NCBI RefSeq assembly: GCF_003952485.1
Contig: NZ_CP034447.1
Coordinates: forward strand, 5,284,501 to 5,348,500
From: Mesorhizobium sp. M1E.F.Ca.ET.045.02.1.1
GTDB lineage: Bacteria; Pseudomonadota; Alphaproteobacteria; Rhizobiales; Rhizobiaceae
Direction of reading: 5' to 3'
DNA: 64,000 nt
Below, one piece after another: positions 1 to 64,000 of the stretch. Positions within the stretch are counted from its first letter, which is position 1. Each line of letters starts with the position of its first letter. Made by a program: the position numbers and the translations under genes. The notes under the pieces were generated by a model. It did not search any database and was not told the DNA's origin. It saw only the letters and a program-made list of their open reading frames with translations.

Positions 1-175
1 GCGTGGCGAGGGTGGCGGCGGCCAGGTCGGCAATTATTCCGGCGGCGGCAACAGCCGCGGCTCGGATTTCGGCCAGTCCGGCCCGAACGAGGGCTTCAGC
101 CGTGGTGGCGGTGGTGGTTCCAGGGGCGGTGGCGGCGGCTCGTCGCGCGAGCTGGATGACGAGATCCCGTTCTAA
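1..175 (+). CDS. ssb: Single-stranded DNA-binding protein, C-terminal fragment
   Basis: Only the 3' end of the gene lies in the window; it reads in frame from base 2 to the TAA at 173-175. The fragment is a Gly/Ser/Arg-rich low-complexity linker that ends in the acidic tail DDEIPF. That tail is the hallmark of bacterial SSB and docks repair and replication partners. The OB-fold that binds ssDNA lies outside the window. Confidence 0.93.
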   Translation, partial: RGEGGGGQVGNYSGGGNSRGSDFGQSGPNEGFSRGGGGGSRGGGGGSSRELDDEIPF

Positions 176-213
176 GCACCGGGATCGCGCGGTGGCTATT
201 TGAGGGGAAAGCG

Positions 214-612
214 ATGTCGCTCGGACCGCTTTTGTCCTCGCCATTTCCCATCCCGTGGCATGCGTTCGCGGCCTTTGCTGCATTGGCAGTCGGCGGCGCC
301 CAACTGGCGCTGCCGAAAGGCACGCCGCGCCACCGTGCGATGGGCTATGTCTGGGTGGCGCTGATGCTGGTCATCGCCATCTCGAGCTTCTGGATCCAGC
401 AGATCCGGCTCATCGGACCGTTCAGCCCGATCCACATCCTGTCGATCCTGGTGCTGGTCACCGCGCCGCTGGCGGTGTGGTATGCGCATACGCATCGCGT
501 CGCCGCCCATCGTGGCGCCATGATCAAACTCTATGTCTTCGCCCTGGTCGGCGCCGGCATCTTCACGCTGCTGCCGGGCCGCATCATGCATACGGTCGTG
601 TTCGGCCAGTAG
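214..612 (+). CDS. DUF2306-type small membrane protein
   Basis: A 132-aa protein with about four hydrophobic segments (near residues 15-32, 45-65, 73-90 and 106-125) and a short basic loop carrying HTHR and HR. Size and layout fit the DUF2306 family of integral membrane proteins of unknown function. The ATG follows a good ribosome site (GAGGGGAAAG). It lies 22 bp before the OsmC-like gene, so the two may be cotranscribed. No function can be read from the sequence. Confidence 0.7.
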
Positions 613-634
613 GGCAATATTTTCGAGGAAAGTC

Positions 635-1060
635 ATGAAAGTACGCGTCAAATGGGTCGAGGAACGCACCTTTGTCGGCGAGTCCGGCAGCGGTCACAAA
701 GTGGTGCTGGGCACGGCGCACGGGCCGGAAGGCCGAACGCCGGGGCCAAGCCCGATGGAATTGGTGCTGATCGGCACCGGCGGCTGCTCGGCCTATGACG
801 TCGTCCACATCCTCGAGAAGGGCCGCGAGGCGGTCGAGGACTGTGTGGTCGAGCTCGACGCCGACCGTGCCGAAACCGAGCCGCGCGTCTTCACCCGCAT
901 CCACATGCATTTCATCGTCAAGGGCCGCGCGCTGTCGCGCGACAAGGTCAAACGGGCGATCGACCTTTCGATCGAGAAATACTGCTCGGCCACGGCGATG
1001 ATGGCCAAGACCGCGACCGTCACGCATGATTTCGAGGTCGTTGATACGGCGGTGAAATAG
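635..1060 (+). CDS. OsmC family protein (YhfA-like)
   Basis: A 141-aa protein of the OsmC/Ohr fold, which uses paired cysteines in peroxide or thiol chemistry. The two expected cysteines are visible, in GTGGCSAYD near residue 50 and in KYCSATAMM near residue 114. The overall pattern is closer to the YhfA branch than to organic hydroperoxide resistance Ohr. The start at 635 was chosen because GAGGAAA lies just upstream and the reading frame before it is low quality. The TAG stop abuts the heptamer repeat array. Confidence 0.82.
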
Positions 1061-1160
<100 letters not shown>

Positions 1161-1167
1161 ATGCTGC

Positions 1168-1797
1168 TCAAGAGGCCATCAGCGCCCTGACGCCGTCAGC
1201 CACGAACTGCACGGCGAGCGCCGCCAGGATGACGCCGAGCAGCCTGGTCAGGATCGAGCGGCCGGTCTGGCCGAGGATGCGGTCGATGCGTTCGGCCAGC
1301 ACGAACACCAGAAAGGTGAGCACAAGACAGATCGCGATGATGCCGACCAGCGCCGTCTGCGCCGCGAAACCCTCGAAGTGTCCCGACAGCAGAACGGTCG
1401 CCGAGATCGCGCCGGGGCCGGCGATCAGCGGGATCGCCAGCGGGAAAGCGGCGATATTGTGGATCATGTCCTTGGTGATGGCGACGTCGCCGATCTTCTC
1501 CTTGCGGTCCTGACGGCGCTCGAACACCATTTCGAAGGCGATGAAGAACAGCAGGAAGCCGCCGGCGACGCGGAAGGCCGGCAGCGTGATGCCGAACACC
1601 GACAGGATCGAGGCGCCTGCGACGGCGAACAGCGCCATCACCAGGAAGCCGATCACCGACGCGCGGACGGAAACCTGCTGACGCTCCTCGCGGTTCATGC
1701 CGCGCGTCACGGCGAGAAAAAGCGGCGCCAGCCCCGGCGGGTCGATGGTCACCAGTATGGTGACGAAGGCGTTGAACAGGCTGTCGAAGCTCGGCAT
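1168..1797 (-). CDS. MarC family integral membrane protein
   Basis: A 209-aa polytopic membrane protein with about six hydrophobic helices. The N-terminal stretch [17 protein letters not shown] and the mid-protein motif [15 protein letters not shown] are the two related half-repeats typical of the MarC/UPF0056 family (named NAAT after one archaeal amino-acid transporter). The true substrate of most members is unknown. It stands alone, convergent with the OsmC-like gene. Confidence 0.88.
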
Positions 1798-1889
1798 CGC
1801 TGGTCCCCTCCCGCCGGGCGAAGCCCAAGCGCTTCAATTGGTAGAGCAAAGCCGGGGCGCTGGAAACAGGCGGAAGGGAAATCAGCCGG

Positions 1890-2267
1890 CTATTCGGCTT
1901 TGCCGCAATAGGCCTCCAGGCGGTAGCCGTCAGGGTCGATGACGAACGCCGCGTAGTAGTTATCGCCATAGGCCGCGCGGAGCCCGGGCTGGCCATTGTC
2001 CTTGCCGCCCGCTCGCAGCGCTGCTGCATGGAACGCATCGACGCCGGCGCGTGTCGGTGCCGAAAAGCAGAAGTGCAGGCCCGAGTCCGTGTCTGCCGGC
2101 ACCGGCCGGCCGGCGTCGTTGACCCAGAGCTGGACAACTTCAGCGCCGTAGCCGAGCGAGCCGGGGGACTGGCTGAGGCAAGAATAGCCGAGCGGCTGCA
2201 GCGCGGCGTCGTAGAAGCGTTTCGAGGCATCGGCGTCGCGGACACCGATCGAGACATGGTCGAGCAT
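1890..2267 (-). CDS. VOC family (glyoxalase/dioxygenase-like) protein
   Basis: A 125-aa single VOC domain that begins LDHVSIGVRDADASKRFY and ends DPDGYRLEAYC, giving the expected His near the start and Glu near the end of the fold. Typical relatives bind a divalent metal, but the substrate cannot be predicted. The start at 2267 is favoured over the ATG at 2279 because GGAG sits 7 bases before it; this site lies inside the longer reading frame. It is followed by marC on the same strand. Confidence 0.8.
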   Translation of the reverse strand: MLDHVSIGVRDADASKRFYDAALQPLGYSCLSQSPGSLGYGAEVVQLWVNDAGRPVPADTDSGLHFCFSAPTRAGVDAFHAAALRAGGKDNGQPGLRAAYGDNYYAAFVIDPDGYRLEAYCGKAE

Positions 2268-2299
2268 TGTTTTCTCCATGATTACAGGCGGTTGATGGC

Positions 2300-2830
2300 T
2301 CAGGTTGGAGTCGATCGGCGGGCCAGAAACTCCACCTCGATGCGCCAGGTCGCGCCGCCGTCATGCGAGCGCTCGCCCAGCCAACGGAACGAATTTTCTG
2401 TGATGCGCGAAAAGCTCCAGCGCACCGATGCACCGGTGCCATCGGCGCCGACCTGCACGATCGTGTCGCTTTCGGCGCGAGCGAGCTGACGGCTGTAATA
2501 CTGGTTGCGCGGATCGCTCCAGAAAATGTGCCAGGCGTCGATGCCAAGGTCGTAGACGCGCAGCGTCGTGCCATAGAAGGTCCACGGCCCAAGCGACGGC
2601 GAAGGACCGGCATCCCGCGCGGGCAGGATCCAGACGTCCTGAACCGCTTTGCCTTCCAGGACCCAGCCGAAATGCACCTCGCCGCGCCCGGCAAGCTTGG
2701 TGCCGTCCTCCAAAATGCGCGTGGCGTCGAAGGTCCAGGCGCCGATGAAGCGGCCGTAGAGTTTCAGCTTTTCGGCAAGATCCGGATTGGGCCCGTCGCT
2801 GTGCAGGGCTTCGGCAAAAGGATCGGTCAT
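2300..2830 (-). CDS. Conserved protein of unknown function, beta-rich
   Basis: A 176-aa soluble protein with no signal peptide. It is rich in Trp and Tyr, with repeated strand-like segments (GAWTFDATRI, GWVLEGKAVQDVW, WRIEVEFLARR). The pattern resembles calycin-like or DUF1579-like ligand-binding barrels, but I do not recognise a specific family. The start MTDPFAEAL at 2830 was chosen because upstream codons look non-coding. It is divergent from the AraC regulator, which may control it. Confidence 0.68.
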   Translation of the reverse strand: MTDPFAEALHSDGPNPDLAEKLKLYGRFIGAWTFDATRILEDGTKLAGRGEVHFGWVLEGKAVQDVWILPARDAGPSPSLGPWTFYGTTLRVYDLGIDAWHIFWSDPRNQYYSRQLARAESDTIVQVGADGTGASVRWSFSRITENSFRWLGERSHDGGATWRIEVEFLARRSTPT

Positions 2831-2914
2831 GGCTGCTGCCTCGTTTGTCAGGAGAGGACCAGCAATAGGGGCCGGCAGGGTTCTGCGCTTGGGAAAAATT
2901 GCTATCTTTCGGTA

Positions 2915-3748
2915 ATGGCGACGACTGACAAAAACCTCGGCTCTGGGCCCGGCTGGCAGGTGTGCGACGTGATCTGCACGGCACGCGCCGGCGACAGGCC
3001 GTTCGAGGAACAGCATCGCAGTTTCTGCCTCGCCGCTGTGACCAGTGGCACCTTCCGCTATCGCACGCGCCAGGGCACGGCGATGCTTGCTCCCGGCGCC
3101 ATCCTGCTCGGCAATCCCGGCGCCTGCTACGAATGCGGCCACGAGCATGGCGCGGGCGACCGCTGCCTCTCCTTCCATTTTTCTCCGACGTATATGGAGC
3201 GCGTCGTCGCCGACGTGCCGGGCGCGGAGCGGCTTGGCTTCGACGGTCCAAGCCTGCCGCCCTTGACGGCGCTGGCATCATTGCTGGCGCAAGCGGAGGC
3301 TGCGCGGGAAACGGGCGATGCCGAGGCATTCGAAGAGCTCGGGCTCAACATTGCCGGCGCCGTGGTCGCGGCTGCAGCCGGCTCTCCCAAGGTCGCGCCG
3401 ACACCCAGCCGGCGCGACCAGAAACGCGTTGCCGAGGCGGTGCGCCTGATCGAGCTCAACGCCGACCGGCCGCTCTCGCTCACCGAACTTGCCGACGGCA
3501 CTGCGACCAGCCCGTATCATTTCCTGCGCACGTTCCGGCATGTGGCCGGCATGACGCCCTACCAGTTCCTGCTGCGGACCAGGCTGCACCGCGCCGCGGT
3601 GCAATTGCGCGCGTCGGACGAGGCGATCTCGACGATCGCTTTGGATGCCGGCTTCAACGATCTGTCGACCTTCAACCGCCGGTTCAAGCGCGAGATGGGC
3701 GAGGCTCCCGGCGCCTATCGCGCCCGCCGTTCCAGCCGACCGGGTTGA
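2915..3748 (+). CDS. AraC family transcriptional regulator
   Basis: A 277-aa regulator. An N-terminal cupin-like sensor (about residues 15-120, with a CYECGHEH cysteine/histidine cluster near residue 70) is followed by a C-terminal AraC DNA-binding domain with two helix-turn-helix units (about 170-270). The second unit includes STIALDAGFNDLSTFNRRFK, a close match to the family signature. The Cys/His-rich cluster might bind metal or an oxidised ligand. It is divergent from the unknown gene at 2300-2830, a plausible target. Confidence 0.87.
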   Translation: MATTDKNLGSGPGWQVCDVICTARAGDRPFEEQHRSFCLAAVTSGTFRYRTRQGTAMLAPGAILLGNPGACYECGHEHGAGDRCLSFHFSPTYMERVVADVPGAERLGFDGPSLPPLTALASLLAQAEAARETGDAEAFEELGLNIAGAVVAAAAGSPKVAPTPSRRDQKRVAEAVRLIELNADRPLSLTELADGTATSPYHFLRTFRHVAGMTPYQFLLRTRLHRAAVQLRASDEAISTIALDAGFNDLSTFNRRFKREMGEAPGAYRARRSSRPG

Positions 3749-3784
3749 CGGCGATAGGTGTAACGATGGGTTCGCGTGGGCTTA

Positions 3785-5518
3785 TCATTGCGCTTCGTCC
3801 TGCTGTTGAGTTTGTCCCGGGCCAAGCGATTTGATGGCGGCGTCGACGCTTTGGAATATCCGCTGCGTGCCGACCAGGTCGGCGACCCCGAACCGTCTCA
3901 GCGCCTCCTGGGCGCGGAGCGATTCCATGCGCGCGACGGCAAAGACGGCGCCTTTGTCGCGGCAATGGCGGATGACGTCGATCAGCGCCTGGGCGGCGGT
4001 GTAGTCGATCTCGACGATGTTGCTGGCCTCCAGCACCACTAATTTCACCTCATCGCTTCTGGCGTCGACCAGATCGCGCAGGCCGCGCTTGAAACGGTCT
4101 GCGTTGACGAAAGAAAGCGGCGCCTGGAATGCAGCCACCAGCACGCCGGGACGCTGCTCACCCGCGCTGGGACCGCTTGGCGGCCACCAGACCGACGTGC
4201 CCGGCACCTGCGCCAGCTCAATTGGCTCAGTGCGCGTGGAGCCCCAGATGCCGTGCAGCAGCGACAGGCCGATGCCGATCGCCACGCCGGTCTCGATCGG
4301 CAGGACGACGATCGCGACCATGGTGATCAGGATCAGCGCGAACTCGAACGGCGCTTGGCGATAGACGGCGGCGAACACCTGCCAGCGTAGGATATGCTGG
4401 GCGACGAACATCAGCACGCCGGCAAGGGCTGCCTGCGGCACGTTGGCAAGCAGGCTTCCGCCAAAGGTGCTGAGCGCCAGCACGATGGTCGCGGCAATCA
4501 GGCCGGACAGCTGCGAGCGACCTCCGGTCTGGGCGGCGATGGCCGTGCGCGGAGGACTGGAGTTGACGGCAAAGGCACCGAACAGGCCGGCCACAATGCT
4601 GCCCGCGCCAACGCCGACAAAGTCACGGTTGACATCGGGCGCTTCGCCATCCTGCGGCGCGAAGGATCGGCTGGTGGCCGCCGTCTGCACCATGACGACG
4701 ATGGCGATCAGCAGCGCGAGCGGGACAAGGGCCTGCGCATCCCGGAAGTCGACGGTCGGCATTTCGGGCGTCGGCAACCTGTTCGGCAAGGCGCCGAGCA
4801 CTTCGACGCCCCGGTTCTGCAAATCGAAGATAGTGACGGCGAGTGTGGCCAGCATCATCCCGATCAGGGCCGCGGGGATGCGGGCGCTGATGCGCGCGGC
4901 AATGAAAACGATCGCAAACACGCCGAGCCCGAGCGCCAGGCTCCACGGATTGGCGAGGCGGAGATTGGCGGCGATATCGCCGATGCGCCGCAGCGTCTCG
5001 CCGGTTTCCGGCGGCAGGCCGAGGAGTCCGGGCAATTGCGAGACGATGATATGGACGGAAATGCCGGCGAGAAAACCGGTCGTCACCGGCACCGAAAGGA
5101 GATCGGCGATCCAACCAAGACGGAAGATGCCGCTGAACGCCACCAGTAGCCCGACCATCAGCGCCAGCATGGCCGCCAGCGCCAGATAATGCGGCGAGCC
5201 GGATGCCGCGATCAGTGCGAGGCCGCCGGCGAAAAGCGGCGTGATCGTCGAATCCGCCCCGACCGAAAGATGGCGATTGGCGCCGAAGAACGCAAAGGCC
5301 ACGGATCCGGCGACGAAGGCGAAGAACCCGATCCCCGGCTGGAAGCCTCCGAGCCTGGCCGTCGCCATCTGTTCGGGAATGGCGATCGCCGCCAGCGTGA
5401 AACCGGCGGCCAGGTCGCCGTTGAGGTCCTTTGCCGTCCAGCCGCTGAGCGCCCGCAGAGGCAGCCATGAGATCCAATTCATTGCATTTGCAGTTTCCGC
5501 CCGAGGGTGACGATCCAT
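3785..5518 (-). CDS. SulP family anion transporter with STAS domain
   Basis: A protein of about 577 aa with a membrane domain of roughly 10-14 helices (residues about 10-410) and a C-terminal cytoplasmic STAS domain (about 450-565). It carries the SulP core features: IPEQMATARLGG near the N terminus and NSSPPRTAIAAQTGGRSQLSG in the middle. Relatives carry sulfate, bicarbonate or other anions. Candidate starts are 5560, 5518 and 5482; 5518 has an AAGG ribosome site at suitable distance. It is divergent from gyrA. Confidence 0.87.
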   Translation of the reverse strand: MDRHPRAETANAMNWISWLPLRALSGWTAKDLNGDLAAGFTLAAIAIPEQMATARLGGFQPGIGFFAFVAGSVAFAFFGANRHLSVGADSTITPLFAGGLALIAASGSPHYLALAAMLALMVGLLVAFSGIFRLGWIADLLSVPVTTGFLAGISVHIIVSQLPGLLGLPPETGETLRRIGDIAANLRLANPWSLALGLGVFAIVFIAARISARIPAALIGMMLATLAVTIFDLQNRGVEVLGALPNRLPTPEMPTVDFRDAQALVPLALLIAIVVMVQTAATSRSFAPQDGEAPDVNRDFVGVGAGSIVAGLFGAFAVNSSPPRTAIAAQTGGRSQLSGLIAATIVLALSTFGGSLLANVPQAALAGVLMFVAQHILRWQVFAAVYRQAPFEFALILITMVAIVVLPIETGVAIGIGLSLLHGIWGSTRTEPIELAQVPGTSVWWPPSGPSAGEQRPGVLVAAFQAPLSFVNADRFKRGLRDLVDARSDEVKLVVLEASNIVEIDYTAAQALIDVIRHCRDKGAVFAVARMESLRAQEALRRFGVADLVGTQRIFQSVDAAIKSLGPGQTQQQDEAQ

Positions 5519-5628
5519 GGCCGACCTTGCCCCTGTGGCGGCGAAATCGACCTTGGCCATATCGTCGCAATCAACGGTATCCTTTTGAAATTACCACCAA
5601 AATTGTCTCTGGAAAAGTGTCGCCGCCA

Positions 5629-5656
5629 TTGGAGTTTCAGCCCGGCATCCTATATA
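5629..5656 (+). promoter_or_regulatory. Candidate gyrA promoter
   Basis: TTGGAG at 5629-5634 and TATATA at 5651-5656 are separated by 16 bp, and 36 bp lie between the -10 box and the gyrA start codon. This is a sigma-70-like arrangement in the divergent region between the SulP gene and gyrA. The assignment is from sequence only. Confidence 0.4.
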
Positions 5657-5692
5657 AGCGGTGAGTGATTCCCGACAGGATTGTGACCTGAT

Positions 5693-8488
<2,796 letters not shown>

Positions 8489-8504
8489 GCTTTTGGCTAC
8501 GCGC

Positions 8505-8525
8505 CACCGGCCCGTGGGGCCGGTG
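8505..8525 (+). terminator. Hairpin downstream of gyrA
   Basis: A perfect 9-bp GC-rich stem (CACCGGCCC / GGGCCGGTG) with a 3-base loop begins 16 bp after the gyrA stop. No T-run follows, so termination may need help. It lies between convergent gyrA and the small gene at 8542-8694 and could serve both. Confidence 0.6.
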
Positions 8526-8541
8526 CGATCATGGCTGGAAA

Positions 8542-8694
8542 TCAGAAGCGGCGGTAAACGTTACGGGCGACGAACCCATCGAGACGCTTGGTGTTGGCCT
8601 TGACGCGCACCCGCGCGGCTTCCTGATGCAGCCCGAATGCGGTTGCGATCAGCATCCCGATAGTCATTGCGGTGGCAAGCATGTAGATCAGCAT
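8542..8694 (-). CDS. Small membrane protein, 50 aa
   Basis: A 50-aa protein with a single N-terminal membrane helix (residues 1-20, MLIYMLATAMTIGMLIATAF) followed by a strongly basic soluble tail that ends VYRRF. A good ribosome site (AGGAG) lies 8 bases before the ATG. The hydrophobic helix with a positively charged tail looks like a real inner-membrane peptide with the tail in the cytoplasm. I do not recognise a named family. It is convergent with gyrA. Confidence 0.65.
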   Translation of the reverse strand: MLIYMLATAMTIGMLIATAFGLHQEAARVRVKANTKRLDGFVARNVYRRF

Positions 8695-8762
8695 TTTCGT
8701 GTTCTCCTGCTCTTGTAACGATAAGATGGTGTTTTGGTTTCATCTCCTGAAGCGGCAACCTA

Positions 8763-8831
8763 GTGAACGCTGCGTGAAGCGTTCGTGATCGTCGCATTCA
8801 TCTGTCGTTCACGTCCGTGAAAAGGTTCACG
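8763..8831. promoter_or_regulatory. Cluster of TTCACG/CGTGAA dyads upstream of coaD
   Basis: The space between the small gene and coaD holds two nearby dyads: GAACGCT/AGCGTTC (8765-8784, 6-bp gap) and CGTGAA/TTCACG (8816-8831, 4-bp gap). An extra CGTTCACG lies at 8806-8813 and another CGTGAA at 8773-8778. Repetition of one half-site suggests a regulator binding region for one or both divergent genes. The protein that binds is unknown. Confidence 0.4.
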
Positions 8832-8885
8832 ACCGGCACATCAATGGGATTTGCCTTTGTTTGAGAGGCTCGCTAGAAGCCTGCC

Positions 8886-9386
8886 ATGACCGTACGCACC
8901 GCCCTTTACGCAGGCTCCTTCGACCCGCTGACCAACGGCCATCTCGACGTCTTGAAGGCGTCGCTTGCCGTGGCCGACACCGTCTACGCGGCGATCGGCG
9001 TCCACCCAGGCAAGGCGCCGCTGTTTTCCTTCGACGAACGCGTGGCGCTGATCGAGGCCGCGACCAAGGCGGAGTTCGGCCGCGATAGCGCCCGCATCAA
9101 GGTGGTTGCCTTCGATGGTCTGGTCGTCGACGCCACCAGGAAGCATGGCGCCTCGATCATCATCCGCGGTCTGCGCGACGGCACCGATCTCGACTACGAG
9201 ATGCAGATGGCCGGCATGAACGAGACGATGGCGCCGGACCTGCAGACGGTTTTCCTGCCGGCGAGCCCCTCGGTGCGCACCATTACCGCCACACTTGTCC
9301 GCCAGATTGCGTCGATGGGCGGCGACATCCGCCCGTTCGTGCCGGCGGCCGTCGCCGGCGCGCTCACCGCCAAATTCGCGAAATAG
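8886..9386 (+). CDS. coaD: Phosphopantetheine adenylyltransferase
   Basis: A 166-aa cytoplasmic nucleotidyltransferase that makes dephospho-CoA from 4'-phosphopantetheine and ATP, the penultimate step of CoA synthesis. The N-terminal [13 protein letters not shown] contains the T/HxGH nucleotide-binding motif, and the C-terminal half has [19 protein letters not shown] in place of the common ISSTxVR. The length is normal for CoaD. It is followed by a palindromic repeat and two cyclophilin genes. Confidence 0.96.
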
Positions 9387-9387
9387 C

Positions 9388-9432
9388 GCATGTCGCCCAA
9401 AAGTGGATTCCGGTTTTGGGTCAACGACATGC
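9388..9432. repeat. Palindromic intergenic repeat, copy 1
   Basis: A 45-bp imperfect palindrome begins GCATGTCGCCCAAAAGTGG and ends TTGGGTCAACGACATGC, centred on a CCGGTTTTGG-type core. It starts 2 bp after the coaD stop codon. A second copy with the same ends and core lies at 35992-36036. Such elements are common between genes in rhizobia; in RNA it would fold into a hairpin and may act as a terminator or mRNA stabiliser. Confidence 0.85.
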
Positions 9433-9460
9433 ACCCAAACAAAGACTTTCGGAGAACACC

Positions 9461-10051
9461 ATGAAGCTGAAGAAGCTCGCTTCGTTCCTTGTCGTGCTTG
9501 CCGGCCTTTTCGCCGCATCCCTGCCGGCCTTGGCCGCCGACAAGGAAAATACCATGATCATCACGCTGAAGGACGGCGACGTGACTATCGCGCTGCGTCC
9601 GGATATCGCGCCCAAGCATGTCGCGCAGATCAAGAAGCTGGTGCGCGAGGGCGCCTATGACAACGTCGCCTTCCACCGCGTCATCGACGGCTTCATGGCG
9701 CAGACCGGCGACGTCAAGTTCGGCAACATGGAGAAGGGTTTCAACCCCGAGGCCGTCGGCACCGGCGGTTCCGATCTTCCCGACCTGCCGGCCGAGTTCT
9801 CCCAGACCGAACAATTCACGCGCGGCGTGGTCGGCATGGCCCGCTCGCAGGATCCGAATTCGGCCAATTCCCAGTTCTTCATCATGTTCGCGCCGGCGCC
9901 GAACCTCGACGGCCAGTACACTATCGTCGGCAAGGTGGAGAGCGGCATGGATCTGGTGGACAAGATAAAGAAGGGCGACGAGGCGGACAACGGCACGGTC
10001 ACCGACCCCGATCGCATGATCAAGGTTCGCATCGCTGCCGATGGTAAGTAA
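9461..10051 (+). CDS. Peptidyl-prolyl cis-trans isomerase, cyclophilin type, exported
   Basis: A 196-aa cyclophilin with an N-terminal signal peptide (residues 1-26, ending LPALAA) that sends it to the periplasm. The catalytic core follows, with FHRVIDGFMAQTGD, QFFI and the expected Arg and Phe residues. It catalyses proline isomerisation in exported proteins. The start at 9461 follows CGGAGAA and gives the clean signal peptide. It is paired with a cytoplasmic paralogue 29 bp downstream. Confidence 0.93.
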   Translation: MKLKKLASFLVVLAGLFAASLPALAADKENTMIITLKDGDVTIALRPDIAPKHVAQIKKLVREGAYDNVAFHRVIDGFMAQTGDVKFGNMEKGFNPEAVGTGGSDLPDLPAEFSQTEQFTRGVVGMARSQDPNSANSQFFIMFAPAPNLDGQYTIVGKVESGMDLVDKIKKGDEADNGTVTDPDRMIKVRIAADGK

Positions 10052-10080
10052 CTCACTCAATTTTAAAAGGATTTTCTGAC

Positions 10081-10593
10081 ATGGCTGAGATCAAGGACCG
10101 CGAGAACGCGCTCATCATGGAAACGACGAAGGGCAACGTCGTCATCGAAATGTATCCCGACCTGGCGCCCGGTCACGTCGCCCGCATCAAGGAACTGGCG
10201 CGCGAGGGCGCCTATGACGGCGTGGTGTTCCACCGCGTCATCGACGGCTTCATGGCGCAGACCGGCGACGTCAAATTCGGCAATTCCTCGAAGCCCTCCT
10301 TTGCCCCGTCTCGCGCCGGCATGGGCGGCTCCGACAAGCCGGACCTGAAGGCCGAATTCTCCAACGCCAATCACGGCCGCGGCACCTGCTCGATGGCGCG
10401 CGCGCAGAACCCGAATTCTGCGAACTCGCAGTTCTTCATCTGCTTCGACGACGCCTCCTTCCTCAACCGCCAGTATACGGTATGGGGCCAGGTGATCGAG
10501 GGCATGGAGAATGTCGACAAGATCAAGCGCGGCGAGCCGGTGCAGGACCCCGACAAGATCGTGTCGCTGAAGGTCGCGGCCGACGTCAAGTAA
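10081..10593 (+). CDS. Peptidyl-prolyl cis-trans isomerase, cyclophilin type, cytoplasmic
   Basis: A 170-aa cyclophilin without signal peptide, a close paralogue of the upstream exported enzyme (shared FHRVIDGFMAQTGDVKFGN). It has GTCSMARAQNPNSANSQFFI as the active-site segment. The pair probably arose by tandem duplication, with one copy exported and the other retained in the cytoplasm. Confidence 0.94.
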   Translation: MAEIKDRENALIMETTKGNVVIEMYPDLAPGHVARIKELAREGAYDGVVFHRVIDGFMAQTGDVKFGNSSKPSFAPSRAGMGGSDKPDLKAEFSNANHGRGTCSMARAQNPNSANSQFFICFDDASFLNRQYTVWGQVIEGMENVDKIKRGEPVQDPDKIVSLKVAADVK

Positions 10594-10606
10594 GGGCATA
10601 AAGGTG

Positions 10607-11053
10607 ATGGGCGCAGTCTGGTCGTTGCTCGGCATCCTGTCTGGCGCCTTCATCGCCATCCAGGCGCCGATCAACTCGCAACTGGCGCGCGGCCTCGGCC
10701 TTCCGGTCGCGGCCGCCGCGTTTTCCTTCCTGTCCGGCGCTATCGTGCTCGGCATCATCGCGGTCGCCGTGGTGAGGCTGCAGGGCATTTCGCTCGACTG
10801 GAAGGCGCCGGCGCCGTGGCTGTTCGTTGCCGGCGGCATGCTCGGTGGCTTCTATGTCACGCTCTCCACCATCCTCACGCCGCGCATCGGCGCCGCCGCG
10901 CTGATGGCCTTCCTGGTCGCCGGCCAGCTGATCGCCGGCATGCTGGTCGACCGCGCCGGTTTCCTCGGCGTAGCCGTGCGCGAGATCTCGCTTGGCCGCG
11001 TCGCCGGGGCCGTGTTGCTGCTGGTCGGAGCGCTGCTCATCCGGCTGTTCTGA
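10607..11053 (+). CDS. YdcZ/DUF606 family small transporter
   Basis: A 148-aa protein with about five membrane helices and the start [27 protein letters not shown], which matches the DUF606 (YdcZ) branch of the drug/metabolite transporter superfamily. These half-size members act as dimers; the substrate is unknown. Its TGA stop overlaps the queA ATG by one base (TGATG), so the two are probably translationally coupled. GTG at 10604 is an alternative start. Confidence 0.8.
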
Positions 11054-12138
11054 TGCGCGTCGATCTGTTCGACTTCGAGCTGCCGGAGGCGCGCATCGCG
11101 CTTCGTCCGGCGGAGCCGCGAGACAGCGCCAGGATGCTGGTCGTCAGACCCGGCCAAGGCCTGGACGATCGGATCGTGCGCGATCTGCCGTCGCTGCTTG
11201 AGGACGGCGACGTGCTGGTGTTCAACGACACCAAGGTCATCCCGGCGCAATTGAAAGGCATCCGCAAACGCGGCGAGGCGATGGCGCAGGTCGAGGCCAC
11301 GCTGCATATGCGGGTGGCGCCGGACCGTTGGCGGGCCTTCATGCGGCCCGGAAAGCGCATCGCCGTCGGCGACCGCATCCATTTCGGCCAAGATCAGAAT
11401 TCCTGCTTCCTCGGTCGGCTCGACGCGACCGTGATCGAGAAGGGCGAGGCGGGCGAAGCGCTGCTCGGCTTCGACCTCTCAGGGCCGTTTCTCGACGAGG
11501 CGCTGCACGCCGTCGGCCATATTCCGCTGCCGCCCTACATCGCCTCGAAACGCGACGACGACGAGCGCGACCGCCGCGACTATCAGACCATCTACGCCAG
11601 GGAAGAGGGCGCTGTCGCCGCGCCCACCGCGGGGCTGCATTTCACGCCTGAGCTGTTCACCGCTCTTGACGCCAGGGGTGTCGAGCGCCGCTTCGTCACG
11701 CTTCACGTCGGCGCCGGCACCTTCCTGCCGGTCAAGGCCGACGATACCGCCGATCACAAGATGCATGCGGAAATCGGCTCGGTGAGCCGCGAGACGGCAG
11801 ACGCACTCAATGCGGCAAGGGTGCGGGGAGGGCGGATCGTCGCCGTCGGCACGACGTCGCTGCGCCTCCTGGAAAGCGCCGCGCGCGAAGACGGCAGGAT
11901 CGAGGCCTGGTCGGGGCCGACCGATATCTTCATCACGCCCGGCTACCGTTTCAAGACAGCCGATATGCTGATGACCAATTTCCATCTGCCGCGCTCGACG
12001 CTGTTCATGCTGGTCTCGGCCTTCAGTGGGCTGGAGACGATGCGTTCGGCCTATGCGCATGCCATCGCGAGCCGCTACAGATTCTACTCCTATGGGGACT
12101 CCTGCCTACTTTTCCGGGAGACAAGCGATGGACGCTGA
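11053..12138 (+). CDS. queA: S-adenosylmethionine:tRNA ribosyltransferase-isomerase
   Basis: A 361-aa enzyme that transfers and isomerises the ribosyl part of SAM onto 7-aminomethyl-7-deazaguanine in tRNA to make epoxyqueuosine. Family segments are clear: [40 protein letters not shown] and [12 protein letters not shown]. The length is near the family norm. It overlaps the upstream transporter stop and is followed by tgt, the enzyme for the preceding base-exchange step. Confidence 0.96.
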
Positions 12139-12181
12139 TCTCGAAAAACACCAGGCACGCTCGTCCACCACAAGGAATTCG

Positions 12182-13312
12182 ATGGCTGCAGCTTTCTCCT
12201 TCAAGCTCATCGCTACCGACGGCAGGGCGCGGCGCGGCCAGATTTCCATGCCGCGCGGCGAAATCCGCACGCCGGCCTTCATGCCGGTCGGCACCGGCGG
12301 CACCGTCAAGGCCATGTATATGGACCAGGTACGCGGCGTCGGCGCCGACGTCATCCTCGGCAACACCTATCATCTGATGCTGCGGCCGGGCGCCGAGCGC
12401 GTGGCGAAACTCGGCGGGTTGCATGAGTTCGCGCGCTGGCCATACCCGATCCTGACCGACAGCGGCGGCTTCCAGGTCATGTCGCTGTCGAAGCTGAGGA
12501 AGCTGACGGAAAAGGGCGTCACCTTCCGCTCGCATATCGACGGCGCGCCCTACGAGATGTCGCCGGAGCGGTCGATCGAGATCCAGGGGCTGCTCGATTC
12601 CGACATCCAGATGCAGCTCGACGAATGCACCGCACTCCCGGCCAAGCCGAAGGAGATCGAGCGCGCCATGGAATTGTCGCTGCGCTGGGCCGAACGCTGC
12701 AAGGCGGCGTTCGGCGACCAGCCGGGCAAAGCGATGTTCGGCATCGTCCAGGGCGGCGACAGCGCCGCGATGCGTGTGCGTTCGGCGCAGGCGCTGAAGG
12801 CGATGGACCTCAAAGGCTATGCCGTCGGCGGCCTGGCGGTCGGCGAGCCGCAGGCGGTGATGCTGGAGATGCTGGAGATCACCTGCCCGGAACTGCCGGA
12901 CGACAGGCCGCGCTATCTGATGGGCGTCGGCACGCCGGACGACATCTTGAAGTCGGTGGCGCGCGGCATCGACATGTTCGACTGCGTGATGCCGACGCGC
13001 GCCGGCCGACACGGCCTTGCCTATACACGCCGCGGCAAGATCAACCTGCGCAACGCCCGCCACGCCGACGATCCACGTCCGCTGGACGAGGAGAGCGACT
13101 GCCCCGCCGCGCGCGACTATTCGCGCGCCTATCTGCATCATCTGGTGCGTTCGCAAGAGACGCTCGGCGCAATGCTGCTCACCTGGAACAACCTGTCCTA
13201 CTATCAGAAGCTGATGCAGGACATCCGAGCCGCGATCGAGGCGCGGGGCTTCGAGGCGCGCGCCGCGGAGATTTCAGATGGCTGGGCGAGGGGCGATATT
13301 TCAACCATCTAG
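12182..13312 (+). CDS. tgt: tRNA-guanine transglycosylase, zinc site degenerate
   Basis: A 376-aa enzyme that exchanges guanine-34 for preQ1 in tRNAs with GUN anticodons. The start at 12182 follows AAGGA at 6-7 bases; ATG 12128 inside queA is an alternative. TDSGGFQ (Asp93) and FDCVMPTR (Asp267) carry the expected catalytic aspartates. The usual CxCxxC...H zinc cluster is not intact: by alignment the positions are Ser305, Cys307, Ala310 and Asn336. From memory, related rhizobial Tgt proteins look alike here, so this may be a lineage feature. It forms a unit with queA. Confidence 0.95.
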
Positions 13313-13376
13313 CCGGACGTCCCGCGATTGACGGACCGACTGCCCGAGAGCAGAGTTGCGCCCTCGGGGATCAGCC

Positions 13377-14102
13377 ATGACCGTGACCTACGACTTTGCC
13401 GGCAAGACGGCGATCGTGACCGGCGGCTCGAGGGGCATCGGCAAGGCCGTGGCTACGCAGTTGGCGCGGTCAGGAGCCGACGTGTGGGTGTGGGATGCCG
13501 ATCCAGCGCCAGTCGACGGAACCAGCAGTCAGACGGTCGATGTGACCAGGGCGGGCGACATAAGGAATGCTCTCAGCGAGGTGGTCGCCACGACAGGCGG
13601 GGTCGACATTCTCATCAACAACGCGGGCTATCTTGGTCCCTACCTTGGCTTCGAGGCCTTCGATCCCGCTGAGTGGCAGCGCATCATCGGGGTCAATCTC
13701 ATCGGAACATTCGAGGTCACGCATCAGGTTCTGCCGGTCATGCGCAAGGCCGCTCGCGGCCGCATCGTCAATATGGGGTCGCTCGCCGGCAAGGAAGGAT
13801 TGCCGAACCTCGCCGCCTATTCGGCCGCAAGCGGAGGCATCATTGCCTTCACCAAGGCCTTGTCGCGCGAGGTCTGCGACACCGATATCCGCGTCAACTG
13901 CGTCGCTCCCGGTCCGATCGATACGGACCTTATCCGGCGACTCGGAAACGAGGTCGTCAGCGACATGGTCGGCGCCAGCCCGCTGAAGCGGCTTGGGGCG
14001 GTGGAAGAGGTCGCGGCGCTGGTTCTCTGGCTCTGCTCCGATGCCGCCAGCTTCAACACCGGCGCGGTCTTTGACATGTCTGGCGGCAGGGCGCGCTACT
14101 GA
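13377..14102 (+). CDS. Short-chain dehydrogenase/reductase with altered YxxxK motif
   Basis: A 241-aa classical-SDR Rossmann protein. It carries the NAD(P) motif TGGSRGIG (16-23), NNAG (81-84), the active-site serine region NMGSLAG and Tyr148 in AAYSAASGG. The lysine expected four residues after the Tyr is Ser152. PGPIDTDL in the C-terminal part closes the substrate loop. The substrate is unknown. An SDR subgroup with YSAAS exists as far as I remember, so loss of activity is not certain. The start at 13377 gives the expected N-terminal length. Confidence 0.85.
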   Translation: MTVTYDFAGKTAIVTGGSRGIGKAVATQLARSGADVWVWDADPAPVDGTSSQTVDVTRAGDIRNALSEVVATTGGVDILINNAGYLGPYLGFEAFDPAEWQRIIGVNLIGTFEVTHQVLPVMRKAARGRIVNMGSLAGKEGLPNLAAYSAASGGIIAFTKALSREVCDTDIRVNCVAPGPIDTDLIRRLGNEVVSDMVGASPLKRLGAVEEVAALVLWLCSDAASFNTGAVFDMSGGRARY

Positions 14103-14111
14103 TTGTCTGGC

Positions 14112-14531
14112 TCACGTGCTGACCGAAGTCGAGGCGCGCAGGCTGCAGCCGGTGATCTTGAAGCTGCCGTCGGGCTGCTGCTCCAGCGTGTAGACCGCCT
14201 CATAGTCCTTGCCGTCGGGGCCGACGATCAGCACCTGCTGGATGATCGAGGCCGGCCCGGTCTGCTCCACCTTGCCGAAGGAATAGGTTTGCGGCTTGCG
14301 CACCGGCGCGTAGCCGTTGGTCACCATGTTCATGAAGGTGTCGACCGTCGGGAAGATGCGCTTCACGTTCGGTGCCGCGAAACTGTAGGCGGTGGCGCCG
14401 TCATCGGCGAGGAAGGCCTTGAGCTGGCTGTCGATGACCGTCTGCGCCGCCTTGATCTCGGCGTCGCCGGCAAAGGCTATGGATGCAAGAAGCATCGGAA
14501 CGAGAGCGAGTGCGAACAAAGCGCGGCGCAT
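14112..14531 (-). CDS. DUF4864 exported protein
   Basis: A 139-aa protein with a signal peptide (about residues 1-21, ending SIAFA) and a mature NTF2-like alpha+beta domain with AQTVIDSQLKAFLADDGATAYSFAAPNVK. That pattern is typical of DUF4864. Role unknown; it probably acts in the periplasm. It is convergent with the SDR gene, 9 bp apart. Confidence 0.78.
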   Translation of the reverse strand: MRRALFALALVPMLLASIAFAGDAEIKAAQTVIDSQLKAFLADDGATAYSFAAPNVKRIFPTVDTFMNMVTNGYAPVRKPQTYSFGKVEQTGPASIIQQVLIVGPDGKDYEAVYTLEQQPDGSFKITGCSLRASTSVST

Positions 14532-14819
14532 GGCCTGACTCCCGAAAATTCACGTTGTGAAGGCGCAGTCTAACATACGCTGGCCGCCCTGCCGTGGTTT
14601 CACCGGCTTCGGAAGATTCTTGCCCGCATCGACGTCTGGTCGGTGCTTGTGACTTGAGGCACGCCGGGCCAATCATCGACGGCAGCCTCGACAGGAGCGG
14701 CATGCCGGCCGCCGAATTGCGGCAAGCGGTCGCCAGGGCCGGCGCCGGCTGATGCTTGAAAGCGGGGCGGCAGTCTGCCAAAAGGGCGCTTATTCGCGTA
14801 TAAGCTCACAGGATCGGCA

Positions 14820-15056
14820 ATGAAGGCATTTTTCGTGCAGATAAAGTGCGATCTGGGCAAGGCCTATGAGGTCGCCAGCGCGCTCGCCGATGCCGAGATC
14901 GCCTCCGAGATCTATTCGACCGCCGGCAATTACGACCTGCTCGCAAAATTCTATGTCGATGACGAGGAAGACGTCGGCCACTTCGTCAATGAGAGGGTGC
15001 AGATTCTGCCCGGAATCAAGGACACCTTCACCATCGTCACCTTCCGGGCATTCTGA
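14820..15056 (+). CDS. Stand-alone Lrp/AsnC ligand-binding (RAM) domain protein
   Basis: A 78-aa protein consisting only of the RAM effector-binding fold: beta-alpha-beta-beta-alpha-beta with MKAFFVQIKCDLGKAYEVA at the start and TFTIVTFRAF at the end. The helix-turn-helix of a full Lrp regulator is absent. Such small proteins form oligomers and may bind amino acids or modulate full-length Lrp partners. It precedes the Anbu operon by about 170 bp; a functional link is not shown. Confidence 0.8.
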   Translation: MKAFFVQIKCDLGKAYEVASALADAEIASEIYSTAGNYDLLAKFYVDDEEDVGHFVNERVQILPGIKDTFTIVTFRAF

Positions 15057-15224
15057 CCGCGCCTGCCTTGCTCGGGCACGAGGCAGCGCCTGACCTCAGC
15101 CCGGCGGCTCTGCCTTAATCTTAGGCAACTTCGACATAACGATCGCCGACGCTCGCCAAATCATCGATTGCGCTTGATTTTCTCCAGCCGGGCCAGTGAA
15201 ATGGTTTCACAGGGGAGTATGCGA

Positions 15225-16637
15225 TTGGCAGCGTTCGACGAAATGGCTCCGGAAGTCTCCGGATTGAGAAGACCATACCAGGCTTACGATCGCTGGCTGA
15301 AGGAACAGGACCCGGCCAGGCTCACCCAGAAAATGCAGGACGCCGAGCGTGTCTTCCGCAAGACGGGCATCACCTTCGCCGTCTATGGCGAACAGGAGGC
15401 CTCCGAGCGGCTGATCCCCTTCGACATCGTTCCGCGCATCATTTCCGGCCAGGAATGGCGCCGGCTGACGCAAGGCATCGAGCAGCGGGTGCAGGCGCTC
15501 AATGCCTTTCTCGACGACATCTACCACCGTCAGGAGATCCTGCGCGCGGGGCGTGTTCCCAAGGAGCTGGTGGCGAAGAATGAGGCCTTCCTGCCCGAGA
15601 TGATCGGTGTGAGGCCGCCGGCCGGCGTCTACACCCACATCATCGGCGTCGACATCGTCCGCATCAGCGAGAACGAATTCTATGTGTTGGAGGACAATGC
15701 CCGCACGCCTTCCGGCGTCTCCTACATGCTGGAGAACCGCGAGACGATGATGCAGCTCTTTCCGGAGCTCTTCCAGCAGATCAAGGTGCAGCCGGTCGAG
15801 AACTATCCGCAGCTGTTGCGCCAGTCGCTCGCCGCGGTGCGGCCGCAGAGCACCAAGGGCGCGCCGACCATCGCCGTGCTGACGCCGGGCAGCTATAACT
15901 CCGCCTATTTCGAGCATGCCTTCCTTGCCGACCAGATGGGCGTGCAACTGGTCGAGGGACAGGATCTGCGCGTGGTCGACGGCCATGTCACGATGCGCAC
16001 CACCGAAGGCTACAAACAGATCGACGTGCTCTACCGGCGCGTCGACGATGCCTTCCTCGATCCGCTGACCTTCCGGCCGGATTCCGCGCTCGGCGTGCCG
16101 GGCATCATGGATGTCTACCGCGCCGGCAATATCACGATCGCCAACGCGCCGGGAACCGGCATCGCCGACGACAAGGCGATCTATTCCTACATGCCCGAGA
16201 TTGTCGAGTTCTACACCGGGCGCAAGGCGATCCTCGGCAATATCCCGACCTGGCGCTGCTCGGAGGCCGACAGCCTGAAATATGTGCTGGAGCACATCAG
16301 CGAGCTCGTGATCAAGGAAGTCCACGGCTCGGGCGGTTACGGCATGCTGGTCGGCCCGGCGGCGACCAAGAAGGAATGTGAGGCGTTCGCCAAGAAGCTG
16401 CAGGCGAAGCCGGCAAACTATATCGCCCAGCCGACGCTGGCGCTGTCGACCTGCCCGATCCTGACCGAAAAGGGCCTGTCGCCGCGCCATGTCGATCTTC
16501 GGCCTTACGTGCTGGTCTCCGACCGCATCCAGCTTGTGCCCGGAGGGCTGACGCGGGTTGCGCTGAAGGAAGGCTCCCTTGTGGTCAACTCCTCGCAGGG
16601 CGGCGGGACGAAGGATACGTGGGTGCTGGATGATTGA
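15225..16637 (+). CDS. Circularly permuted ATP-grasp protein (Anbu operon)
   Basis: A 470-aa protein of the circularly permuted type 2 ATP-grasp family, with family segments VLEDNARTPSGVSYMLENR, NIPTWRCSEA and VIKEVHGSGGYGMLVGP (the ATP-binding part). Genes like this accompany alpha-E and transglutaminase genes and the Anbu peptidase, and the group has been proposed to make or ligate a peptide-like product. TTG 15225 was chosen because AGGGGAG lies 7 bases upstream; ATG 15219 is too close to that site, and 15201 has only a weak one. The stop is followed after 3 bp by a 459-bp inserted element. Confidence 0.87.
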   Translation: MAAFDEMAPEVSGLRRPYQAYDRWLKEQDPARLTQKMQDAERVFRKTGITFAVYGEQEASERLIPFDIVPRIISGQEWRRLTQGIEQRVQALNAFLDDIYHRQEILRAGRVPKELVAKNEAFLPEMIGVRPPAGVYTHIIGVDIVRISENEFYVLEDNARTPSGVSYMLENRETMMQLFPELFQQIKVQPVENYPQLLRQSLAAVRPQSTKGAPTIAVLTPGSYNSAYFEHAFLADQMGVQLVEGQDLRVVDGHVTMRTTEGYKQIDVLYRRVDDAFLDPLTFRPDSALGVPGIMDVYRAGNITIANAPGTGIADDKAIYSYMPEIVEFYTGRKAILGNIPTWRCSEADSLKYVLEHISELVIKEVHGSGGYGMLVGPAATKKECEAFAKKLQAKPANYIAQPTLALSTCPILTEKGLSPRHVDLRPYVLVSDRIQLVPGGLTRVALKEGSLVVNSSQGGGTKDTWVLDD

Positions 16638-16640
16638 GAC

Positions 16641-17099
16641 GAGCGAATAGCGAGTAGCGAGTAGCGAGTAGGGAAAAGAGGGAAATACGACGGCAATCAA
16701 TTCCTACCGAGATCTGATCGTTTGGAAGGCGGCCTTGAAGTTGGCAGTAAATTGCTACTCGGCCACGAAAGGTTTTCCGAACAGCGAAGCATACGGGATG
16801 ACCTCTCAGATACGACGCTCGGCGGCTTCCATCGCAGCGAATGTTGCAGAGGGTCACGGAAGAGAAAGTACAGGAGCCTTTATTCAATTTCTTCGCACGG
16901 CGCAGGGCTCTCTGAAAGAGTTGGAGACCCATCTCATACTGAGTGGAGAGGTGGGATTGATGGTCGAAGCGGAGGTCGCCAGCTTGCTTGGCCAAACTGA
17001 TGAAATCGGGAAAATGCTGCGTTCGATGATCCGGAGCCTGCAACAAAAGTCATGAAGTGCTTCTTCCGCTACTCGCTACTCGCTACTCGCTATTCGCTC
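16641..17099 (+). mobile_element. 459-bp inverted-repeat element carrying a four-helix-bundle gene
   Basis: The two ends are perfect inverted copies of each other: 31 bp at 16641-16671 (GAGCGAATAG then repeated CGAGTAG units) and 17069-17099. Each arm is a run of about four 7-bp units. The trinucleotide GAC lies directly outside both ends (16638-16640 and 17100-17102), a possible target duplication. The element sits between two genes of the Anbu operon. In a transcript the arms would pair into a long double-stranded stem, like the intervening sequences of 23S rRNA that encode the same protein family. Confidence 0.75.
16687..17055 (+). CDS. Four-helix-bundle protein (23S rRNA intervening-sequence type), apparent ACG start
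   Basis: A protein of about 122 aa with the recognisable family pattern: SYRDLIVWKAAL near the N terminus, then GFPNSEAYGMTSQIRRSAASI, NVAEGHGRES and FLRTAQGSLKELETHL. It belongs to the TIGR02436-type four-helix bundle proteins. The conserved SYRDLIVW segment lies upstream of the first ordinary start codon (TTG 16735), and no ATG, GTG or TTG exists in frame before it. A run GAGGG lies just before ACG codons at 16687 and 16690, where homologues have their Met. It is the only gene of the element; function unknown, RNA or DNA binding suspected. Confidence 0.72.
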   Translation, partial: TTAINSYRDLIVWKAALKLAVNCYSATKGFPNSEAYGMTSQIRRSAASIAANVAEGHGRESTGAFIQFLRTAQGSLKELETHLILSGEVGLMVEAEVASLLGQTDEIGKMLRSMIRSLQQKS

Positions 17100-17118
17100 G
17101 ACACCGGAGCAAGCTGAT

Positions 17119-18060
17119 ATGCTTTTGGGCCGCACCGCCAACGGTCTCTACTGGATGAACCGCTATATCGAGCGGGCCGAAAACATGGCGCGCCTTGTTG
17201 ATGCCGGCCTGCGCATGGCGCTGACGCGCACCCAGAACGCGTCCGAGGAATGGAACTCGGTGCTGCTCAGCGCCGGCTCCGACGTTGCCTTCTCGCAGAA
17301 ATACCAGGATTACACCGTCGCCAACGTCTCGGATTTCCTGTTGCGCGACATCTCAAACCCATCGAGCACGATGTCGTCGATCGAGACGGCGCGCAACAAC
17401 GCGCGCATGGTGCGCACCGCGCTGACCCGCGAGACCTGGGAGAGCATCAACGAAGCCTGGATGTCGTTGAAGCGCATTTTGGCAAGGCCGATAGACGAAC
17501 GCGACCTGCCGACCGTGCTCGACGCCATCAAGCGCGAGACGGCGCTGATCCGCGGCTCGTTCTACGGCACGATGCTGCGCAACGAGATTTTCGATTTCTC
17601 GCAGCTTGGCACCTATGTCGAGCGCGCCGACAACACGGCCCGCATCCTCGACGTCAAATACTATGTGCTTTTGCCATCGATCTCCTGGGTGGGCTCGACG
17701 CTCGACAACTATCAATGGGAATCGATCCTGCGCTCGGTGTCGGCGCACCGCTCCTACCGCTGGGTCTACGACGCCGAATACAAGCCGACCAACATCGCCG
17801 ATTATCTGATCCTCAATGTCCGCATGCCGCGCTCGCTCACCTTCTGCTACCGCTTCCTGGCGGAGCATCTGAAGTTCCTCGCCGACGACTATGGCGAGCG
17901 CCATGCCTGCCATGCCACGGCCGAGAAGACACAGGCCATGCTGAGGAAGGGTTCGATCAAGGATATTTTCGATCACGGCCTGCACGAATTCCTGGCCGAA
18001 TTCATTGCCGACAATACAAGACTGGGCGACGAGATCGCACAGGACTACCGGTTTTATTGA
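17119..18060 (+). CDS. Alpha-E domain protein (Anbu operon)
   Basis: A 313-aa, mostly helical protein of the alpha-E family, starting MLLGRTANGLYWMNRYIERAENMARLVDAGLR, with a second related motif LGTYVERADNTARILDVKY near residues 165-185. Biochemical activity is unknown. Such genes sit between a circularly permuted ATP-grasp gene and a transglutaminase gene in many bacteria. Its ribosome site (CCGGAGC) lies outside the inserted element, so translation should survive the insertion even if the upstream mRNA is cut. Confidence 0.88.
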   Translation: MLLGRTANGLYWMNRYIERAENMARLVDAGLRMALTRTQNASEEWNSVLLSAGSDVAFSQKYQDYTVANVSDFLLRDISNPSSTMSSIETARNNARMVRTALTRETWESINEAWMSLKRILARPIDERDLPTVLDAIKRETALIRGSFYGTMLRNEIFDFSQLGTYVERADNTARILDVKYYVLLPSISWVGSTLDNYQWESILRSVSAHRSYRWVYDAEYKPTNIADYLILNVRMPRSLTFCYRFLAEHLKFLADDYGERHACHATAEKTQAMLRKGSIKDIFDHGLHEFLAEFIADNTRLGDEIAQDYRFY

Positions 18061-18081
18061 GCGCTGAAGGGGCAGGGCGCC

Positions 18082-18876
18082 ATGCGGCTCAAGATCACCC
18101 ACCGGACCGAGTATCGCTACGACGCGCCGGTGCAATATCTGCTGCAGCGGCTGCGCCTGCTGCCGCAGAGCGGGCATACACAGACCGTGGCAAGCTGGGC
18201 GATCAAGGTCGACGGCGCGCGTGAGGAAGTGCGTTTCGTCGACCAGTTCGGCAACGACACGCGGCTGGTGAGTGCGGAGGGCGGCCACAACACCATCAAG
18301 GTCGAAGCCTCCGGCGAAGTGATGACGCGCGACACGGCGGGTGTGTCCGGCCCGCATCAGGGTTTCGCGCCGCTCTGGCTGTTCGGTCAGCAGACACCGT
18401 TGACCATCGCCGGCGATGGCATTCGTGAGCTTATTGGCTCCGCCGGCGAGGGGACCGATATCGAGCGACTGCACAGGCTGATGGGCACGATCCGCGAGCG
18501 GGTCGCCTACAGGCCGGGCGCGACCAGCGTCGTAACGCCGGCCGAAGAAGCTCTGGCGCTGAAGAGCGGTGTCTGCCAGGACCACAGCCACATCTTTATC
18601 GCCGCGGCGCGCGCGATGGGTTTTCCCGCTCGCTATGTCAGCGGCTATCTGATGACGGACGCGGCCGTCGAACAGGCGGCGAGCCATGCCTGGGCCGAGG
18701 CGCATGTTCCGGGCCTCGGCTGGGTTGCCTTTGATCCCGCAAACGGTATTTCTCCCGACGAACGCTATGTGAGGGTGGCGACGGGACGCGACTATCGCGA
18801 TGCCGCGCCGGTATCGGGAATTCTGCTCGGTCAAGCGGAAGAGAAGCTTGCCGTCACCGTCACGGTGGAGCAGTAA
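18082..18876 (+). CDS. Transglutaminase-like peptidase family protein (Anbu operon)
   Basis: A 264-aa protein with an N-terminal beta domain (residues 1-110, KITHRTEYRYDAPV) and a transglutaminase-like core. Cys158 lies in SGVCQDHSH and the His in ASHAWAEAH, with an Asp in VAFDPANG, giving the Cys-His-Asp triad. Members act as peptidases or amidases rather than cross-linkers. It begins 21 bp after the alpha-E stop and ends 33 bp before the Anbu gene. Confidence 0.9.
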   Translation: MRLKITHRTEYRYDAPVQYLLQRLRLLPQSGHTQTVASWAIKVDGAREEVRFVDQFGNDTRLVSAEGGHNTIKVEASGEVMTRDTAGVSGPHQGFAPLWLFGQQTPLTIAGDGIRELIGSAGEGTDIERLHRLMGTIRERVAYRPGATSVVTPAEEALALKSGVCQDHSHIFIAAARAMGFPARYVSGYLMTDAAVEQAASHAWAEAHVPGLGWVAFDPANGISPDERYVRVATGRDYRDAAPVSGILLGQAEEKLAVTVTVEQ

Positions 18877-18909
18877 TCTTCGTCAGGATTCGCTGGCTTA
18901 AGAAGACTC

Positions 18910-19641
18910 ATGACCTATTGCGTCGGCCTCAAGATCGATCGCGGGCTCGTGTTCATGTCGGACACGCGCACCAATGCCGGCATGGATTCGATCTCGACCT
19001 TCAAGAAGATGCATGTCTGGGAAGAGCCCGGCGAGCGCGTCATCGTGCTGATGTCGGCGGGCAATCTGGCCACCACACAGGCCGTGGTCAGCCTGCTCGA
19101 CGAGCGTACCAAGGCAGTCGGCGATCGCCACGAGAAGCTGCTCGAAACGCCATCCATGTATCAGGCGGTGCGGCTGGTCGGCGATACGGTGAAGGAAGTG
19201 ATCGCCCATTCGTCGCCCGCCGGCGACAAGGCCGATTCCTATTTCAATGCCTCTTTCATCCTCGGAGGCCAGATCAAGGGCAGTCCACCACGGCTGTTCA
19301 TGATCTATCCCGAGGGCAATTTCATCGAGTCGACCGATGACACGCCATTCTTCCAGATCGGCGAGACCAAATACGGCAAGCCGATCATCATCCGCGCCTA
19401 TGACCGTACGATGAGCCTCGCCGAGACGGTGAAGCTGCTTCTGGTTTCCTTCGACTCGACGTTGAAGTCGAACCTGTCGGTCGGCCTGCCGCTCGACCTG
19501 CTCTTCCTCGAGGAGGACGCCTTCAAGGTCGGCCTCAAGAAGCGGATCGGCCAGGACGACCAATATTACCGCACGATCTCGGATGGCTGGTCCAACGCGC
19601 TGAAGGCGGCTTTCGCCAGCCTGCCGGATTTTCCGGGCTAG
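18910..19641 (+). CDS. Anbu-type (ancestral beta-subunit) proteasome-like peptidase
   Basis: A 243-aa Ntn-hydrolase. After removal of Met1 the N-terminal residue would be Thr2 in MTYCVGLKIDRG, the presumed nucleophile, and SDTRTNAGMD supplies the conserved Asp loop. It belongs to the Anbu/BPH class related to HslV and the proteasome beta subunit; Anbu forms helical or ring assemblies. The substrate and regulator are unsettled. It closes the four-gene set with ATP-grasp, alpha-E and transglutaminase proteins. Confidence 0.9.
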   Translation: MTYCVGLKIDRGLVFMSDTRTNAGMDSISTFKKMHVWEEPGERVIVLMSAGNLATTQAVVSLLDERTKAVGDRHEKLLETPSMYQAVRLVGDTVKEVIAHSSPAGDKADSYFNASFILGGQIKGSPPRLFMIYPEGNFIESTDDTPFFQIGETKYGKPIIIRAYDRTMSLAETVKLLLVSFDSTLKSNLSVGLPLDLLFLEEDAFKVGLKKRIGQDDQYYRTISDGWSNALKAAFASLPDFPG

Positions 19642-19736
19642 GGGCGGCACCCCGTTGCCCTATTCGACATGTTAATCAAAAGTTGGAAAGGTAGGAACAA
19701 CTGACCGGCAAGGCAGTCGGTCGGCCGGGAGCAATC

Positions 19737-21380
19737 ATGGTTGTGCAAGAAATGGCAAAGTCTGAAACAACCGCGGAAGCAATCACGCGAGCCCTTGTAG
19801 AACACAGCATCGACACCGTGTTCGGCATACCCGGGGTTCATATGTACGATTTCAACGACGCACTCCATCGTGCCGGCGACAAGATTAAATTCATCCATAC
19901 GCGACACGAACAAGGTGCCGCCTACATGGCATATGGCTATGCCAAGGCAACAGGCCGGATTGGTGCGTTCACCGTGGTTCCGGGACCAGGCGTGCTGAAC
20001 GCGGGTGCGGCCCTCTGCACCGCCCTGGGTGCGAACGCGCCGGTGCTTTGCATCACGGGCAACATCATGTCTCACTTGATCGGCAGAGGCCGGGGACAGC
20101 TTCACGAATTGCCGGATCAGCTGGCGACCCTGCGCGGCATAACGAAAGTCGCCGAACGCATTGATCACCAGTCAGAGGCTGGCTTCGTCGTCAGCGAGGT
20201 TATCTCCAAGATGATCTCCGGGCGAAAAGGACCCGGCTCGATCGAAGCGCCGTGGGATGTCTTCGGCCAAAAAGGTCCGGAGGTGCCGATTGTTTCGGCA
20301 GCGCGAGCCGAGAGTGCCCGGCCGGACCCGCTGGCGATTGAGCAGGCCATCCAGCTCATTTCAAATGCCAAACGTCCACTCATCATGGTTGGTGGCGGAG
20401 CGGTTGATGCGCGCAAGCAGGTGCGAGAACTTGCCGAGCGTCTAGGTGCGCCTGTAACGGCTCATCGATCGGGCAAGGGTGTGCTCCCCGACGATCACCC
20501 CAATGCCCTTAATCTGGTCGCAGCATACGACTACTGGAAAGATACCGACCTTCTTATCGGTGTCGGCAGCCGCCTTGAATTGCAGTTCATGCGCTGGCGA
20601 TATATTCCAAAGAACCTCAAAGTCATCCGGATTGACATCGATCCGAAGGAGATGGTTCGCCTGCGTCCGGACGCCGCGATCGTGGCGGATGCGGCCGATG
20701 GCGTCGATGCTCTTCTCGAACAGGCACCTCGATCTTCAATCGATATGCGCCTGGAAGATTTCGCTCGCCTGAACAATGCCGCGAGGGAACGCTTCGCTGC
20801 CGTAGAACCTCAGGTTTCCTACGTCAACGCGATCCGGCGCGCACTGCCGAGGGACGGCTTCTTTGTCGAGGAGATCAGCCAGGTGGGCTTCACCGCCCGG
20901 TTCGCGTTCCCGGTTTTCGCTCCCCTGCAATACGTGACCTGCGGCTATCAGGAAACTCTGGGTTTCGGGTTCAATACCGCGTTGGGCGTCAAGGTTGCTC
21001 ATCCGGACAAGATGGTGATCTCCGTCTCCGGCGACGGCGGTTTCATGTTTGGCCTCCAGGAGCTTGCAACCGCGGTTCAACATCGCATCAACGTGATAGC
21101 GATCGTGTTCAATAACGGTTCTTTTGGGAACGTGCTGAGAGACCAGAGACAATCGTATGACGGTCGCTACCTGGGGTCGGAGCTGACCAATCCGGACTTT
21201 GTGAAGCTCGCCGAGAGCTTCAATATCCCGGCCTTCAAAGCGACGACGCCCGAGGAGCTCGAGCGATTGATAACGACTTGCGCGACCCTAGACAGCCCCG
21301 TGTTGATCGAAGTGCCTGTGGACAGAGGGTCCGAAGTGAGTCCCTGGACGTATCTCCATCCCGCTCCCCATCCAGATTAA
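19737..21380 (+). CDS. Thiamine pyrophosphate-binding enzyme, acetolactate synthase-like
   Basis: A 547-aa TPP enzyme with the three usual domains. RHEQGAAYMAYGYA near residue 59 gives the catalytic Glu, residues about 195-330 form the central domain, and GDGGFMFGLQELATAVQH starts the GDG...NN cofactor motif, closed by FNNGSFG. Relatives include acetolactate synthase, benzoylformate decarboxylase and others, so the reaction cannot be fixed. It has no small-subunit neighbour, so a biosynthetic ALS is unlikely. Third positions look less GC-rich than in neighbours. ATG 19752 is an alternative start. Confidence 0.82.
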   Translation: MVVQEMAKSETTAEAITRALVEHSIDTVFGIPGVHMYDFNDALHRAGDKIKFIHTRHEQGAAYMAYGYAKATGRIGAFTVVPGPGVLNAGAALCTALGANAPVLCITGNIMSHLIGRGRGQLHELPDQLATLRGITKVAERIDHQSEAGFVVSEVISKMISGRKGPGSIEAPWDVFGQKGPEVPIVSAARAESARPDPLAIEQAIQLISNAKRPLIMVGGGAVDARKQVRELAERLGAPVTAHRSGKGVLPDDHPNALNLVAAYDYWKDTDLLIGVGSRLELQFMRWRYIPKNLKVIRIDIDPKEMVRLRPDAAIVADAADGVDALLEQAPRSSIDMRLEDFARLNNAARERFAAVEPQVSYVNAIRRALPRDGFFVEEISQVGFTARFAFPVFAPLQYVTCGYQETLGFGFNTALGVKVAHPDKMVISVSGDGGFMFGLQELATAVQHRINVIAIVFNNGSFGNVLRDQRQSYDGRYLGSELTNPDFVKLAESFNIPAFKATTPEELERLITTCATLDSPVLIEVPVDRGSEVSPWTYLHPAPHPD

Positions 21381-21482
21381 GATCGTCCGCCGCTTCGCCA
21401 GAACCGGTTCGCATTGGCTTGCGTACCGGTTTGCCTTTGCGATCAGATGATTTTCATTAGCCGGCTCATACCTTTTCATTGC

Positions 21483-21516
21483 TTTCGTTTTCCGATATAG
21501 GCAGGAAAAACGAAAA
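21483..21516. promoter_or_regulatory. Candidate GlpR operator upstream of glpR
   Basis: An inverted repeat, TTTCGTTTTCC at 21483-21493 and GGAAAAACGAAAA at 21504-21516, lies just before the glpR start. Its TTTCG/CGAAA half-sites recur in the glpR-glpD gap. This is what DeoR/GlpR-type repressors recognise, so autoregulation is plausible. Inferred from sequence only. Confidence 0.45.
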
Positions 21517-21529
21517 TGGAGGATGCCGG

Positions 21530-22297
21530 ATGTTTCTTTCGCCACGTCATACCGAAATCATCCAGATGGCGAAGGACCATGGCCGGGTGCTGGTCGAAGA
21601 TTTGGCGACGCATTTCAGCGTGACGCCGCAGACGATCCGCAAGGATCTCAACGATCTCTGCGATCAGCGCCTGCTGACGCGTGTCCATGGCGGGGCGCTG
21701 TTTCCGTCCGGCATCGAGAACATGGAATATGAGGCGCGGCGCAAGATCGCCGCCGAGGAGAAGGAGGCGATCGGCCGCGCCGCGGCCAGGTTGATCCCCG
21801 ACAATGCCTCGCTTTTCATCAACATCGGCACCACGACGGAAGCCGTCAGCAAGGCGCTGCTCGACCATAACGGGCTTATGGTCATCACCAATAACATCAA
21901 TGTTGCCAATAGGATGCGTATTTATCCTTCGATAGAGGTGGTGATAGCCGGCGGCGTGGTGCGCGGCTCCGACGGCGGTGTCGTCGGCGAGGCAGCCGTC
22001 GATTTCATCCGGCAGTTCAAGGTCGACTACGCCGTCATCGGCGCCTCGGCCATCGACCATGACGGCGCGCTGCTCGACTTCGATTTTCGCGAGGTGAAGG
22101 TGGCGCAAGCCATCATCGCCAATGCGCGTCACGTGATTCTCGTCTCCGACCAGACCAAATTCGAGCGCACGGCGCCGGTTCGCATCGGCCACCTGTCACA
22201 GGTCAACACCTTCATCACCGACCGTTGCGACATCCCTTCGGTGCGAAGGATCTGCGAGGAAAAAGAGGTTCGTTTGATCGAGACGGCGCTCGAATAA
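21530..22297 (+). CDS. glpR: DeoR family regulator, glycerol regulon repressor
   Basis: A 255-aa DeoR-type repressor. An N-terminal winged helix-turn-helix (residues 3-57, RVLVEDLATHFSVTPQTIRKDLNDL) is followed by a C-terminal sugar-phosphate-binding domain with FINIGTTTEAVSKAL and VITNNINVA. The position next to glpD and glycerol transport genes points to glycerol-3-phosphate as inducer. The start MFLSPRHTEI at 21530 follows GGAGGATG. Confidence 0.88.
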   Translation: MFLSPRHTEIIQMAKDHGRVLVEDLATHFSVTPQTIRKDLNDLCDQRLLTRVHGGALFPSGIENMEYEARRKIAAEEKEAIGRAAARLIPDNASLFINIGTTTEAVSKALLDHNGLMVITNNINVANRMRIYPSIEVVIAGGVVRGSDGGVVGEAAVDFIRQFKVDYAVIGASAIDHDGALLDFDFREVKVAQAIIANARHVILVSDQTKFERTAPVRIGHLSQVNTFITDRCDIPSVRRICEEKEVRLIETALE

Positions 22298-22338
22298 GCG
22301 TCGTCTCACGGCCGTCTCACACGCCTGTGATATTTCGT

Positions 22339-22385
22339 TTGACATTCGTTCTTAGTTCGAAATAATCCATCACGGTTTCGCGAAA
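22339..22385 (+). promoter_or_regulatory. Promoter and operator-like palindromes of the glp operon
   Basis: TTGACA at 22339-22344 and ATAATC at 22362-22367 are 17 bp apart, a strong sigma-70-like promoter. The spacer holds TTCG...CGAA half-sites, and a perfect 10-bp palindrome TTTCGCGAAA lies at 22376-22385, near the expected transcription start. Half-sites match those upstream of glpR. GlpR binding here would block transcription of glpD and the genes behind it. Confidence 0.6.
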
Positions 22386-22423
22386 CACAAAAATGGTGCA
22401 ATGCGAAATCGCGGAGGAACCCT

Positions 22424-23944
22424 GTGGACTCATCACCGATCCATGACATTTTCGTCATAGGTGGCGGCATCAACGGCTGCGGCATCGCCCGTGACGCCGT
22501 TGGCCGCGGATTTTCGGTTTTCCTGGCCGAGATGAACGATCTCGCCAGCGGGACTTCGTCCGGCTCGACCAAGCTGATCCATGGCGGCCTGCGCTATCTC
22601 GAGTTCTATGAATTCCGGCTGGTGCGCGAAGCGCTGATGGAGCGCGAGATCCTTTGGAAGAACGCGCCGCATATCATCTGGCCGATGCGCTTCGTCCTTC
22701 CCTACGCCAAGGGCCTGCGCCCGGCCTGGCTGATCCGGCTCGGCCTGTTCCTCTACGACCATATCGGCGGGCGCAAGCTGCTGCCGGCGACGAAAACGCT
22801 GGACATGGCCACCGATCCGGCCGGCAAGCCGCTGAAACCGCTCTTCCGCAAGGCCTTCGAATATTCGGACGGCTGGGTCAACGATGCCCGCCTGGTGGCG
22901 CTCAATGCCCGCGACGCGGCGGACCGAGGCGCCATCATCCGCACCCGAACCAAAGTTGTAAGCGCGCGCCGCGACGGAGCGCTGTGGACGATCAAGATCC
23001 GGAATGTGCTGACCGGCGAGACCGAGGAAGTCCGCGCTCGCCTTCTCGTCAACGCCGCCGGGCCCTGGGTCGACCAGGTGCTGGCAAAGGCGGTCGGCCA
23101 GAACGATGTGCACAATGTCCGTCTGGTGCAGGGCAGCCACATCGTCATCCGCAAGAAGTTCGACGATCCGCGGGCCTATTTCTTCCAGAACAAGGACGGG
23201 CGCATCATCTTCGCCATTCCCTACGAGGAAGAGTTCACGCTGATCGGCACCACCGACCGCGACTATCCGGGCGATCCGCATGACGTGAAGATCAGCGATG
23301 CCGAGATCGACTATCTCTGCGCCGCAGCAAGCGAATATTTCGCTCAAGCCGTCAAGCGTTCGGACATCGTCTGGACCTATTCGGCGGTACGCCCGCTCTA
23401 TGATGACGGCGCCTCGAAGGCGCAGGAAGCGACGCGCGACTATGTGCTGAAGGCCGATGGCGGGGAGGGCGCGGCCCCCTTGCTCAATTCATTCGGCGGC
23501 AAGATCACGACGTTCCGCCGGCTGGCGGAATCGATGCTGGAGAAGATCGAAGGTTTTCTCGGCAAGCGCGGCAAACCATGGACCGCCAATGCGCCGCTGC
23601 CCGGCGGCGATTTTCCGGCGACCGGTTTCGACGCGCAGGTATCAAAGCTCAAGAACGTCTATCCGTTCCTCGATCAGCGGCTGGCGCGCAGGCTCACCCG
23701 GCTCTACGGCACGCGCGCCGAGAAGCTGCTTGGGCTGGCCAAGTCGAATGCCGATCTCGGCCGCAATTTCGGCGCCGACCTTTACGAGGCCGAGGTGCGC
23801 TATCTCGTCGAGAACGAATGGGCCGTCACCGCCGAGGACGTGCTGTGGCGCAGGACCAAGCGCGGCCTGCATTTCAGCCGCGAGCAGACGGCGGCCTTGG
23901 AAGAATTCATGCGTGGCCGGCGCCACGTCGCGGCGGCCGAGTGA
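22424..23944 (+). CDS. glpD: Glycerol-3-phosphate dehydrogenase, FAD-dependent
   Basis: A 506-aa aerobic flavoenzyme that oxidises glycerol-3-phosphate to dihydroxyacetone phosphate at the inner membrane. The FAD motif VIGGGINGCGIARDA lies at residues 12-26, followed by LASGTSSGSTKLIHGGLRYLE, the family signature. GTG start with CGGAGGA 6 bases upstream. It leads an operon with an ABC importer and glpK. Confidence 0.96.
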   Translation: MDSSPIHDIFVIGGGINGCGIARDAVGRGFSVFLAEMNDLASGTSSGSTKLIHGGLRYLEFYEFRLVREALMEREILWKNAPHIIWPMRFVLPYAKGLRPAWLIRLGLFLYDHIGGRKLLPATKTLDMATDPAGKPLKPLFRKAFEYSDGWVNDARLVALNARDAADRGAIIRTRTKVVSARRDGALWTIKIRNVLTGETEEVRARLLVNAAGPWVDQVLAKAVGQNDVHNVRLVQGSHIVIRKKFDDPRAYFFQNKDGRIIFAIPYEEEFTLIGTTDRDYPGDPHDVKISDAEIDYLCAAASEYFAQAVKRSDIVWTYSAVRPLYDDGASKAQEATRDYVLKADGGEGAAPLLNSFGGKITTFRRLAESMLEKIEGFLGKRGKPWTANAPLPGGDFPATGFDAQVSKLKNVYPFLDQRLARRLTRLYGTRAEKLLGLAKSNADLGRNFGADLYEAEVRYLVENEWAVTAEDVLWRRTKRGLHFSREQTAALEEFMRGRRHVAAAE

Positions 23945-23983
23945 AGGCCGCCCGGTAATGCGAAAGGCCTGGGAGGAGGCGTG

Positions 23984-25063
23984 ATGCTGGAACTGAGGAA
24001 CGTGACGAAGACGGTCGGCGCGCAGGAGCATATCCGCGACGTGTCGCTGACGCTTCAGCACGGCTCGCTGAACGTTCTGCTCGGACCGACGCTTTCGGGC
24101 AAGACCAGCCTGATGCGGCTGATGGCCGGCCTCGACGCGCCGAGCTCCGGCTCGGTGTGGTTCGACGGCAAGGATGTCACCGTACAGCCGGTGCAGAAGC
24201 GCAATGTCGCCATGGTCTATCAGCAGTTCATCAACTATCCGGCGATGACCGTCTACGAGAACATCGCCTCGCCGCTTCGGGTCGCGGGCGTCGAGCAGGC
24301 CAGGATCGACAAGGATGTGCGCAACGCCGCCGCGCTGCTGAAGCTCACGCCCTATCTCGACCGCACGCCGCTCAGCCTGTCCGGCGGCCAGCAGCAGCGC
24401 ACCGCGCTCGCCCGTGCCATCGTCAAGAACGCCAGCCTCGTCCTGCTCGACGAGCCCTTAGCCAATCTCGACTACAAGCTGCGCGAGGAATTGCGCGCCG
24501 AACTGCCGAAGATCTTCGCCGCTGCCGGCACGATCTTCGTCTATGCCACGACCGAGCCGCATGAGGCGCTTTTGCTCGGCGGCAACACAGCCACCCTCTC
24601 CGAAGGCCGTGTCACGCAATTCGGGCCGACCATCGAAGTGTTCCGCAAGCCGGCCGACCTGGTGACGGCCAGGACCTTCGCCGACCCGCCGCTCAACTCG
24701 ATCGTGCTCGCCAAGAAGGGATCGGATTTCCTGCTCGAAGGCGGTGTCAAGCTGCCGGTGCCGCCGGAGCTGCTCGGCATTCCCGACGCGAGCTACACGA
24801 TCGGCTTCCAGCCGCATCATCTGTCGCTCGAACGTCCCAACGCCAGCGCCGTGCCGGTGCGGGCCAAGGTCACCATCACCGAGATCACCGGCTCGGAGAG
24901 CTTCGTCCATCTCGACTTCGCCGACGCGCGCTGGGTGATGCTGGCGCACGGCATCCTCGACTTCGAGACCGACGACGAGGTCGAGGTGTTCATCGATCCG
25001 CGCCACATCATGGTGTTCGACCAGAACGGCAGCGCCGTGACGGCGTCGAAGCTGGCGGCCTGA
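23984..25063 (+). CDS. glpS: Glycerol ABC importer ATPase 1 (H-loop His absent)
   Basis: A 359-aa ABC ATPase of the MalK-like class with a C-terminal TOBE-type domain (about 260-350). Walker A is GPTLSGKT (34-41), Q-loop Gln80, signature LSGGQ (132-136), Walker B LLDE with Glu157. At the H-loop, where the partner protein has His199, alignment puts Thr190 (YATTEPHEA). The gene name follows the glpSTPQUV glycerol importer described in Rhizobium leguminosarum. Start ATG 23984 behind GGAGGAGG. Confidence 0.88.
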   Translation: MLELRNVTKTVGAQEHIRDVSLTLQHGSLNVLLGPTLSGKTSLMRLMAGLDAPSSGSVWFDGKDVTVQPVQKRNVAMVYQQFINYPAMTVYENIASPLRVAGVEQARIDKDVRNAAALLKLTPYLDRTPLSLSGGQQQRTALARAIVKNASLVLLDEPLANLDYKLREELRAELPKIFAAAGTIFVYATTEPHEALLLGGNTATLSEGRVTQFGPTIEVFRKPADLVTARTFADPPLNSIVLAKKGSDFLLEGGVKLPVPPELLGIPDASYTIGFQPHHLSLERPNASAVPVRAKVTITEITGSESFVHLDFADARWVMLAHGILDFETDDEVEVFIDPRHIMVFDQNGSAVTASKLAA

Positions 25064-25073
25064 GGAGGAAGCG

Positions 25074-27008
<1,935 letters not shown>

Positions 27009-27009
27009 G

Positions 27010-27924
<915 letters not shown>

Positions 27925-27992
27925 TGAAACGAACACATAAGTTCATCCTCACCACCATCGCCAAGGGCTTTGCCCTGGGGAGGGTCTAAGCC

Positions 27993-28280
27993 ATGAACCT
28001 CGACTTCTCGTGGATGGCGTGGACCTTGCCGACGGCCGCCTTCTTCATCGTCATCGTGCTGATGCTCTGCGGCATGGGCGTCTGGGAATATGTCTCGCCG
28101 GGCGGCAATCCGCGCGTCGGCGTGCTGCGCTTCGAGACGACGCGCGGCGACCGTCTCTTCCTGTCGCTGCTCGGCAGCGCCTTTATCCATCTCGCTTGGC
28201 TGGGTTTTGTCGGACCCAACCTGTGGTGGGCTCTCGCTCTCTCCGTAGTCTACGCCATCGGCGTGTTCCGCTACGTATAG
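27993..28280 (+). CDS. glpU: DUF2160 small membrane protein of the glycerol importer
   Basis: A 95-aa protein with two or three membrane helices, opening DFSWMAWTLPTAAFFIVIV, of the DUF2160 family. Its homologue is part of the glpSTPQUV importer operon in R. leguminosarum; the mechanistic role is unclear. The ribosome site is GGGGAGGG in the duplicated 3' end of glpQ. Confidence 0.85.
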   Translation: MNLDFSWMAWTLPTAAFFIVIVLMLCGMGVWEYVSPGGNPRVGVLRFETTRGDRLFLSLLGSAFIHLAWLGFVGPNLWWALALSVVYAIGVFRYV

Positions 28281-28357
28281 AGGGGGAAACTGTCGGAGCG
28301 GTCGCGTGCTGGGCGGCCGCTCCAGATCGCACTTGAAACCTAAAACGGAGGAAACAC

Positions 28358-30085
28358 ATGCGACGGCAAATTTTAACATCAACGACCGCCATTGCCCTGT
28401 TGCTCGGGGCTGGCAACGCCTATGCCGGTATGGACGAGGCCAAGGCTTTCTTGGACAAGGAGATCGGTCCACTCTCGACGCTCTCGCGCGCCGATCAGGA
28501 AAAGGAAATGCAGTGGTTTATCGACGCTGCCAAGCCGTTTGCCGGCATGGACATCAAGGTCGTGTCGGAAACCATCGCGACCCATTCCTATGAGTCGCAG
28601 GTGTTGGCGCCTGCTTTCTCCGCCATCACCGGCATCAAGGTCACGCACGACACGATCCAGGAAGGCGATGTCGTCGAGAAGATCCAGACCCAGATGCAGA
28701 CCGGCCAGAACCTCTATGACGGCTGGGTCAACGATTCCGACCTGATCGGCACGCACTGGCGCTACCAGCAGGTGCGCAATCTCTCCGACTGGATGGAAGG
28801 CGACGGCAAGGACGTCACCAATCCGAACCTCGACCTGAAGGACTTCATCGGCACCTCCTTCACCACCGCTCCGGACAAGAAGCTTTACCAGCTTCCCGAC
28901 CAGCAGTTCGCGAACCTGTACTGGTTCCGTTACGACTGGTTCAACGACGAAAAGAACAAGGCCGATTTCAAGGCCAAGTACGGCTACGACCTTGGCGTGC
29001 CGGTCAACTGGTCAGCCTATGAGGACATCGCCGAATTCTTCACCGGCCGCGAGATCGATGGCAAGAAGGTCTACGGTCACATGGACTACGGCAAGAAGGA
29101 CCCGTCGCTCGGCTGGCGGTTCACCGACGCCTGGCTGTCCATGGCCGGCAATGGCGACAAAGGCATTCCGAACGGCCTGCCGGTCGACGAGTGGGGCATC
29201 AAGGTCGACGAGAATTCGCGCCCCGTCGGCTCCTGCACCGCACGTGGCGGCGACACCAATGGTCCGGCTGCTGTCTACTCGATCCAGAAGTATCTCGACT
29301 GGCTGAAGGCCTACGCTCCGGCGGAAGCCCAAGGCATGACCTTCTCTGAAGCCGGCCCGGTTCCGGCGCAGGGTGCGGTTGCCCAGCAGATGTTCTGGTA
29401 CACCGCCTTCACCGCCTCGATGGTCGACGCCGGCGCCAAGGCGGTGCTGAACGACGATGGCACGCCGAAATGGCGCATGGCGCCGTCGCCGCACGGCGTC
29501 TACTGGAAGGACGGCATGAAGCTTGGCTACCAGGACGTGGGTTCCTGGACGCTGATGAAGTCGACGCCGACCGACCGCGCCAAGGCCGCCTGGCTCTACG
29601 CGCAGTTCGTCACCTCGAAGACCGTCGACGTGAAGAAGAGCCATGTCGGCCTGACCTTCATCCGCGAGAGCACGATCCACGACAAGAGCTTCACCGAGCG
29701 TGCTCCGAAGCTCGGCGGCCTGATTGAGTTCTATCGCTCGCCGGCCCGTGTCCAGTGGTCGCCGACCGGCACCAACGTGCCTGACTACCCGAAGCTGGCC
29801 CAGCTCTGGTGGCAGGCGATCGGCGATGCCTCATCGGGCGCCAAGACCGCGCAGGAAGCGATGGACTCGCTCTGCGCCGAGCAGGAAAAGGTCATGAGCC
29901 GCATCGAGAAGTCGGGCGTCCAGGGCGATATCGGCCCGAAGATGGCCGAAGAGCACGACCTTGCCTACTGGAACGCCGACGCGGTCAAGAAGGGCAATCT
30001 CGCGCCCCAGCTCAAGATCGAGAACGAGAAGGAAAAGCCGATCACCATCAACTACGACGAACTGGTGAAGAGCTGGCAGAAGTAA
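28358..30085 (+). CDS. glpV: Glycerol ABC importer, periplasmic substrate-binding protein
   Basis: A 575-aa extracellular solute-binding protein, large for its class. Signal peptide residues 1-23 end GNAYA. The mature part has the two-lobed type-1 fold pattern (ETIATHSYESQVLAPAFSAITG near the start). It would capture glycerol or a related polyol for the GlpPQ channel. The ribosome site is CGGAGGAA. Two hairpins between it and glpK may set relative expression. Confidence 0.88.
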   Translation: MRRQILTSTTAIALLLGAGNAYAGMDEAKAFLDKEIGPLSTLSRADQEKEMQWFIDAAKPFAGMDIKVVSETIATHSYESQVLAPAFSAITGIKVTHDTIQEGDVVEKIQTQMQTGQNLYDGWVNDSDLIGTHWRYQQVRNLSDWMEGDGKDVTNPNLDLKDFIGTSFTTAPDKKLYQLPDQQFANLYWFRYDWFNDEKNKADFKAKYGYDLGVPVNWSAYEDIAEFFTGREIDGKKVYGHMDYGKKDPSLGWRFTDAWLSMAGNGDKGIPNGLPVDEWGIKVDENSRPVGSCTARGGDTNGPAAVYSIQKYLDWLKAYAPAEAQGMTFSEAGPVPAQGAVAQQMFWYTAFTASMVDAGAKAVLNDDGTPKWRMAPSPHGVYWKDGMKLGYQDVGSWTLMKSTPTDRAKAAWLYAQFVTSKTVDVKKSHVGLTFIRESTIHDKSFTERAPKLGGLIEFYRSPARVQWSPTGTNVPDYPKLAQLWWQAIGDASSGAKTAQEAMDSLCAEQEKVMSRIEKSGVQGDIGPKMAEEHDLAYWNADAVKKGNLAPQLKIENEKEKPITINYDELVKSWQK

Positions 30086-30092
30086 CGGCATG

Positions 30093-30114
30093 ACATGGGC
30101 GTGCTCGCCCATGT
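30093..30114 (+). terminator. Hairpin after glpV
   Basis: An 8-bp perfect stem ACATGGGC/GCCCATGT with a 6-base loop, starting 7 bp past the glpV stop. No T-run follows. It may protect the upstream mRNA or attenuate transcription before glpK. Confidence 0.5.
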
Positions 30115-30123
30115 TAGGAAATG

Positions 30124-30152
30124 CAGGGGAGGCGGCTTTGCCGTCTCCCCTG
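30124..30152 (+). terminator. Strong hairpin between glpV and glpK
   Basis: A 13-bp stem (CAGGGGAGGCGGC with GCCGTCTCCCCTG, one G-U pair) closed by a TTT loop, followed by TTCTATGAG rather than a T-run. It lies 25 bp before the glpK start, so it could act as attenuator or processing site that uncouples glpK from the importer genes. Confidence 0.55.
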
Positions 30153-30177
30153 TTCTATGAGAAGTGGAGGGAACGGA

Positions 30178-31671
30178 ATGAGCGGTTTTGTGCTGGCCAT
30201 CGACCAGGGAACGACATCGACCCGGGCGATCCTGTTCGACGACGAGATGAAGGTAGCAGGCATCGGCCAGCAGGAATTTCCGCAGCATTATCCGGCCTCC
30301 GGCTGGGTCGAGCATGACCCGGAAGACATCTGGTCAAGCGTGGTCGCGACGGTCAAAGCGGCGCTGAAAGCGGCCGGCCGCGCAGCATTCGACGTGGCGG
30401 CGATCGGCATCACCAACCAGCGCGAGACGGTCGTCATCTGGGACAAGGCGACCGGCAAGCCGATCCACAACGCCATCGTCTGGCAGGACCGGCGCACCGC
30501 GCCGCTTTGCCAGAAGCTCCGGAAGCAGGGGCTGGAGAAGAAATTCACCCGCAAGACCGGGCTGCTGCTCGACCCCTATTTCTCCGGCACCAAGATCGCC
30601 TGGATGCTGGACAAGGTGAAGGGCGCGAGGAAGCGCGCCGAGAAGGGCGAACTGCTCGCCGGCACGATCGACAGTTTCCTGATCTGGCGGCTGACCGGCG
30701 GCAAGGTGCACGCCACCGACGCCACCAACGCCTCGCGCACACTGATCTACAACATCGAGAAGAACGCCTGGGACGACGAGCTGCTGTCGATCCTGAACAT
30801 ACCGGCCGCGATCCTGCCGCAGGTGAAGGATTGCGCCGATGATTTCGGCGTCGCCGAGAAGAGCCTTTTCGGCGCCGAGATGAGGATCTTCGGGGTCGCC
30901 GGCGACCAGCATGCGGCGACCATCGGCCAGGCCTGTTTCGAGCCCGGCATGATGAAATCCACTTACGGCACCGGCTGCTTCGCGCTGCTCAACACCGGCG
31001 CCGACCTGGTGCGCTCGAAGAACCGGCTGCTCACCACCATCGCCTATCGGCTGAACGGCAGGACCACCTATGCGCTGGAAGGCTCGATCTTCATTGCGGG
31101 CGCCGCCGTGCAATGGCTGCGCGACGGCATCAAGGTGATCGGCAAGGCCGAGCAGAGCGGTGCGCTCGCCGCGGCCGCCGATCCGGCGCAGGCTGTCTAT
31201 CTGGTGCCGGCCTTCGTCGGGCTCGGCGCGCCGCATTGGGACGCCGATGCGCGCGGTTCCATCTTTGGCCTGACCCGCAATTCTGGTCCGGCGGAGTTCG
31301 CGCGCGCGGCTCTCGAATCTGTCGCCTACCAGACCCGTGACCTGCTCGACGCGATGCGCAAGGACTGGAAAGGCGCCTCGGCCAGAACCGTGCTTCGGGT
31401 CGATGGCGGCATGGTGGCGTCGGACTGGACCATGCAACGGCTGGCCGACATTCTCGACGCGCCGGTTGACCGCCCGACCATCCTGGAGACGACTGCGCTG
31501 GGCGCCGCCTGGCTCGCCGGATCGAAAGCCGGTGTGTGGCCGAAGGCGAAGGAATTCGCCAAGACCTGGGCGCTCGACCGCCGCTTCAAGCCGGACATGG
31601 ATGCCGGCACGCGCTCGGCAAAGCTCGCGGGTTGGCGCGATGCCGTGCGCAGGACGCTGAGCACGAACTGA
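30178..31671 (+). CDS. glpK: Glycerol kinase
   Basis: A 497-aa FGGY-family kinase that phosphorylates glycerol to glycerol-3-phosphate using ATP. Motifs include [15 protein letters not shown] at the N terminus, [17 protein letters not shown], and the C-terminal [15 protein letters not shown] and GLGAPHWD. It supplies the substrate of GlpD, completing uptake, phosphorylation and oxidation in one cluster. The start at 30178 follows GGAGGGAAC. Confidence 0.97.
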
Positions 31672-31684
31672 GACCCATCAAAGA

Positions 31685-31710
31685 GAGCCCGCGCCTTTCG
31701 ATGCGGGCTC
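31685..31710 (+). terminator. Hairpin downstream of glpK
   Basis: GAGCCCGC and GCGGGCTC form an 8-bp stem around a 10-base loop, 13 bp after the glpK stop. The next bases are GGTCAAC, so this is not a classical T-tailed terminator. It lies in the convergent gap before the BA14K gene. Confidence 0.55.
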
Positions 31711-31743
31711 GGTCAACGACTCTGCGGTACCGACTGGGGCCCG

Positions 31744-32193
31744 TCAGTAGGGCGAGCGGCACTCGCGTCTGCCGTATCTGGACAAGTATGTATTGTCCGA
31801 GGCGCGATAGCTTCTGTAGTGGTCGTAGCACCACTGTACATGCGCATCCGCATAGCGGTTCTGGCTGTTAACGATCGCGCCGGTGATCAGCGCGCCGGTA
31901 GCGAATGCCGCAAGCGGGAACCAGAAATCGCCGTGACGGCGATAGCCGCGATGATATTCGCGGTAGCCGCGATGGCCGTTCCAGTACACGGCACCATTGC
32001 GCTCATACATGGCGCTTTGGGAGCGATTGAAACTACGGCGCTTTCTCCAGTCCTGGTATTGTACTGTCTGGACATTCGAGAGGTCCTGGCCTTGCGGCAC
32101 ATAGTTCGGCTGAGCATTGACCGGCACGATCTCCGCCGCAGCGAACGAAACCGATAGCGCGGTTGCCAGCAGACCCGATGAAATCTTGTTCAT
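31744..32193 (-). CDS. BA14K family exported protein
   Basis: A 149-aa protein with a signal peptide (about residues 1-27) and a C-terminal segment HVQWCYDHYRSYRASDNTYL that matches the BA14K (lectin-like, Brucella 14-kDa antigen) family. A glycine/tyrosine/histidine-rich stretch (near 75-90) and one hydrophobic helix precede it. Role in the envelope is unknown. The start MNKISSG at 32193 follows GAGGAGAAG. Confidence 0.82.
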   Translation of the reverse strand: MNKISSGLLATALSVSFAAAEIVPVNAQPNYVPQGQDLSNVQTVQYQDWRKRRSFNRSQSAMYERNGAVYWNGHRGYREYHRGYRRHGDFWFPLAAFATGALITGAIVNSQNRYADAHVQWCYDHYRSYRASDNTYLSRYGRRECRSPY

Positions 32194-32538
32194 GGTCTTC
32201 TCCTCGAGGGTGGTTGTCGTCCCTTGCGGGGGCAACGGTCGCGCGGTGCGATAGTTCCGCCAAACGCCAGGTCGCATTCGACGAGCACGCCCGATGCGCG
32301 CAGTCGGCTTGGGAGCAAGACATGCATGAAAACAATGGTTTAAGCGCACATCGCGATTCCGTTCAAGACGAAGCGCGCGACCCGATGGGTCGACCTTCCG
32401 GCCTTGCGACAGGCAGAGTTCCGGCGGATCCTGATGTCGCGAAAAGCAGGACTTGCGGGCGATCTTTTTCCGGTTGACCGGCCGATGTACTCTCCCTATG
32501 TTCCGCGCAATTTCGAGGGCGGCGTTTCCAGCCCACGG
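32194..32538. other. Intergenic region with tRNA-Lys promoter
   Basis: No convincing gene is visible in these 345 bp. At the downstream end TTGACC (32474-32479) and TATGTT (32497-32502) with a 17-bp spacer form a good promoter for the tRNA, 37 bp before its first base. Confidence 0.5.
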
Positions 32539-32614
32539 GAGCGCGTAGCTCAGCCGGTAGAGCAACTGACTTTTAATCAGTAGGTCATGGGTTCGAATCC
32601 CATCGCGCTCACCA
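32539..32614 (+). tRNA. tRNA-Lys (anticodon TTT)
   Basis: A 76-nt cloverleaf. The acceptor stem GAGCGCG pairs with CGCGCTC, the anticodon stem ACTGA/TCAGT encloses loop CTTTTAA with anticodon TTT at 32572-32574, and the T-loop is TTCGAAT. The CCA end is encoded (32612-32614). It marks the upstream edge of a gene-poor stretch and could be an integration site. Confidence 0.97.
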
Positions 32615-33055
32615 AGAACATTGCTAAATCAGCTACATACGGCAGGTTGGGGACCCTTCTGCTGGTTTCTTTAAAGCTCTGTCCGCAGAATGTCCGTGAA
32701 TGCGACGGCGACGCGATATTGAAGGCCAAAACGCCTCCCTTGATCGTCCCGCGCAGCATCGCCGCTCCGAAAGCAGGGCCTCGCTTATCGAGCTAGACGG
32801 TCGACCAAAAGCCCCTGCCAGTACAGGAGGGCGTCGGCGAACTGATAGTGGCGCAGCGCGCCGGGATGGCTGCTCTCTGCGCTTGCGTGCCGCTGCGCTG
32901 AGCGTCCTTCGTTCGCATGGCGGTGCCGGTCGCGAACGCTGGTAAAATGCATTCAGCCGGTGCCAGGTCTCGCCCCCGAGCCCCCACCGGTCAGGCCCGG
33001 CGTTCGCTGGCCTACCCCGTCAGCCTGCCGGGCCGCCCGGCTCAAGCACAGGCTT
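32615..33055. other. Gene-poor stretch after tRNA-Lys
   Basis: No intact gene is seen in 441 bp. On the minus strand a short frame ending at about 32797 reads like a protein C terminus (GALRHYQFADALLYWQGLL) but has no clear start and is probably a gene remnant. No copy of the tRNA 3' end that would mark an attachment site was found in the window. Confidence 0.4.
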
Positions 33056-33322
33056 TCAGCCTTTGCGCTTGTCCGGCGTCATCGCATGGTTGGTGAACTG
33101 CAGGTTTCGGTCGTCGCGGCCAGCGTCCCGACACTCATGGCAAAAGAGGACCTTGATCAGGCTCCAGAGCATCGCGCCATGGTCTGGCCCGAGCCGCTTC
33201 ACCAGTTCGGCAACGTCGAGCGTCGCCTTTCGCTTGCAGGTCAGACAGTCGACCGACAGACCCGTGCCGGCTTCGAGCTTCTTGCCGAGCGTGTCTTCAG
33301 TGAAGGGAAACTTCATTGTCAT
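33056..33322 (-). CDS. Small protein with paired CxxC motifs
   Basis: An 88-aa soluble protein with CLTC (near residue 27) and CHEC (near residue 62), a spacing that suggests a zinc-ribbon-like fold. It starts MTMKFPFTEDTLGKKLEAG and ends in a basic PDKRKG tail. AGGA lies 8 bases before ATG 33322; a second Met two codons later is an alternative. I do not recognise a named family. It lies alone in the tRNA-adjacent region. Confidence 0.55.
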   Translation of the reverse strand: MTMKFPFTEDTLGKKLEAGTGLSVDCLTCKRKATLDVAELVKRLGPDHGAMLWSLIKVLFCHECRDAGRDDRNLQFTNHAMTPDKRKG

Positions 33323-33863
33323 TGGCGATCCTCGTTGAGGGGGTCGCCGCACTGGTGAGGATTATATTCCTGATCGCTCGCCAGATGACAAGTGCTTTGA
33401 GGCTCGCGCCTAAGGGCTGGGTCTACCGGTACCCGGCCTGTCGGGGGAGTCGGGGTGACTGGGGCGTACAGGCCGGGCCCCTTACCCCGGTGTGGGCGGG
33501 GCAGACCCGCATTATGCGCTAGCTTTGAGCGCCCGGCATTAATAATTTTAGGCTTAGCTAATTCAAAGCTCGCCACCGGGAGGACGCTGGTGACGGGCTT
33601 TGATTTGCCATGACGAGGCCGCCACCGGGAAGGTCGACGTCATCAAGTATAATCGAATGTCGACATTTTTTCTGCGACCTTAAACAGCGGTGGCAACTGC
33701 CAGTCGCTCTACCAAACAGGAATGCTCTCCTATGCCCACCCGAGGACGCAACCAGACAGGAGTCTGGATCGCCATCCGTCACTGATCGCCCAAACAGCCG
33801 AGCCAACTGTCACTTGGTAGCCGGCTTGTGTGGTTAGCGTCTAGGCACGGATGGTGCCACTTC
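33323..33863. other. Gap with no recognisable gene
   Basis: These 541 bp contain short reading frames on both strands but none with a protein-like composition or good start. Two imperfect copies of GCCACCGGGA occur about 50 bp apart (near 33571 and 33621). I see nothing else to annotate. Confidence 0.4.
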
Positions 33864-34067
33864 CTACCACCCCAAGTGGATTATCTGGGAAAGATCGGCG
33901 ATGTCGCCATAGATCATCGAACCTTTGACGAGAGAACACCTGCCATCCAGGACCTCGAAGAGCGGACTTGACGCCGTGCAAACCGGTGGAATCTTGCGGC
34001 CCCCGGCTTCGGCATAGCCGACGCTGATCGCGAGGATCGCGATAGCAATGAGAGTGGTCTTGCTCAT
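33864..34067 (-). CDS. Small exported protein, 67 aa
   Basis: A 67-aa protein starting MSKTTLIAIAILAISVGYAEA, a clear signal peptide (cleavage after about residue 21). The mature part of about 46 residues has two cysteines (PPVCTAS and GRCSLV) that could form a disulfide in the periplasm. AGGGGG lies 6 bases before the ATG. Family not recognised; the ribosome site and signal peptide argue that it is real. Confidence 0.6.
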   Translation of the reverse strand: MSKTTLIAIAILAISVGYAEAGGRKIPPVCTASSPLFEVLDGRCSLVKGSMIYGDIADLSQIIHLGW

Positions 34068-34278
34068 ATCTAACCCCCTGAAGCCAACTGGCTCTTGGGC
34101 CGCAAAACCGGGTTGCCACCCCTTAAGTAGCATCGGGCAATGATGGCTTCATCATCGATTGGAATGACGAGGCAGTCGCATAACCATTGAGGCACGCGAA
34201 CAAAAAGGCCCGGAAACCGAAGCCACCGGGCCTTGTCTGTGCCTCCCACATAGAAGCCTAAACAGCCGAAACAAAATG

Positions 34279-34530
34279 TCAGACGTGGTCGGACTGCTCC
34301 GGCTCGTCGTCATGCTCGTCCCGGTCCAAAGCGTCCTCGCCCTGGCGCCGGCCTGTGCCGATACCAACGAAACCTAACTCTGGCTCTAGATCTCCTTGGT
34401 TGCCGTAGCAGCCCAAGTTGCCCGACTTCGAGCCGTCGACCGTCCAGCCAAGCGAGTGTTCGGCTGCGCCGTCGTCCTCGCCGTCGCTGTAGCCTGCTTC
34501 GCTGGTGTCTAACGCCGAGGCACTCGACTC
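34279..34530 (-). pseudogene. Remnant of an acidic protein gene without start
   Basis: An 83-codon open frame on the minus strand, bounded upstream by a stop at 34531-34533 and lacking ATG or GTG near its beginning. It is rich in Asp, Glu and Gly, with SLGWTVDG and DLEPELGF segments and a strongly acidic tail. This style recalls acidic hypothetical proteins from rhizobial prophage-like regions, but that link is from memory. The composition looks protein-like, so I read it as a truncated gene. Confidence 0.4.
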
Positions 34531-35086
34531 TTAACCGCTACCTTTTTGCCTTCCCCCCCCGGGGGAAGTGGGTCGCTGCCCCAACGGAATACGGGGCTAT
34601 ATCTTTCATTTATTCGGACCAATGCCGTTGGAAGGATGGACCTCAGCCGATTGTGGGCCTGCTGGCGATTCAGGCACTTTGCTGCCGCGCCGGCTGATAA
34701 CCCCAAGCCCCCCGCCCATCAGTCGGCGTACAGCCCGGCTTGCGAACCTCAATACAACCCCAAAGCAAGCCGGGCTTTTGATCCAGCACTCATGCCGAAC
34801 TGAGAAGCGCCGCATGATGACTTGTATCCTCATAGCCTGGCTCGCCCTCCAGCCCGCCAGCATCATCATTGGCAAGTCTATCGCCTTTGGAAGTCAATGA
34901 TGGCCGACTGACCGGCAAGCCGATCGTAGGAAGCCCCCGCGTTCGGACCCGGCGCGGTGTTCCTGCTCGGCGAAATCGTCAAGCGCTCCCGTCGCGGGGA
35001 AGCCGGCTTGCATGGACAGAACGGTTGGGCGATGCTGTCTTTTTGGGGTGTGGTGTTCGCAGTGCCGATTCCATGGAAGCACCGCT
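34531..35086. other. Gap with one possible micro-gene
   Basis: Apart from the 28-codon frame at 34814-34900, no gene is seen. A homopolymer run of C followed by G lies near 34552-34566. Sequence composition is mixed, in keeping with decayed accessory DNA. Confidence 0.35.
34814..34900 (+). CDS. Possible 28-aa membrane peptide
   Basis: A 28-codon frame encoding a single hydrophobic helix (CILIAWLALQPASIIIG) followed by KSIAFGSQ. Short peptides of this shape occur in rhizobial accessory and prophage regions as far as I remember. The ribosome site (GAGAAG) is weak. Function unknown; could be chance. Confidence 0.35.
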   Translation: MMTCILIAWLALQPASIIIGKSIAFGSQ

Positions 35087-35626
35087 ATGTTCATTGACTA
35101 CTACGAACTACTTGAGATCAGTCCGAACGCGAATTCGGAAACGATCGAACGGATATTTCGTTATTTTGCCATGCGCTATCATCCCGACAATCGGGACACC
35201 GGCGATGAATCACGCTTCAGCGAAATCGTGGAGGCGCACAATACGCTCAAGGATCCGGTCAAGCGCGCCCAGTACGACGTCCAGTACAAGGACAATTTGA
35301 GCCTTCGCCGCGAACTGACCGAGGAAGCTGGCAACGCCAAAGGGCTCGAGCGGGATATCGTCATCCAGGCCAAACTGCTGTCGCTTCTTTATGTAAAACG
35401 CCGACAAGACGTCAACAATCCTGGCATCGGCGATGAAGAACTCGAACGCTTGTCAGGCTGCCCGCGAGAACATCTTGAGTTTCATCTCTGGTATTTGAAG
35501 GCAAAGGGCTGGATAGCGAGGATCGAAAACGGGATGTTCGCCATCACCGTGGACGGCATCGATCGCGCCAATTCCGAACATCGTCGTGAGACCGCCGCTA
35601 CTAGGCTGCTGAATCATGCAAGCTGA
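35087..35626 (+). CDS. J-domain protein with C-terminal winged-helix-like domain
   Basis: A 179-aa protein. Residues 3-66 form a J domain with HPD at 32-34, so it should stimulate a DnaK-type chaperone. After a charged linker, residues about 88-165 (KLLSLLYVKRRQ... then EELERLSGCPREHLEFHLWYLKAKGW and FAITVDGIDRAN) have the pattern of a winged helix. That fusion suggests a chaperone adaptor or regulator. The start at 35087 was chosen because upstream codons are Cys-rich and unlike protein. It lies in the tRNA-adjacent region. Confidence 0.75.
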   Translation: MFIDYYELLEISPNANSETIERIFRYFAMRYHPDNRDTGDESRFSEIVEAHNTLKDPVKRAQYDVQYKDNLSLRRELTEEAGNAKGLERDIVIQAKLLSLLYVKRRQDVNNPGIGDEELERLSGCPREHLEFHLWYLKAKGWIARIENGMFAITVDGIDRANSEHRRETAATRLLNHAS

Positions 35627-35807
35627 AGGTCATCGCCGCGGTTTCTCGGTTGCCCGCCAGTCACCTTCGCTTTAGCGATCGCTTGTATTCAAATCTGACC
35701 GGGCCCATGGTCGCCTTCCCGGGGAGGTTTGATTGGCGTGGCCCGTGTCTCGGTTCCCATGTCTCGCTGTGGAGCGGCTTGAACGGGGCGTCCGAGGGGA
35801 GGGGAAA

Positions 35808-35990
35808 TTGCCCGAGAAAAAAGTAATCGCGGTCAAAGACTGGACCTGCGCCATGAGCGACGAGCTTGGTCGCGTAGCCCTGATGGTCAACCCGACCGAT
35901 GGCGAGCCGATCATGGTCTTGATGACGATCTTTCAGGCAGCAAAGATGGGGCGCGAACTGCAGTCTCCGAAGCGCGTCCAGTCTATCTAA
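35808..35990 (+). CDS. Small conserved-looking protein, 60 aa
   Basis: A frame of 60 codons with TTG start preceded by GAGGGGAGGGG. The product is soluble, with an alternating strand/helix pattern (KKVIAVKDWTCAMSDELGRV, then MVLMTIFQAAKMGREL). A longer frame from TTG 35733, also with a ribosome site, would add a basic N-terminal stretch that looks less protein-like. No family recognised. It ends 2 bp before a palindromic repeat. Confidence 0.45.
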   Translation: MPEKKVIAVKDWTCAMSDELGRVALMVNPTDGEPIMVLMTIFQAAKMGRELQSPKRVQSI

Positions 35991-35991
35991 A

Positions 35992-36095
35992 GCATGTCTC
36001 CCGAAAGTGGGAACCGGTTTCGGGACAAAGACATGCGTAAAATCAAAAACCTAAAGCGCACGGAGCGAATCTGAAAGATCGCGACGCGCTTTAGC
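35992..36095. repeat. Palindromic intergenic repeat, copy 2, extended
   Basis: The first 45 bp (GCATGTCTCCCGAAAGTGG ... GGGACAAAGACATGC) match copy 1 at 9388-9432 apart from compensating changes in the stem. A second dyad follows, CTAAAGCGC at about 36051 and GCGCTTTAG at about 36086, which makes a composite element. It sits between the 60-aa gene and the membrane protein gene at 36193. Confidence 0.8.
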
Positions 36096-36192
36096 GGGGG
36101 ATTGCGGGCGTCGGCCCAGGCTGGAGCCGCACCCCAACCTTGTCGCCAGGCGGGGCGGCGGTTAAGGTCGACCTCCCGAAGGAGGCTCGACC

Positions 36193-37338
36193 ATGGCACT
36201 TGACCTTTCGGTAGATACTTCAGCCGCCAAGGCGGCGACGCCGCCAGGCAAGTATCTCTTCGGCCCGGTCGCCGACTTCCTCATGCTCGGCGGCGGCGCA
36301 TTTGTGATCCTGCCGGTTCTGTTGCTGGTCCCGCTCGAGTATGAAGGTCTCGTGGCTGCAACGATGGTCGTCGTGGCGTATTTGGTCAATTACCCCCACT
36401 TTGCCCACTCGTACCAGATTTTCTACCGCAATTTCGGGCGCAAGGTGAGCGGGAACGGATACGACAGGAGCTTGCAGCTCCGCTATATTTTCGCGGGCAT
36501 CGTCGTTCCGGTTATCATGGGCGCCTTCTTCGCGTATGGCGCGGCGACGGCGAACACCCGCCTGCTCGGATATGCGGCCAACGCAATGTTCTTCTTCGTG
36601 GGCTGGCACTACGTCAAGCAGGGCTACGGCATGCTGATGGTGGACGCCGTCCTGAAGCGCAAGTTCTTCGACGGCCGGGACAAGAAGGTGCTGCTTGTCA
36701 ACAGCTATGCGGTGTGGATCCTGGCATGGCTGCAGACGAACACGGCAGTCACCCAAGGGAAATATTACGGCTTGGAGTACTACACATTCGCCGCCCCAGC
36801 GTGGATCACCAACATTGCCCTGCTGGTGGCCGTTGCATCGACGGCGGTGACAATTCTGATGCTGATCAATCGCTGGCGACGGAACGGCCGCGCCCTGCCA
36901 TATAACGGCATCGTGGCGTATGTCGCGTCGCTCTATCTTTGGATCCTGATCGCGAGGATAAACCCGCTTTGGCTGCTTGTGGTGCCCGCGCTCCATTCGC
37001 TGCAATATCTGGCGGTGGTCTGGCGCTACCAGACCAATGTCGAGCGCGACGGCCCGGATGCCGTCGGATATCCGCAACTGAAGATCCTATCCGTTGTCGG
37101 GCCGCTCTACAGGCTGCGGGTCCTGGGATTCATCGTTGGAGGCGCTGCACTGGGATATCTCGGTTTCTGGCTGATCCCGATGGCGATGACGGCCTTGATC
37201 CCCTACGACAGGCAGGTCCTCGGATCCTCCCTGTTCTTCTTCATCGTGCTGATCTTCATCAACGTGCACCACTATTTCCTGGACAATGTGATGTGGCGCC
37301 GCGGCAACCCGGAAGTGTCGCGGTATCTGTTCCGGTAG
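36193..37338 (+). CDS. Polytopic membrane protein with conserved-looking His motifs
   Basis: A 381-aa protein with about nine or ten hydrophobic helices. Histidines cluster at predicted helix ends: HFAH (69-72), WHY (His139), LHSL (His268) and VHHYFLD (359-360). That pattern recalls membrane di-metal oxidases or haem-binding proteins, but the spacing does not match a desaturase I know. I do not assign a function. The ATG follows GAAGGAGG. Convergent with dprA, 7 bp apart. Confidence 0.72.
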   Translation: MALDLSVDTSAAKAATPPGKYLFGPVADFLMLGGGAFVILPVLLLVPLEYEGLVAATMVVVAYLVNYPHFAHSYQIFYRNFGRKVSGNGYDRSLQLRYIFAGIVVPVIMGAFFAYGAATANTRLLGYAANAMFFFVGWHYVKQGYGMLMVDAVLKRKFFDGRDKKVLLVNSYAVWILAWLQTNTAVTQGKYYGLEYYTFAAPAWITNIALLVAVASTAVTILMLINRWRRNGRALPYNGIVAYVASLYLWILIARINPLWLLVVPALHSLQYLAVVWRYQTNVERDGPDAVGYPQLKILSVVGPLYRLRVLGFIVGGAALGYLGFWLIPMAMTALIPYDRQVLGSSLFFFIVLIFINVHHYFLDNVMWRRGNPEVSRYLFR

Positions 37339-37345
37339 GGCAAAT

Positions 37346-38482
37346 TCAGGAACGCCCGAAGACCAGCGAAACATTGCCGCCGGCATGGCGCTCGAGCCGT
37401 CCGGCGAGGTCGAGCTCCAGGAGCACCATCGCGATCTGCGCGGCGCTCAGGCCGGTGTGCCGGATGATCTCGTCCACGCCGATGGGTGTCGGGCCGAGAG
37501 CCTCCAGCACGTCGGCGCGCTCGTTCTCGCCGGGCGGCGGCATTGACGACAGGTCGGGTGCTTCGGCGAGCGGCGCGGTTCTTGGTGGGCGAGTGCCGGC
37601 CAGCGGCGCCAGCGCGCCAAGGATATCGGCCGCTTCGGTGACGAGCATCGCGCCATCCTTCAGCAAGGCGTTGCTGCCGGCGGCGCGCGGGTCGAGCGGC
37701 GAGCCCGGCACGGCGAAGACCAGCCGGCCCATCTCGTTGGCAAGCCTGGCGCTGATCAGCGAGCCGGAGCGCTGCGCCGCTTCGACCACGACCAGCCCCA
37801 TCGCCATGCCGGCGACAAGGCGGTTGCGGCGCGGAAAATCCTGCGCGCGCGGCTGCCAGCCGAACGGCATTTCCGAAACGATGGCGCCGCCACGCTCGGC
37901 GATGTCGTCGCACAGGCCGGCATTTTCGGGCGGGTAGGGAACGTCGAGGCCGCCGGCCAGCACGCCGACCGTGCCGGTCGAGAGACTGCCCTGGTGTGCG
38001 GCCGTGTCGATGCCGCGCGCGAGGCCCGAGACGATGGCGTAACCGTCGCGGCCGAGGTCCGCCGCCAGCATGCGCGCCATCTTGATGCCCGCGAGCGAGG
38101 CATTGCGGGCGCCGACGATGGCCACCGCCGGCAGGCGGAACACCGCGCCTTCGCCTTTGGCCGCCAGCAGCGGCGGCGGGTTGTCCATGGTCTTCAGCAG
38201 AGCGGGATAGTCGGCCTCCCCGATGCCGACGAAACGGGCGCCGGCGCGCCGCGCCGCCTCCAGCTCGGCCTCGGCTTCCGCGATGGAGGGAATGCGAACG
38301 ATGCGGTTGGCGCCCCCCGAAATCATCAGTTCGGGCAGCATCTCGAGCGCAGCCTCGGCCGAGCCGAAGCGGTTGATCAGTTCGCGGAAAGAGGCCGGGC
38401 CGACATTCGGCGTGCGGATCAGTCGGAGCCAGGCAAGCCGCTGCCGGTCGCTGAGGCGCGGGCCGGCGGCGGGCGCGATCAT
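37346..38482 (-). CDS. dprA: DNA-processing protein DprA
   Basis: A 378-aa protein. The central Rossmann-like domain (about 85-300) binds ssDNA and loads RecA during uptake of transforming [16 protein letters not shown] and [12 protein letters not shown] are the signature segments. An N-terminal SAM-like helix-hairpin domain and a C-terminal winged-helix-like DprA domain flank it. Its ATG overlaps the plsY stop by four bases (ATGA), so the two are coupled. Confidence 0.95.
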
Positions 38483-39060
38483 CCCTTCGCCCCGATCTTG
38501 CCCTCGGTGCCGGCGAGAAGGCGCGAGATGTTCGCGTGGTGCTTGATGAACACGATCAGGCTCATCACCGCGAACAGGCCGGCAATCTGCGGTGTGCTGA
38601 TGAAATAGAGAGCGATCGGCACGGCCACCGCCGCCGCCAGCGCCGCCAGCGAGGAATAGCGGAACAGGAAAGCCATGGCGAGCCAGACCACTGCGAAGAC
38701 AAGCATGCCTTGCCAGGCAAGGCCGAGCAGCACACCGAGGTAGGTGGCGACGCCCTTGCCGCCCTTGAAGCCGAGCCAGACCGGAAAGAGATGGCCGAGG
38801 AAGGCGCCGAAGCCAGCCGCGAGCGCCAGTTCCGGTGCGAAGCGGCCGGCGATCAACGCTGCCGCCGTGCCTTTCAGGGCGTCAAGCAACAGCGTCGCGG
38901 CGGCGAGCCCCTTGTTGCCGGTGCGCAGCACATTGGTGGCGCCGATGTTGCCGGAGCCGATGTTGCGCACGTCGCCGAGACCGGCGGCGCGGGTGATCAA
39001 GAGTCCAAACGGGATCGAGCCGAGCAGATAGCCGAACAGCAAAGACAGGACATAGCTCAT
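38479..39060 (-). CDS. plsY: Glycerol-3-phosphate acyltransferase PlsY
   Basis: A 193-aa inner-membrane enzyme with five helices that acylates glycerol-3-phosphate with acyl-phosphate, the first step of phospholipid synthesis. The three cytoplasmic motifs are visible: [18 protein letters not shown] and FKGGKGVAT. The start MSYVLS at 39060 matches homologues. It uses the same metabolite as the nearby glycerol cluster, though it is not part of that operon. Confidence 0.95.
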
Positions 39061-39087
39061 TGTTTTCCCCCGCTTCTCTGCCTTCGG

Positions 39088-39117
39088 CCCGGATCGCGGC
39101 ACTGGTCGCGGTCCGGG
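39088..39117. terminator. Hairpin between pyrC-like gene and plsY
   Basis: An 11-bp arm pair CCCGGATCGCG (39088-39098) and CGCGGTCCGGG (39107-39117) with one mismatch lies in the 69-bp gap between the two minus-strand genes. On the transcribed strand no T-run follows, so partial termination or mRNA processing is the most that can be inferred. Confidence 0.35.
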
Positions 39118-39129
39118 TTTCTTGTGCTC

Positions 39130-40416
39130 TCAGGCTGAAAACACTGTGCGGCCCGCAACCATCGTTTGCAAGACCTTGCCCTGCAGGCGCGCGCCTTCGA
39201 AACAGGTGTTCTTCGAGCGCGAGCGAAGCCCGCTCTCGCTGACGATCCACGGCTCGTCGAGATCGACCACGGCGAGATCGGCCGCAGCGCCCGGCTTAAG
39301 CGTGCCGCCCGGCAGGCCGAACAATCTTGCCGGCGCGGTCGAAAGCGTCTCGATCAGCCGAAGCAGCGGGACGTCGCCATTATGGTAGAGCCGAAGTGCC
39401 GCGCCAAGAAGCGTCTCCAGCCCGATCGCACCGGCAGCCGCATCGGCGAAGGGCAGGCGCTTGGTGTCGACATCCTGCGGGTCGTGCGAGGAGACGATGA
39501 TGTCGATCGTGCCGTCCTTGATCGCCTCGATCATCGCCAGCCGGTCGTCCTCGGCGCGCAACGGCGGCGTCAGCCGGAAGAAGGTGCGGTATTCGCCGAC
39601 ATCATTCTCGTTGAGCGACAGATTGTGGATGGCGACGCCCGCCGTGACATTGGCGCCGTCCGTCTTTGCCCGGTTGACGGCTCCAGCCGCCATCGCGGTC
39701 GAGATCTTGGCTGCGTGATAGGCGCCGCCCGTCAGCCGCGCGAGCGCCAGGTCGCGCTCCAGCGGGATGAGTTCGGCCTCACGCGGGATGCCGGACAGGC
39801 CGAGCCAGCTCGCATAGAGGCCCTCGTTCATCACGCCGGCCGCGGCGAGGTCGGCATCCTGTATCTCATGCGCGATCACGCCGCCGAAATCGCGCGCATA
39901 GGTCAGCGCGCGGCGCATCACCAGCGCGCTGGCAATCGTGTGGCGGCCATCGGTATAGGCAACGGCGCCGGCTTCGCGCAGCAGGCCGAACTCGGTCATC
40001 TCGCGGCCTTCGAGACCCTTGGTGATGGCCGCCGCCGGGAAGATGTTGACGCTTGCCGTGTCTCTCGCGGTGCGCAGAACGAATTCGACCAGAGCGACAT
40101 TGTCGATCACCGGATCGGTGTCGGGCATCATGACGATGGAGGTGACGCCGCCGACCGCAGCCGCCACGCTTGCCGAGGCGATCGTCTCGCGATGCTCGCC
40201 GCCGGGTTCGCCGATGAACACGCGGGCATCGACAAGGCCTGGAATGATCGTCATGCCGGCACAGTCTACGACCACGGCGCCTTCGGGCGCGCCCTGGTTC
40301 AGCGCCGCCTTGCCGGCGGCGGCGATCTTGCGGCCGTCGACGACGACGGTGCCGATCTCATCGACCCCGCGCGAGGGATCGACGATGTGCGCCTTGCTGA
40401 AGACGGTCACGCTCAT
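39130..40416 (-). CDS. Dihydroorotase-like protein lacking metal ligands (PyrC-prime/PyrX type)
   Basis: A 428-aa amidohydrolase-fold protein. The HxHxxR zinc/substrate motif of dihydroorotase is replaced: [10 protein letters not shown] puts Arg65, Phe67 and Gly69 at those positions. The catalytic Asp of the DHAPH-type motif is Ser310 in SSHDPQ. One metal-type His (183) remains. It overlaps pyrB by four bases. In Pseudomonas an inactive PyrC-like subunit next to pyrB is needed to assemble aspartate carbamoyltransferase; the same role is likely here, with an active dihydroorotase elsewhere. Confidence 0.9.
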
Positions 40417-41378
40417 GCGCCGCGGCCCTCATGGTTGCGACGGGGATCGAGCAGGGCTTCCATCACAGCCATGCGGACGGCGACACCCATCTCGACCTGT
40501 TCCTGGATGACGCTTTGCGGCCCGTCAGCGATCTCCGAGGCGATCTCGACGCCGCGGTTCATCGGCCCGGGATGCATGACCAGCGCATCGCCCTTGGCTG
40601 CCTTGAGCTTTTCGGCATCGAGGCCGAAATAGCGGAAATATTCGCGGATCGACGGCACGAAGGCGCCTTCCATGCGCTCGCGCTGCAGGCGCAGCATCAT
40701 CACCACGTCGGCGTCTTTCAGCCCCTCGGCCATCGAGCGCGCCACGATCACGCCCATCTTATCAATGCCCGCAGGCAGCAGCGTCGAGGGCGCGACGACG
40801 CGCACCTGCGCGCCGAGCGCGTTCAAGAGCATGATGTTGGAGCGGGCGACGCGCGAATGCAGGATATCGCCGCAGATCACCACGATCAGCTTCGACAGCG
40901 GCCCCTTGGCGCGCCGGATGGTCAGCGCGTCGAGCAAAGCCTGCGTTGGATGTTCATGCGCGCCGTCGCCGGCATTGACCACCGAGCAGCCGACCTTCTG
41001 CGCCAGAAGGGCGGCGGCGCCCGCCGACTGGTGGCGGATGATCAGGATATCCGGCCGCATGGCGTTGAGCGTCATGGCGGTGTCGATAAGCGTCTCGCCC
41101 TTCTTCACCGAGGAACTCGCCACCGACATGTTCATGACGTCGGCGCCGAGCCTTTTGCCTGCGAGCTCGAAGGACGATTGCGTGCGGGTCGAGGCCTCGT
41201 AGAAGAGGTTGATCTGGGTGCGGCCACGGAGCGTCGATGTCTTCTTTTCCGGCTGCCGCGAGATCGCCACGGCCTGGTCCGCCCGGTCGAGCAGCAGCTC
41301 GATATCGGCCGGGGAAAGATCGCGGATGCCCAGAAGATGGCGGTGGGGAAAGAGCGGCAGGGACGAAGCGTCGGTCAT
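40413..41378 (-). CDS. pyrB: Aspartate carbamoyltransferase catalytic subunit
   Basis: A 321-aa enzyme that joins carbamoyl phosphate and aspartate in pyrimidine synthesis. The carbamoyl-phosphate motif [10 protein letters not shown] and [12 protein letters not shown] are intact, and [15 protein letters not shown] holds the loop that reaches the neighbouring active site. No regulatory pyrI follows; instead the PyrC-like gene overlaps its end (ATGA). Confidence 0.97.
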
Positions 41379-41533
41379 CTCAAGGCGCTGCTATAGGGTG
41401 CGGTCCGGCCGGCCGCAAGCGCCAGCTTGGGATTGCCGGCTTTCTCCCCGGTATTTTCGCTGCGTGGCTTCGGCTATAAGGCAGCGATGGCTTCGGATTC
41501 GCGACCGCGGCCTTCAGATGGTAAGGACAGGGC

Positions 41534-43162
41534 GTGACCGACGACGTGATCAACCAGCCGCCGCCGCTGACGGGCGGCAATGCATGGCGGGGCGATCCGT
41601 TGCTCATCCAGCTTGCCGAGCGCTTTTCCGATCCGGTGCGCAAGGATCTCGACGCGCTTGGCCGGTTCGTCATGACGCAGGAGGCGCAGGAACTCGCCCG
41701 CCTCGCCAATGTGGACACGCCAAAACTCAGGACGCATGACCGCCAGGGGCGGCGCATCGACCTCGTCGAATTCCATCCCGCCTACCATGCGCTCATGCGG
41801 CGCTCAGTGGCCAACGGGCTGCATTCCTCGGTTTGGGAAAATGGCGACGCCGAGATCGGCCGCCGCCATCAGGTGAGGGCGGCGCGCTTCTACCTGACCG
41901 CTGAATTGGAGACCGGGCATCTTTGCCCCATCACCATGACCAGCGCCTCGCTGGCGGCGCTGATGGCGAGCCCGAAACTGTTCCGCGAATGGGCGCCGCG
42001 CGTGACGACGCGCAAATACGACCAGAGCCAGAAGCCGCCGGTTGAAAAGACCGGGCTTACGCTCGGCATGGGCATGACCGAAAAGCAGGGCGGCACCGAT
42101 GTACGCGCCAATGTCACCAAGGCCGAACGCATCGGCAGTGGCTTCTATCGGCTCGCCGGGCACAAATGGTTCATGTCGGCGCCGATGTCGGATGCTTTCC
42201 TGGCGCTAGCCCAGGCGCCGGAGGGCCTATCCTGCTTCCTCGTTCCACGCATCCTGGGTGATGGCTCCAGCAACGGATTTCGCTTCCAACGCCTCAAGGA
42301 CAAGCTCGGCAACCGCTCCAACGCCTCGTCGGAAGTCGAGTTCGTCAACGCCATCGGCGAGATGGTCGGCGAGCCCGGCGCCGGCGTCAAGACGATCATG
42401 GATATGGTGACGCTGACCCGGCTCGACTGCGCCGTAGCGTCTTCGGCTATCATGCGGGCAGGGTTGGCCGAGGCCGTCCACCACTCCCGCTATCGCCAGG
42501 TGTTCGGCGCCAATTTGGTCGACCAGCCGCTGATGCAGCGGGTGCTGGCCGACATGGCGCTCGACGTCGCCGCCGCCACCGCGCTGTCGTTCCGGCTCGC
42601 GCGCTCCTTCGACGAGGCGGCAAGCGATCGCGGCGAGGCGGCCTTTGCCCGCGCCATGACGCCGGTGGTCAAATACTGGGTCTGCAAGATCGCGCCGCCG
42701 CTGCTTTACGAGGCCATGGAGTGCCTCGGCGGCAACGGCTATGTCGAGGAAGCGCCGCTCGCCCGTTACTATCGCGAGGCCCCGGTCAACGCGATCTGGG
42801 AAGGCTCGGGCAATGTCATGGCGCTCGACGTGCTGCGCGTGCTCGGCCGCGCGCCCGCCCTGTTCGAGGAGGTGCTGGCCGGCATCGACCGCGATCTCGG
42901 CACCGGCGGGCGCGGCACCATCGGCGTGCTCAAAGCGGCGATGCAGGTCGCTTCGACCGATGAGGGCTCGGCGCGCCTGCTCACCGAGCAACTGGCGCTG
43001 TCGGCGGCGGCGGCGGAGCTGCGCAGGCTGGGGGCAGGGCGGATTGCCGACGCCTTCGTCGAAACTCGGCTCGGCGGCCAGTGGCGAACCACCTACGGCA
43101 TGCTCGATTCGCGCCATGACGCGCGCATGATCATCGACACGCTCTATCCACCGCTGACCTGA
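41534..43162 (+). CDS. Acyl-CoA dehydrogenase family protein, AidB-like
   Basis: A 542-aa flavoprotein with the acyl-CoA dehydrogenase fold and an extended N-terminal region as in E. coli AidB. LGMGMTEKQGGTDVRAN and the C-terminal APVNAIWEGSGNVMALDVLR are characteristic; the Glu in WEGSGN is in the region of the catalytic base. AidB is linked to the response to alkylating damage, but many rhizobial members have unknown substrates. GTG start. Divergent from pyrB. Confidence 0.85.
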   Translation: MTDDVINQPPPLTGGNAWRGDPLLIQLAERFSDPVRKDLDALGRFVMTQEAQELARLANVDTPKLRTHDRQGRRIDLVEFHPAYHALMRRSVANGLHSSVWENGDAEIGRRHQVRAARFYLTAELETGHLCPITMTSASLAALMASPKLFREWAPRVTTRKYDQSQKPPVEKTGLTLGMGMTEKQGGTDVRANVTKAERIGSGFYRLAGHKWFMSAPMSDAFLALAQAPEGLSCFLVPRILGDGSSNGFRFQRLKDKLGNRSNASSEVEFVNAIGEMVGEPGAGVKTIMDMVTLTRLDCAVASSAIMRAGLAEAVHHSRYRQVFGANLVDQPLMQRVLADMALDVAAATALSFRLARSFDEAASDRGEAAFARAMTPVVKYWVCKIAPPLLYEAMECLGGNGYVEEAPLARYYREAPVNAIWEGSGNVMALDVLRVLGRAPALFEEVLAGIDRDLGTGGRGTIGVLKAAMQVASTDEGSARLLTEQLALSAAAAELRRLGAGRIADAFVETRLGGQWRTTYGMLDSRHDARMIIDTLYPPLT

Positions 43163-43315
43163 ACAGCCCCGACAAGCCGCGCCATCGCCGGCCTGTGGAT
43201 GGCCGTTAACCCTAACAAATGGTTTCCGTTGCGGGGAGCCCTTACAGAGACCACTCTGTCCACCGGAGTAGGGAAGTGTTAACCATGAGCCCGTGCTCCG
43301 CCAGGCAGGAAGCGC

Positions 43316-43861
43316 ATGCGGCACGTGTTGACATCATTTCTGGCCTTGCACTGGGCGGTCGTTTTCGCCCTGCTGGCCTATATCTGCATGGATGGCGATC
43401 GCGGCATCGCGTCGGCGCTCGGCGTGCTTGGCGTATCTGTGCAAAGCAGCCGCTTTCCGGGTCTCGATCAGGCCCTCGTCGTCGCGCCGCTTTCGATCGC
43501 GCTGCTGATTGTCGCGCTGCTGTTCTGCTGGGCTTTCGTCGAAACGCTGCTCAACATCGCGACAAGGCCGGATGCCGGCGACGCAGTGGTGCGGATCGCC
43601 TTCATCTTTGCCTCTTTCCTGCTGTCGATCATCCTCGTGGGTGGCGCCGCGCAAGGCATCAACGGGCTGTTCATGGTGGTCGCCGTCCAGATGACGGCGC
43701 TGCTTGCCTCTTATGTCGCAGTGCTCGCCGAGCGACGCTCGGCCATGCACGAGAACGAGGCCCGCCTGGCTGCTCATCGCATCGCAACGGGCGCCGCGCA
43801 CAGTTCGCTGCTGTCCCGCATCTCCAGTCACCCGGAAACCAGGCCGGGAGGTCGCCGCTGA
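43316..43861 (+). CDS. Membrane protein of unknown function, 181 aa
   Basis: A 181-aa protein with four predicted membrane helices (near 5-25, 55-80, 88-110 and 112-135) and a C-terminal cytoplasmic tail rich in Arg and Ser. No motif recognised. Its stop overlaps the ATG of the next gene by one base, so it is probably coexpressed with the DUF6105-like protein. Confidence 0.62.
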   Translation: MRHVLTSFLALHWAVVFALLAYICMDGDRGIASALGVLGVSVQSSRFPGLDQALVVAPLSIALLIVALLFCWAFVETLLNIATRPDAGDAVVRIAFIFASFLLSIILVGGAAQGINGLFMVVAVQMTALLASYVAVLAERRSAMHENEARLAAHRIATGAAHSSLLSRISSHPETRPGGRR

Positions 43862-44202
43862 TGCGCACGCTGTTCGCATTCTGGGCTGCTCCGCTGGTCC
43901 TTTTCTGGGGCTGGTTCTTCCTGTCGCTCAACGACCTCAATTTCGGCTACGTCATGCTCAGCCGCCAGTTGCATGACCTGGTCTTCCAGATTTACGGCCA
44001 GATGCTCGGCATCGATCCGGCGATCATCCCGGGCATGGTCGCGCGGGCCTGCGTGTTCGACACTTTCCTGCTGCTCGGACTGGTGGCATTCCGCCGCCGG
44101 CGCCAGATCGCCGAGTGGATCAGTCAGCGCCGAGACGGCCCGGTCAGTCCGGAGCGGATCGGCCGAGCGACTGAAGCCGGTCCAACGCTCCCTGCAGAAT
44201 AA
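43861..44202 (+). CDS. DUF6105-like membrane protein
   Basis: A 113-aa protein with two membrane helices (near 5-25 and 62-80), beginning [30 protein letters not shown], which resembles small rhizobial DUF6105 proteins as I remember them. The 3' end overlaps the convergent ruvX gene by 59 bp, which supports compact packing. Confidence 0.62.
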
Positions 44203-44626
44203 AGGCGGCGGCCGCCGAATCGATCTTGCCGGCGCGCTTCTTGCGCGAGAAATCCATCTCGATCAGCGTTCTTTCAGCGGCGACCGTCGACAGCCGCTCG
44301 TCCCAGAGTACAAAAGGCAGGTCGGACAAGGTCGCCATGTTGCGCGCGAAGGCGCGGGATTTTTGCGCGCGCGGCCCTTCCGACCCGTCCATGTTGACGG
44401 GAAGGCCGAGCACGATCGCGCCGACATTGTCCTTCTCGAGCTGAGCCAGCAACTGGGCGGCATCGAGCGAAAACTTCTTGCGCAGGATGACCGGGCGCGG
44501 ATGGGCAAAGGACAGGCCGCGGTCCGACACCGCCACGCCGATCGTCTTGTCGCCGAGGTCGAGGCCGGCAAGCGTGCGGCCGCCCGCGAGCCGGGCCGGC
44601 AATTCCTCGATGCTGATGATGCTCAA
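44144..44626 (-). CDS. ruvX: Putative pre-16S rRNA nuclease / Holliday junction resolvase-like YqgF
   Basis: A 160-aa RNase H-fold protein. Acidic residues expected for metal catalysis appear in [21 protein letters not shown] and [13 protein letters not shown]. The family is annotated as RuvX/YqgF and has been tied to 16S rRNA 5'-end maturation. Length is usual. It overlaps the convergent DUF6105-like gene. Confidence 0.93.
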
Positions 44627-44733
44627 CGGCCCACCCCAGTGATTCGCCGCGCGGCTTTTTGACAGGCCGCGGGACTTTCAATTTGCCGTCGGCGTTCTAT
44701 CCTTTGATAACGAGAAAATCGAGGAACGCATTC

Positions 44734-45441
44734 ATGAAACTGACCTGGTACGGACATTCGGCATTCCGCATCGAGACAAAGGACGCCAATATCCTCATCG
44801 ATCCGTATCTGGTCGGCAATCCGTCCTGGACGGGCGGCTGGGAAGGCCCGGCGGAAGGGGTGACGCATGTTCTCTTGACGCACGGCCATAATGACCATGT
44901 CAGCGGTTCGATCGAGGTGCTGAACAAGAGCGGCGCCATGCTGGTCGCCAATTTCGAAGTGTGCATGTATCTCGTCGGCCAGGGCGTCAGCGACAAGAAG
45001 ATCAATCCCGGCAATATCGGCGGCACCGTCGATTGCGGTCCCTTCACCGTCACCTTCGTCCAGGCGCTGCATTCCTCCTCGTTCGGCGGCCAGGGCGGCA
45101 CCAACACCTATCTCGGCAATCCAGGCGGGCTGGTGCTGCATTTCCCGCAGGACAGGACGCTCTATCACATGGGCGACACCGATATCTTTTCCGACATGGG
45201 GCTGATCAACGAATTGCATGAGCCGAAGATCGGGATCGTGCCGATCGGCGACCGCTTCACCATGGGCGGCGCGGTGGCGGCCCTTGCCTGCCGTCGCTTC
45301 TTCAACTTCGATACGGTCATTCCCTGCCATTTCGGCACCTTCCCGATCATCGACCAGACCGCCGACAAATTCGTGGCCGGCATGGAAGGCTCCGGCGTCA
45401 AGGTGGCGCTGCCGGAGATCGGCAAACCGATCGCGATCTGA
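44734..45441 (+). CDS. Metal-dependent hydrolase, metallo-beta-lactamase fold (UPF0173 type)
   Basis: A 235-aa protein of the MBL superfamily. [14 protein letters not shown] is the family opening, [10 protein letters not shown] carries the HxHxDH metal site, and [12 protein letters not shown] holds the bridging Asp. The substrate is unknown. ATG 44734 follows GAGGAAC. It stands alone between ruvX and gatC. Confidence 0.93.
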
Positions 45442-45558
45442 GCCGGCCTTCTTCCAGGCGCCGGAGCGGTCCGCAGTCCACTCGGTTCAACATGATCGAT
45501 ATTGCGCCGCAAGCGCCGCGCCGCTATAGCCCGCACTGGTTTTCCCGAGGCGATAGAT

Positions 45559-45846
45559 ATGTCCGTTGATCTTCAGACCGTGAAGCGCGTCGCGCACCTT
45601 GCCCGTATTGCGGTGAGCGAGGAGGACGCCGAACGCATGACAGGCGAACTGAACGCCATCCTCGGCTTCGTCGAGCAACTGAACGAGGTCGATGTGTCCG
45701 GCGTCGAGCCGATGACCTCGGTCACGCCGATGGAGATGAAGAAGCGCCAGGACGTCGTCACCGACGGCAGCAAGGCGGCCGACATCGTCGCCAACGCGCC
45801 GGCTACGGACGAGAATTTCTTCCTCGTTCCCAAGGTCGTGGAGTAG
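45559..45846 (+). CDS. gatC: Asp/Glu-tRNA amidotransferase subunit C
   Basis: A 95-aa subunit that stabilises GatA on GatB in the amidation of mischarged Asp-tRNA(Asn) or Glu-tRNA(Gln). It shows the usual start [21 protein letters not shown] and the [12 protein letters not shown] segment. It precedes gatA with a GNAT gene between; gatB is not in the window. Confidence 0.94.
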
Positions 45847-45852
45847 GGCACG

Positions 45853-46311
45853 ATGGCCGTCGAGATCGCCGTCGAGACGCCCTTGCAGGACGAGGTGCGC
45901 GCGCTGATCGCGGAGCTCAACGCGGCGCTGCTCGAACTGACGCCGCCGGAACATTGCTATCACCTGACCGTCGAGCAGATGGCTGGCCATGACACGACCG
46001 TGTTCATCGCCCGCGACGGTGGTCTTGCCGTCGGCTGCGGCGCGCTGAAGCGCCATGGCGGGGCGACCGGCGAGGTCAAGCGCATGTATACGCGGCCCTC
46101 GCATCGCGGCCGCAAGATCGGCGCTGAGATCGTCGCGCGGGTCGAGGCGCTGGCGCGGCAGGAAGGGCTGAAGCGCCTGGTTCTGGAGACCGGCGACCGC
46201 CATCCCGCCGCTTGGACCGTCTATGAGCGCGCCGGTTTTTCGCGTTGCGGCCCGGTGCTGGATTATCCCGACTCCGAGTGGTCGGTGTTTTACGAAAAGA
46301 GCCTTGCCTGA
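45853..46311 (+). CDS. GNAT family N-acetyltransferase
   Basis: A 152-aa acetyltransferase with the acetyl-CoA loop [16 protein letters not shown] (residues about 80-95) and [11 protein letters not shown] in the C-terminal part. The substrate is unknown. It lies 6 bp after gatC, and its TGA overlaps the gatA ATG, so it is embedded in the gat operon. That placement is seen in other rhizobia as far as I recall, but a link to translation is unproven. Confidence 0.88.
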
Positions 46312-47876
46312 TGAGCGACCTCACACATCTCACCATTTCCGAGGCCCGCGCCAAGCTGCGCGGCAAGGAGATCTCGGCTGCCGAGATCACGGAAGCCTAT
46401 CTCTCGGCGATCGAGCGCGCCAATCCGGTGCTCAATGCCTATATTGCCGTCACCGCCGACAAGGCGCGCGACATGGCCAAGGGCTCCGATGCCAAGCTCG
46501 CGAAAGGCGAGGGCGGGGCGCTGGAAGGCATTCCGCTCGGTATCAAGGATCTGTTCGCCACCGAAGGCGTCCACACCCAGGCCTGCAGCCATGTGCTGGA
46601 CGGCTTCAAGCCACACTACGAATCGACCGTGACCAGCAATCTCTGGGCCGACGGCGCCGTCATGCTCGGCAAGCTCAACATGGACGAGTTCGCCATGGGC
46701 TCGTCCAACGAAACCTCCTATTACGGTCCGGTCATCAATCCATGGCGGCGCTCGCGCCTCGACACGGTGGTGATGCCGACGACGCATCAGGGTGACGGCG
46801 GCTTCGTCTCGGCCGGCGGCGCGAAAACCGCGCGGACCCTGGATAACGCCCAGCTGGTGCCGGGCGGCTCGTCCGGCGGATCGGCCTCGGCCGTCGCGGC
46901 CTTCCTCTGCGCGGGCGCCACCGCGACCGACACCGGCGGTTCGATCCGCCAGCCCGCCGCCTTCACCGGCACGGTCGGCATCAAGCCGACCTATGGCCGC
47001 TGCTCGCGCTGGGGCGTGGTCGCCTTCGCCTCCTCGCTCGACCAGGCGGGTCCGATCGCGCGCGACGTGCGCGACGCCGCCATCCTGTTGAAGTCGATGG
47101 CCTCCTCCGACCCGAAGGACACGACCTCGGTCGACCGGCCGGTGCCTGACTACGAAGCGGTGATCGGCAAGCCGATCAAGGGCATGAAGGTCGGCATTCC
47201 GAAGGAATACCGCGTCGACGGCATGCCGCAAGACATCGAGGCGCTCTGGCAGAAAGGCATTGCCTGGCTGAAGGATGCCGGCGCCGAGATCGTCGACATC
47301 TCGCTGCCGCACACCAAATACGCGCTGCCGGCCTATTACATCGTGGCGCCCGCCGAAGCCTCGTCCAACCTCGCCCGCTATGACGGCGTGCGCTACGGGT
47401 TGCGCGTGCCCGGCAAGGACATTGTCGAGATGTACGAGAAGTCGCGCGCCGCCGGCTTCGGCCGTGAGGTCAAGCGCCGCATCATGATCGGCACCTACGT
47501 GCTGTCGGCCGGTTACTACGACGCCTATTACCTGCAGGCGCAGAAGGTGCGCACGCTGATCAAGCGCGACTTCGAGAACGTCTTTGCCGCCGGTGTCGAT
47601 GTCATCCTGACGCCGGCGACACCGTCGGCCGCCTTCGGCATCGCCGACGAGGACATGGCTTCCGATCCGGTGAAGATGTACCTCAACGACATCTTCACGG
47701 TGACTGTGAACATGGCCGGCCTGCCGGGCATTTCCGTGCCCGCCGGCCTGGACGGCAAGGCCCTGCCGCTCGGCCTGCAACTCATCGGCCGGCCGTTCGA
47801 CGAGGAAACGCTGTTCCAGACGGCGCATGTCATCGAACAGGCGGCGGGCAAGTTCCAGCCGGAGAAGTGGTGGTAG
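46311..47876 (+). CDS. gatA: Asp/Glu-tRNA amidotransferase subunit A with an insert near the active site
   Basis: A 521-aa amidase subunit that releases ammonia from glutamine for tRNA amidation. Lys79 (GIKD), Ser187 (GGSSGG) and Ser211 ([10 protein letters not shown]) form the expected Ser-cisSer-Lys triad. About 30 residues (roughly 147-179, rich in Thr and Gly) are inserted before the cis-Ser, which makes the protein longer than usual (about 485 aa). The insert remains in frame. Coupled to the upstream GNAT gene. Confidence 0.95.
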
Positions 47877-47913
47877 GCTCAGTCATCGGGGTCCATGCCG
47901 GCCCAGCGGGTGA

Positions 47914-48708
47914 GTGATGTTCTTCTTCCTCTCGAAGCTCTTCTGGTTTGTCGCCAGGCCGCTCAACCTGGCGATCTTCCTGCTGCTGGCAGGCTTGGTT
48001 GCCGGCATCTTCGGCCGGCGGCGATTGGCAGCCTCCGGCAGCGTTCTTGCCTTTGTCATCCTTGCGCTTTCGACATGGTCGTCGATTGGCGTCATGATGC
48101 TCAATCCCCTGGAAGAGCGCTTCCCAAGACCTCCGCTTCCGGCAAAGGTTGACGGTATCGTCGTGCTGGGAGGCGCCATGGACGGTGCGGTCAATATCGT
48201 GCGCGGCGGCTATGAATTGAATGCCAGCGGAGACCGCCTCGTCGAGGCGGCGATGCTGGCTCGGCGATTCCCGACAGCGAAAGTCGTCGTCACCGGCGGT
48301 CCGCTCGAAATGCTCGGCGAAGGCGAGGGCGATGCGGACGCCGCGCCGCGCCTGCTCACAGCGCTCGGGGTGGGCGCAGACCGCCTAGTCCTGGAGAACA
48401 AATCACGCACCACTTACGAGAATGCCGTCTTCACCAAGAGGCTGGTGATGCCGAAACCGGGCGAGACCTGGCTGCTCGTCACGTCGGCTTTTCACATGCC
48501 GCGCGCCAAGGCGCTGTTCGACAAGGCCGGCTTTCCTACCATTCCCTGGCCTGTCGACTATTGGACCACGGGCAAAGAACGCCTCTACCGCACAAGTCCC
48601 GGCGACAATCTGGAAATCACCACCAAAGCGGTCCGTGAATGGGTCGGGCTCATCGCCTACTGGCTCGCCGGCCGCATCGATCAGCCTTTTCCCGGGCCGG
48701 GCGGCTGA
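47914..48708 (+). CDS. YdcF/ElyC/SanA-like DUF218 membrane protein
   Basis: A 264-aa protein. Two N-terminal helices (about 8-32 and 40-60) anchor a periplasmic DUF218 domain with DGIVVLGGAMDG, RRFPTAKVVVTGG and ENKSRTTYENA. Members such as E. coli ElyC and SanA affect envelope integrity. The 3' end overlaps the convergent DUF599 gene by 28 bp. Confidence 0.88.
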   Translation: MMFFFLSKLFWFVARPLNLAIFLLLAGLVAGIFGRRRLAASGSVLAFVILALSTWSSIGVMMLNPLEERFPRPPLPAKVDGIVVLGGAMDGAVNIVRGGYELNASGDRLVEAAMLARRFPTAKVVVTGGPLEMLGEGEGDADAAPRLLTALGVGADRLVLENKSRTTYENAVFTKRLVMPKPGETWLLVTSAFHMPRAKALFDKAGFPTIPWPVDYWTTGKERLYRTSPGDNLEITTKAVREWVGLIAYWLAGRIDQPFPGPGG

Positions 48709-49400
48709 CCGAGCACTGCCTGGCGCGCGGCCGAGTAGAACTGCCGGCGCACCAGCACCGCCAGAAGCACCAGCGTCGAGAGCACAAAGACGACCGGGTC
48801 GACGAACCAGCCGAGATAGCCGATCGAGAAGAAAACGGCGCGCAGGCCGGAGTTGAAATGCTTGCCGGCGAGCACGTTCATGCGCGTCGCCCGCCATACC
48901 GCCGTTTCGCTGAGGGGGTTGCGCGAGGCCTCGCCATGCAGGATCGGCACCGCCCCGATGAGGATCGAGCAATAGTTGAAGAGCCGGTAGGCCCAGCCGA
49001 ACTTGAAGAAGGCGAAGGCGAGGATCAGCACCAGTCCGAACACCTTGGTCTGGAAGGCTTCGTGTGACGAGGCCGCGCCGAACGGCAGCTCGGCCAGCAC
49101 CTGGAGCACGCGGTCGGAAGCCCCGAGCAGGGCGAAGCAGCCGCCGAGCGCGATCAGCGAGCTCGAGGCGAAAAAGGCGGTGCCTTGCTGCAGGCCGTTC
49201 ATGATGGCGGTGTCGACGATGCGCACCTCGCGCTCGGCCATGTTGCGCATCCAGGCCTCGCGCTGGGCGTTCATCGCCGTCGTCAGCGACACCCGGCTGA
49301 CGAGCTTGCCGTCCGAGGCGAGCGTGTGCAGCACCCAGACGACCAGGAAGAAGGCCAGCGCCGCCAGATCGGCCGTCGAAAGGTGGATGGAATCGCCCAT
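48681..49400 (-). CDS. DUF599 membrane protein
   Basis: A 239-aa protein with about four membrane helices and the opening STADLAALAFFLVVWVLHTL, then MNAQREAWMRNMAEREVRIVDTAIMNGLQQGTAFFASS. That is the pattern of DUF599, a family of unknown role common in alphaproteobacteria. Convergent overlap with the YdcF-like gene. Confidence 0.85.
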   Translation of the reverse strand: MGDSIHLSTADLAALAFFLVVWVLHTLASDGKLVSRVSLTTAMNAQREAWMRNMAEREVRIVDTAIMNGLQQGTAFFASSSLIALGGCFALLGASDRVLQVLAELPFGAASSHEAFQTKVFGLVLILAFAFFKFGWAYRLFNYCSILIGAVPILHGEASRNPLSETAVWRATRMNVLAGKHFNSGLRAVFFSIGYLGWFVDPVVFVLSTLVLLAVLVRRQFYSAARQAVLGQPPGPGKG

Positions 49401-49444
49401 ACGTCCCTTTTACCACAAGCAACGCGGCCGGTTCGCCGGTCCGC

Positions 49445-50140
49445 TTATGCCGGCAAGGGCGCCGCAGCTGCCATTCGCAAGACGTCGACGACCGTGTCGG
49501 TTCTGGTAATCCATCCGAACGCGTTTTCGAAATTCCACAGCGTCGACTGGCGGTTGAAGTCCGGGCCGGAATGGTTCATCGCGTCCTCGACCAGGATCGG
49601 CCAGAATTCCAGCAAGTAGGCATCACGCGCAGTTGCATCGACGCAGACATTGGTCGCAACCCCGGTGAACAGCAGATGGCGAATATTGCGGGCTCGCAAA
49701 TATGCTTCCAGTCCGGTGTTGCAAAATCCGCTGTAGCGGGATTTGCGGACGACATGGTCGCCTTGCTCGGGTTTCAGCGCGTCGACGATCTGCCAATCCC
49801 AGCTGTTGTCGATCAGCAGCTTGCCGCGAAGTTCGGGTCGCCCGCGCATCAGGACCATCCCAAGTTCCTTGTGATAGTTCGGTGAGGAGGGGCCGCCCGC
49901 ATCGCTGAGATCGGGCTTGTAGGACATCTGCAGATAGATCACCGCCAGGCCGGCGCGCCGAGCTGCAGCAAGGAGGCGCTTGGTGGCTTCAACGGCTGGC
50001 GCTGCACCAGATATGTCGAATCCTGCCAAGTCGAACATGCCGCCTGCCGAAGCGAAGGCGTTCTGCATGTCGACCACGATAATGGCTGTCTGGACGGGCA
50101 CGATGCCCACCGGTTCCGGTCTGGCATCCAACGCAAGCAT
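49445..50140 (-). CDS. RutB-like isochorismatase-fold amidohydrolase
   Basis: A 231-aa cysteine hydrolase. The triad is Asp24 (VVDMQNAF), Lys133 (VRKSRYSGF) and Cys166 (ATNVCVDAT). These positions equal those of E. coli RutB as I remember them, and the C-terminal ARDAYLLEFWPILVEDAMNH region is RutB-like. RutB cleaves (peroxy)ureidoacrylate in pyrimidine-ring degradation. No other rut gene is in the window, so the name is not assigned. ATG 50140 follows GGGGAGGAAG, better than the upstream Met at 50173. Confidence 0.82.
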   Translation of the reverse strand: MLALDARPEPVGIVPVQTAIIVVDMQNAFASAGGMFDLAGFDISGAAPAVEATKRLLAAARRAGLAVIYLQMSYKPDLSDAGGPSSPNYHKELGMVLMRGRPELRGKLLIDNSWDWQIVDALKPEQGDHVVRKSRYSGFCNTGLEAYLRARNIRHLLFTGVATNVCVDATARDAYLLEFWPILVEDAMNHSGPDFNRQSTLWNFENAFGWITRTDTVVDVLRMAAAAPLPA

Positions 50141-50350
50141 GGCTTCCTCCCCGGCAAGTGACAAACGAGACACTGACGCCGCCGGCGTGGCGCATTGCGC
50201 AGATTAATCACGGCATCACGGTCTAGCAACCTATGTCGCTGCCGGAGCAAACAAGGTCGGCACATGCTGCGCCGCGACACGCAAAACAGCGGAAACATGA
50301 CGGGAATTCCTATATGTAAGCCTTGAGCGTCCCTCAGGAGATAATGGCGC

Positions 50351-51754
50351 GTGTTCCTTTCGGTTTTCGACCTGTTCAAGATCGGCATCGGCCCATCGAG
50401 CTCGCATACGATGGGGCCGATGACGGCCGCGCGCCGCTTCCTCGACGAAATCCTCGCCGACGACTGGCCGCGGCCGGCCGGCGTCAAGGTCGACCGGATC
50501 GGCGCCAGCCTGCATGGCTCTCTTGCCTATACCGGCATCGGCCATGGCTCGGACCGCGCCGTCATCCTCGGCCTGGCCGGCGAGACGCCGCAGACGGTCG
50601 ATCCGGACGAAGCGGACGGCATCGTCGCCCGCATCGGCGCGGAGAAGCGGATTTCGCCGCCTGGACATCCGATCTATCGCTTCGATCCGGCCAAGGATCT
50701 TGTGCTCGACCGCAAGACGCCACTGACCGGCCACGCCAACGGCATGGCTTTCTACGCCTATGACGCATCCGACCGGCTGCTGTTGAAGCGCATCTATTAT
50801 TCGATCGGCGGCGGCTTCGTCGTTTCCGAGGAAGAATTGCAGCGCATGAAGGCCAAGGGCTCCGTGACGACCGAGGGCAAGAAAGTGCCTTATCCGTTCA
50901 AGAACGCCGTCGAGATGCTGGCGATGGCGGCCAAGAGCGGGCTTTCCATCGCCGAGATGAAGCGCGCCAACGAGGAGAAGCACATGCCGCGCGAGGAGCT
51001 AGACGCCGGCCTCGACGCGATCTGGAGCGCCATGAAGGGCTGCATCGACCGCGGCCTGTCGCAGGACGGCATCATGCCGGGCGGGCTGAAGGTGCGCCGC
51101 CGCGCGCGCCAGCTGCACGACAAGCTGCAGGAGCAGTGGCAGCAGAACCGGCCCAATCCCCTGCTCGCCAATGACTGGCTGTCGATCTATGCCATGGCGG
51201 TCAACGAGGAGAACGCCGCCGGCGGACGCGTGGTGACCGCGCCGACCAATGGTGCTGCCGGCACGCTGCCTGCGGTGCTGCGCTACTGGCTGCATTTTCA
51301 TCCCGAGGCCGACCAGCCGAGCATTCGCGACTTCCTGCTCACCGCGGCCGCCGTCGGCGGCATCATCAAGTCCAACGCCTCGATCTCCGGCGCCGAGGTC
51401 GGCTGCCAGGGCGAGGTGGGTTCGGCCTCGGCGATGGCTGCGGCGGGCCTATGCGCGGTGATGGGCGGCACGCCGGAGCAGGTGGAGAACGCCGCCGAGA
51501 TCGCGCTGGAGCATCATCTCGGCATGACCTGCGATCCGGTCGGCGGCCTGGTGCAGGTGCCCTGCATCGAGCGCAATGCGCTGGGCGCGGTCAAGGCGGT
51601 CACCGCCGCTTCGCTCGCCATCAAGGGCGATGGCACGCATTTCGTGCCGCTCGACGCGGCGATCGAGACCATGCGCCAGACCGGCCTCGACATGAACGAG
51701 AAGTACAAAGAGACCAGTCTCGGCGGGCTGGCGGTAAACGTCGTCGAGTGCTGA
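50351..51754 (+). CDS. sdaA: L-serine ammonia-lyase, single-chain iron-sulfur type
   Basis: A 467-aa enzyme that converts L-serine to pyruvate and ammonia with a [4Fe-4S] cluster. The N-terminal [25 protein letters not shown] is the beta-domain signature. Cysteines in [20 protein letters not shown] and the C-terminal VEC are those expected around the cluster. GTG start after AGGAGAT. Likely monocistronic. Confidence 0.95.
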
Positions 51755-51835
51755 GGGGACTGGCCCACGAACCGGCACTGTGGAGAACTCGCTCAGGACA
51801 TTGACGCTCTGGTCTGCCTGGCTAAATCTTGGGGC

Positions 51836-52273
51836 ATGTCACTCAATCTCATCAAGCTCTGTGTCGGCTGCGACAGCGTCGAGGATCTGGAGGAGTGGAT
51901 TGCCTTCCGCCTCGACGAGCGGCGCCGCGCCGGCGAGCCCGCCGAGCACTGGCACACCACCCGCATGGTGCCGACGCGAGGCGACGAGATCATCGACGGC
52001 GGCTCGCTCTACTGGGTGATCAAGGGCAATGTGCAGTGCCGGCAGTTGATCACCGAGATCCGGCCCTTTGTCGACGACGAAGGCATCGGCCGCTGCCATC
52101 TGGTGCTCGATCCCGAGGTGGTGCGCACCGACTGGCAGCCTCGCCGTGCCTTCCAGGGCTGGCGTTATCTCAAACCTTCCGATGCCCCGGTCGATCTCGG
52201 CAGGGGCAAGGCTGCATTGGCCGAGATGCCGCCGAAATTGCGGCTGGAACTCGCCGAACTGGGGCTGCTTTAA
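51836..52273 (+). CDS. DUF1489 protein
   Basis: A 145-aa soluble protein that opens LNLIKLCVGCDSVEDLEEW and contains GGSLYWVIKG and RAFQGWRYL, matching DUF1489, an alphaproteobacterial family of unknown function. No signal peptide or membrane helix. It lies 81 bp after sdaA. Confidence 0.88.
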   Translation: MSLNLIKLCVGCDSVEDLEEWIAFRLDERRRAGEPAEHWHTTRMVPTRGDEIIDGGSLYWVIKGNVQCRQLITEIRPFVDDEGIGRCHLVLDPEVVRTDWQPRRAFQGWRYLKPSDAPVDLGRGKAALAEMPPKLRLELAELGLL

Positions 52274-52397
52274 TCCAAGTTAAACCAGTCGTTTCCGTCG
52301 CTGGCCCCTCGGCTGGATCGGTGTGGGACTTGCAAGAGCCGCACCTGCGCCACATCTTGATTTCCATGCACAAACATCTGCATGGCGGTGCAAACCG

Positions 52398-53096
52398 ATG
52401 GGCGTGATCATCGCATTGGCGGCTTTGCTTCTGGTGCTTTTCGGCGTCGCGACAATCTTCGTGCGCGCCGATGCCGCCAGGATGGCGGACAGTCTTAGAA
52501 CACTCGGACCTGCGCTGTTGGGGGTGTTCGGCGCGACGATGCTCGTCGTCGGCCGCAGCAGCATCGGCGGCCTGCTCATTGTTGCGGCGGCCGGCTGGTA
52601 TGCGTGGCTGCGAGCGAGACGGCCACCGCCGGAGGCTGCCGCGGCAAAACGCTCGACCGTGCGCACCGCGGCTCTCGAAATGGACGTCGACCACGACAGC
52701 GGCAAACTGGAGGGTCTCGTCCTGGCCGGCCATTATGAGGGCAAAATGCTGGGCGCGATGGGGATCGCGGACCTGCAGCAACTCCATGCGGAACTGCGAC
52801 CCGATCCGGAGAGCCGCCAGCTCCTAGAGACGTATCTTGACGGCCGTTTTCCCATCTGGCGCAAGGACGCGCAGCCGGACAGTGGCGAAGGGCTGCGTAT
52901 TGCGCCAGGTGCGGGCGCCATGACTAAGGAGGAGGCCTACAAGATCCTTGGTCTTGAAGCGGGGGCTGCCGCGGCGGATATCCGCAAGGCGCACCGCCGC
53001 CTGATGCAGCGCCTGAACGCCGATGTCGGCGGCACGTCTGTCCTGGCGGCGCGAATCAATGAAGCCAAGGACGTCTTGCTCTCCAATCACGACTAG
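52398..53096 (+). CDS. Membrane-anchored J-like protein lacking HPD
   Basis: A 232-aa protein with two N-terminal helices (about 1-22 and 38-70), a soluble middle region, and a C-terminal J-like domain (about 175-232) with KAHRRLMQRLN and INEAKDVLL as in Tim14-type J proteins. The HPD tripeptide needed to stimulate DnaK is Asn207-Ala208-Asp209. It may therefore act as a J-like decoy or scaffold, like mitochondrial Tim16. The start at 52398 gives the first helix. Confidence 0.82.
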   Translation: MGVIIALAALLLVLFGVATIFVRADAARMADSLRTLGPALLGVFGATMLVVGRSSIGGLLIVAAAGWYAWLRARRPPPEAAAAKRSTVRTAALEMDVDHDSGKLEGLVLAGHYEGKMLGAMGIADLQQLHAELRPDPESRQLLETYLDGRFPIWRKDAQPDSGEGLRIAPGAGAMTKEEAYKILGLEAGAAAADIRKAHRRLMQRLNADVGGTSVLAARINEAKDVLLSNHD

Positions 53097-53137
53097 TCTC
53101 CTTCGACGCTGAACTTTCCAGGAGTTTCAAAAGCCGC

Positions 53138-54592
53138 CTATTGCTGGACGGCGTAGCACGAGATCTTCTTTCGCTTCAGGGCATCGCAGGCCTTCCAGGC
53201 TGCGTCCTTCGAGCCGAACCCGCCGAAACGGGCGCGGTAGTAGGTGACGCCATCCTTGTCGAACGCGACCGTGAAGCCCGAGGCATCCGCCAGGATCTTC
53301 GGCGCCTGCTTGCTTGTCTTGTTCAGCAGGGCCTGAGCCCCTGACTGCGTCGGCGAGGAGGCGACCTGCACCACCCATCCCGACGGCACGGACGAAGTCT
53401 TGACCGGATCGACGGCTGGCGCGGCCGCGGGCGCCGGTTCGGCGTAGGCGGCGACGGTCTGCGATGTGCTTTCGGTCTGTGATGGGGTTTCGGTCTGCGA
53501 TTTGGTTTCCTGGGGCACGGGTGCCGGAGCCATGGCTGCCACGGCAACCGTCTTCACCTTCCTGACCTGGATCACTGGCCTGGTTTCCTCGGCGGCCGGC
53601 GCATTGTCGTCGGCCGACGCGACTTCGGTGTCTTCGACAGCCGGCTTTTCATCCGGGGTCGGCGCGTCATGCCTCGGCAGGAAGACCTTGGCCAAAGCCT
53701 TGATCGGATTGTCGCCACCCGCCTTGGCGATCAGATTGCCGCCGCCGCGGGTCGAGGTGCGCGGCAGATAGGTGTTGATCAGCGAGGCCATCTGGTTGTC
53801 GCGGCTGCGGCCGGAAGCGCCACCCATTACCACGGCGACGAGGCGGCGATCGCCGTCGGCAACGGAGGAGACCAGGTTGTAACCGGAAGCGCGCGTGTAA
53901 CCCGTCTTGATCCCGTCCACGCCCTTGATGCGGCCGAGCAGGCGGTTGTGGCCGTTGATGCGCTGGCGGCCGTAGAGGAACGAGCGCTGCGAGAAATAGC
54001 CGTAATACTGCGGGAAGTGCTCCCTGAGCGCGATGCCCAGCATCGCCATGTCGTGCGCCGTGGTGAACTGACCGGGGTCGGGCAGGCCGTTGGCGTTGCG
54101 GAAGACGGTGCCGTTCATGCCGAGCTGGCGTGCCTTGGCCGTCATCATGCGGGCGAAATTGTCTTCGCTGCCGCCCAAGAGTTCGCCCAGAGCGGTCGCC
54201 GAGTCGTTGGCCGACTTGGTCACCATCGACAGGATCGCCGTCTCGACCGGAACCGAGCCGCCGGCGCGCACGCCGAGCTTGGTCGGCGGCTCGGACGCGG
54301 CATGCGCCGAGTACGGCACCGGCGTGTTCTTGCTGATCCTGCCCTTCGCCAGTGCTTCGAAGGTGAGGTAGAGCGTCATCATCTTGGTGAGCGAAGCCGG
54401 ATAGCGCCGGCCGTTGGCGTCGGCCGAATAGAGCACCTTGCCGGTCTTGGCGTCGACGACGATGGCCGCGGACTTTGCGGCAAGAGCCGATGCGGCATCG
54501 GCGGCGACGATCGTCACCGCAAGCGCGGCGATCATGACTGCCTTGATGGAGAATGAAGATTTGGAGACGAACCCCGACAATGCCTGACGCAC
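53138..54592 (-). CDS. D-alanyl-D-alanine carboxypeptidase with SPOR domain
   Basis: A 484-aa penicillin-binding protein. A signal sequence (about 1-39, ending ALAA) is followed by the serine peptidase domain with Ser67-LTK, Ser127-Ala-Asn and Lys229-Thr-Gly. A Pro/Ala/Thr/Gln-rich linker (about 310-400) leads to a C-terminal SPOR domain (about 408-484) that binds denuded septal glycan. It trims pentapeptides in the periplasm, probably at division sites. Confidence 0.94.
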   Translation of the reverse strand: MRQALSGFVSKSSFSIKAVMIAALAVTIVAADAASALAAKSAAIVVDAKTGKVLYSADANGRRYPASLTKMMTLYLTFEALAKGRISKNTPVPYSAHAASEPPTKLGVRAGGSVPVETAILSMVTKSANDSATALGELLGGSEDNFARMMTAKARQLGMNGTVFRNANGLPDPGQFTTAHDMAMLGIALREHFPQYYGYFSQRSFLYGRQRINGHNRLLGRIKGVDGIKTGYTRASGYNLVSSVADGDRRLVAVVMGGASGRSRDNQMASLINTYLPRTSTRGGGNLIAKAGGDNPIKALAKVFLPRHDAPTPDEKPAVEDTEVASADDNAPAAEETRPVIQVRKVKTVAVAAMAPAPVPQETKSQTETPSQTESTSQTVAAYAEPAPAAAPAVDPVKTSSVPSGWVVQVASSPTQSGAQALLNKTSKQAPKILADASGFTVAFDKDGVTYYRARFGGFGSKDAAWKACDALKRKKISCYAVQQ

Positions 54593-54791
54593 CGCTGCTT
54601 ACCCTGAATTTTCGTTGCCCCGGAGGCGGCAGAGGGAGTGCCTGCCTCGCTTCCGGCCAAGCTATCGCGGCCAGCGTTACCAATCCGTTTATGGTAACCG
54701 CCGCGTTCACCATTTTCTGGCGATTTGAGCCTCTGTTTATTCGAATTTTAGCGGTTGCTGCGCTTCGGGCCCCTTGCGGATCAAGGGAATC

Positions 54792-54835
54792 TTGACTTTT
54801 GTGCAATGCACAATATATTGAGGTGCATTGCACAA
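54792..54835 (+). promoter_or_regulatory. Phasin gene promoter with embedded TTGTGCA operators
   Basis: TTGACT (54792-54797) and TATATT (54814-54819) form a promoter with a 16-bp spacer. The spacer holds the near-perfect palindrome TTGTGCAATGCACAA (54799-54813), and a second copy of the half-sites, GTGCATTGCACAA, lies at 54823-54835 around the expected start. Repressor occupancy would cover the promoter; PhaR-type regulators of polyhydroxybutyrate genes are candidates. Confidence 0.6.
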
Positions 54836-54879
54836 GGGCGCCCGGGGCAAATGGGCGTTTCAACCAAGGGAAGTGTGAA

Positions 54880-55209
54880 ATGACCCAGACCTATGAGGAC
54901 TTCACGAAATACGGCAAGGAGTTTGCCGACAACGGACTGAAGAGCTTTGCCTCGCTCACCAAGGGCGCGCAGGCAATCGCCACCGAGGCCGGCGAATACA
55001 CCAAGAAGAGCTTCGAGGCCGGCAGCGCCGCCGTCGAGAAACTGTTCTCGGCCAAGTCGATCGAGAAGGCCATCGAGATCCAGACCGACTACGCCAAGCA
55101 GAGCTACGAGAGCTTCGTGGCCGAGGCCAGCAAGATCGGCAATCTCTATGCCGAGCTCGCCAAGGAAGCCTACAAGCCGTTCGAATCGGTCGTCGCCAAG
55201 GCGAAGTAA
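54880..55209 (+). CDS. Phasin family protein
   Basis: A 109-aa, mostly helical protein without cysteine or tryptophan, with an amphipathic pattern (KSFEAGSAAVEKLFSAKSIEKAIEIQTDYAKQ-type repeats) typical of phasins that coat polyhydroxyalkanoate granules. ATG 54880 follows GGAAGTG. Its promoter carries two operator-like palindromes and a strong terminator follows, so it is a monocistronic unit. Confidence 0.9.
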   Translation: MTQTYEDFTKYGKEFADNGLKSFASLTKGAQAIATEAGEYTKKSFEAGSAAVEKLFSAKSIEKAIEIQTDYAKQSYESFVAEASKIGNLYAELAKEAYKPFESVVAKAK

Positions 55210-55254
55210 TTTCGCCCGATCATACCCGATTAGGCCAACCGGCCTGCCAAAAGG

Positions 55255-55287
55255 ACCCGGTCGCGGAAGCGCGGCCGGGTTTTTTTT
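55255..55287 (+). terminator. Intrinsic terminator of the phasin gene
   Basis: ACCCGG(T)CGC and GCG(G)CCGGGT form a GC-rich stem, followed directly by a run of eight T residues. It begins 46 bp after the phasin stop. A classical Rho-independent terminator. Confidence 0.88.
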
Positions 55288-55487
55288 ATGCGTGACTGCA
55301 ACTGCCTGAGCCCTGCCGCATTCACGATTGAGAAAATCGCTGAAGTTTGCCCACCTAGCCATATTGTCAGCTAAACAGAAGGGCTTAAAATCGGCCATCG
55401 AAGACCTACATGTTGAACTCGCATGAGGATTCGAAAAGGCAGGACTACGTGACGATCGGTTTGACTGCCACGGCAGGCGTGGTGCGA

Positions 55488-55814
55488 ATGCAAAGTGACG
55501 GCGACCGCAACGATCCCGGTCGCGGCACAGCCGTCATCACGCGCACCAAAACCAAGACCAAGAAGCCCAGCCTCTACAGGGTCCTCATCCTTAACGACGA
55601 CTACACTCCCATGGAGTTCGTGGTTCACGTCCTGGAGCGTTTTTTCCAGAAGGACCGCGAGGCCGCCACACGCATCATGCTGCATGTTCACAATCATGGA
55701 GTGGGCGAGTGCGGGGTCTACACATTCGAGGTGGCCGAGACCAAGGTGTCTCAGGTCATGGATTTCGCCCGACAGAATCAGCATCCGCTGCAATGCGTGA
55801 TGGAGAAGAAGTGA
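55488..55814 (+). CDS. clpS: ATP-dependent Clp protease adaptor ClpS
   Basis: An adaptor of about 108 aa that binds N-degron substrates and delivers them to Clp[27 protein letters not shown] contains the substrate pocket residues, and [21 protein letters not shown] docks to ClpA. The start [11 protein letters not shown] at 55488 fits rhizobial homologues as I recall them; ATG 55410 in frame would add 26 residues. Both have weak ribosome sites. clpA follows by 6 bp. Confidence 0.95.
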
Positions 55815-55820
55815 GGTAAC

Positions 55821-58286
55821 ATGCCGGCTTTCTCCCAAGGCCTGGAAAAGGCGCTACATCAGGCGCTGACATTCGCCAACGAGCGGCATCATGAATATGC
55901 GACGCTCGAACACTTGCTGCTTGCGCTTATCGACGATACCGAGGCGGCCGCCGTGATGCGCGCCTGCAACGTCGATCTCGACGAGCTGAAGCACACCGTT
56001 CTCACCTATATCGATACCGAGCTCGACAATCTCGTCACCGGTTACGACGAGGATTCCAAGCCGACCGCCGGGTTCCAGCGCGTCATCCAGCGCGCCGTCA
56101 TCCATGTGCAGTCGTCCGGCCGCGAGGAAGTGTCCGGCGCCAATGTGCTCGTCGCCATCTTCGCCGAGCGCGAGAGCCACGCCGCCTATTTCCTGCAGGA
56201 ACAGCAGATGACCCGCTACGACGCGGTCAACTACATCTCGCACGGCATCGCCAAGCGCCCCGGCGCCTCGGAGTCGCGCACGCCGCGTGGCGCGGAGGAC
56301 GAACAGGGCGGCCAGAACGGCGCCGAGCCGCAGGAGGACGGCGGCAAGAAGAAGCCGCAGGACGCGCTGACGGCCTATTGCATCAACCTCAACAACAAGG
56401 CCAAGGCCGGCAAGATCGATCCGCTGATCGGCCGCGAGAGCGAGATCAACCGCACCATTCAGGTGCTGTGCCGCCGCTCCAAGAACAACCCGCTCTATGT
56501 CGGCGACCCCGGCGTCGGCAAGACGGCGATCGCCGAGGGCCTTGCCAAGCGCATCGTCGAGGGCGACGTGCCCGAGGTGCTGCAGGACGCCACCATCTTC
56601 GCGCTCGACATGGGCACGCTGCTCGCCGGCACCCGCTATCGCGGCGACTTCGAGGAGCGGCTGAAGCAGGTCGTCAAGGAGCTCGAGGACTATCCCGGCG
56701 CGGTGTTGTTCATCGACGAGATCCACACCGTGATCGGGGCAGGGGCTACCTCCGGCGGCGCGATGGATGCGTCGAACCTGTTGAAGCCGGCGCTCTCGTC
56801 CGGCGCGATCCGCTGCATCGGCTCGACCACCTACAAGGAGTTCCGCCAGTTCTTCGAGAAGGACCGCGCGCTGGTGCGGCGCTTCCAGAAGATCGATGTC
56901 AACGAGCCGACCATCGAGGACGCCATCGAGATCATGAAGGGCCTGAAGCCCTATTTCGAGGAGTTCCACAAGGTCCGCTACACGAGCGAGGCGATCAAGG
57001 CTTCGGTCGAGCTCTCGGCGCGCTACATCAACGACCGCAAGCTGCCGGACAAGGCGATCGACGTGATCGACGAGACCGGCGCCTCGCAGATGCTGGTGCC
57101 GGAGGCCAAGCGCAAGAAGACGATCGGCATCAAGGAGATCGAGGCAACGATCGCCACCATGGCCCGCATTCCGCCGAAGACGGTTTCGGCCGACGACGAG
57201 AAGGTGCTGCAGGGTCTCGACGTCGAGCTCAAGCGCGTGGTCTACGGCCAGGACACCGCCATCACCGCGCTGACGTCGGCGATCAAGCTGGCGCGGGCCG
57301 GCCTGCGCGAGCCGGAGAAGCCGATCGGCTCCTACCTGTTCTCGGGGCCCACCGGCGTCGGCAAGACCGAAGTGGCCAAGCAGCTCGCGGCCTCGCTCGG
57401 CGTCGAGCTGATCCGCTTCGATATGTCGGAATACATGGAGCGCCACACCGTCTCGCGGCTGATCGGCGCGCCTCCCGGCTATGTCGGCTTCGACCAGGGC
57501 GGCCTGTTGACCGATGGTGTCGACCAGCATCCGCATTGCGTGCTTTTGCTCGACGAAGTCGAGAAGGCGCATCCGGACCTGTTCAACATCCTGTTGCAGG
57601 TGATGGACCACGGCAAGCTGACCGATCACAACGGCAAGCAGATCGACTTCCGCAACGTCATCCTGATCATGACGACCAATGCGGGCGCCTCTGACGCTCA
57701 GCGCGCGGCGATCGGCTTCGGCTCGACCAAGCGCGAAGGCGACGACGTCGAGGCCATCAACCGGCTGTTCACGCCGGAGTTCCGCAACCGTCTCGACGCG
57801 ATCATCCCGTTCGGCTCGCTGCCGGTGCCGGTGATCCATCAGGTGGTGCAGAAGTTCGTCATGCAGCTCGAGGCGCAACTCTCCGAGCGCGGCGTCACTT
57901 TCGACCTGTCGCCGGATGCGATCGCCTGGCTTGCCGACAAGGGCTATGACGAACGCATGGGCGCGCGTCCGCTCGGCCGCGTCATCCAGGAGCACATCAA
58001 GAAGCCGCTGGCCGACGAGGTGCTGTTCGGCAAGTTGAAGAAGGGCGGCACGGTGCGGGTGACCGTGGAGAAGAAGGAAACCGGCGAGACCGGCCTGAAG
58101 CTCGAATCGCTCGCCGACGAAGCGCCGGTGAAGCCGAAGAAGGAAGAGCCGGAGGACTCGCCGAAGGCGAGGAAGGCGGCGGCGAAGAAGCCAGTTGCCA
58201 AGAAGGCTGCGGCGCAGAAGCCGGAGCCGAAGGGCAAGGACGGCGGCAAGCGCAGCCTCGTCCCGCAACTGCCCCGCAAGGGCTGA
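55821..58286 (+). CDS. clpA: ATP-dependent Clp protease ATP-binding subunit ClpA
   Basis: An 821-aa AAA+ unfoldase with an N domain for ClpS (1-140), a charged linker (about 150-180), D1 with Walker A GDPGVGKT near 228, and D2 with Walker A GPTGVGKT near 508. A long Lys/Ala/Pro-rich C-terminal tail (about 760-821) extends past the E. coli protein. It feeds ClpP, which lies elsewhere. The cotranscribed clpS-clpA order is standard. Confidence 0.97.
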
Positions 58287-58299
58287 CCGCTCATAAGCC

Positions 58300-58328
58300 A
58301 AAAAAAGCCCCGGCGACGGGGCTTTTTT
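58300..58328 (+). terminator. Intrinsic terminator of clpSA
   Basis: AAAAAAGCCCC and GGGGCTTTTTT flank a GGCGAC loop, a textbook T-tailed hairpin 14 bp after the clpA stop. It ends 18 bp before the next start codon. Confidence 0.92.
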
Positions 58329-58346
58329 CGTTGAAGGAACCGACGC

Positions 58347-58973
58347 GTGACTGCCGGACAAATCATCATTCTCAACGGCGCGCCGCGATCCGGAAAGTCG
58401 AGCATTGCCGCCGCCATTCAGGAGATGCTCGATGGCGTTTGGGTCAATCTCGGCGTCGACGCCTATGCGCAAATCACTCCGCCGCGATTGCGTCCGGGCA
58501 TCGGCCTGCGCCCCGGCGGCGAACGCCCCGACCTCGAGGTTTTCGTGCCGCGCCTTTACGCCGCGCTTTACGACTCCATCGTGGCGCACAGTCGCCAGGG
58601 GCTGAATGTCGTCACCGATGTCGGGCACCACGATGCCTATTCGAGGTCGCTCAACGTCCTTCCCGACTGCGCCAAGCGCCTGGCCGGCCTGCCGGTCCTG
58701 TTCGTCGGCGTCCGCTGCCCGATCGAGGCGATCCTGCAAAGGCGCGCCGCCGGCGCGGCGGACGGAATTTACGTGGCCGGATCGGACGAGGATCCGATGC
58801 CTTGGCCCGTGCGCCTGTGGCAGGAAGAGGTCCACAGGCCCGGCATCTACGACCTGGAAATCGATACCTCGCAGCTAGGCCCGGAAGCGTGCGCCGAGGC
58901 GATCCGGCAGCGGCTCATCGCAGGACCGGAGCCGACAGCCTTCCAGAGACTGGCGCAAATGCGGGCCGCCTGA
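58347..58973 (+). CDS. Chloramphenicol phosphotransferase-like P-loop kinase
   Basis: A 208-aa P-loop protein with Walker A NGAPRSGKSS (about 9-18) and VNLGVDAY, which places an Asp where chloramphenicol 3'-O-phosphotransferases have the catalytic residue. TDVGHHDAYS and VRCPIEAILQRRAA also fit the CPT family. Many members act on other substrates, so resistance should not be inferred. GTG start after GAAGGAACC. Confidence 0.82.
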   Translation: MTAGQIIILNGAPRSGKSSIAAAIQEMLDGVWVNLGVDAYAQITPPRLRPGIGLRPGGERPDLEVFVPRLYAALYDSIVAHSRQGLNVVTDVGHHDAYSRSLNVLPDCAKRLAGLPVLFVGVRCPIEAILQRRAAGAADGIYVAGSDEDPMPWPVRLWQEEVHRPGIYDLEIDTSQLGPEACAEAIRQRLIAGPEPTAFQRLAQMRAA

Positions 58974-58986
58974 ACCCGCCGCAGGA

Positions 58987-59415
58987 TCAGCCGCCAAGCG
59001 CCGCCCGGATCTTGCCGGCGTTCTCGGCCAGCACCTCCGGCTTCTCCATCTGCCCGGAATGCGGCTTGAGCGGCACGCCCTCGAAGCGCGGGATGACATG
59101 GACATGAAGGTGGTAGACTGTCTGCCCGGAGGCCGGCTCGTTGAACTGCATCAGCGTGACGCCGTCGGCGTCGAAAGCCTTTTTCACCGCTACCGCCACT
59201 TTCTGCACAACGGCAAACAGCGGACCGAACGTTGCCGGATCGGCGTCGAGAATATTGCGCGACGGCGCCTTCGGCAGCACTAGCGTGTGGCCGACCCCTT
59301 GCGGCATCACGTCCATGAAGGCGACGACCGTATCGTCCTCATAGATGCGATGCGAGGGGATCTCGCCGCGCAGGATTTTCGCAAAGATGTTGCCGGGATC
59401 GTAGGCTTCGGCCAT
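58987..59415 (-). CDS. HIT family nucleotide hydrolase/transferase
   Basis: A 142-aa histidine-triad protein. YDPGNIFAKILRGEIPSHRIYEDD is the family opening and YHLHVHVIPR holds the HxHxHxx catalytic triad. It acts on nucleoside phosphoramidates or dinucleotides. The start at 59415 was chosen over 59499 because homologues begin MAEAYDPGN-like. Last gene of the minus-strand group that begins with RidA. Confidence 0.92.
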   Translation of the reverse strand: MAEAYDPGNIFAKILRGEIPSHRIYEDDTVVAFMDVMPQGVGHTLVLPKAPSRNILDADPATFGPLFAVVQKVAVAVKKAFDADGVTLMQFNEPASGQTVYHLHVHVIPRFEGVPLKPHSGQMEKPEVLAENAGKIRAALGG

Positions 59416-59517
59416 GGCGGGTGCTCCGGATTGCGATCTGTCGTCCGGTGTAGCGAAGCCGGTCTCAAGCGGCAAGACAGAGGGGCAAGCGGATTCCACT
59501 CGCCTGGCAAACTCGGT

Positions 59518-60732
59518 CTATTCCCCGAGGTCCTTGCGGAACGGCGTGTGCTCTTCCAGGTACTCGCCCATCCGCTCGACCTCGCGCCGCTCGCGGCGCA
59601 GATAGTCGGCGACCGCGTTGCGCAGGCCGGGATGCGCAATGTAGTGCGCCGAATGCATTGTCACCGGCTGGTAGCCGCGTGCCAGCTTGTGCTCGCCTTG
59701 CGCGCCGGCTTCCACCACCTTCAGTTTGCGCTCGATCGCGAAGTCGATTGCCTGGTGGTAGCAGACCTCGAAATGCAGGAAGGGGTGGTCCTCGATGCAG
59801 CCCCAATTGCGGCCATAGAGCGCGTCCGAGCCGATGAAGTTGATGGCGCCGGCGATGTAGCGGCCGTTGCGCTTGGCCATCACCAGCAGGATGTCGTCGG
59901 CCAGGCGCTCGCCGATCAGCGAGAAGAACTGGCGGTTGAGATAGGGCCGGCCCCATTTCCTGCCGCCGGTGTCCATATAGAAGGCGAAGAAATCATCCCA
60001 GGCGCGTTCGGTGATGTCCTTGCCGGTCAGCCAGTCGATCGAGATGCCGTCCGCCAGCGCTTCGCGGCGCTCCTTCTTCATCGCCTTGCGCTTGCGCGAG
60101 GCAAGCGTGGCGAGGAAGTCGTCGTAGCTGGAAAAGCCTTCGTTGAAGAAATGGAACTGCTGGTCGGTGCGATGCAGGAAGCCAGCCGCTTCCAGCGTCG
60201 CGACGTCTGGTTCAGTGGCGAAGGTGACATGCGCGGAAGACACGCCGAGCCTGTCGGTCACCATCTTCAAGCCGGCGGCAAGGCCGGCCTTCACCGCGCC
60301 TTCGTCCTCGTCCTTGCCGACCAGCAGGCGAGGGCCGGTGACCGGCGTGAACGGCACAGAGCACTGCAACTTGGGATAATAACGCCCGCCGGCGCGCTCG
60401 AAGGCGTCGGACCAGCCATGGTCGAAGACATATTCGCCCTGGCTGTGCGACTTGAGATAGCAGGGCACGGCGCCCAGCAGTCTGCCTTGCGCATTCTCGA
60501 GCCTCAGGTGATGGCCCTGCCAGCCGGTGCGCCGCACGGCGCAGCCGGAATCCTCAAGCGCGCTCAGAAAAGCGAATGAAACGAGCGGGTTGTAGCCGTT
60601 TTCTTTATCGCCGCGCGTGGTTCCGGCGAAGCCGTTCCATTCCTCGCAGGTGAACGCGCCGATGCCTGCCGCGACGCGGATCGCATAGTCCGCATTCGTT
60701 GCCCGTCCATCGTCGTCTTCACCTTGATCCAT
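59518..60732 (-). CDS. FemAB/GNAT-like protein (peptidogalycan biosynthesis/DUF482 type)
   Basis: A 404-aa protein with a double GNAT-like fold. VSFAFLSALEDSGCA near the start, PFTPVTGPRLLVG in the middle and GGRKWGRPYLNRQFF then YGRNWGCIEDHPFLHFEVCYHQAIDFA in the C-terminal half are features of the DUF482 family that is annotated as a putative peptidogalycan biosynthesis protein. Activity unproven. It lies downstream of GDPD on the same strand, 54 bp apart. Confidence 0.82.
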   Translation of the reverse strand: MDQGEDDDGRATNADYAIRVAAGIGAFTCEEWNGFAGTTRGDKENGYNPLVSFAFLSALEDSGCAVRRTGWQGHHLRLENAQGRLLGAVPCYLKSHSQGEYVFDHGWSDAFERAGGRYYPKLQCSVPFTPVTGPRLLVGKDEDEGAVKAGLAAGLKMVTDRLGVSSAHVTFATEPDVATLEAAGFLHRTDQQFHFFNEGFSSYDDFLATLASRKRKAMKKERREALADGISIDWLTGKDITERAWDDFFAFYMDTGGRKWGRPYLNRQFFSLIGERLADDILLVMAKRNGRYIAGAINFIGSDALYGRNWGCIEDHPFLHFEVCYHQAIDFAIERKLKVVEAGAQGEHKLARGYQPVTMHSAHYIAHPGLRNAVADYLRRERREVERMGEYLEEHTPFRKDLGE

Positions 60733-60786
60733 GGGGCTTATTTAAGCGTCCTCAGGGCTGCTACAAGTCACGTTTCGGGTATCGCC

Positions 60787-61515
60787 TCAGGCCACCTTGA
60801 CCAGGTCGGGCTCAAAACCCTCGAACGTCATCTGGTCGGCATATTTGAAGGTGAGGTCGACCGCGGGCTGATCCTGAACGGTCCAGGTGATGACGGGCAT
60901 TTTGAGCTTTTCGCGCACGAAGCCGACGAAGGCGTTGGGCAGATCGCCGGCGGCGTAGGAGGTGAAAGCGAGGTTGTGGGCCAGCATGGCGAAATGCGCT
61001 TCGATCAACTGGTTGTCCTTGCCGTAGGCGGTCAGCCCTCCCGGAATGCCGGGCGCATCCTTGGCGAAGTCGCGGATCAGCCAGTGGTCGAACGACATGA
61101 TCGCCACCTTGCCCTTGTAGCGCTTGAGCAGCTTGCCGACGGACGCCACCAGCCCGTTGTCGTGGCCGGCAACGCCTTTCAGCTCGACCACCAGCGGCAC
61201 ACGGCCGTCGATCAGGTCGAGCGCCTCCTGCAACGTCGGCACATGGTCGGCGGTGCCGCCCACCTTGAGCGCGGTGAGTTCAGCCGCCGTGCGTTGCCAC
61301 ACAGAGCCGTCCTCGCCGGTCAGGCGTTTCAGATCGCCGTCGTGGATGATGACGGGAACGCCGTCGGACGAGATATGCACGTCGCATTCGATCGCGTAGC
61401 CGCGCTCGGCCGCCGCCGCGAAGGCCGATAGCGTGTTCTCCCAGCACGTCTTGTTCATGTCGTGAAAGCCCCGGTGCGCGACCGGGCGGGCAATCAGCCA
61501 GGAAAGGTCGGTCAT
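60787..61515 (-). CDS. Glycerophosphodiester phosphodiesterase
   Basis: A 242-aa TIM-barrel hydrolase that splits glycerophosphodiesters into glycerol-3-phosphate and an alcohol. VAHRGFHDMNKTCWENT and YAIECDVHISSDGVPVIIHD supply the catalytic His, Glu and Asp. No signal peptide, so cytoplasmic. It starts 12 bp after the RidA gene and could feed the glycerol-3-phosphate pool. Confidence 0.92.
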   Translation of the reverse strand: MTDLSWLIARPVAHRGFHDMNKTCWENTLSAFAAAAERGYAIECDVHISSDGVPVIIHDGDLKRLTGEDGSVWQRTAAELTALKVGGTADHVPTLQEALDLIDGRVPLVVELKGVAGHDNGLVASVGKLLKRYKGKVAIMSFDHWLIRDFAKDAPGIPGGLTAYGKDNQLIEAHFAMLAHNLAFTSYAAGDLPNAFVGFVREKLKMPVITWTVQDQPAVDLTFKYADQMTFEGFEPDLVKVA

Positions 61516-61527
61516 GTCAGGCTCTTC

Positions 61528-61989
61528 TTACTCGACTTCGAAGATCGCTTCGATTTCAACCGCGGCGTTGAGCGGCAGCGATGCGGTGCCGACGGCGGAG
61601 CGGGCATGCTTGCCGCGCTCGCCGAGCGCGGCGACCAGAAAATCGGAAGCGCCGTTGGCGACCAGATGCTGCTCGACGAATCCCGGCGCCGAGGCCACGA
61701 AGACTGTGATCTTGACCAGCCGGCGGATCTTCTCGAGATCGCCAAGCGCTGCCTTGGCCTGCGCCAATATGTTGATGGCGCAGAATTTCGCGCCTTCCTT
61801 GCCGGCGGCGGTGTCGATGTCGCGGCCAAGCAGCCCGGTTACCAGCTTGCCGTCCTTCTGCGGCAGCTGGCCCGCGGTGAACAGCATGTTGCCGGTCCGG
61901 CAGTAGGGCACGTAGTTCGCGGCGGGCGCGGCGGCGGCCGGAATGGTGACGCCGAGATCGCTTAGCCGCTTTTCGATTGTTTCGCTCAT
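61528..61989 (-). CDS. RidA family protein
   Basis: A 153-aa protein of the RidA/YER057c/UK114 family, which destroys reactive enamine/imine intermediates of amino-acid metabolism. YVPYCRTGNMLFTAGQLPQKDGK and the C-terminal RSAVGTASLPLNAAVEIEAIFEV match the family; the Arg in HARSAVG is the expected substrate contact. Some longer members of this size have other roles. Confidence 0.9.
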   Translation of the reverse strand: MSETIEKRLSDLGVTIPAAAAPAANYVPYCRTGNMLFTAGQLPQKDGKLVTGLLGRDIDTAAGKEGAKFCAINILAQAKAALGDLEKIRRLVKITVFVASAPGFVEQHLVANGASDFLVAALGERGKHARSAVGTASLPLNAAVEIEAIFEVE

Positions 61990-62127
61990 TGGTTTTCCCT
62001 ATTGCTGGAAGACGCCGCGTTGGCCGGGCCGAAATTGCTATTTTTGCCTCGCTTCCGCCACGACTTTTTTTAAGCTGGACCATCTTTCCCTGCGGTCTGC
62101 CATCGGCCGCGACGATCGGAGCACTTC

Positions 62128-62958
62128 ATGCGCGTGACGCGCCTTTTTCTTTCCGCCGCTCTCCTGTCGACGGCCATCCCGATGGCTCCGGCCTTTGCCG
62201 TGCCCGCGCTGCAGGCGCATCGCGCAGTCTACGACCTCACCCTGAACAAGGCGTCCGACCGCTCGGGCATCACCGGCATTTCCGGTCGCATGGTGTATGA
62301 GTTCAACGGCTCTCCCTGCGAGGGCTACACGGTGAAGTTTCGCTTCGTCACCCAGATCGTGACCAACGACAACACCAGGCTCACCGACCAGCAGACGACG
62401 ACGTTCGAGGACGCCGAGGGCAAGACCTTCTCTTTCGTGACGAAGTCCTTCGTCGACCAGAACCTCGACAAGGAGGTCAAGGGAATGGCGACAAGGGAGC
62501 CGAAAGGCCTCAAGGTCGACATCGACAAGCCCGAGAAGAACACGCTCGAGCTCGCCGCGACGCAGTTCCCCACCCAGCATCTGGTCGAGCTGATCGGCAA
62601 GGCCGAGAGGGGTGAAAACTTCTATCAGACCAATCTGTTCGACGGGTCCGAGGACGCCAACAAGGTGATGACGACCACGGTCGTCGTCGGCAAGAAGACC
62701 GACGCCGACAAGGCGGATCCGGAAGCGCCGGCGCTCGCCAAGCTCGCGGCCGACAAGTATTGGCCGGTCGACATCGCCTATTTCGACGACACCGACAAAA
62801 GCGGCGAGGAAGTGCCGGAGTACCGGATCAGCTTCAAGCTGCACGAGAACGGCATCACGCGCGATCTCGTCATGGACTATGGCGACTTCTCGATGACCGG
62901 CAAATTGGTGAACCTGTCGCTGTTCGACCAGACCAAGCCTTGCCCGGCTTCGAAATAG
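62128..62958 (+). CDS. eipB: Cell envelope integrity protein EipB (DUF1849)
   Basis: A 276-aa periplasmic protein with signal peptide (1-24, ending APAFA). LQAHRAVYDLTLNKASDRSGITGISGRMVYEF is the DUF1849 opening. Cys64 and Cys272 are placed like the disulfide pair of Brucella EipB, a beta-spiral protein required for envelope integrity and virulence there. ATG 62128. Transcribed away from the RidA gene. Confidence 0.9.
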   Translation: MRVTRLFLSAALLSTAIPMAPAFAVPALQAHRAVYDLTLNKASDRSGITGISGRMVYEFNGSPCEGYTVKFRFVTQIVTNDNTRLTDQQTTTFEDAEGKTFSFVTKSFVDQNLDKEVKGMATREPKGLKVDIDKPEKNTLELAATQFPTQHLVELIGKAERGENFYQTNLFDGSEDANKVMTTTVVVGKKTDADKADPEAPALAKLAADKYWPVDIAYFDDTDKSGEEVPEYRISFKLHENGITRDLVMDYGDFSMTGKLVNLSLFDQTKPCPASK

Positions 62959-63058
62959 CGGCGGGTTAAACCACGAAGCGGCCGCCCAAGGCGAACTGAC
63001 TTGAAGGCGCCGCAATCCAGTCCCACCTTTTCCTGACGGCGTTTTCGGGGGAGAAAGC

Positions 63059-64000
63059 TTGGGCAGGATCGACGTGTTCGTGGCGCCGCGACCCAATCCG
63101 GCGCTGATCAGGGCAATGACGATCGTCAATCGCATCGTCATGCTGCATGGGGTTCCAGGCTTTCGCGACCTTTTGCCGTTCAACCGGCTCGCCGGCCTGC
63201 GCGGCGTCGCCAATGTCCGCCATATCGACTTTCCCGCCGCCGACCAGCAACGGCTGAAGGCCTGCTGCGGCGGGGGCCAAGCGACGTTCATCACGCCCAA
63301 CCATCCGGAATTCTTCACCGACTGGATGATCGACAAGGAGATCGTCTCGCGCGTCAGCCCGCTTGCCGCGTCCTGGGCCACGCATGGCGTGGTCAACGGC
63401 CTCGGTCGGCCGATGCAGAAATTCTGGCTGGCCAACAATCTGATCGCGCAGATCCCCGGCAACAACGACGCGGCCAAGGCGCATTCGGTCGACTGGGCGC
63501 TCAAGGGCCATGGCGTCCTGCTCCACCCGGAAGGCGCTGTCGGCTGGCACGGCAATTATGTCGGGCCATTGCTTCCCGGCGCAGTTGAGATGGGGCTGGA
63601 GGCTTTGCAGCGCGGCCGCGAGACGAACAAGGATTTCAAGGCCTGGGTTGCTCCGATCGTCTGGAAGCTCGCCTTCACTGGCAATGTCGAGCGGGCGCTC
63701 GCCAAGGAATGCGCCTATATCGAGAAAAGCCTGAAGATCGAAGGCGCTGCAAACGGCTCGCTGCCGGAACGCGTCTATCGTATCTATTCGACCCTGTTGT
63801 CGCGCGACGAACAGGCCTGCGGTCTGACGGTAGAGGAAGGCGTTCCCTATGCTGTGCGCCAGCAACGAGTTTTGGCCCAGCTCGGACGAGAGCTAGCCGC
63901 GACCATTGCTGCCGAGCCGGGTCTGGATATGGCCGAGCTGCTGCGAGAGGCACGCCGCTGGCTGCGCGACGGAAAGGCCGATGCCGACGAGCAGAAACGC
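63059..64000 (+). CDS. PlsC-like lysophospholipid acyltransferase, 3'-truncated by window
   Basis: A frame open from TTG 63059 to the window end (314 codons, no stop). The TTG follows GGGGAGAAAGC. NHPEFFTDWM and LLHPEGAVGW resemble the N-H...D and E-G blocks of the glycerolipid acyltransferase (PlsC) superfamily, which transfers acyl chains to lysophosphatidate or similar. The His-to-Asp spacing is HX5D rather than the usual HX4D. Without the C terminus the exact role is open. Confidence 0.75.
   Translation, partial: MGRIDVFVAPRPNPALIRAMTIVNRIVMLHGVPGFRDLLPFNRLAGLRGVANVRHIDFPAADQQRLKACCGGGQATFITPNHPEFFTDWMIDKEIVSRVSPLAASWATHGVVNGLGRPMQKFWLANNLIAQIPGNNDAAKAHSVDWALKGHGVLLHPEGAVGWHGNYVGPLLPGAVEMGLEALQRGRETNKDFKAWVAPIVWKLAFTGNVERALAKECAYIEKSLKIEGAANGSLPERVYRIYSTLLSRDEQACGLTVEEGVPYAVRQQRVLAQLGRELAATIAAEPGLDMAELLREARRWLRDGKADADEQKR

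Follow-up and report, generated by a model that had tools for sequence, protein, structure and literature searches.

A four-helix-bundle gene between inverted heptamer arrays in an operon gap of Mesorhizobium: a candidate mobile cassette of a widespread kind

The insert between the ATP-grasp and alpha-E genes

In the window, the whole 64,000-nucleotide stretch of DNA analysed, a 459-bp insert separates an ATP-grasp gene, which ends in TGA at 16635-16637, from an alpha-E gene with its ATG at 17119. The features considered here are:

1058..1159, + strand: direct heptamer array without an inverted partner, given by TRF as (TAGGCAG)13.6 at 1065-1159
15168..16637, + strand: gene for a circularly permuted ATP-grasp protein, stop codon 16635..16637; the perfect arm starts 3 nt on
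16641..16671, + strand: left arm, an AGCGART heptamer array of 31 nt, perfect complement of the right arm
16678..16682, + strand: Shine-Dalgarno-like GAGGG, 7 nt ahead of the ACG, as read from the sequence
16690-16692, + strand: putative ACG start codon of the PF05635 gene
16690..17055, + strand: PF05635 gene for a four-helix-bundle / 23S rRNA intervening-sequence protein, 121 codons, stop TGA 17053-17055
17069..17099, + strand: right arm, likewise a heptamer array, exactly complementary to the left one
17106..17109, + strand: GGAG, intact and likely the ribosome site used by the alpha-E gene (ATG 17119)

The left arm reads GAGCGAATAGCGAGTAGCGAGTAGCGAGTAG (16641-16671), its exact complement lies at 17069-17099 and TRF detected period 7 in both, in agreement with the 31-bp perfect inverted heptamer ends reported in the initial annotation. 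An inverted-repeat search extended the arms to 37 nt (16640-16676/17064-17100) at 95% complementarity, the longest inverted pair among the matches listed for 16400-17400, and the predicted RNA fold pairs the arms (z = -5.0) with 0/100 shuffles equally good. The GAC triplets noted directly outside both ends are present (16638-16640 and 17100-17102), the left one directly after the TGA stop, and the described placement 3 bp past the stop with the next ribosome site kept was likewise borne out (TGA 16635-16637, GGAG 17106-17109). Downstream of the alpha-E gene lie a transglutaminase-like and a proteasome-like gene (Pfam), an arrangement that we take to be the operon named 'Anbu'. The sole Rfam match over the window was a tRNA; the cassette lies outside any 23S rRNA gene, between two protein genes. 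The insert has its closest named relatives in Mesorhizobium, and the host genome is a single contig of 7.35 Mb.

The frame between the arms is assigned to PF05635 (8.6e-36) and to NCBIfam NF008911 (2.9e-49), in keeping with the four-helix (23S intervening sequence) family named in the initial annotation; terminal inverted repeats and a frame of the S23/IVP family, two hallmarks of intervening sequences, are both present in the insert. Profile searches with the gene returned PF05635 and, more weakly and under their cut-offs, bAvd and DivGenRetAVD, with no catalytic domain, transposase or Y1 match. No reverse transcriptase was found among the four neighbours scanned (ATP-grasp, alpha-E, transglutaminase and proteasome-like), and the genome holds two reverse transcriptase matches, one of them at 4029207, far from the cassette. 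The ten proteins examined are mildly basic (pI 7.7-9.6) and the nearest solved structures are 2rld and 2gsc (XCC0516), the latter described as a homopentamer (PMC4990558). At the alpha-E gap 23 of the 27 copies retain a frame open for 112 codons or more, and the median dN/dS of 0.073 (168 of 231 subfamily A pairs, two frame-shifted copies being in the set) indicates purifying selection and therefore a protein that is made and matters.

The conserved start position carries no ATG, GTG or TTG, having instead the ACG at 16690. This ACG is the first conserved codon in 20/20 aligned copies and in 52 of 59 subfamily A loci (TTG in 2, GCT in 2 and unplaced in 3), with an ATG or GTG in frame 4-5 codons before it in 2 of the 59, and relatives too have a G-rich run shortly 5′ of the ACG. 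Subfamily C has ATG at a neighbouring position in most loci inspected, while in the subfamily B and D loci inspected ATG comes after or within the last left-arm heptamers. With ACG as a weak start, little protein would be made in subfamily A, and in subfamilies B and D the arm would place the start codon of the gene at the left-arm end. Both the conserved ACG start codon and the operon-compatible insertion module are objects for study.

Presence, absence and sites of the cassettes

In 115 of the 119 genomes of the genus an alpha-E gene was detected, and the preceding gap was readable in 114, gap states being assigned by length and motif. A cassette occupies 27 of these gaps, with TAGCGAR arms in 25 and TCGGCAG arms in 2; 19 gaps are short (about 21 nt) and read like TTTTCATTTGAAGGTTTTTTG, and 56 hold gene-less hairpins or other inserts, many of which carry other heptamers (AGTGAAT, AGTCAGT, AGGCAGT and GGTGAAT). 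In the remaining 12 the right arm alone is kept, together with the gene tail in the 3/3 that were aligned, and from their sequences these twelve look like decayed cassettes. The right-arm-only gaps are L062, L065, L081, L082, L182, L184, L198, L203, L206, L207, L224 and L238. Judged by these gaps the insert is a presence/absence cassette in which arms and gene behave as one unit, as the proposal of a small cassette had anticipated. The empty site with a single GAC that had been predicted was not recovered, the 19 short gaps having the form given above. A role for GAC as a target duplication was rejected, since GAC directly follows the stop in only 3/27 alpha-E cassettes.

On the alpha-E gene tree, a single-gene tree with 31 of 111 branches starred, presence of the IVP gene (the PF05635 gene of the cassette) needs 20 changes, which argues against simple vertical inheritance of the alpha-E cassette. 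Subfamily A needs 19 changes against a shuffled mean of 22.9 (5/500 as low), of which at least 9 are forced by well supported branches. Such frequent changes of state point to recombination or fast turnover. The weak clustering of gap states on the tree is what transfer of the gap from strain to strain by homologous recombination would produce, and such recombination very likely plays a part in the spread.

Seven arm classes were told apart by simple patterns in Mesorhizobium and its near kin, giving 136 classified loci. For the protein tree, 90 of the 136 were submitted and 89 entered, the alignment having few columns and the tree 6 starred branches. Arm class required 6 changes on this tree, the minimum for 7 classes (shuffled mean 54.1, 0/200 as low), and each class forms one side of a branch, a clustering that near-copies favour and in which two G rows may represent a false long-branch join, making G at two sites unsure. 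The link of arm to protein is not a link to the host, because several classes can occur in one genome, as in G116 with subfamilies A, B, C and D. The match between arm and protein supports recognition of the one by the other and does not prove it, as co-inheritance alone would give the same pattern. The 136 cassettes, in which multiple copies of one species may be counted, sort by their flanks into five clusters:

alpha-E gap: A 50, G 2
gap upstream of nuoD: A 9, E 11, D 7, G 1
gap after a glutamine-synthetase-like end (Pfam below cut-off, on a 45-residue piece): C 26
acyl-CoA-dehydrogenase gap: B 23
one more gap: F 7

Two sites thus carry subfamily A together with its own arms (50 and 9 loci), and the gap upstream of nuoD (PF00346 at 2.3e-119), where the upstream gene is presumably nuoC, has held four cassette types (A, D, E and G-type), each with the order arm-gene-arm. 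With 136 cassettes in only five flank clusters transposition is taken to be rare; as far as flanking sequences tell, movement of the cassettes looks rare, and the description of the insert as self-propagating is therefore only partly upheld. The intergenic placement proposed at the outset was borne out, cassettes lying immediately behind a stop codon or a few nucleotides further on. At the gap between the acyl-CoA-dehydrogenase-like gene and the NAD-binding gene (assignments made by Pfam on short pieces, the latter being presumably mmsB), the heptamer itself supplies the stop codon in 9/11 cassettes inspected and TAA precedes the array in 2/11.

When the flanks of four cassette sites were joined and searched, many genomes matched with no insert between them: 103 of 119 genomes had at least one match at E<=1e-46, and among the matches listed all but one cross the junction, most of them taking up about 190-240 genome bases per 210 query bases. 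Eight hairpins of the window's own genome were likewise compared with ten near genomes and empty sites were found; three sites (E1, E5 and E7) were aligned and the gap sequence had diverged. At these three, near genomes have an empty gap, a TAGCGAR hairpin or a TGGTGAA hairpin at the same place, and at site E7 two genomes have a complete cassette whose arms are made of 8-mers, in one of them at a contig edge. A fresh insertion with a readable junction was considered and rejected on the diverged gaps at E1, E5 and E7. No target duplication or exact insertion point was readable at the aligned junctions, the flanks of these old insertions having diverged.

Heptamer arms across the family and hairpins without the gene

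Two samples were drawn for the wider PF05635 family. The first comprised 109 loci, three of which were left out (one at an edge, two with ill-placed coordinates), leaving 106; it holds many near copies and most loci were found by similarity to the window's protein, for which reason the second sample was drawn. For each locus 200 bases on either side were compared at a threshold inverted-repeat score of >=30, with intervals in the same loci serving as controls. An inverted repeat was present at 95/106 loci of the first sample against 5/706 controls, and the best period was 7 at 85/106 against 0/706. Among the 95 armed loci the period was 7 in 85, 8 in 7 and otherwise in 3, and 11/106 fell below the arm threshold. 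Outside Phyllobacteriaceae the first sample had an inverted repeat at 31/42 loci and period 7 at 27/42. The second sample came from a PF05635 search of 299 genomes of the phylum, 52 of which had a match; with partial or weak matches left out, 41 loci outside the genus were obtained and four skipped, leaving 37. Here 21/37 had an inverted repeat, 21/21 of these with best period 7 (controls 1/102 and 0/102), and among the 16/37 below threshold some have visible short or degenerate period-7 arms. The search for four-helix genes flanked by inverted heptamers, which had been put forward as a check, was as such positive well beyond the genus.

Across these sequences heptamer arms go with the PF05635 gene family and the sequence of the unit is lineage-specific. 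Gallionella and Nitrosomonadales have AGGATTG, a planctomycete and a deltaproteobacterium AGTTTTT, Dehalococcoidia ACAACAG and cyanobacterial plasmids ACAGGGA or AGGGTGT. The left arm is purine-rich at 29 of 32 loci outside Phyllobacteriaceae, ten more, mostly with weak or no arms, being left out. A stop codon in every heptamer was rejected as a rule: the TAG/TGA units of Mesorhizobium have one and several other units do not. Subfamily C (L092, L109, L110, L341, L344 and others) has 8-base units, TAGGGCAG and TAGGGGAG, and the period is therefore not strictly 7. On plasmids of Anabaena and Pseudanabaena (L269, L273) a four-helix gene lies between cas6 and cas4 with heptamers AGGTGAC and TAGCTTT, and in Picosynechococcus (L271) one lies between cas10 and a Cmr3-family gene.

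In one genome of the second sample IVP inserts with heptamer arms (TCAGGAATCAG.../...CTGATTCCTGA) lie inside two 23S rRNA copies (L432, L433), in a hairpin near model position 1218, which we take to be helix 45. The other 18 loci of that scan gave no rRNA match, nor did 20 distant loci of an earlier scan. The two 23S inserts indicate that at least some intervening sequences of the classical type share the build of the operon cassettes. The suggested kinship to 23S rRNA intervening sequences thus now has both the PF05635 match and these two heptamer-armed inserts behind it.

The window's own genome has two PF05635 genes; a search of it for three TAGCGAR heptamers, allowing up to one mismatch, gave 54 matches, compared with 0 for a reversed control pattern. 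Eleven gene-less loci of this genome were inspected and are mostly short inverted heptamer hairpins with a small loop, several of which start within a few bases of a stop codon; they share the TAGCGAR kind of arm with the gene-bearing cassette, with exact ends that vary. Two gene-less hairpins lie in nearby gaps (C1:4741126-4741225, L020, and 4743601-4743690, L008) of what is presumably a carbon-monoxide-dehydrogenase-like operon, and the gap of the second is empty in four near genomes. The direct array at 1058-1159 opens with TAG, the stop codon of the OsmC-like gene at 533-1060 (PF02566), and its TAGGCAG unit is the arm unit of IVP subfamily B. The gap matching that of subfamily B is empty in this genome (L392).

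Genomes with more PF05635 genes also have more array matches (Spearman 0.54 over the 119 genomes, kinship uncorrected), the medians being 14 in genomes without the IVP gene and 40 in those with it, one cassette itself adding about 2.5 matches. Arrays are also found in 18/20 genomes that lack the gene. Complementarity of a hairpin's own two arms exceeded all 1000 permutations across 54 gene-less gaps; within one loop family it was 38.9 within loci against 35.5 between loci (39/5000 permutations reach it), and some gene-less hairpin arms mismatch, e.g., at L186. Concerted change of both arms was considered and rejected, the effect within one loop family being weak. Independent variation of the arms as simple repeats, which the initial annotation had named as a finding that would count against it, was in part found for the old gene-less hairpins (38.9 vs 35.5).

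Explanations and known systems

The explanation preferred here, to which we give a probability of roughly 0.53, is a mobile cassette of a widespread kind, in which a four-helix IVP/S23 gene lies inside a heptamer-array hairpin and the IVP acts on its own hairpin. A cassette of this kind is not met as described in the open PMC literature searched. The IVP would recognise the heptamer hairpin of its own cassette, either as RNA or as extruded single-stranded DNA, and would promote the copying of the hairpin or its insertion at new or already hairpin-bearing gaps, with host replication or repair supplying the chemistry. It would also act in trans on gene-less hairpins. The arms would render the insertion harmless, in that translation ends and the stem would fold out of the mRNA. 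A tentative extension, to which we give less than even odds, places IVP cassettes and gene-less hairpins in one phylum-spanning mobile class defined by period-7 inverted arrays and not by sequence. In this class hairpin copying would be driven by a small helical protein that forms oligomers and has no nuclease or polymerase domain, 23S intervening sequences would be the rRNA-resident members, and the class would be a main source of the unexplained heptamer microsatellite excess in bacteria.

A regulatory or processing cassette, in which RNase III would cut the 31-37-bp stem in the mRNA and so split the ATP-grasp from the alpha-E message while the protein binds or protects the stem, is a possible though doubtful function, compatible with mobility. 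The stable predicted stem (z = -5.0) would suit it, as would the in vitro excision of the Coxiella 23S intervening sequence by RNase III (PMC4990558); however, cassettes of one subfamily lie in unrelated operons and 87/114 alpha-E gaps have no cassette, and there is therefore no fixed regulatory role in the alpha-E operon. We regard it as rather unlikely that the cassette is a long-standing resident of a few favoured gaps, spread by homologous recombination of its flanks, with slippage and template switching matching the arms and the protein serving the host. Such residence is in keeping with five flank clusters for 136 cassettes, with gap states weakly clustered on the gene tree and with arrays in 18/20 genomes without the gene, but it does not account for the occurrence of subfamily A and its arms at two separate sites, for gene-less hairpins at several sites with empty counterparts or for the recurrence of this build within 23S rRNA and, in distant phyla, around the gene, which together need movement to new sites at least occasionally. 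An RNA-copied element, with the IVP working like its relative Avd and a reverse transcriptase acting in trans, is improbable, past use of such an enzyme being conceivable: the below-cut-off matches to bAvd and DivGenRetAVD and the stated resemblance of PF05635 to Avd (PMC10053308) stand against the lack of an RVT_1 match in 45/99 genomes with the gene and array numbers that are no different by reverse transcriptase presence (medians 33 and 39, P = 0.65). Reverse transcriptase dependence is as such disfavoured on the 45/99 genomes, and with no link to array number the IVP with host replication or repair would be preferred to an element borne by a reverse transcriptase. Chance, that is two unrelated heptamer arrays or simple microsatellites flanking a gene, can be dismissed, for while lone heptamer arrays exist (e.g., window 1058-1159) a period-7 inverted pair occurs at 0/706 and 0/102 controls against 85/106 and 21/37 loci.

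The mobile cassette may be compared with four known systems. To Avd of the diversity-generating retroelements there is a remote protein likeness, below cut-off; unlike Avd loci, the cassette has no reverse transcriptase in the four scanned neighbours, and there is no RVT_1 match in 45/99 gene-bearing genomes. In MITE and REPIN-RAYT systems a gene-bearing element is accompanied by many gene-less hairpins with similar ends, and the cassette and its many gene-less hairpins are alike in this. Unlike these systems there is no transposase or Y1 match, the array ends are changeable and keep mainly their period, and no target duplication was seen.

Bacterial heptamer repeats include the STRR of cyanobacteria and, like the cassette arms, are largely intergenic tandem heptamers with lineage-specific units. 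Published examples are GGGAATC in Xanthomonas, one genome of which has 70 convergent, inverted heptamer pairs, GGGGA(C/T)T in Nostoc (PMC4692102) and TAACTGA in Beggiatoaceae (PMC4679880). For the spread of the Beggiatoaceae heptamers it was stated that 'no mechanism is evident', with an unknown repeat-binding protein suggested as the mobile part (PMC4679880), while polymerase slippage has been cited for heptamer repeats (PMC4692102). Unlike those published, the repeats here serve as arms, either around an IVP gene or in gene-less hairpins. A term search of the main texts of PMC4679880 and PMC4692102 found no mention of S23, and among the open PMC matches listed, subscription papers lying outside the scope, no paper joined PF05635/S23 genes with heptamer repeats. 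The IVP, of about 120 residues, is a candidate for such a protein, so that the heptamer question is testable with a synthetic hairpin, and the cassettes may help to explain how common seven-letter repeats are in bacteria.

Three topics treated apart in the cited papers, namely 23S intervening sequences, orphan genes for four-helix bundles and the frequency of heptamer repeats in bacteria, are thereby joined. The 23S rRNA intervening sequences of Coxiella, Leptospira and others have the same protein family and a similar size (428 nt in Coxiella; PMC4990558), with the gene inside a long terminal stem, and have likewise been suspected of being mobile (PMC4990558). Heptamer arms are present here and were not met in the portion of the PMC4990558 account of the Coxiella sequence that was available. 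Unlike the 23S rRNA intervening sequences the cassette is hosted by an operon gap, and several subfamilies together with their gene-less kin can share one genome.
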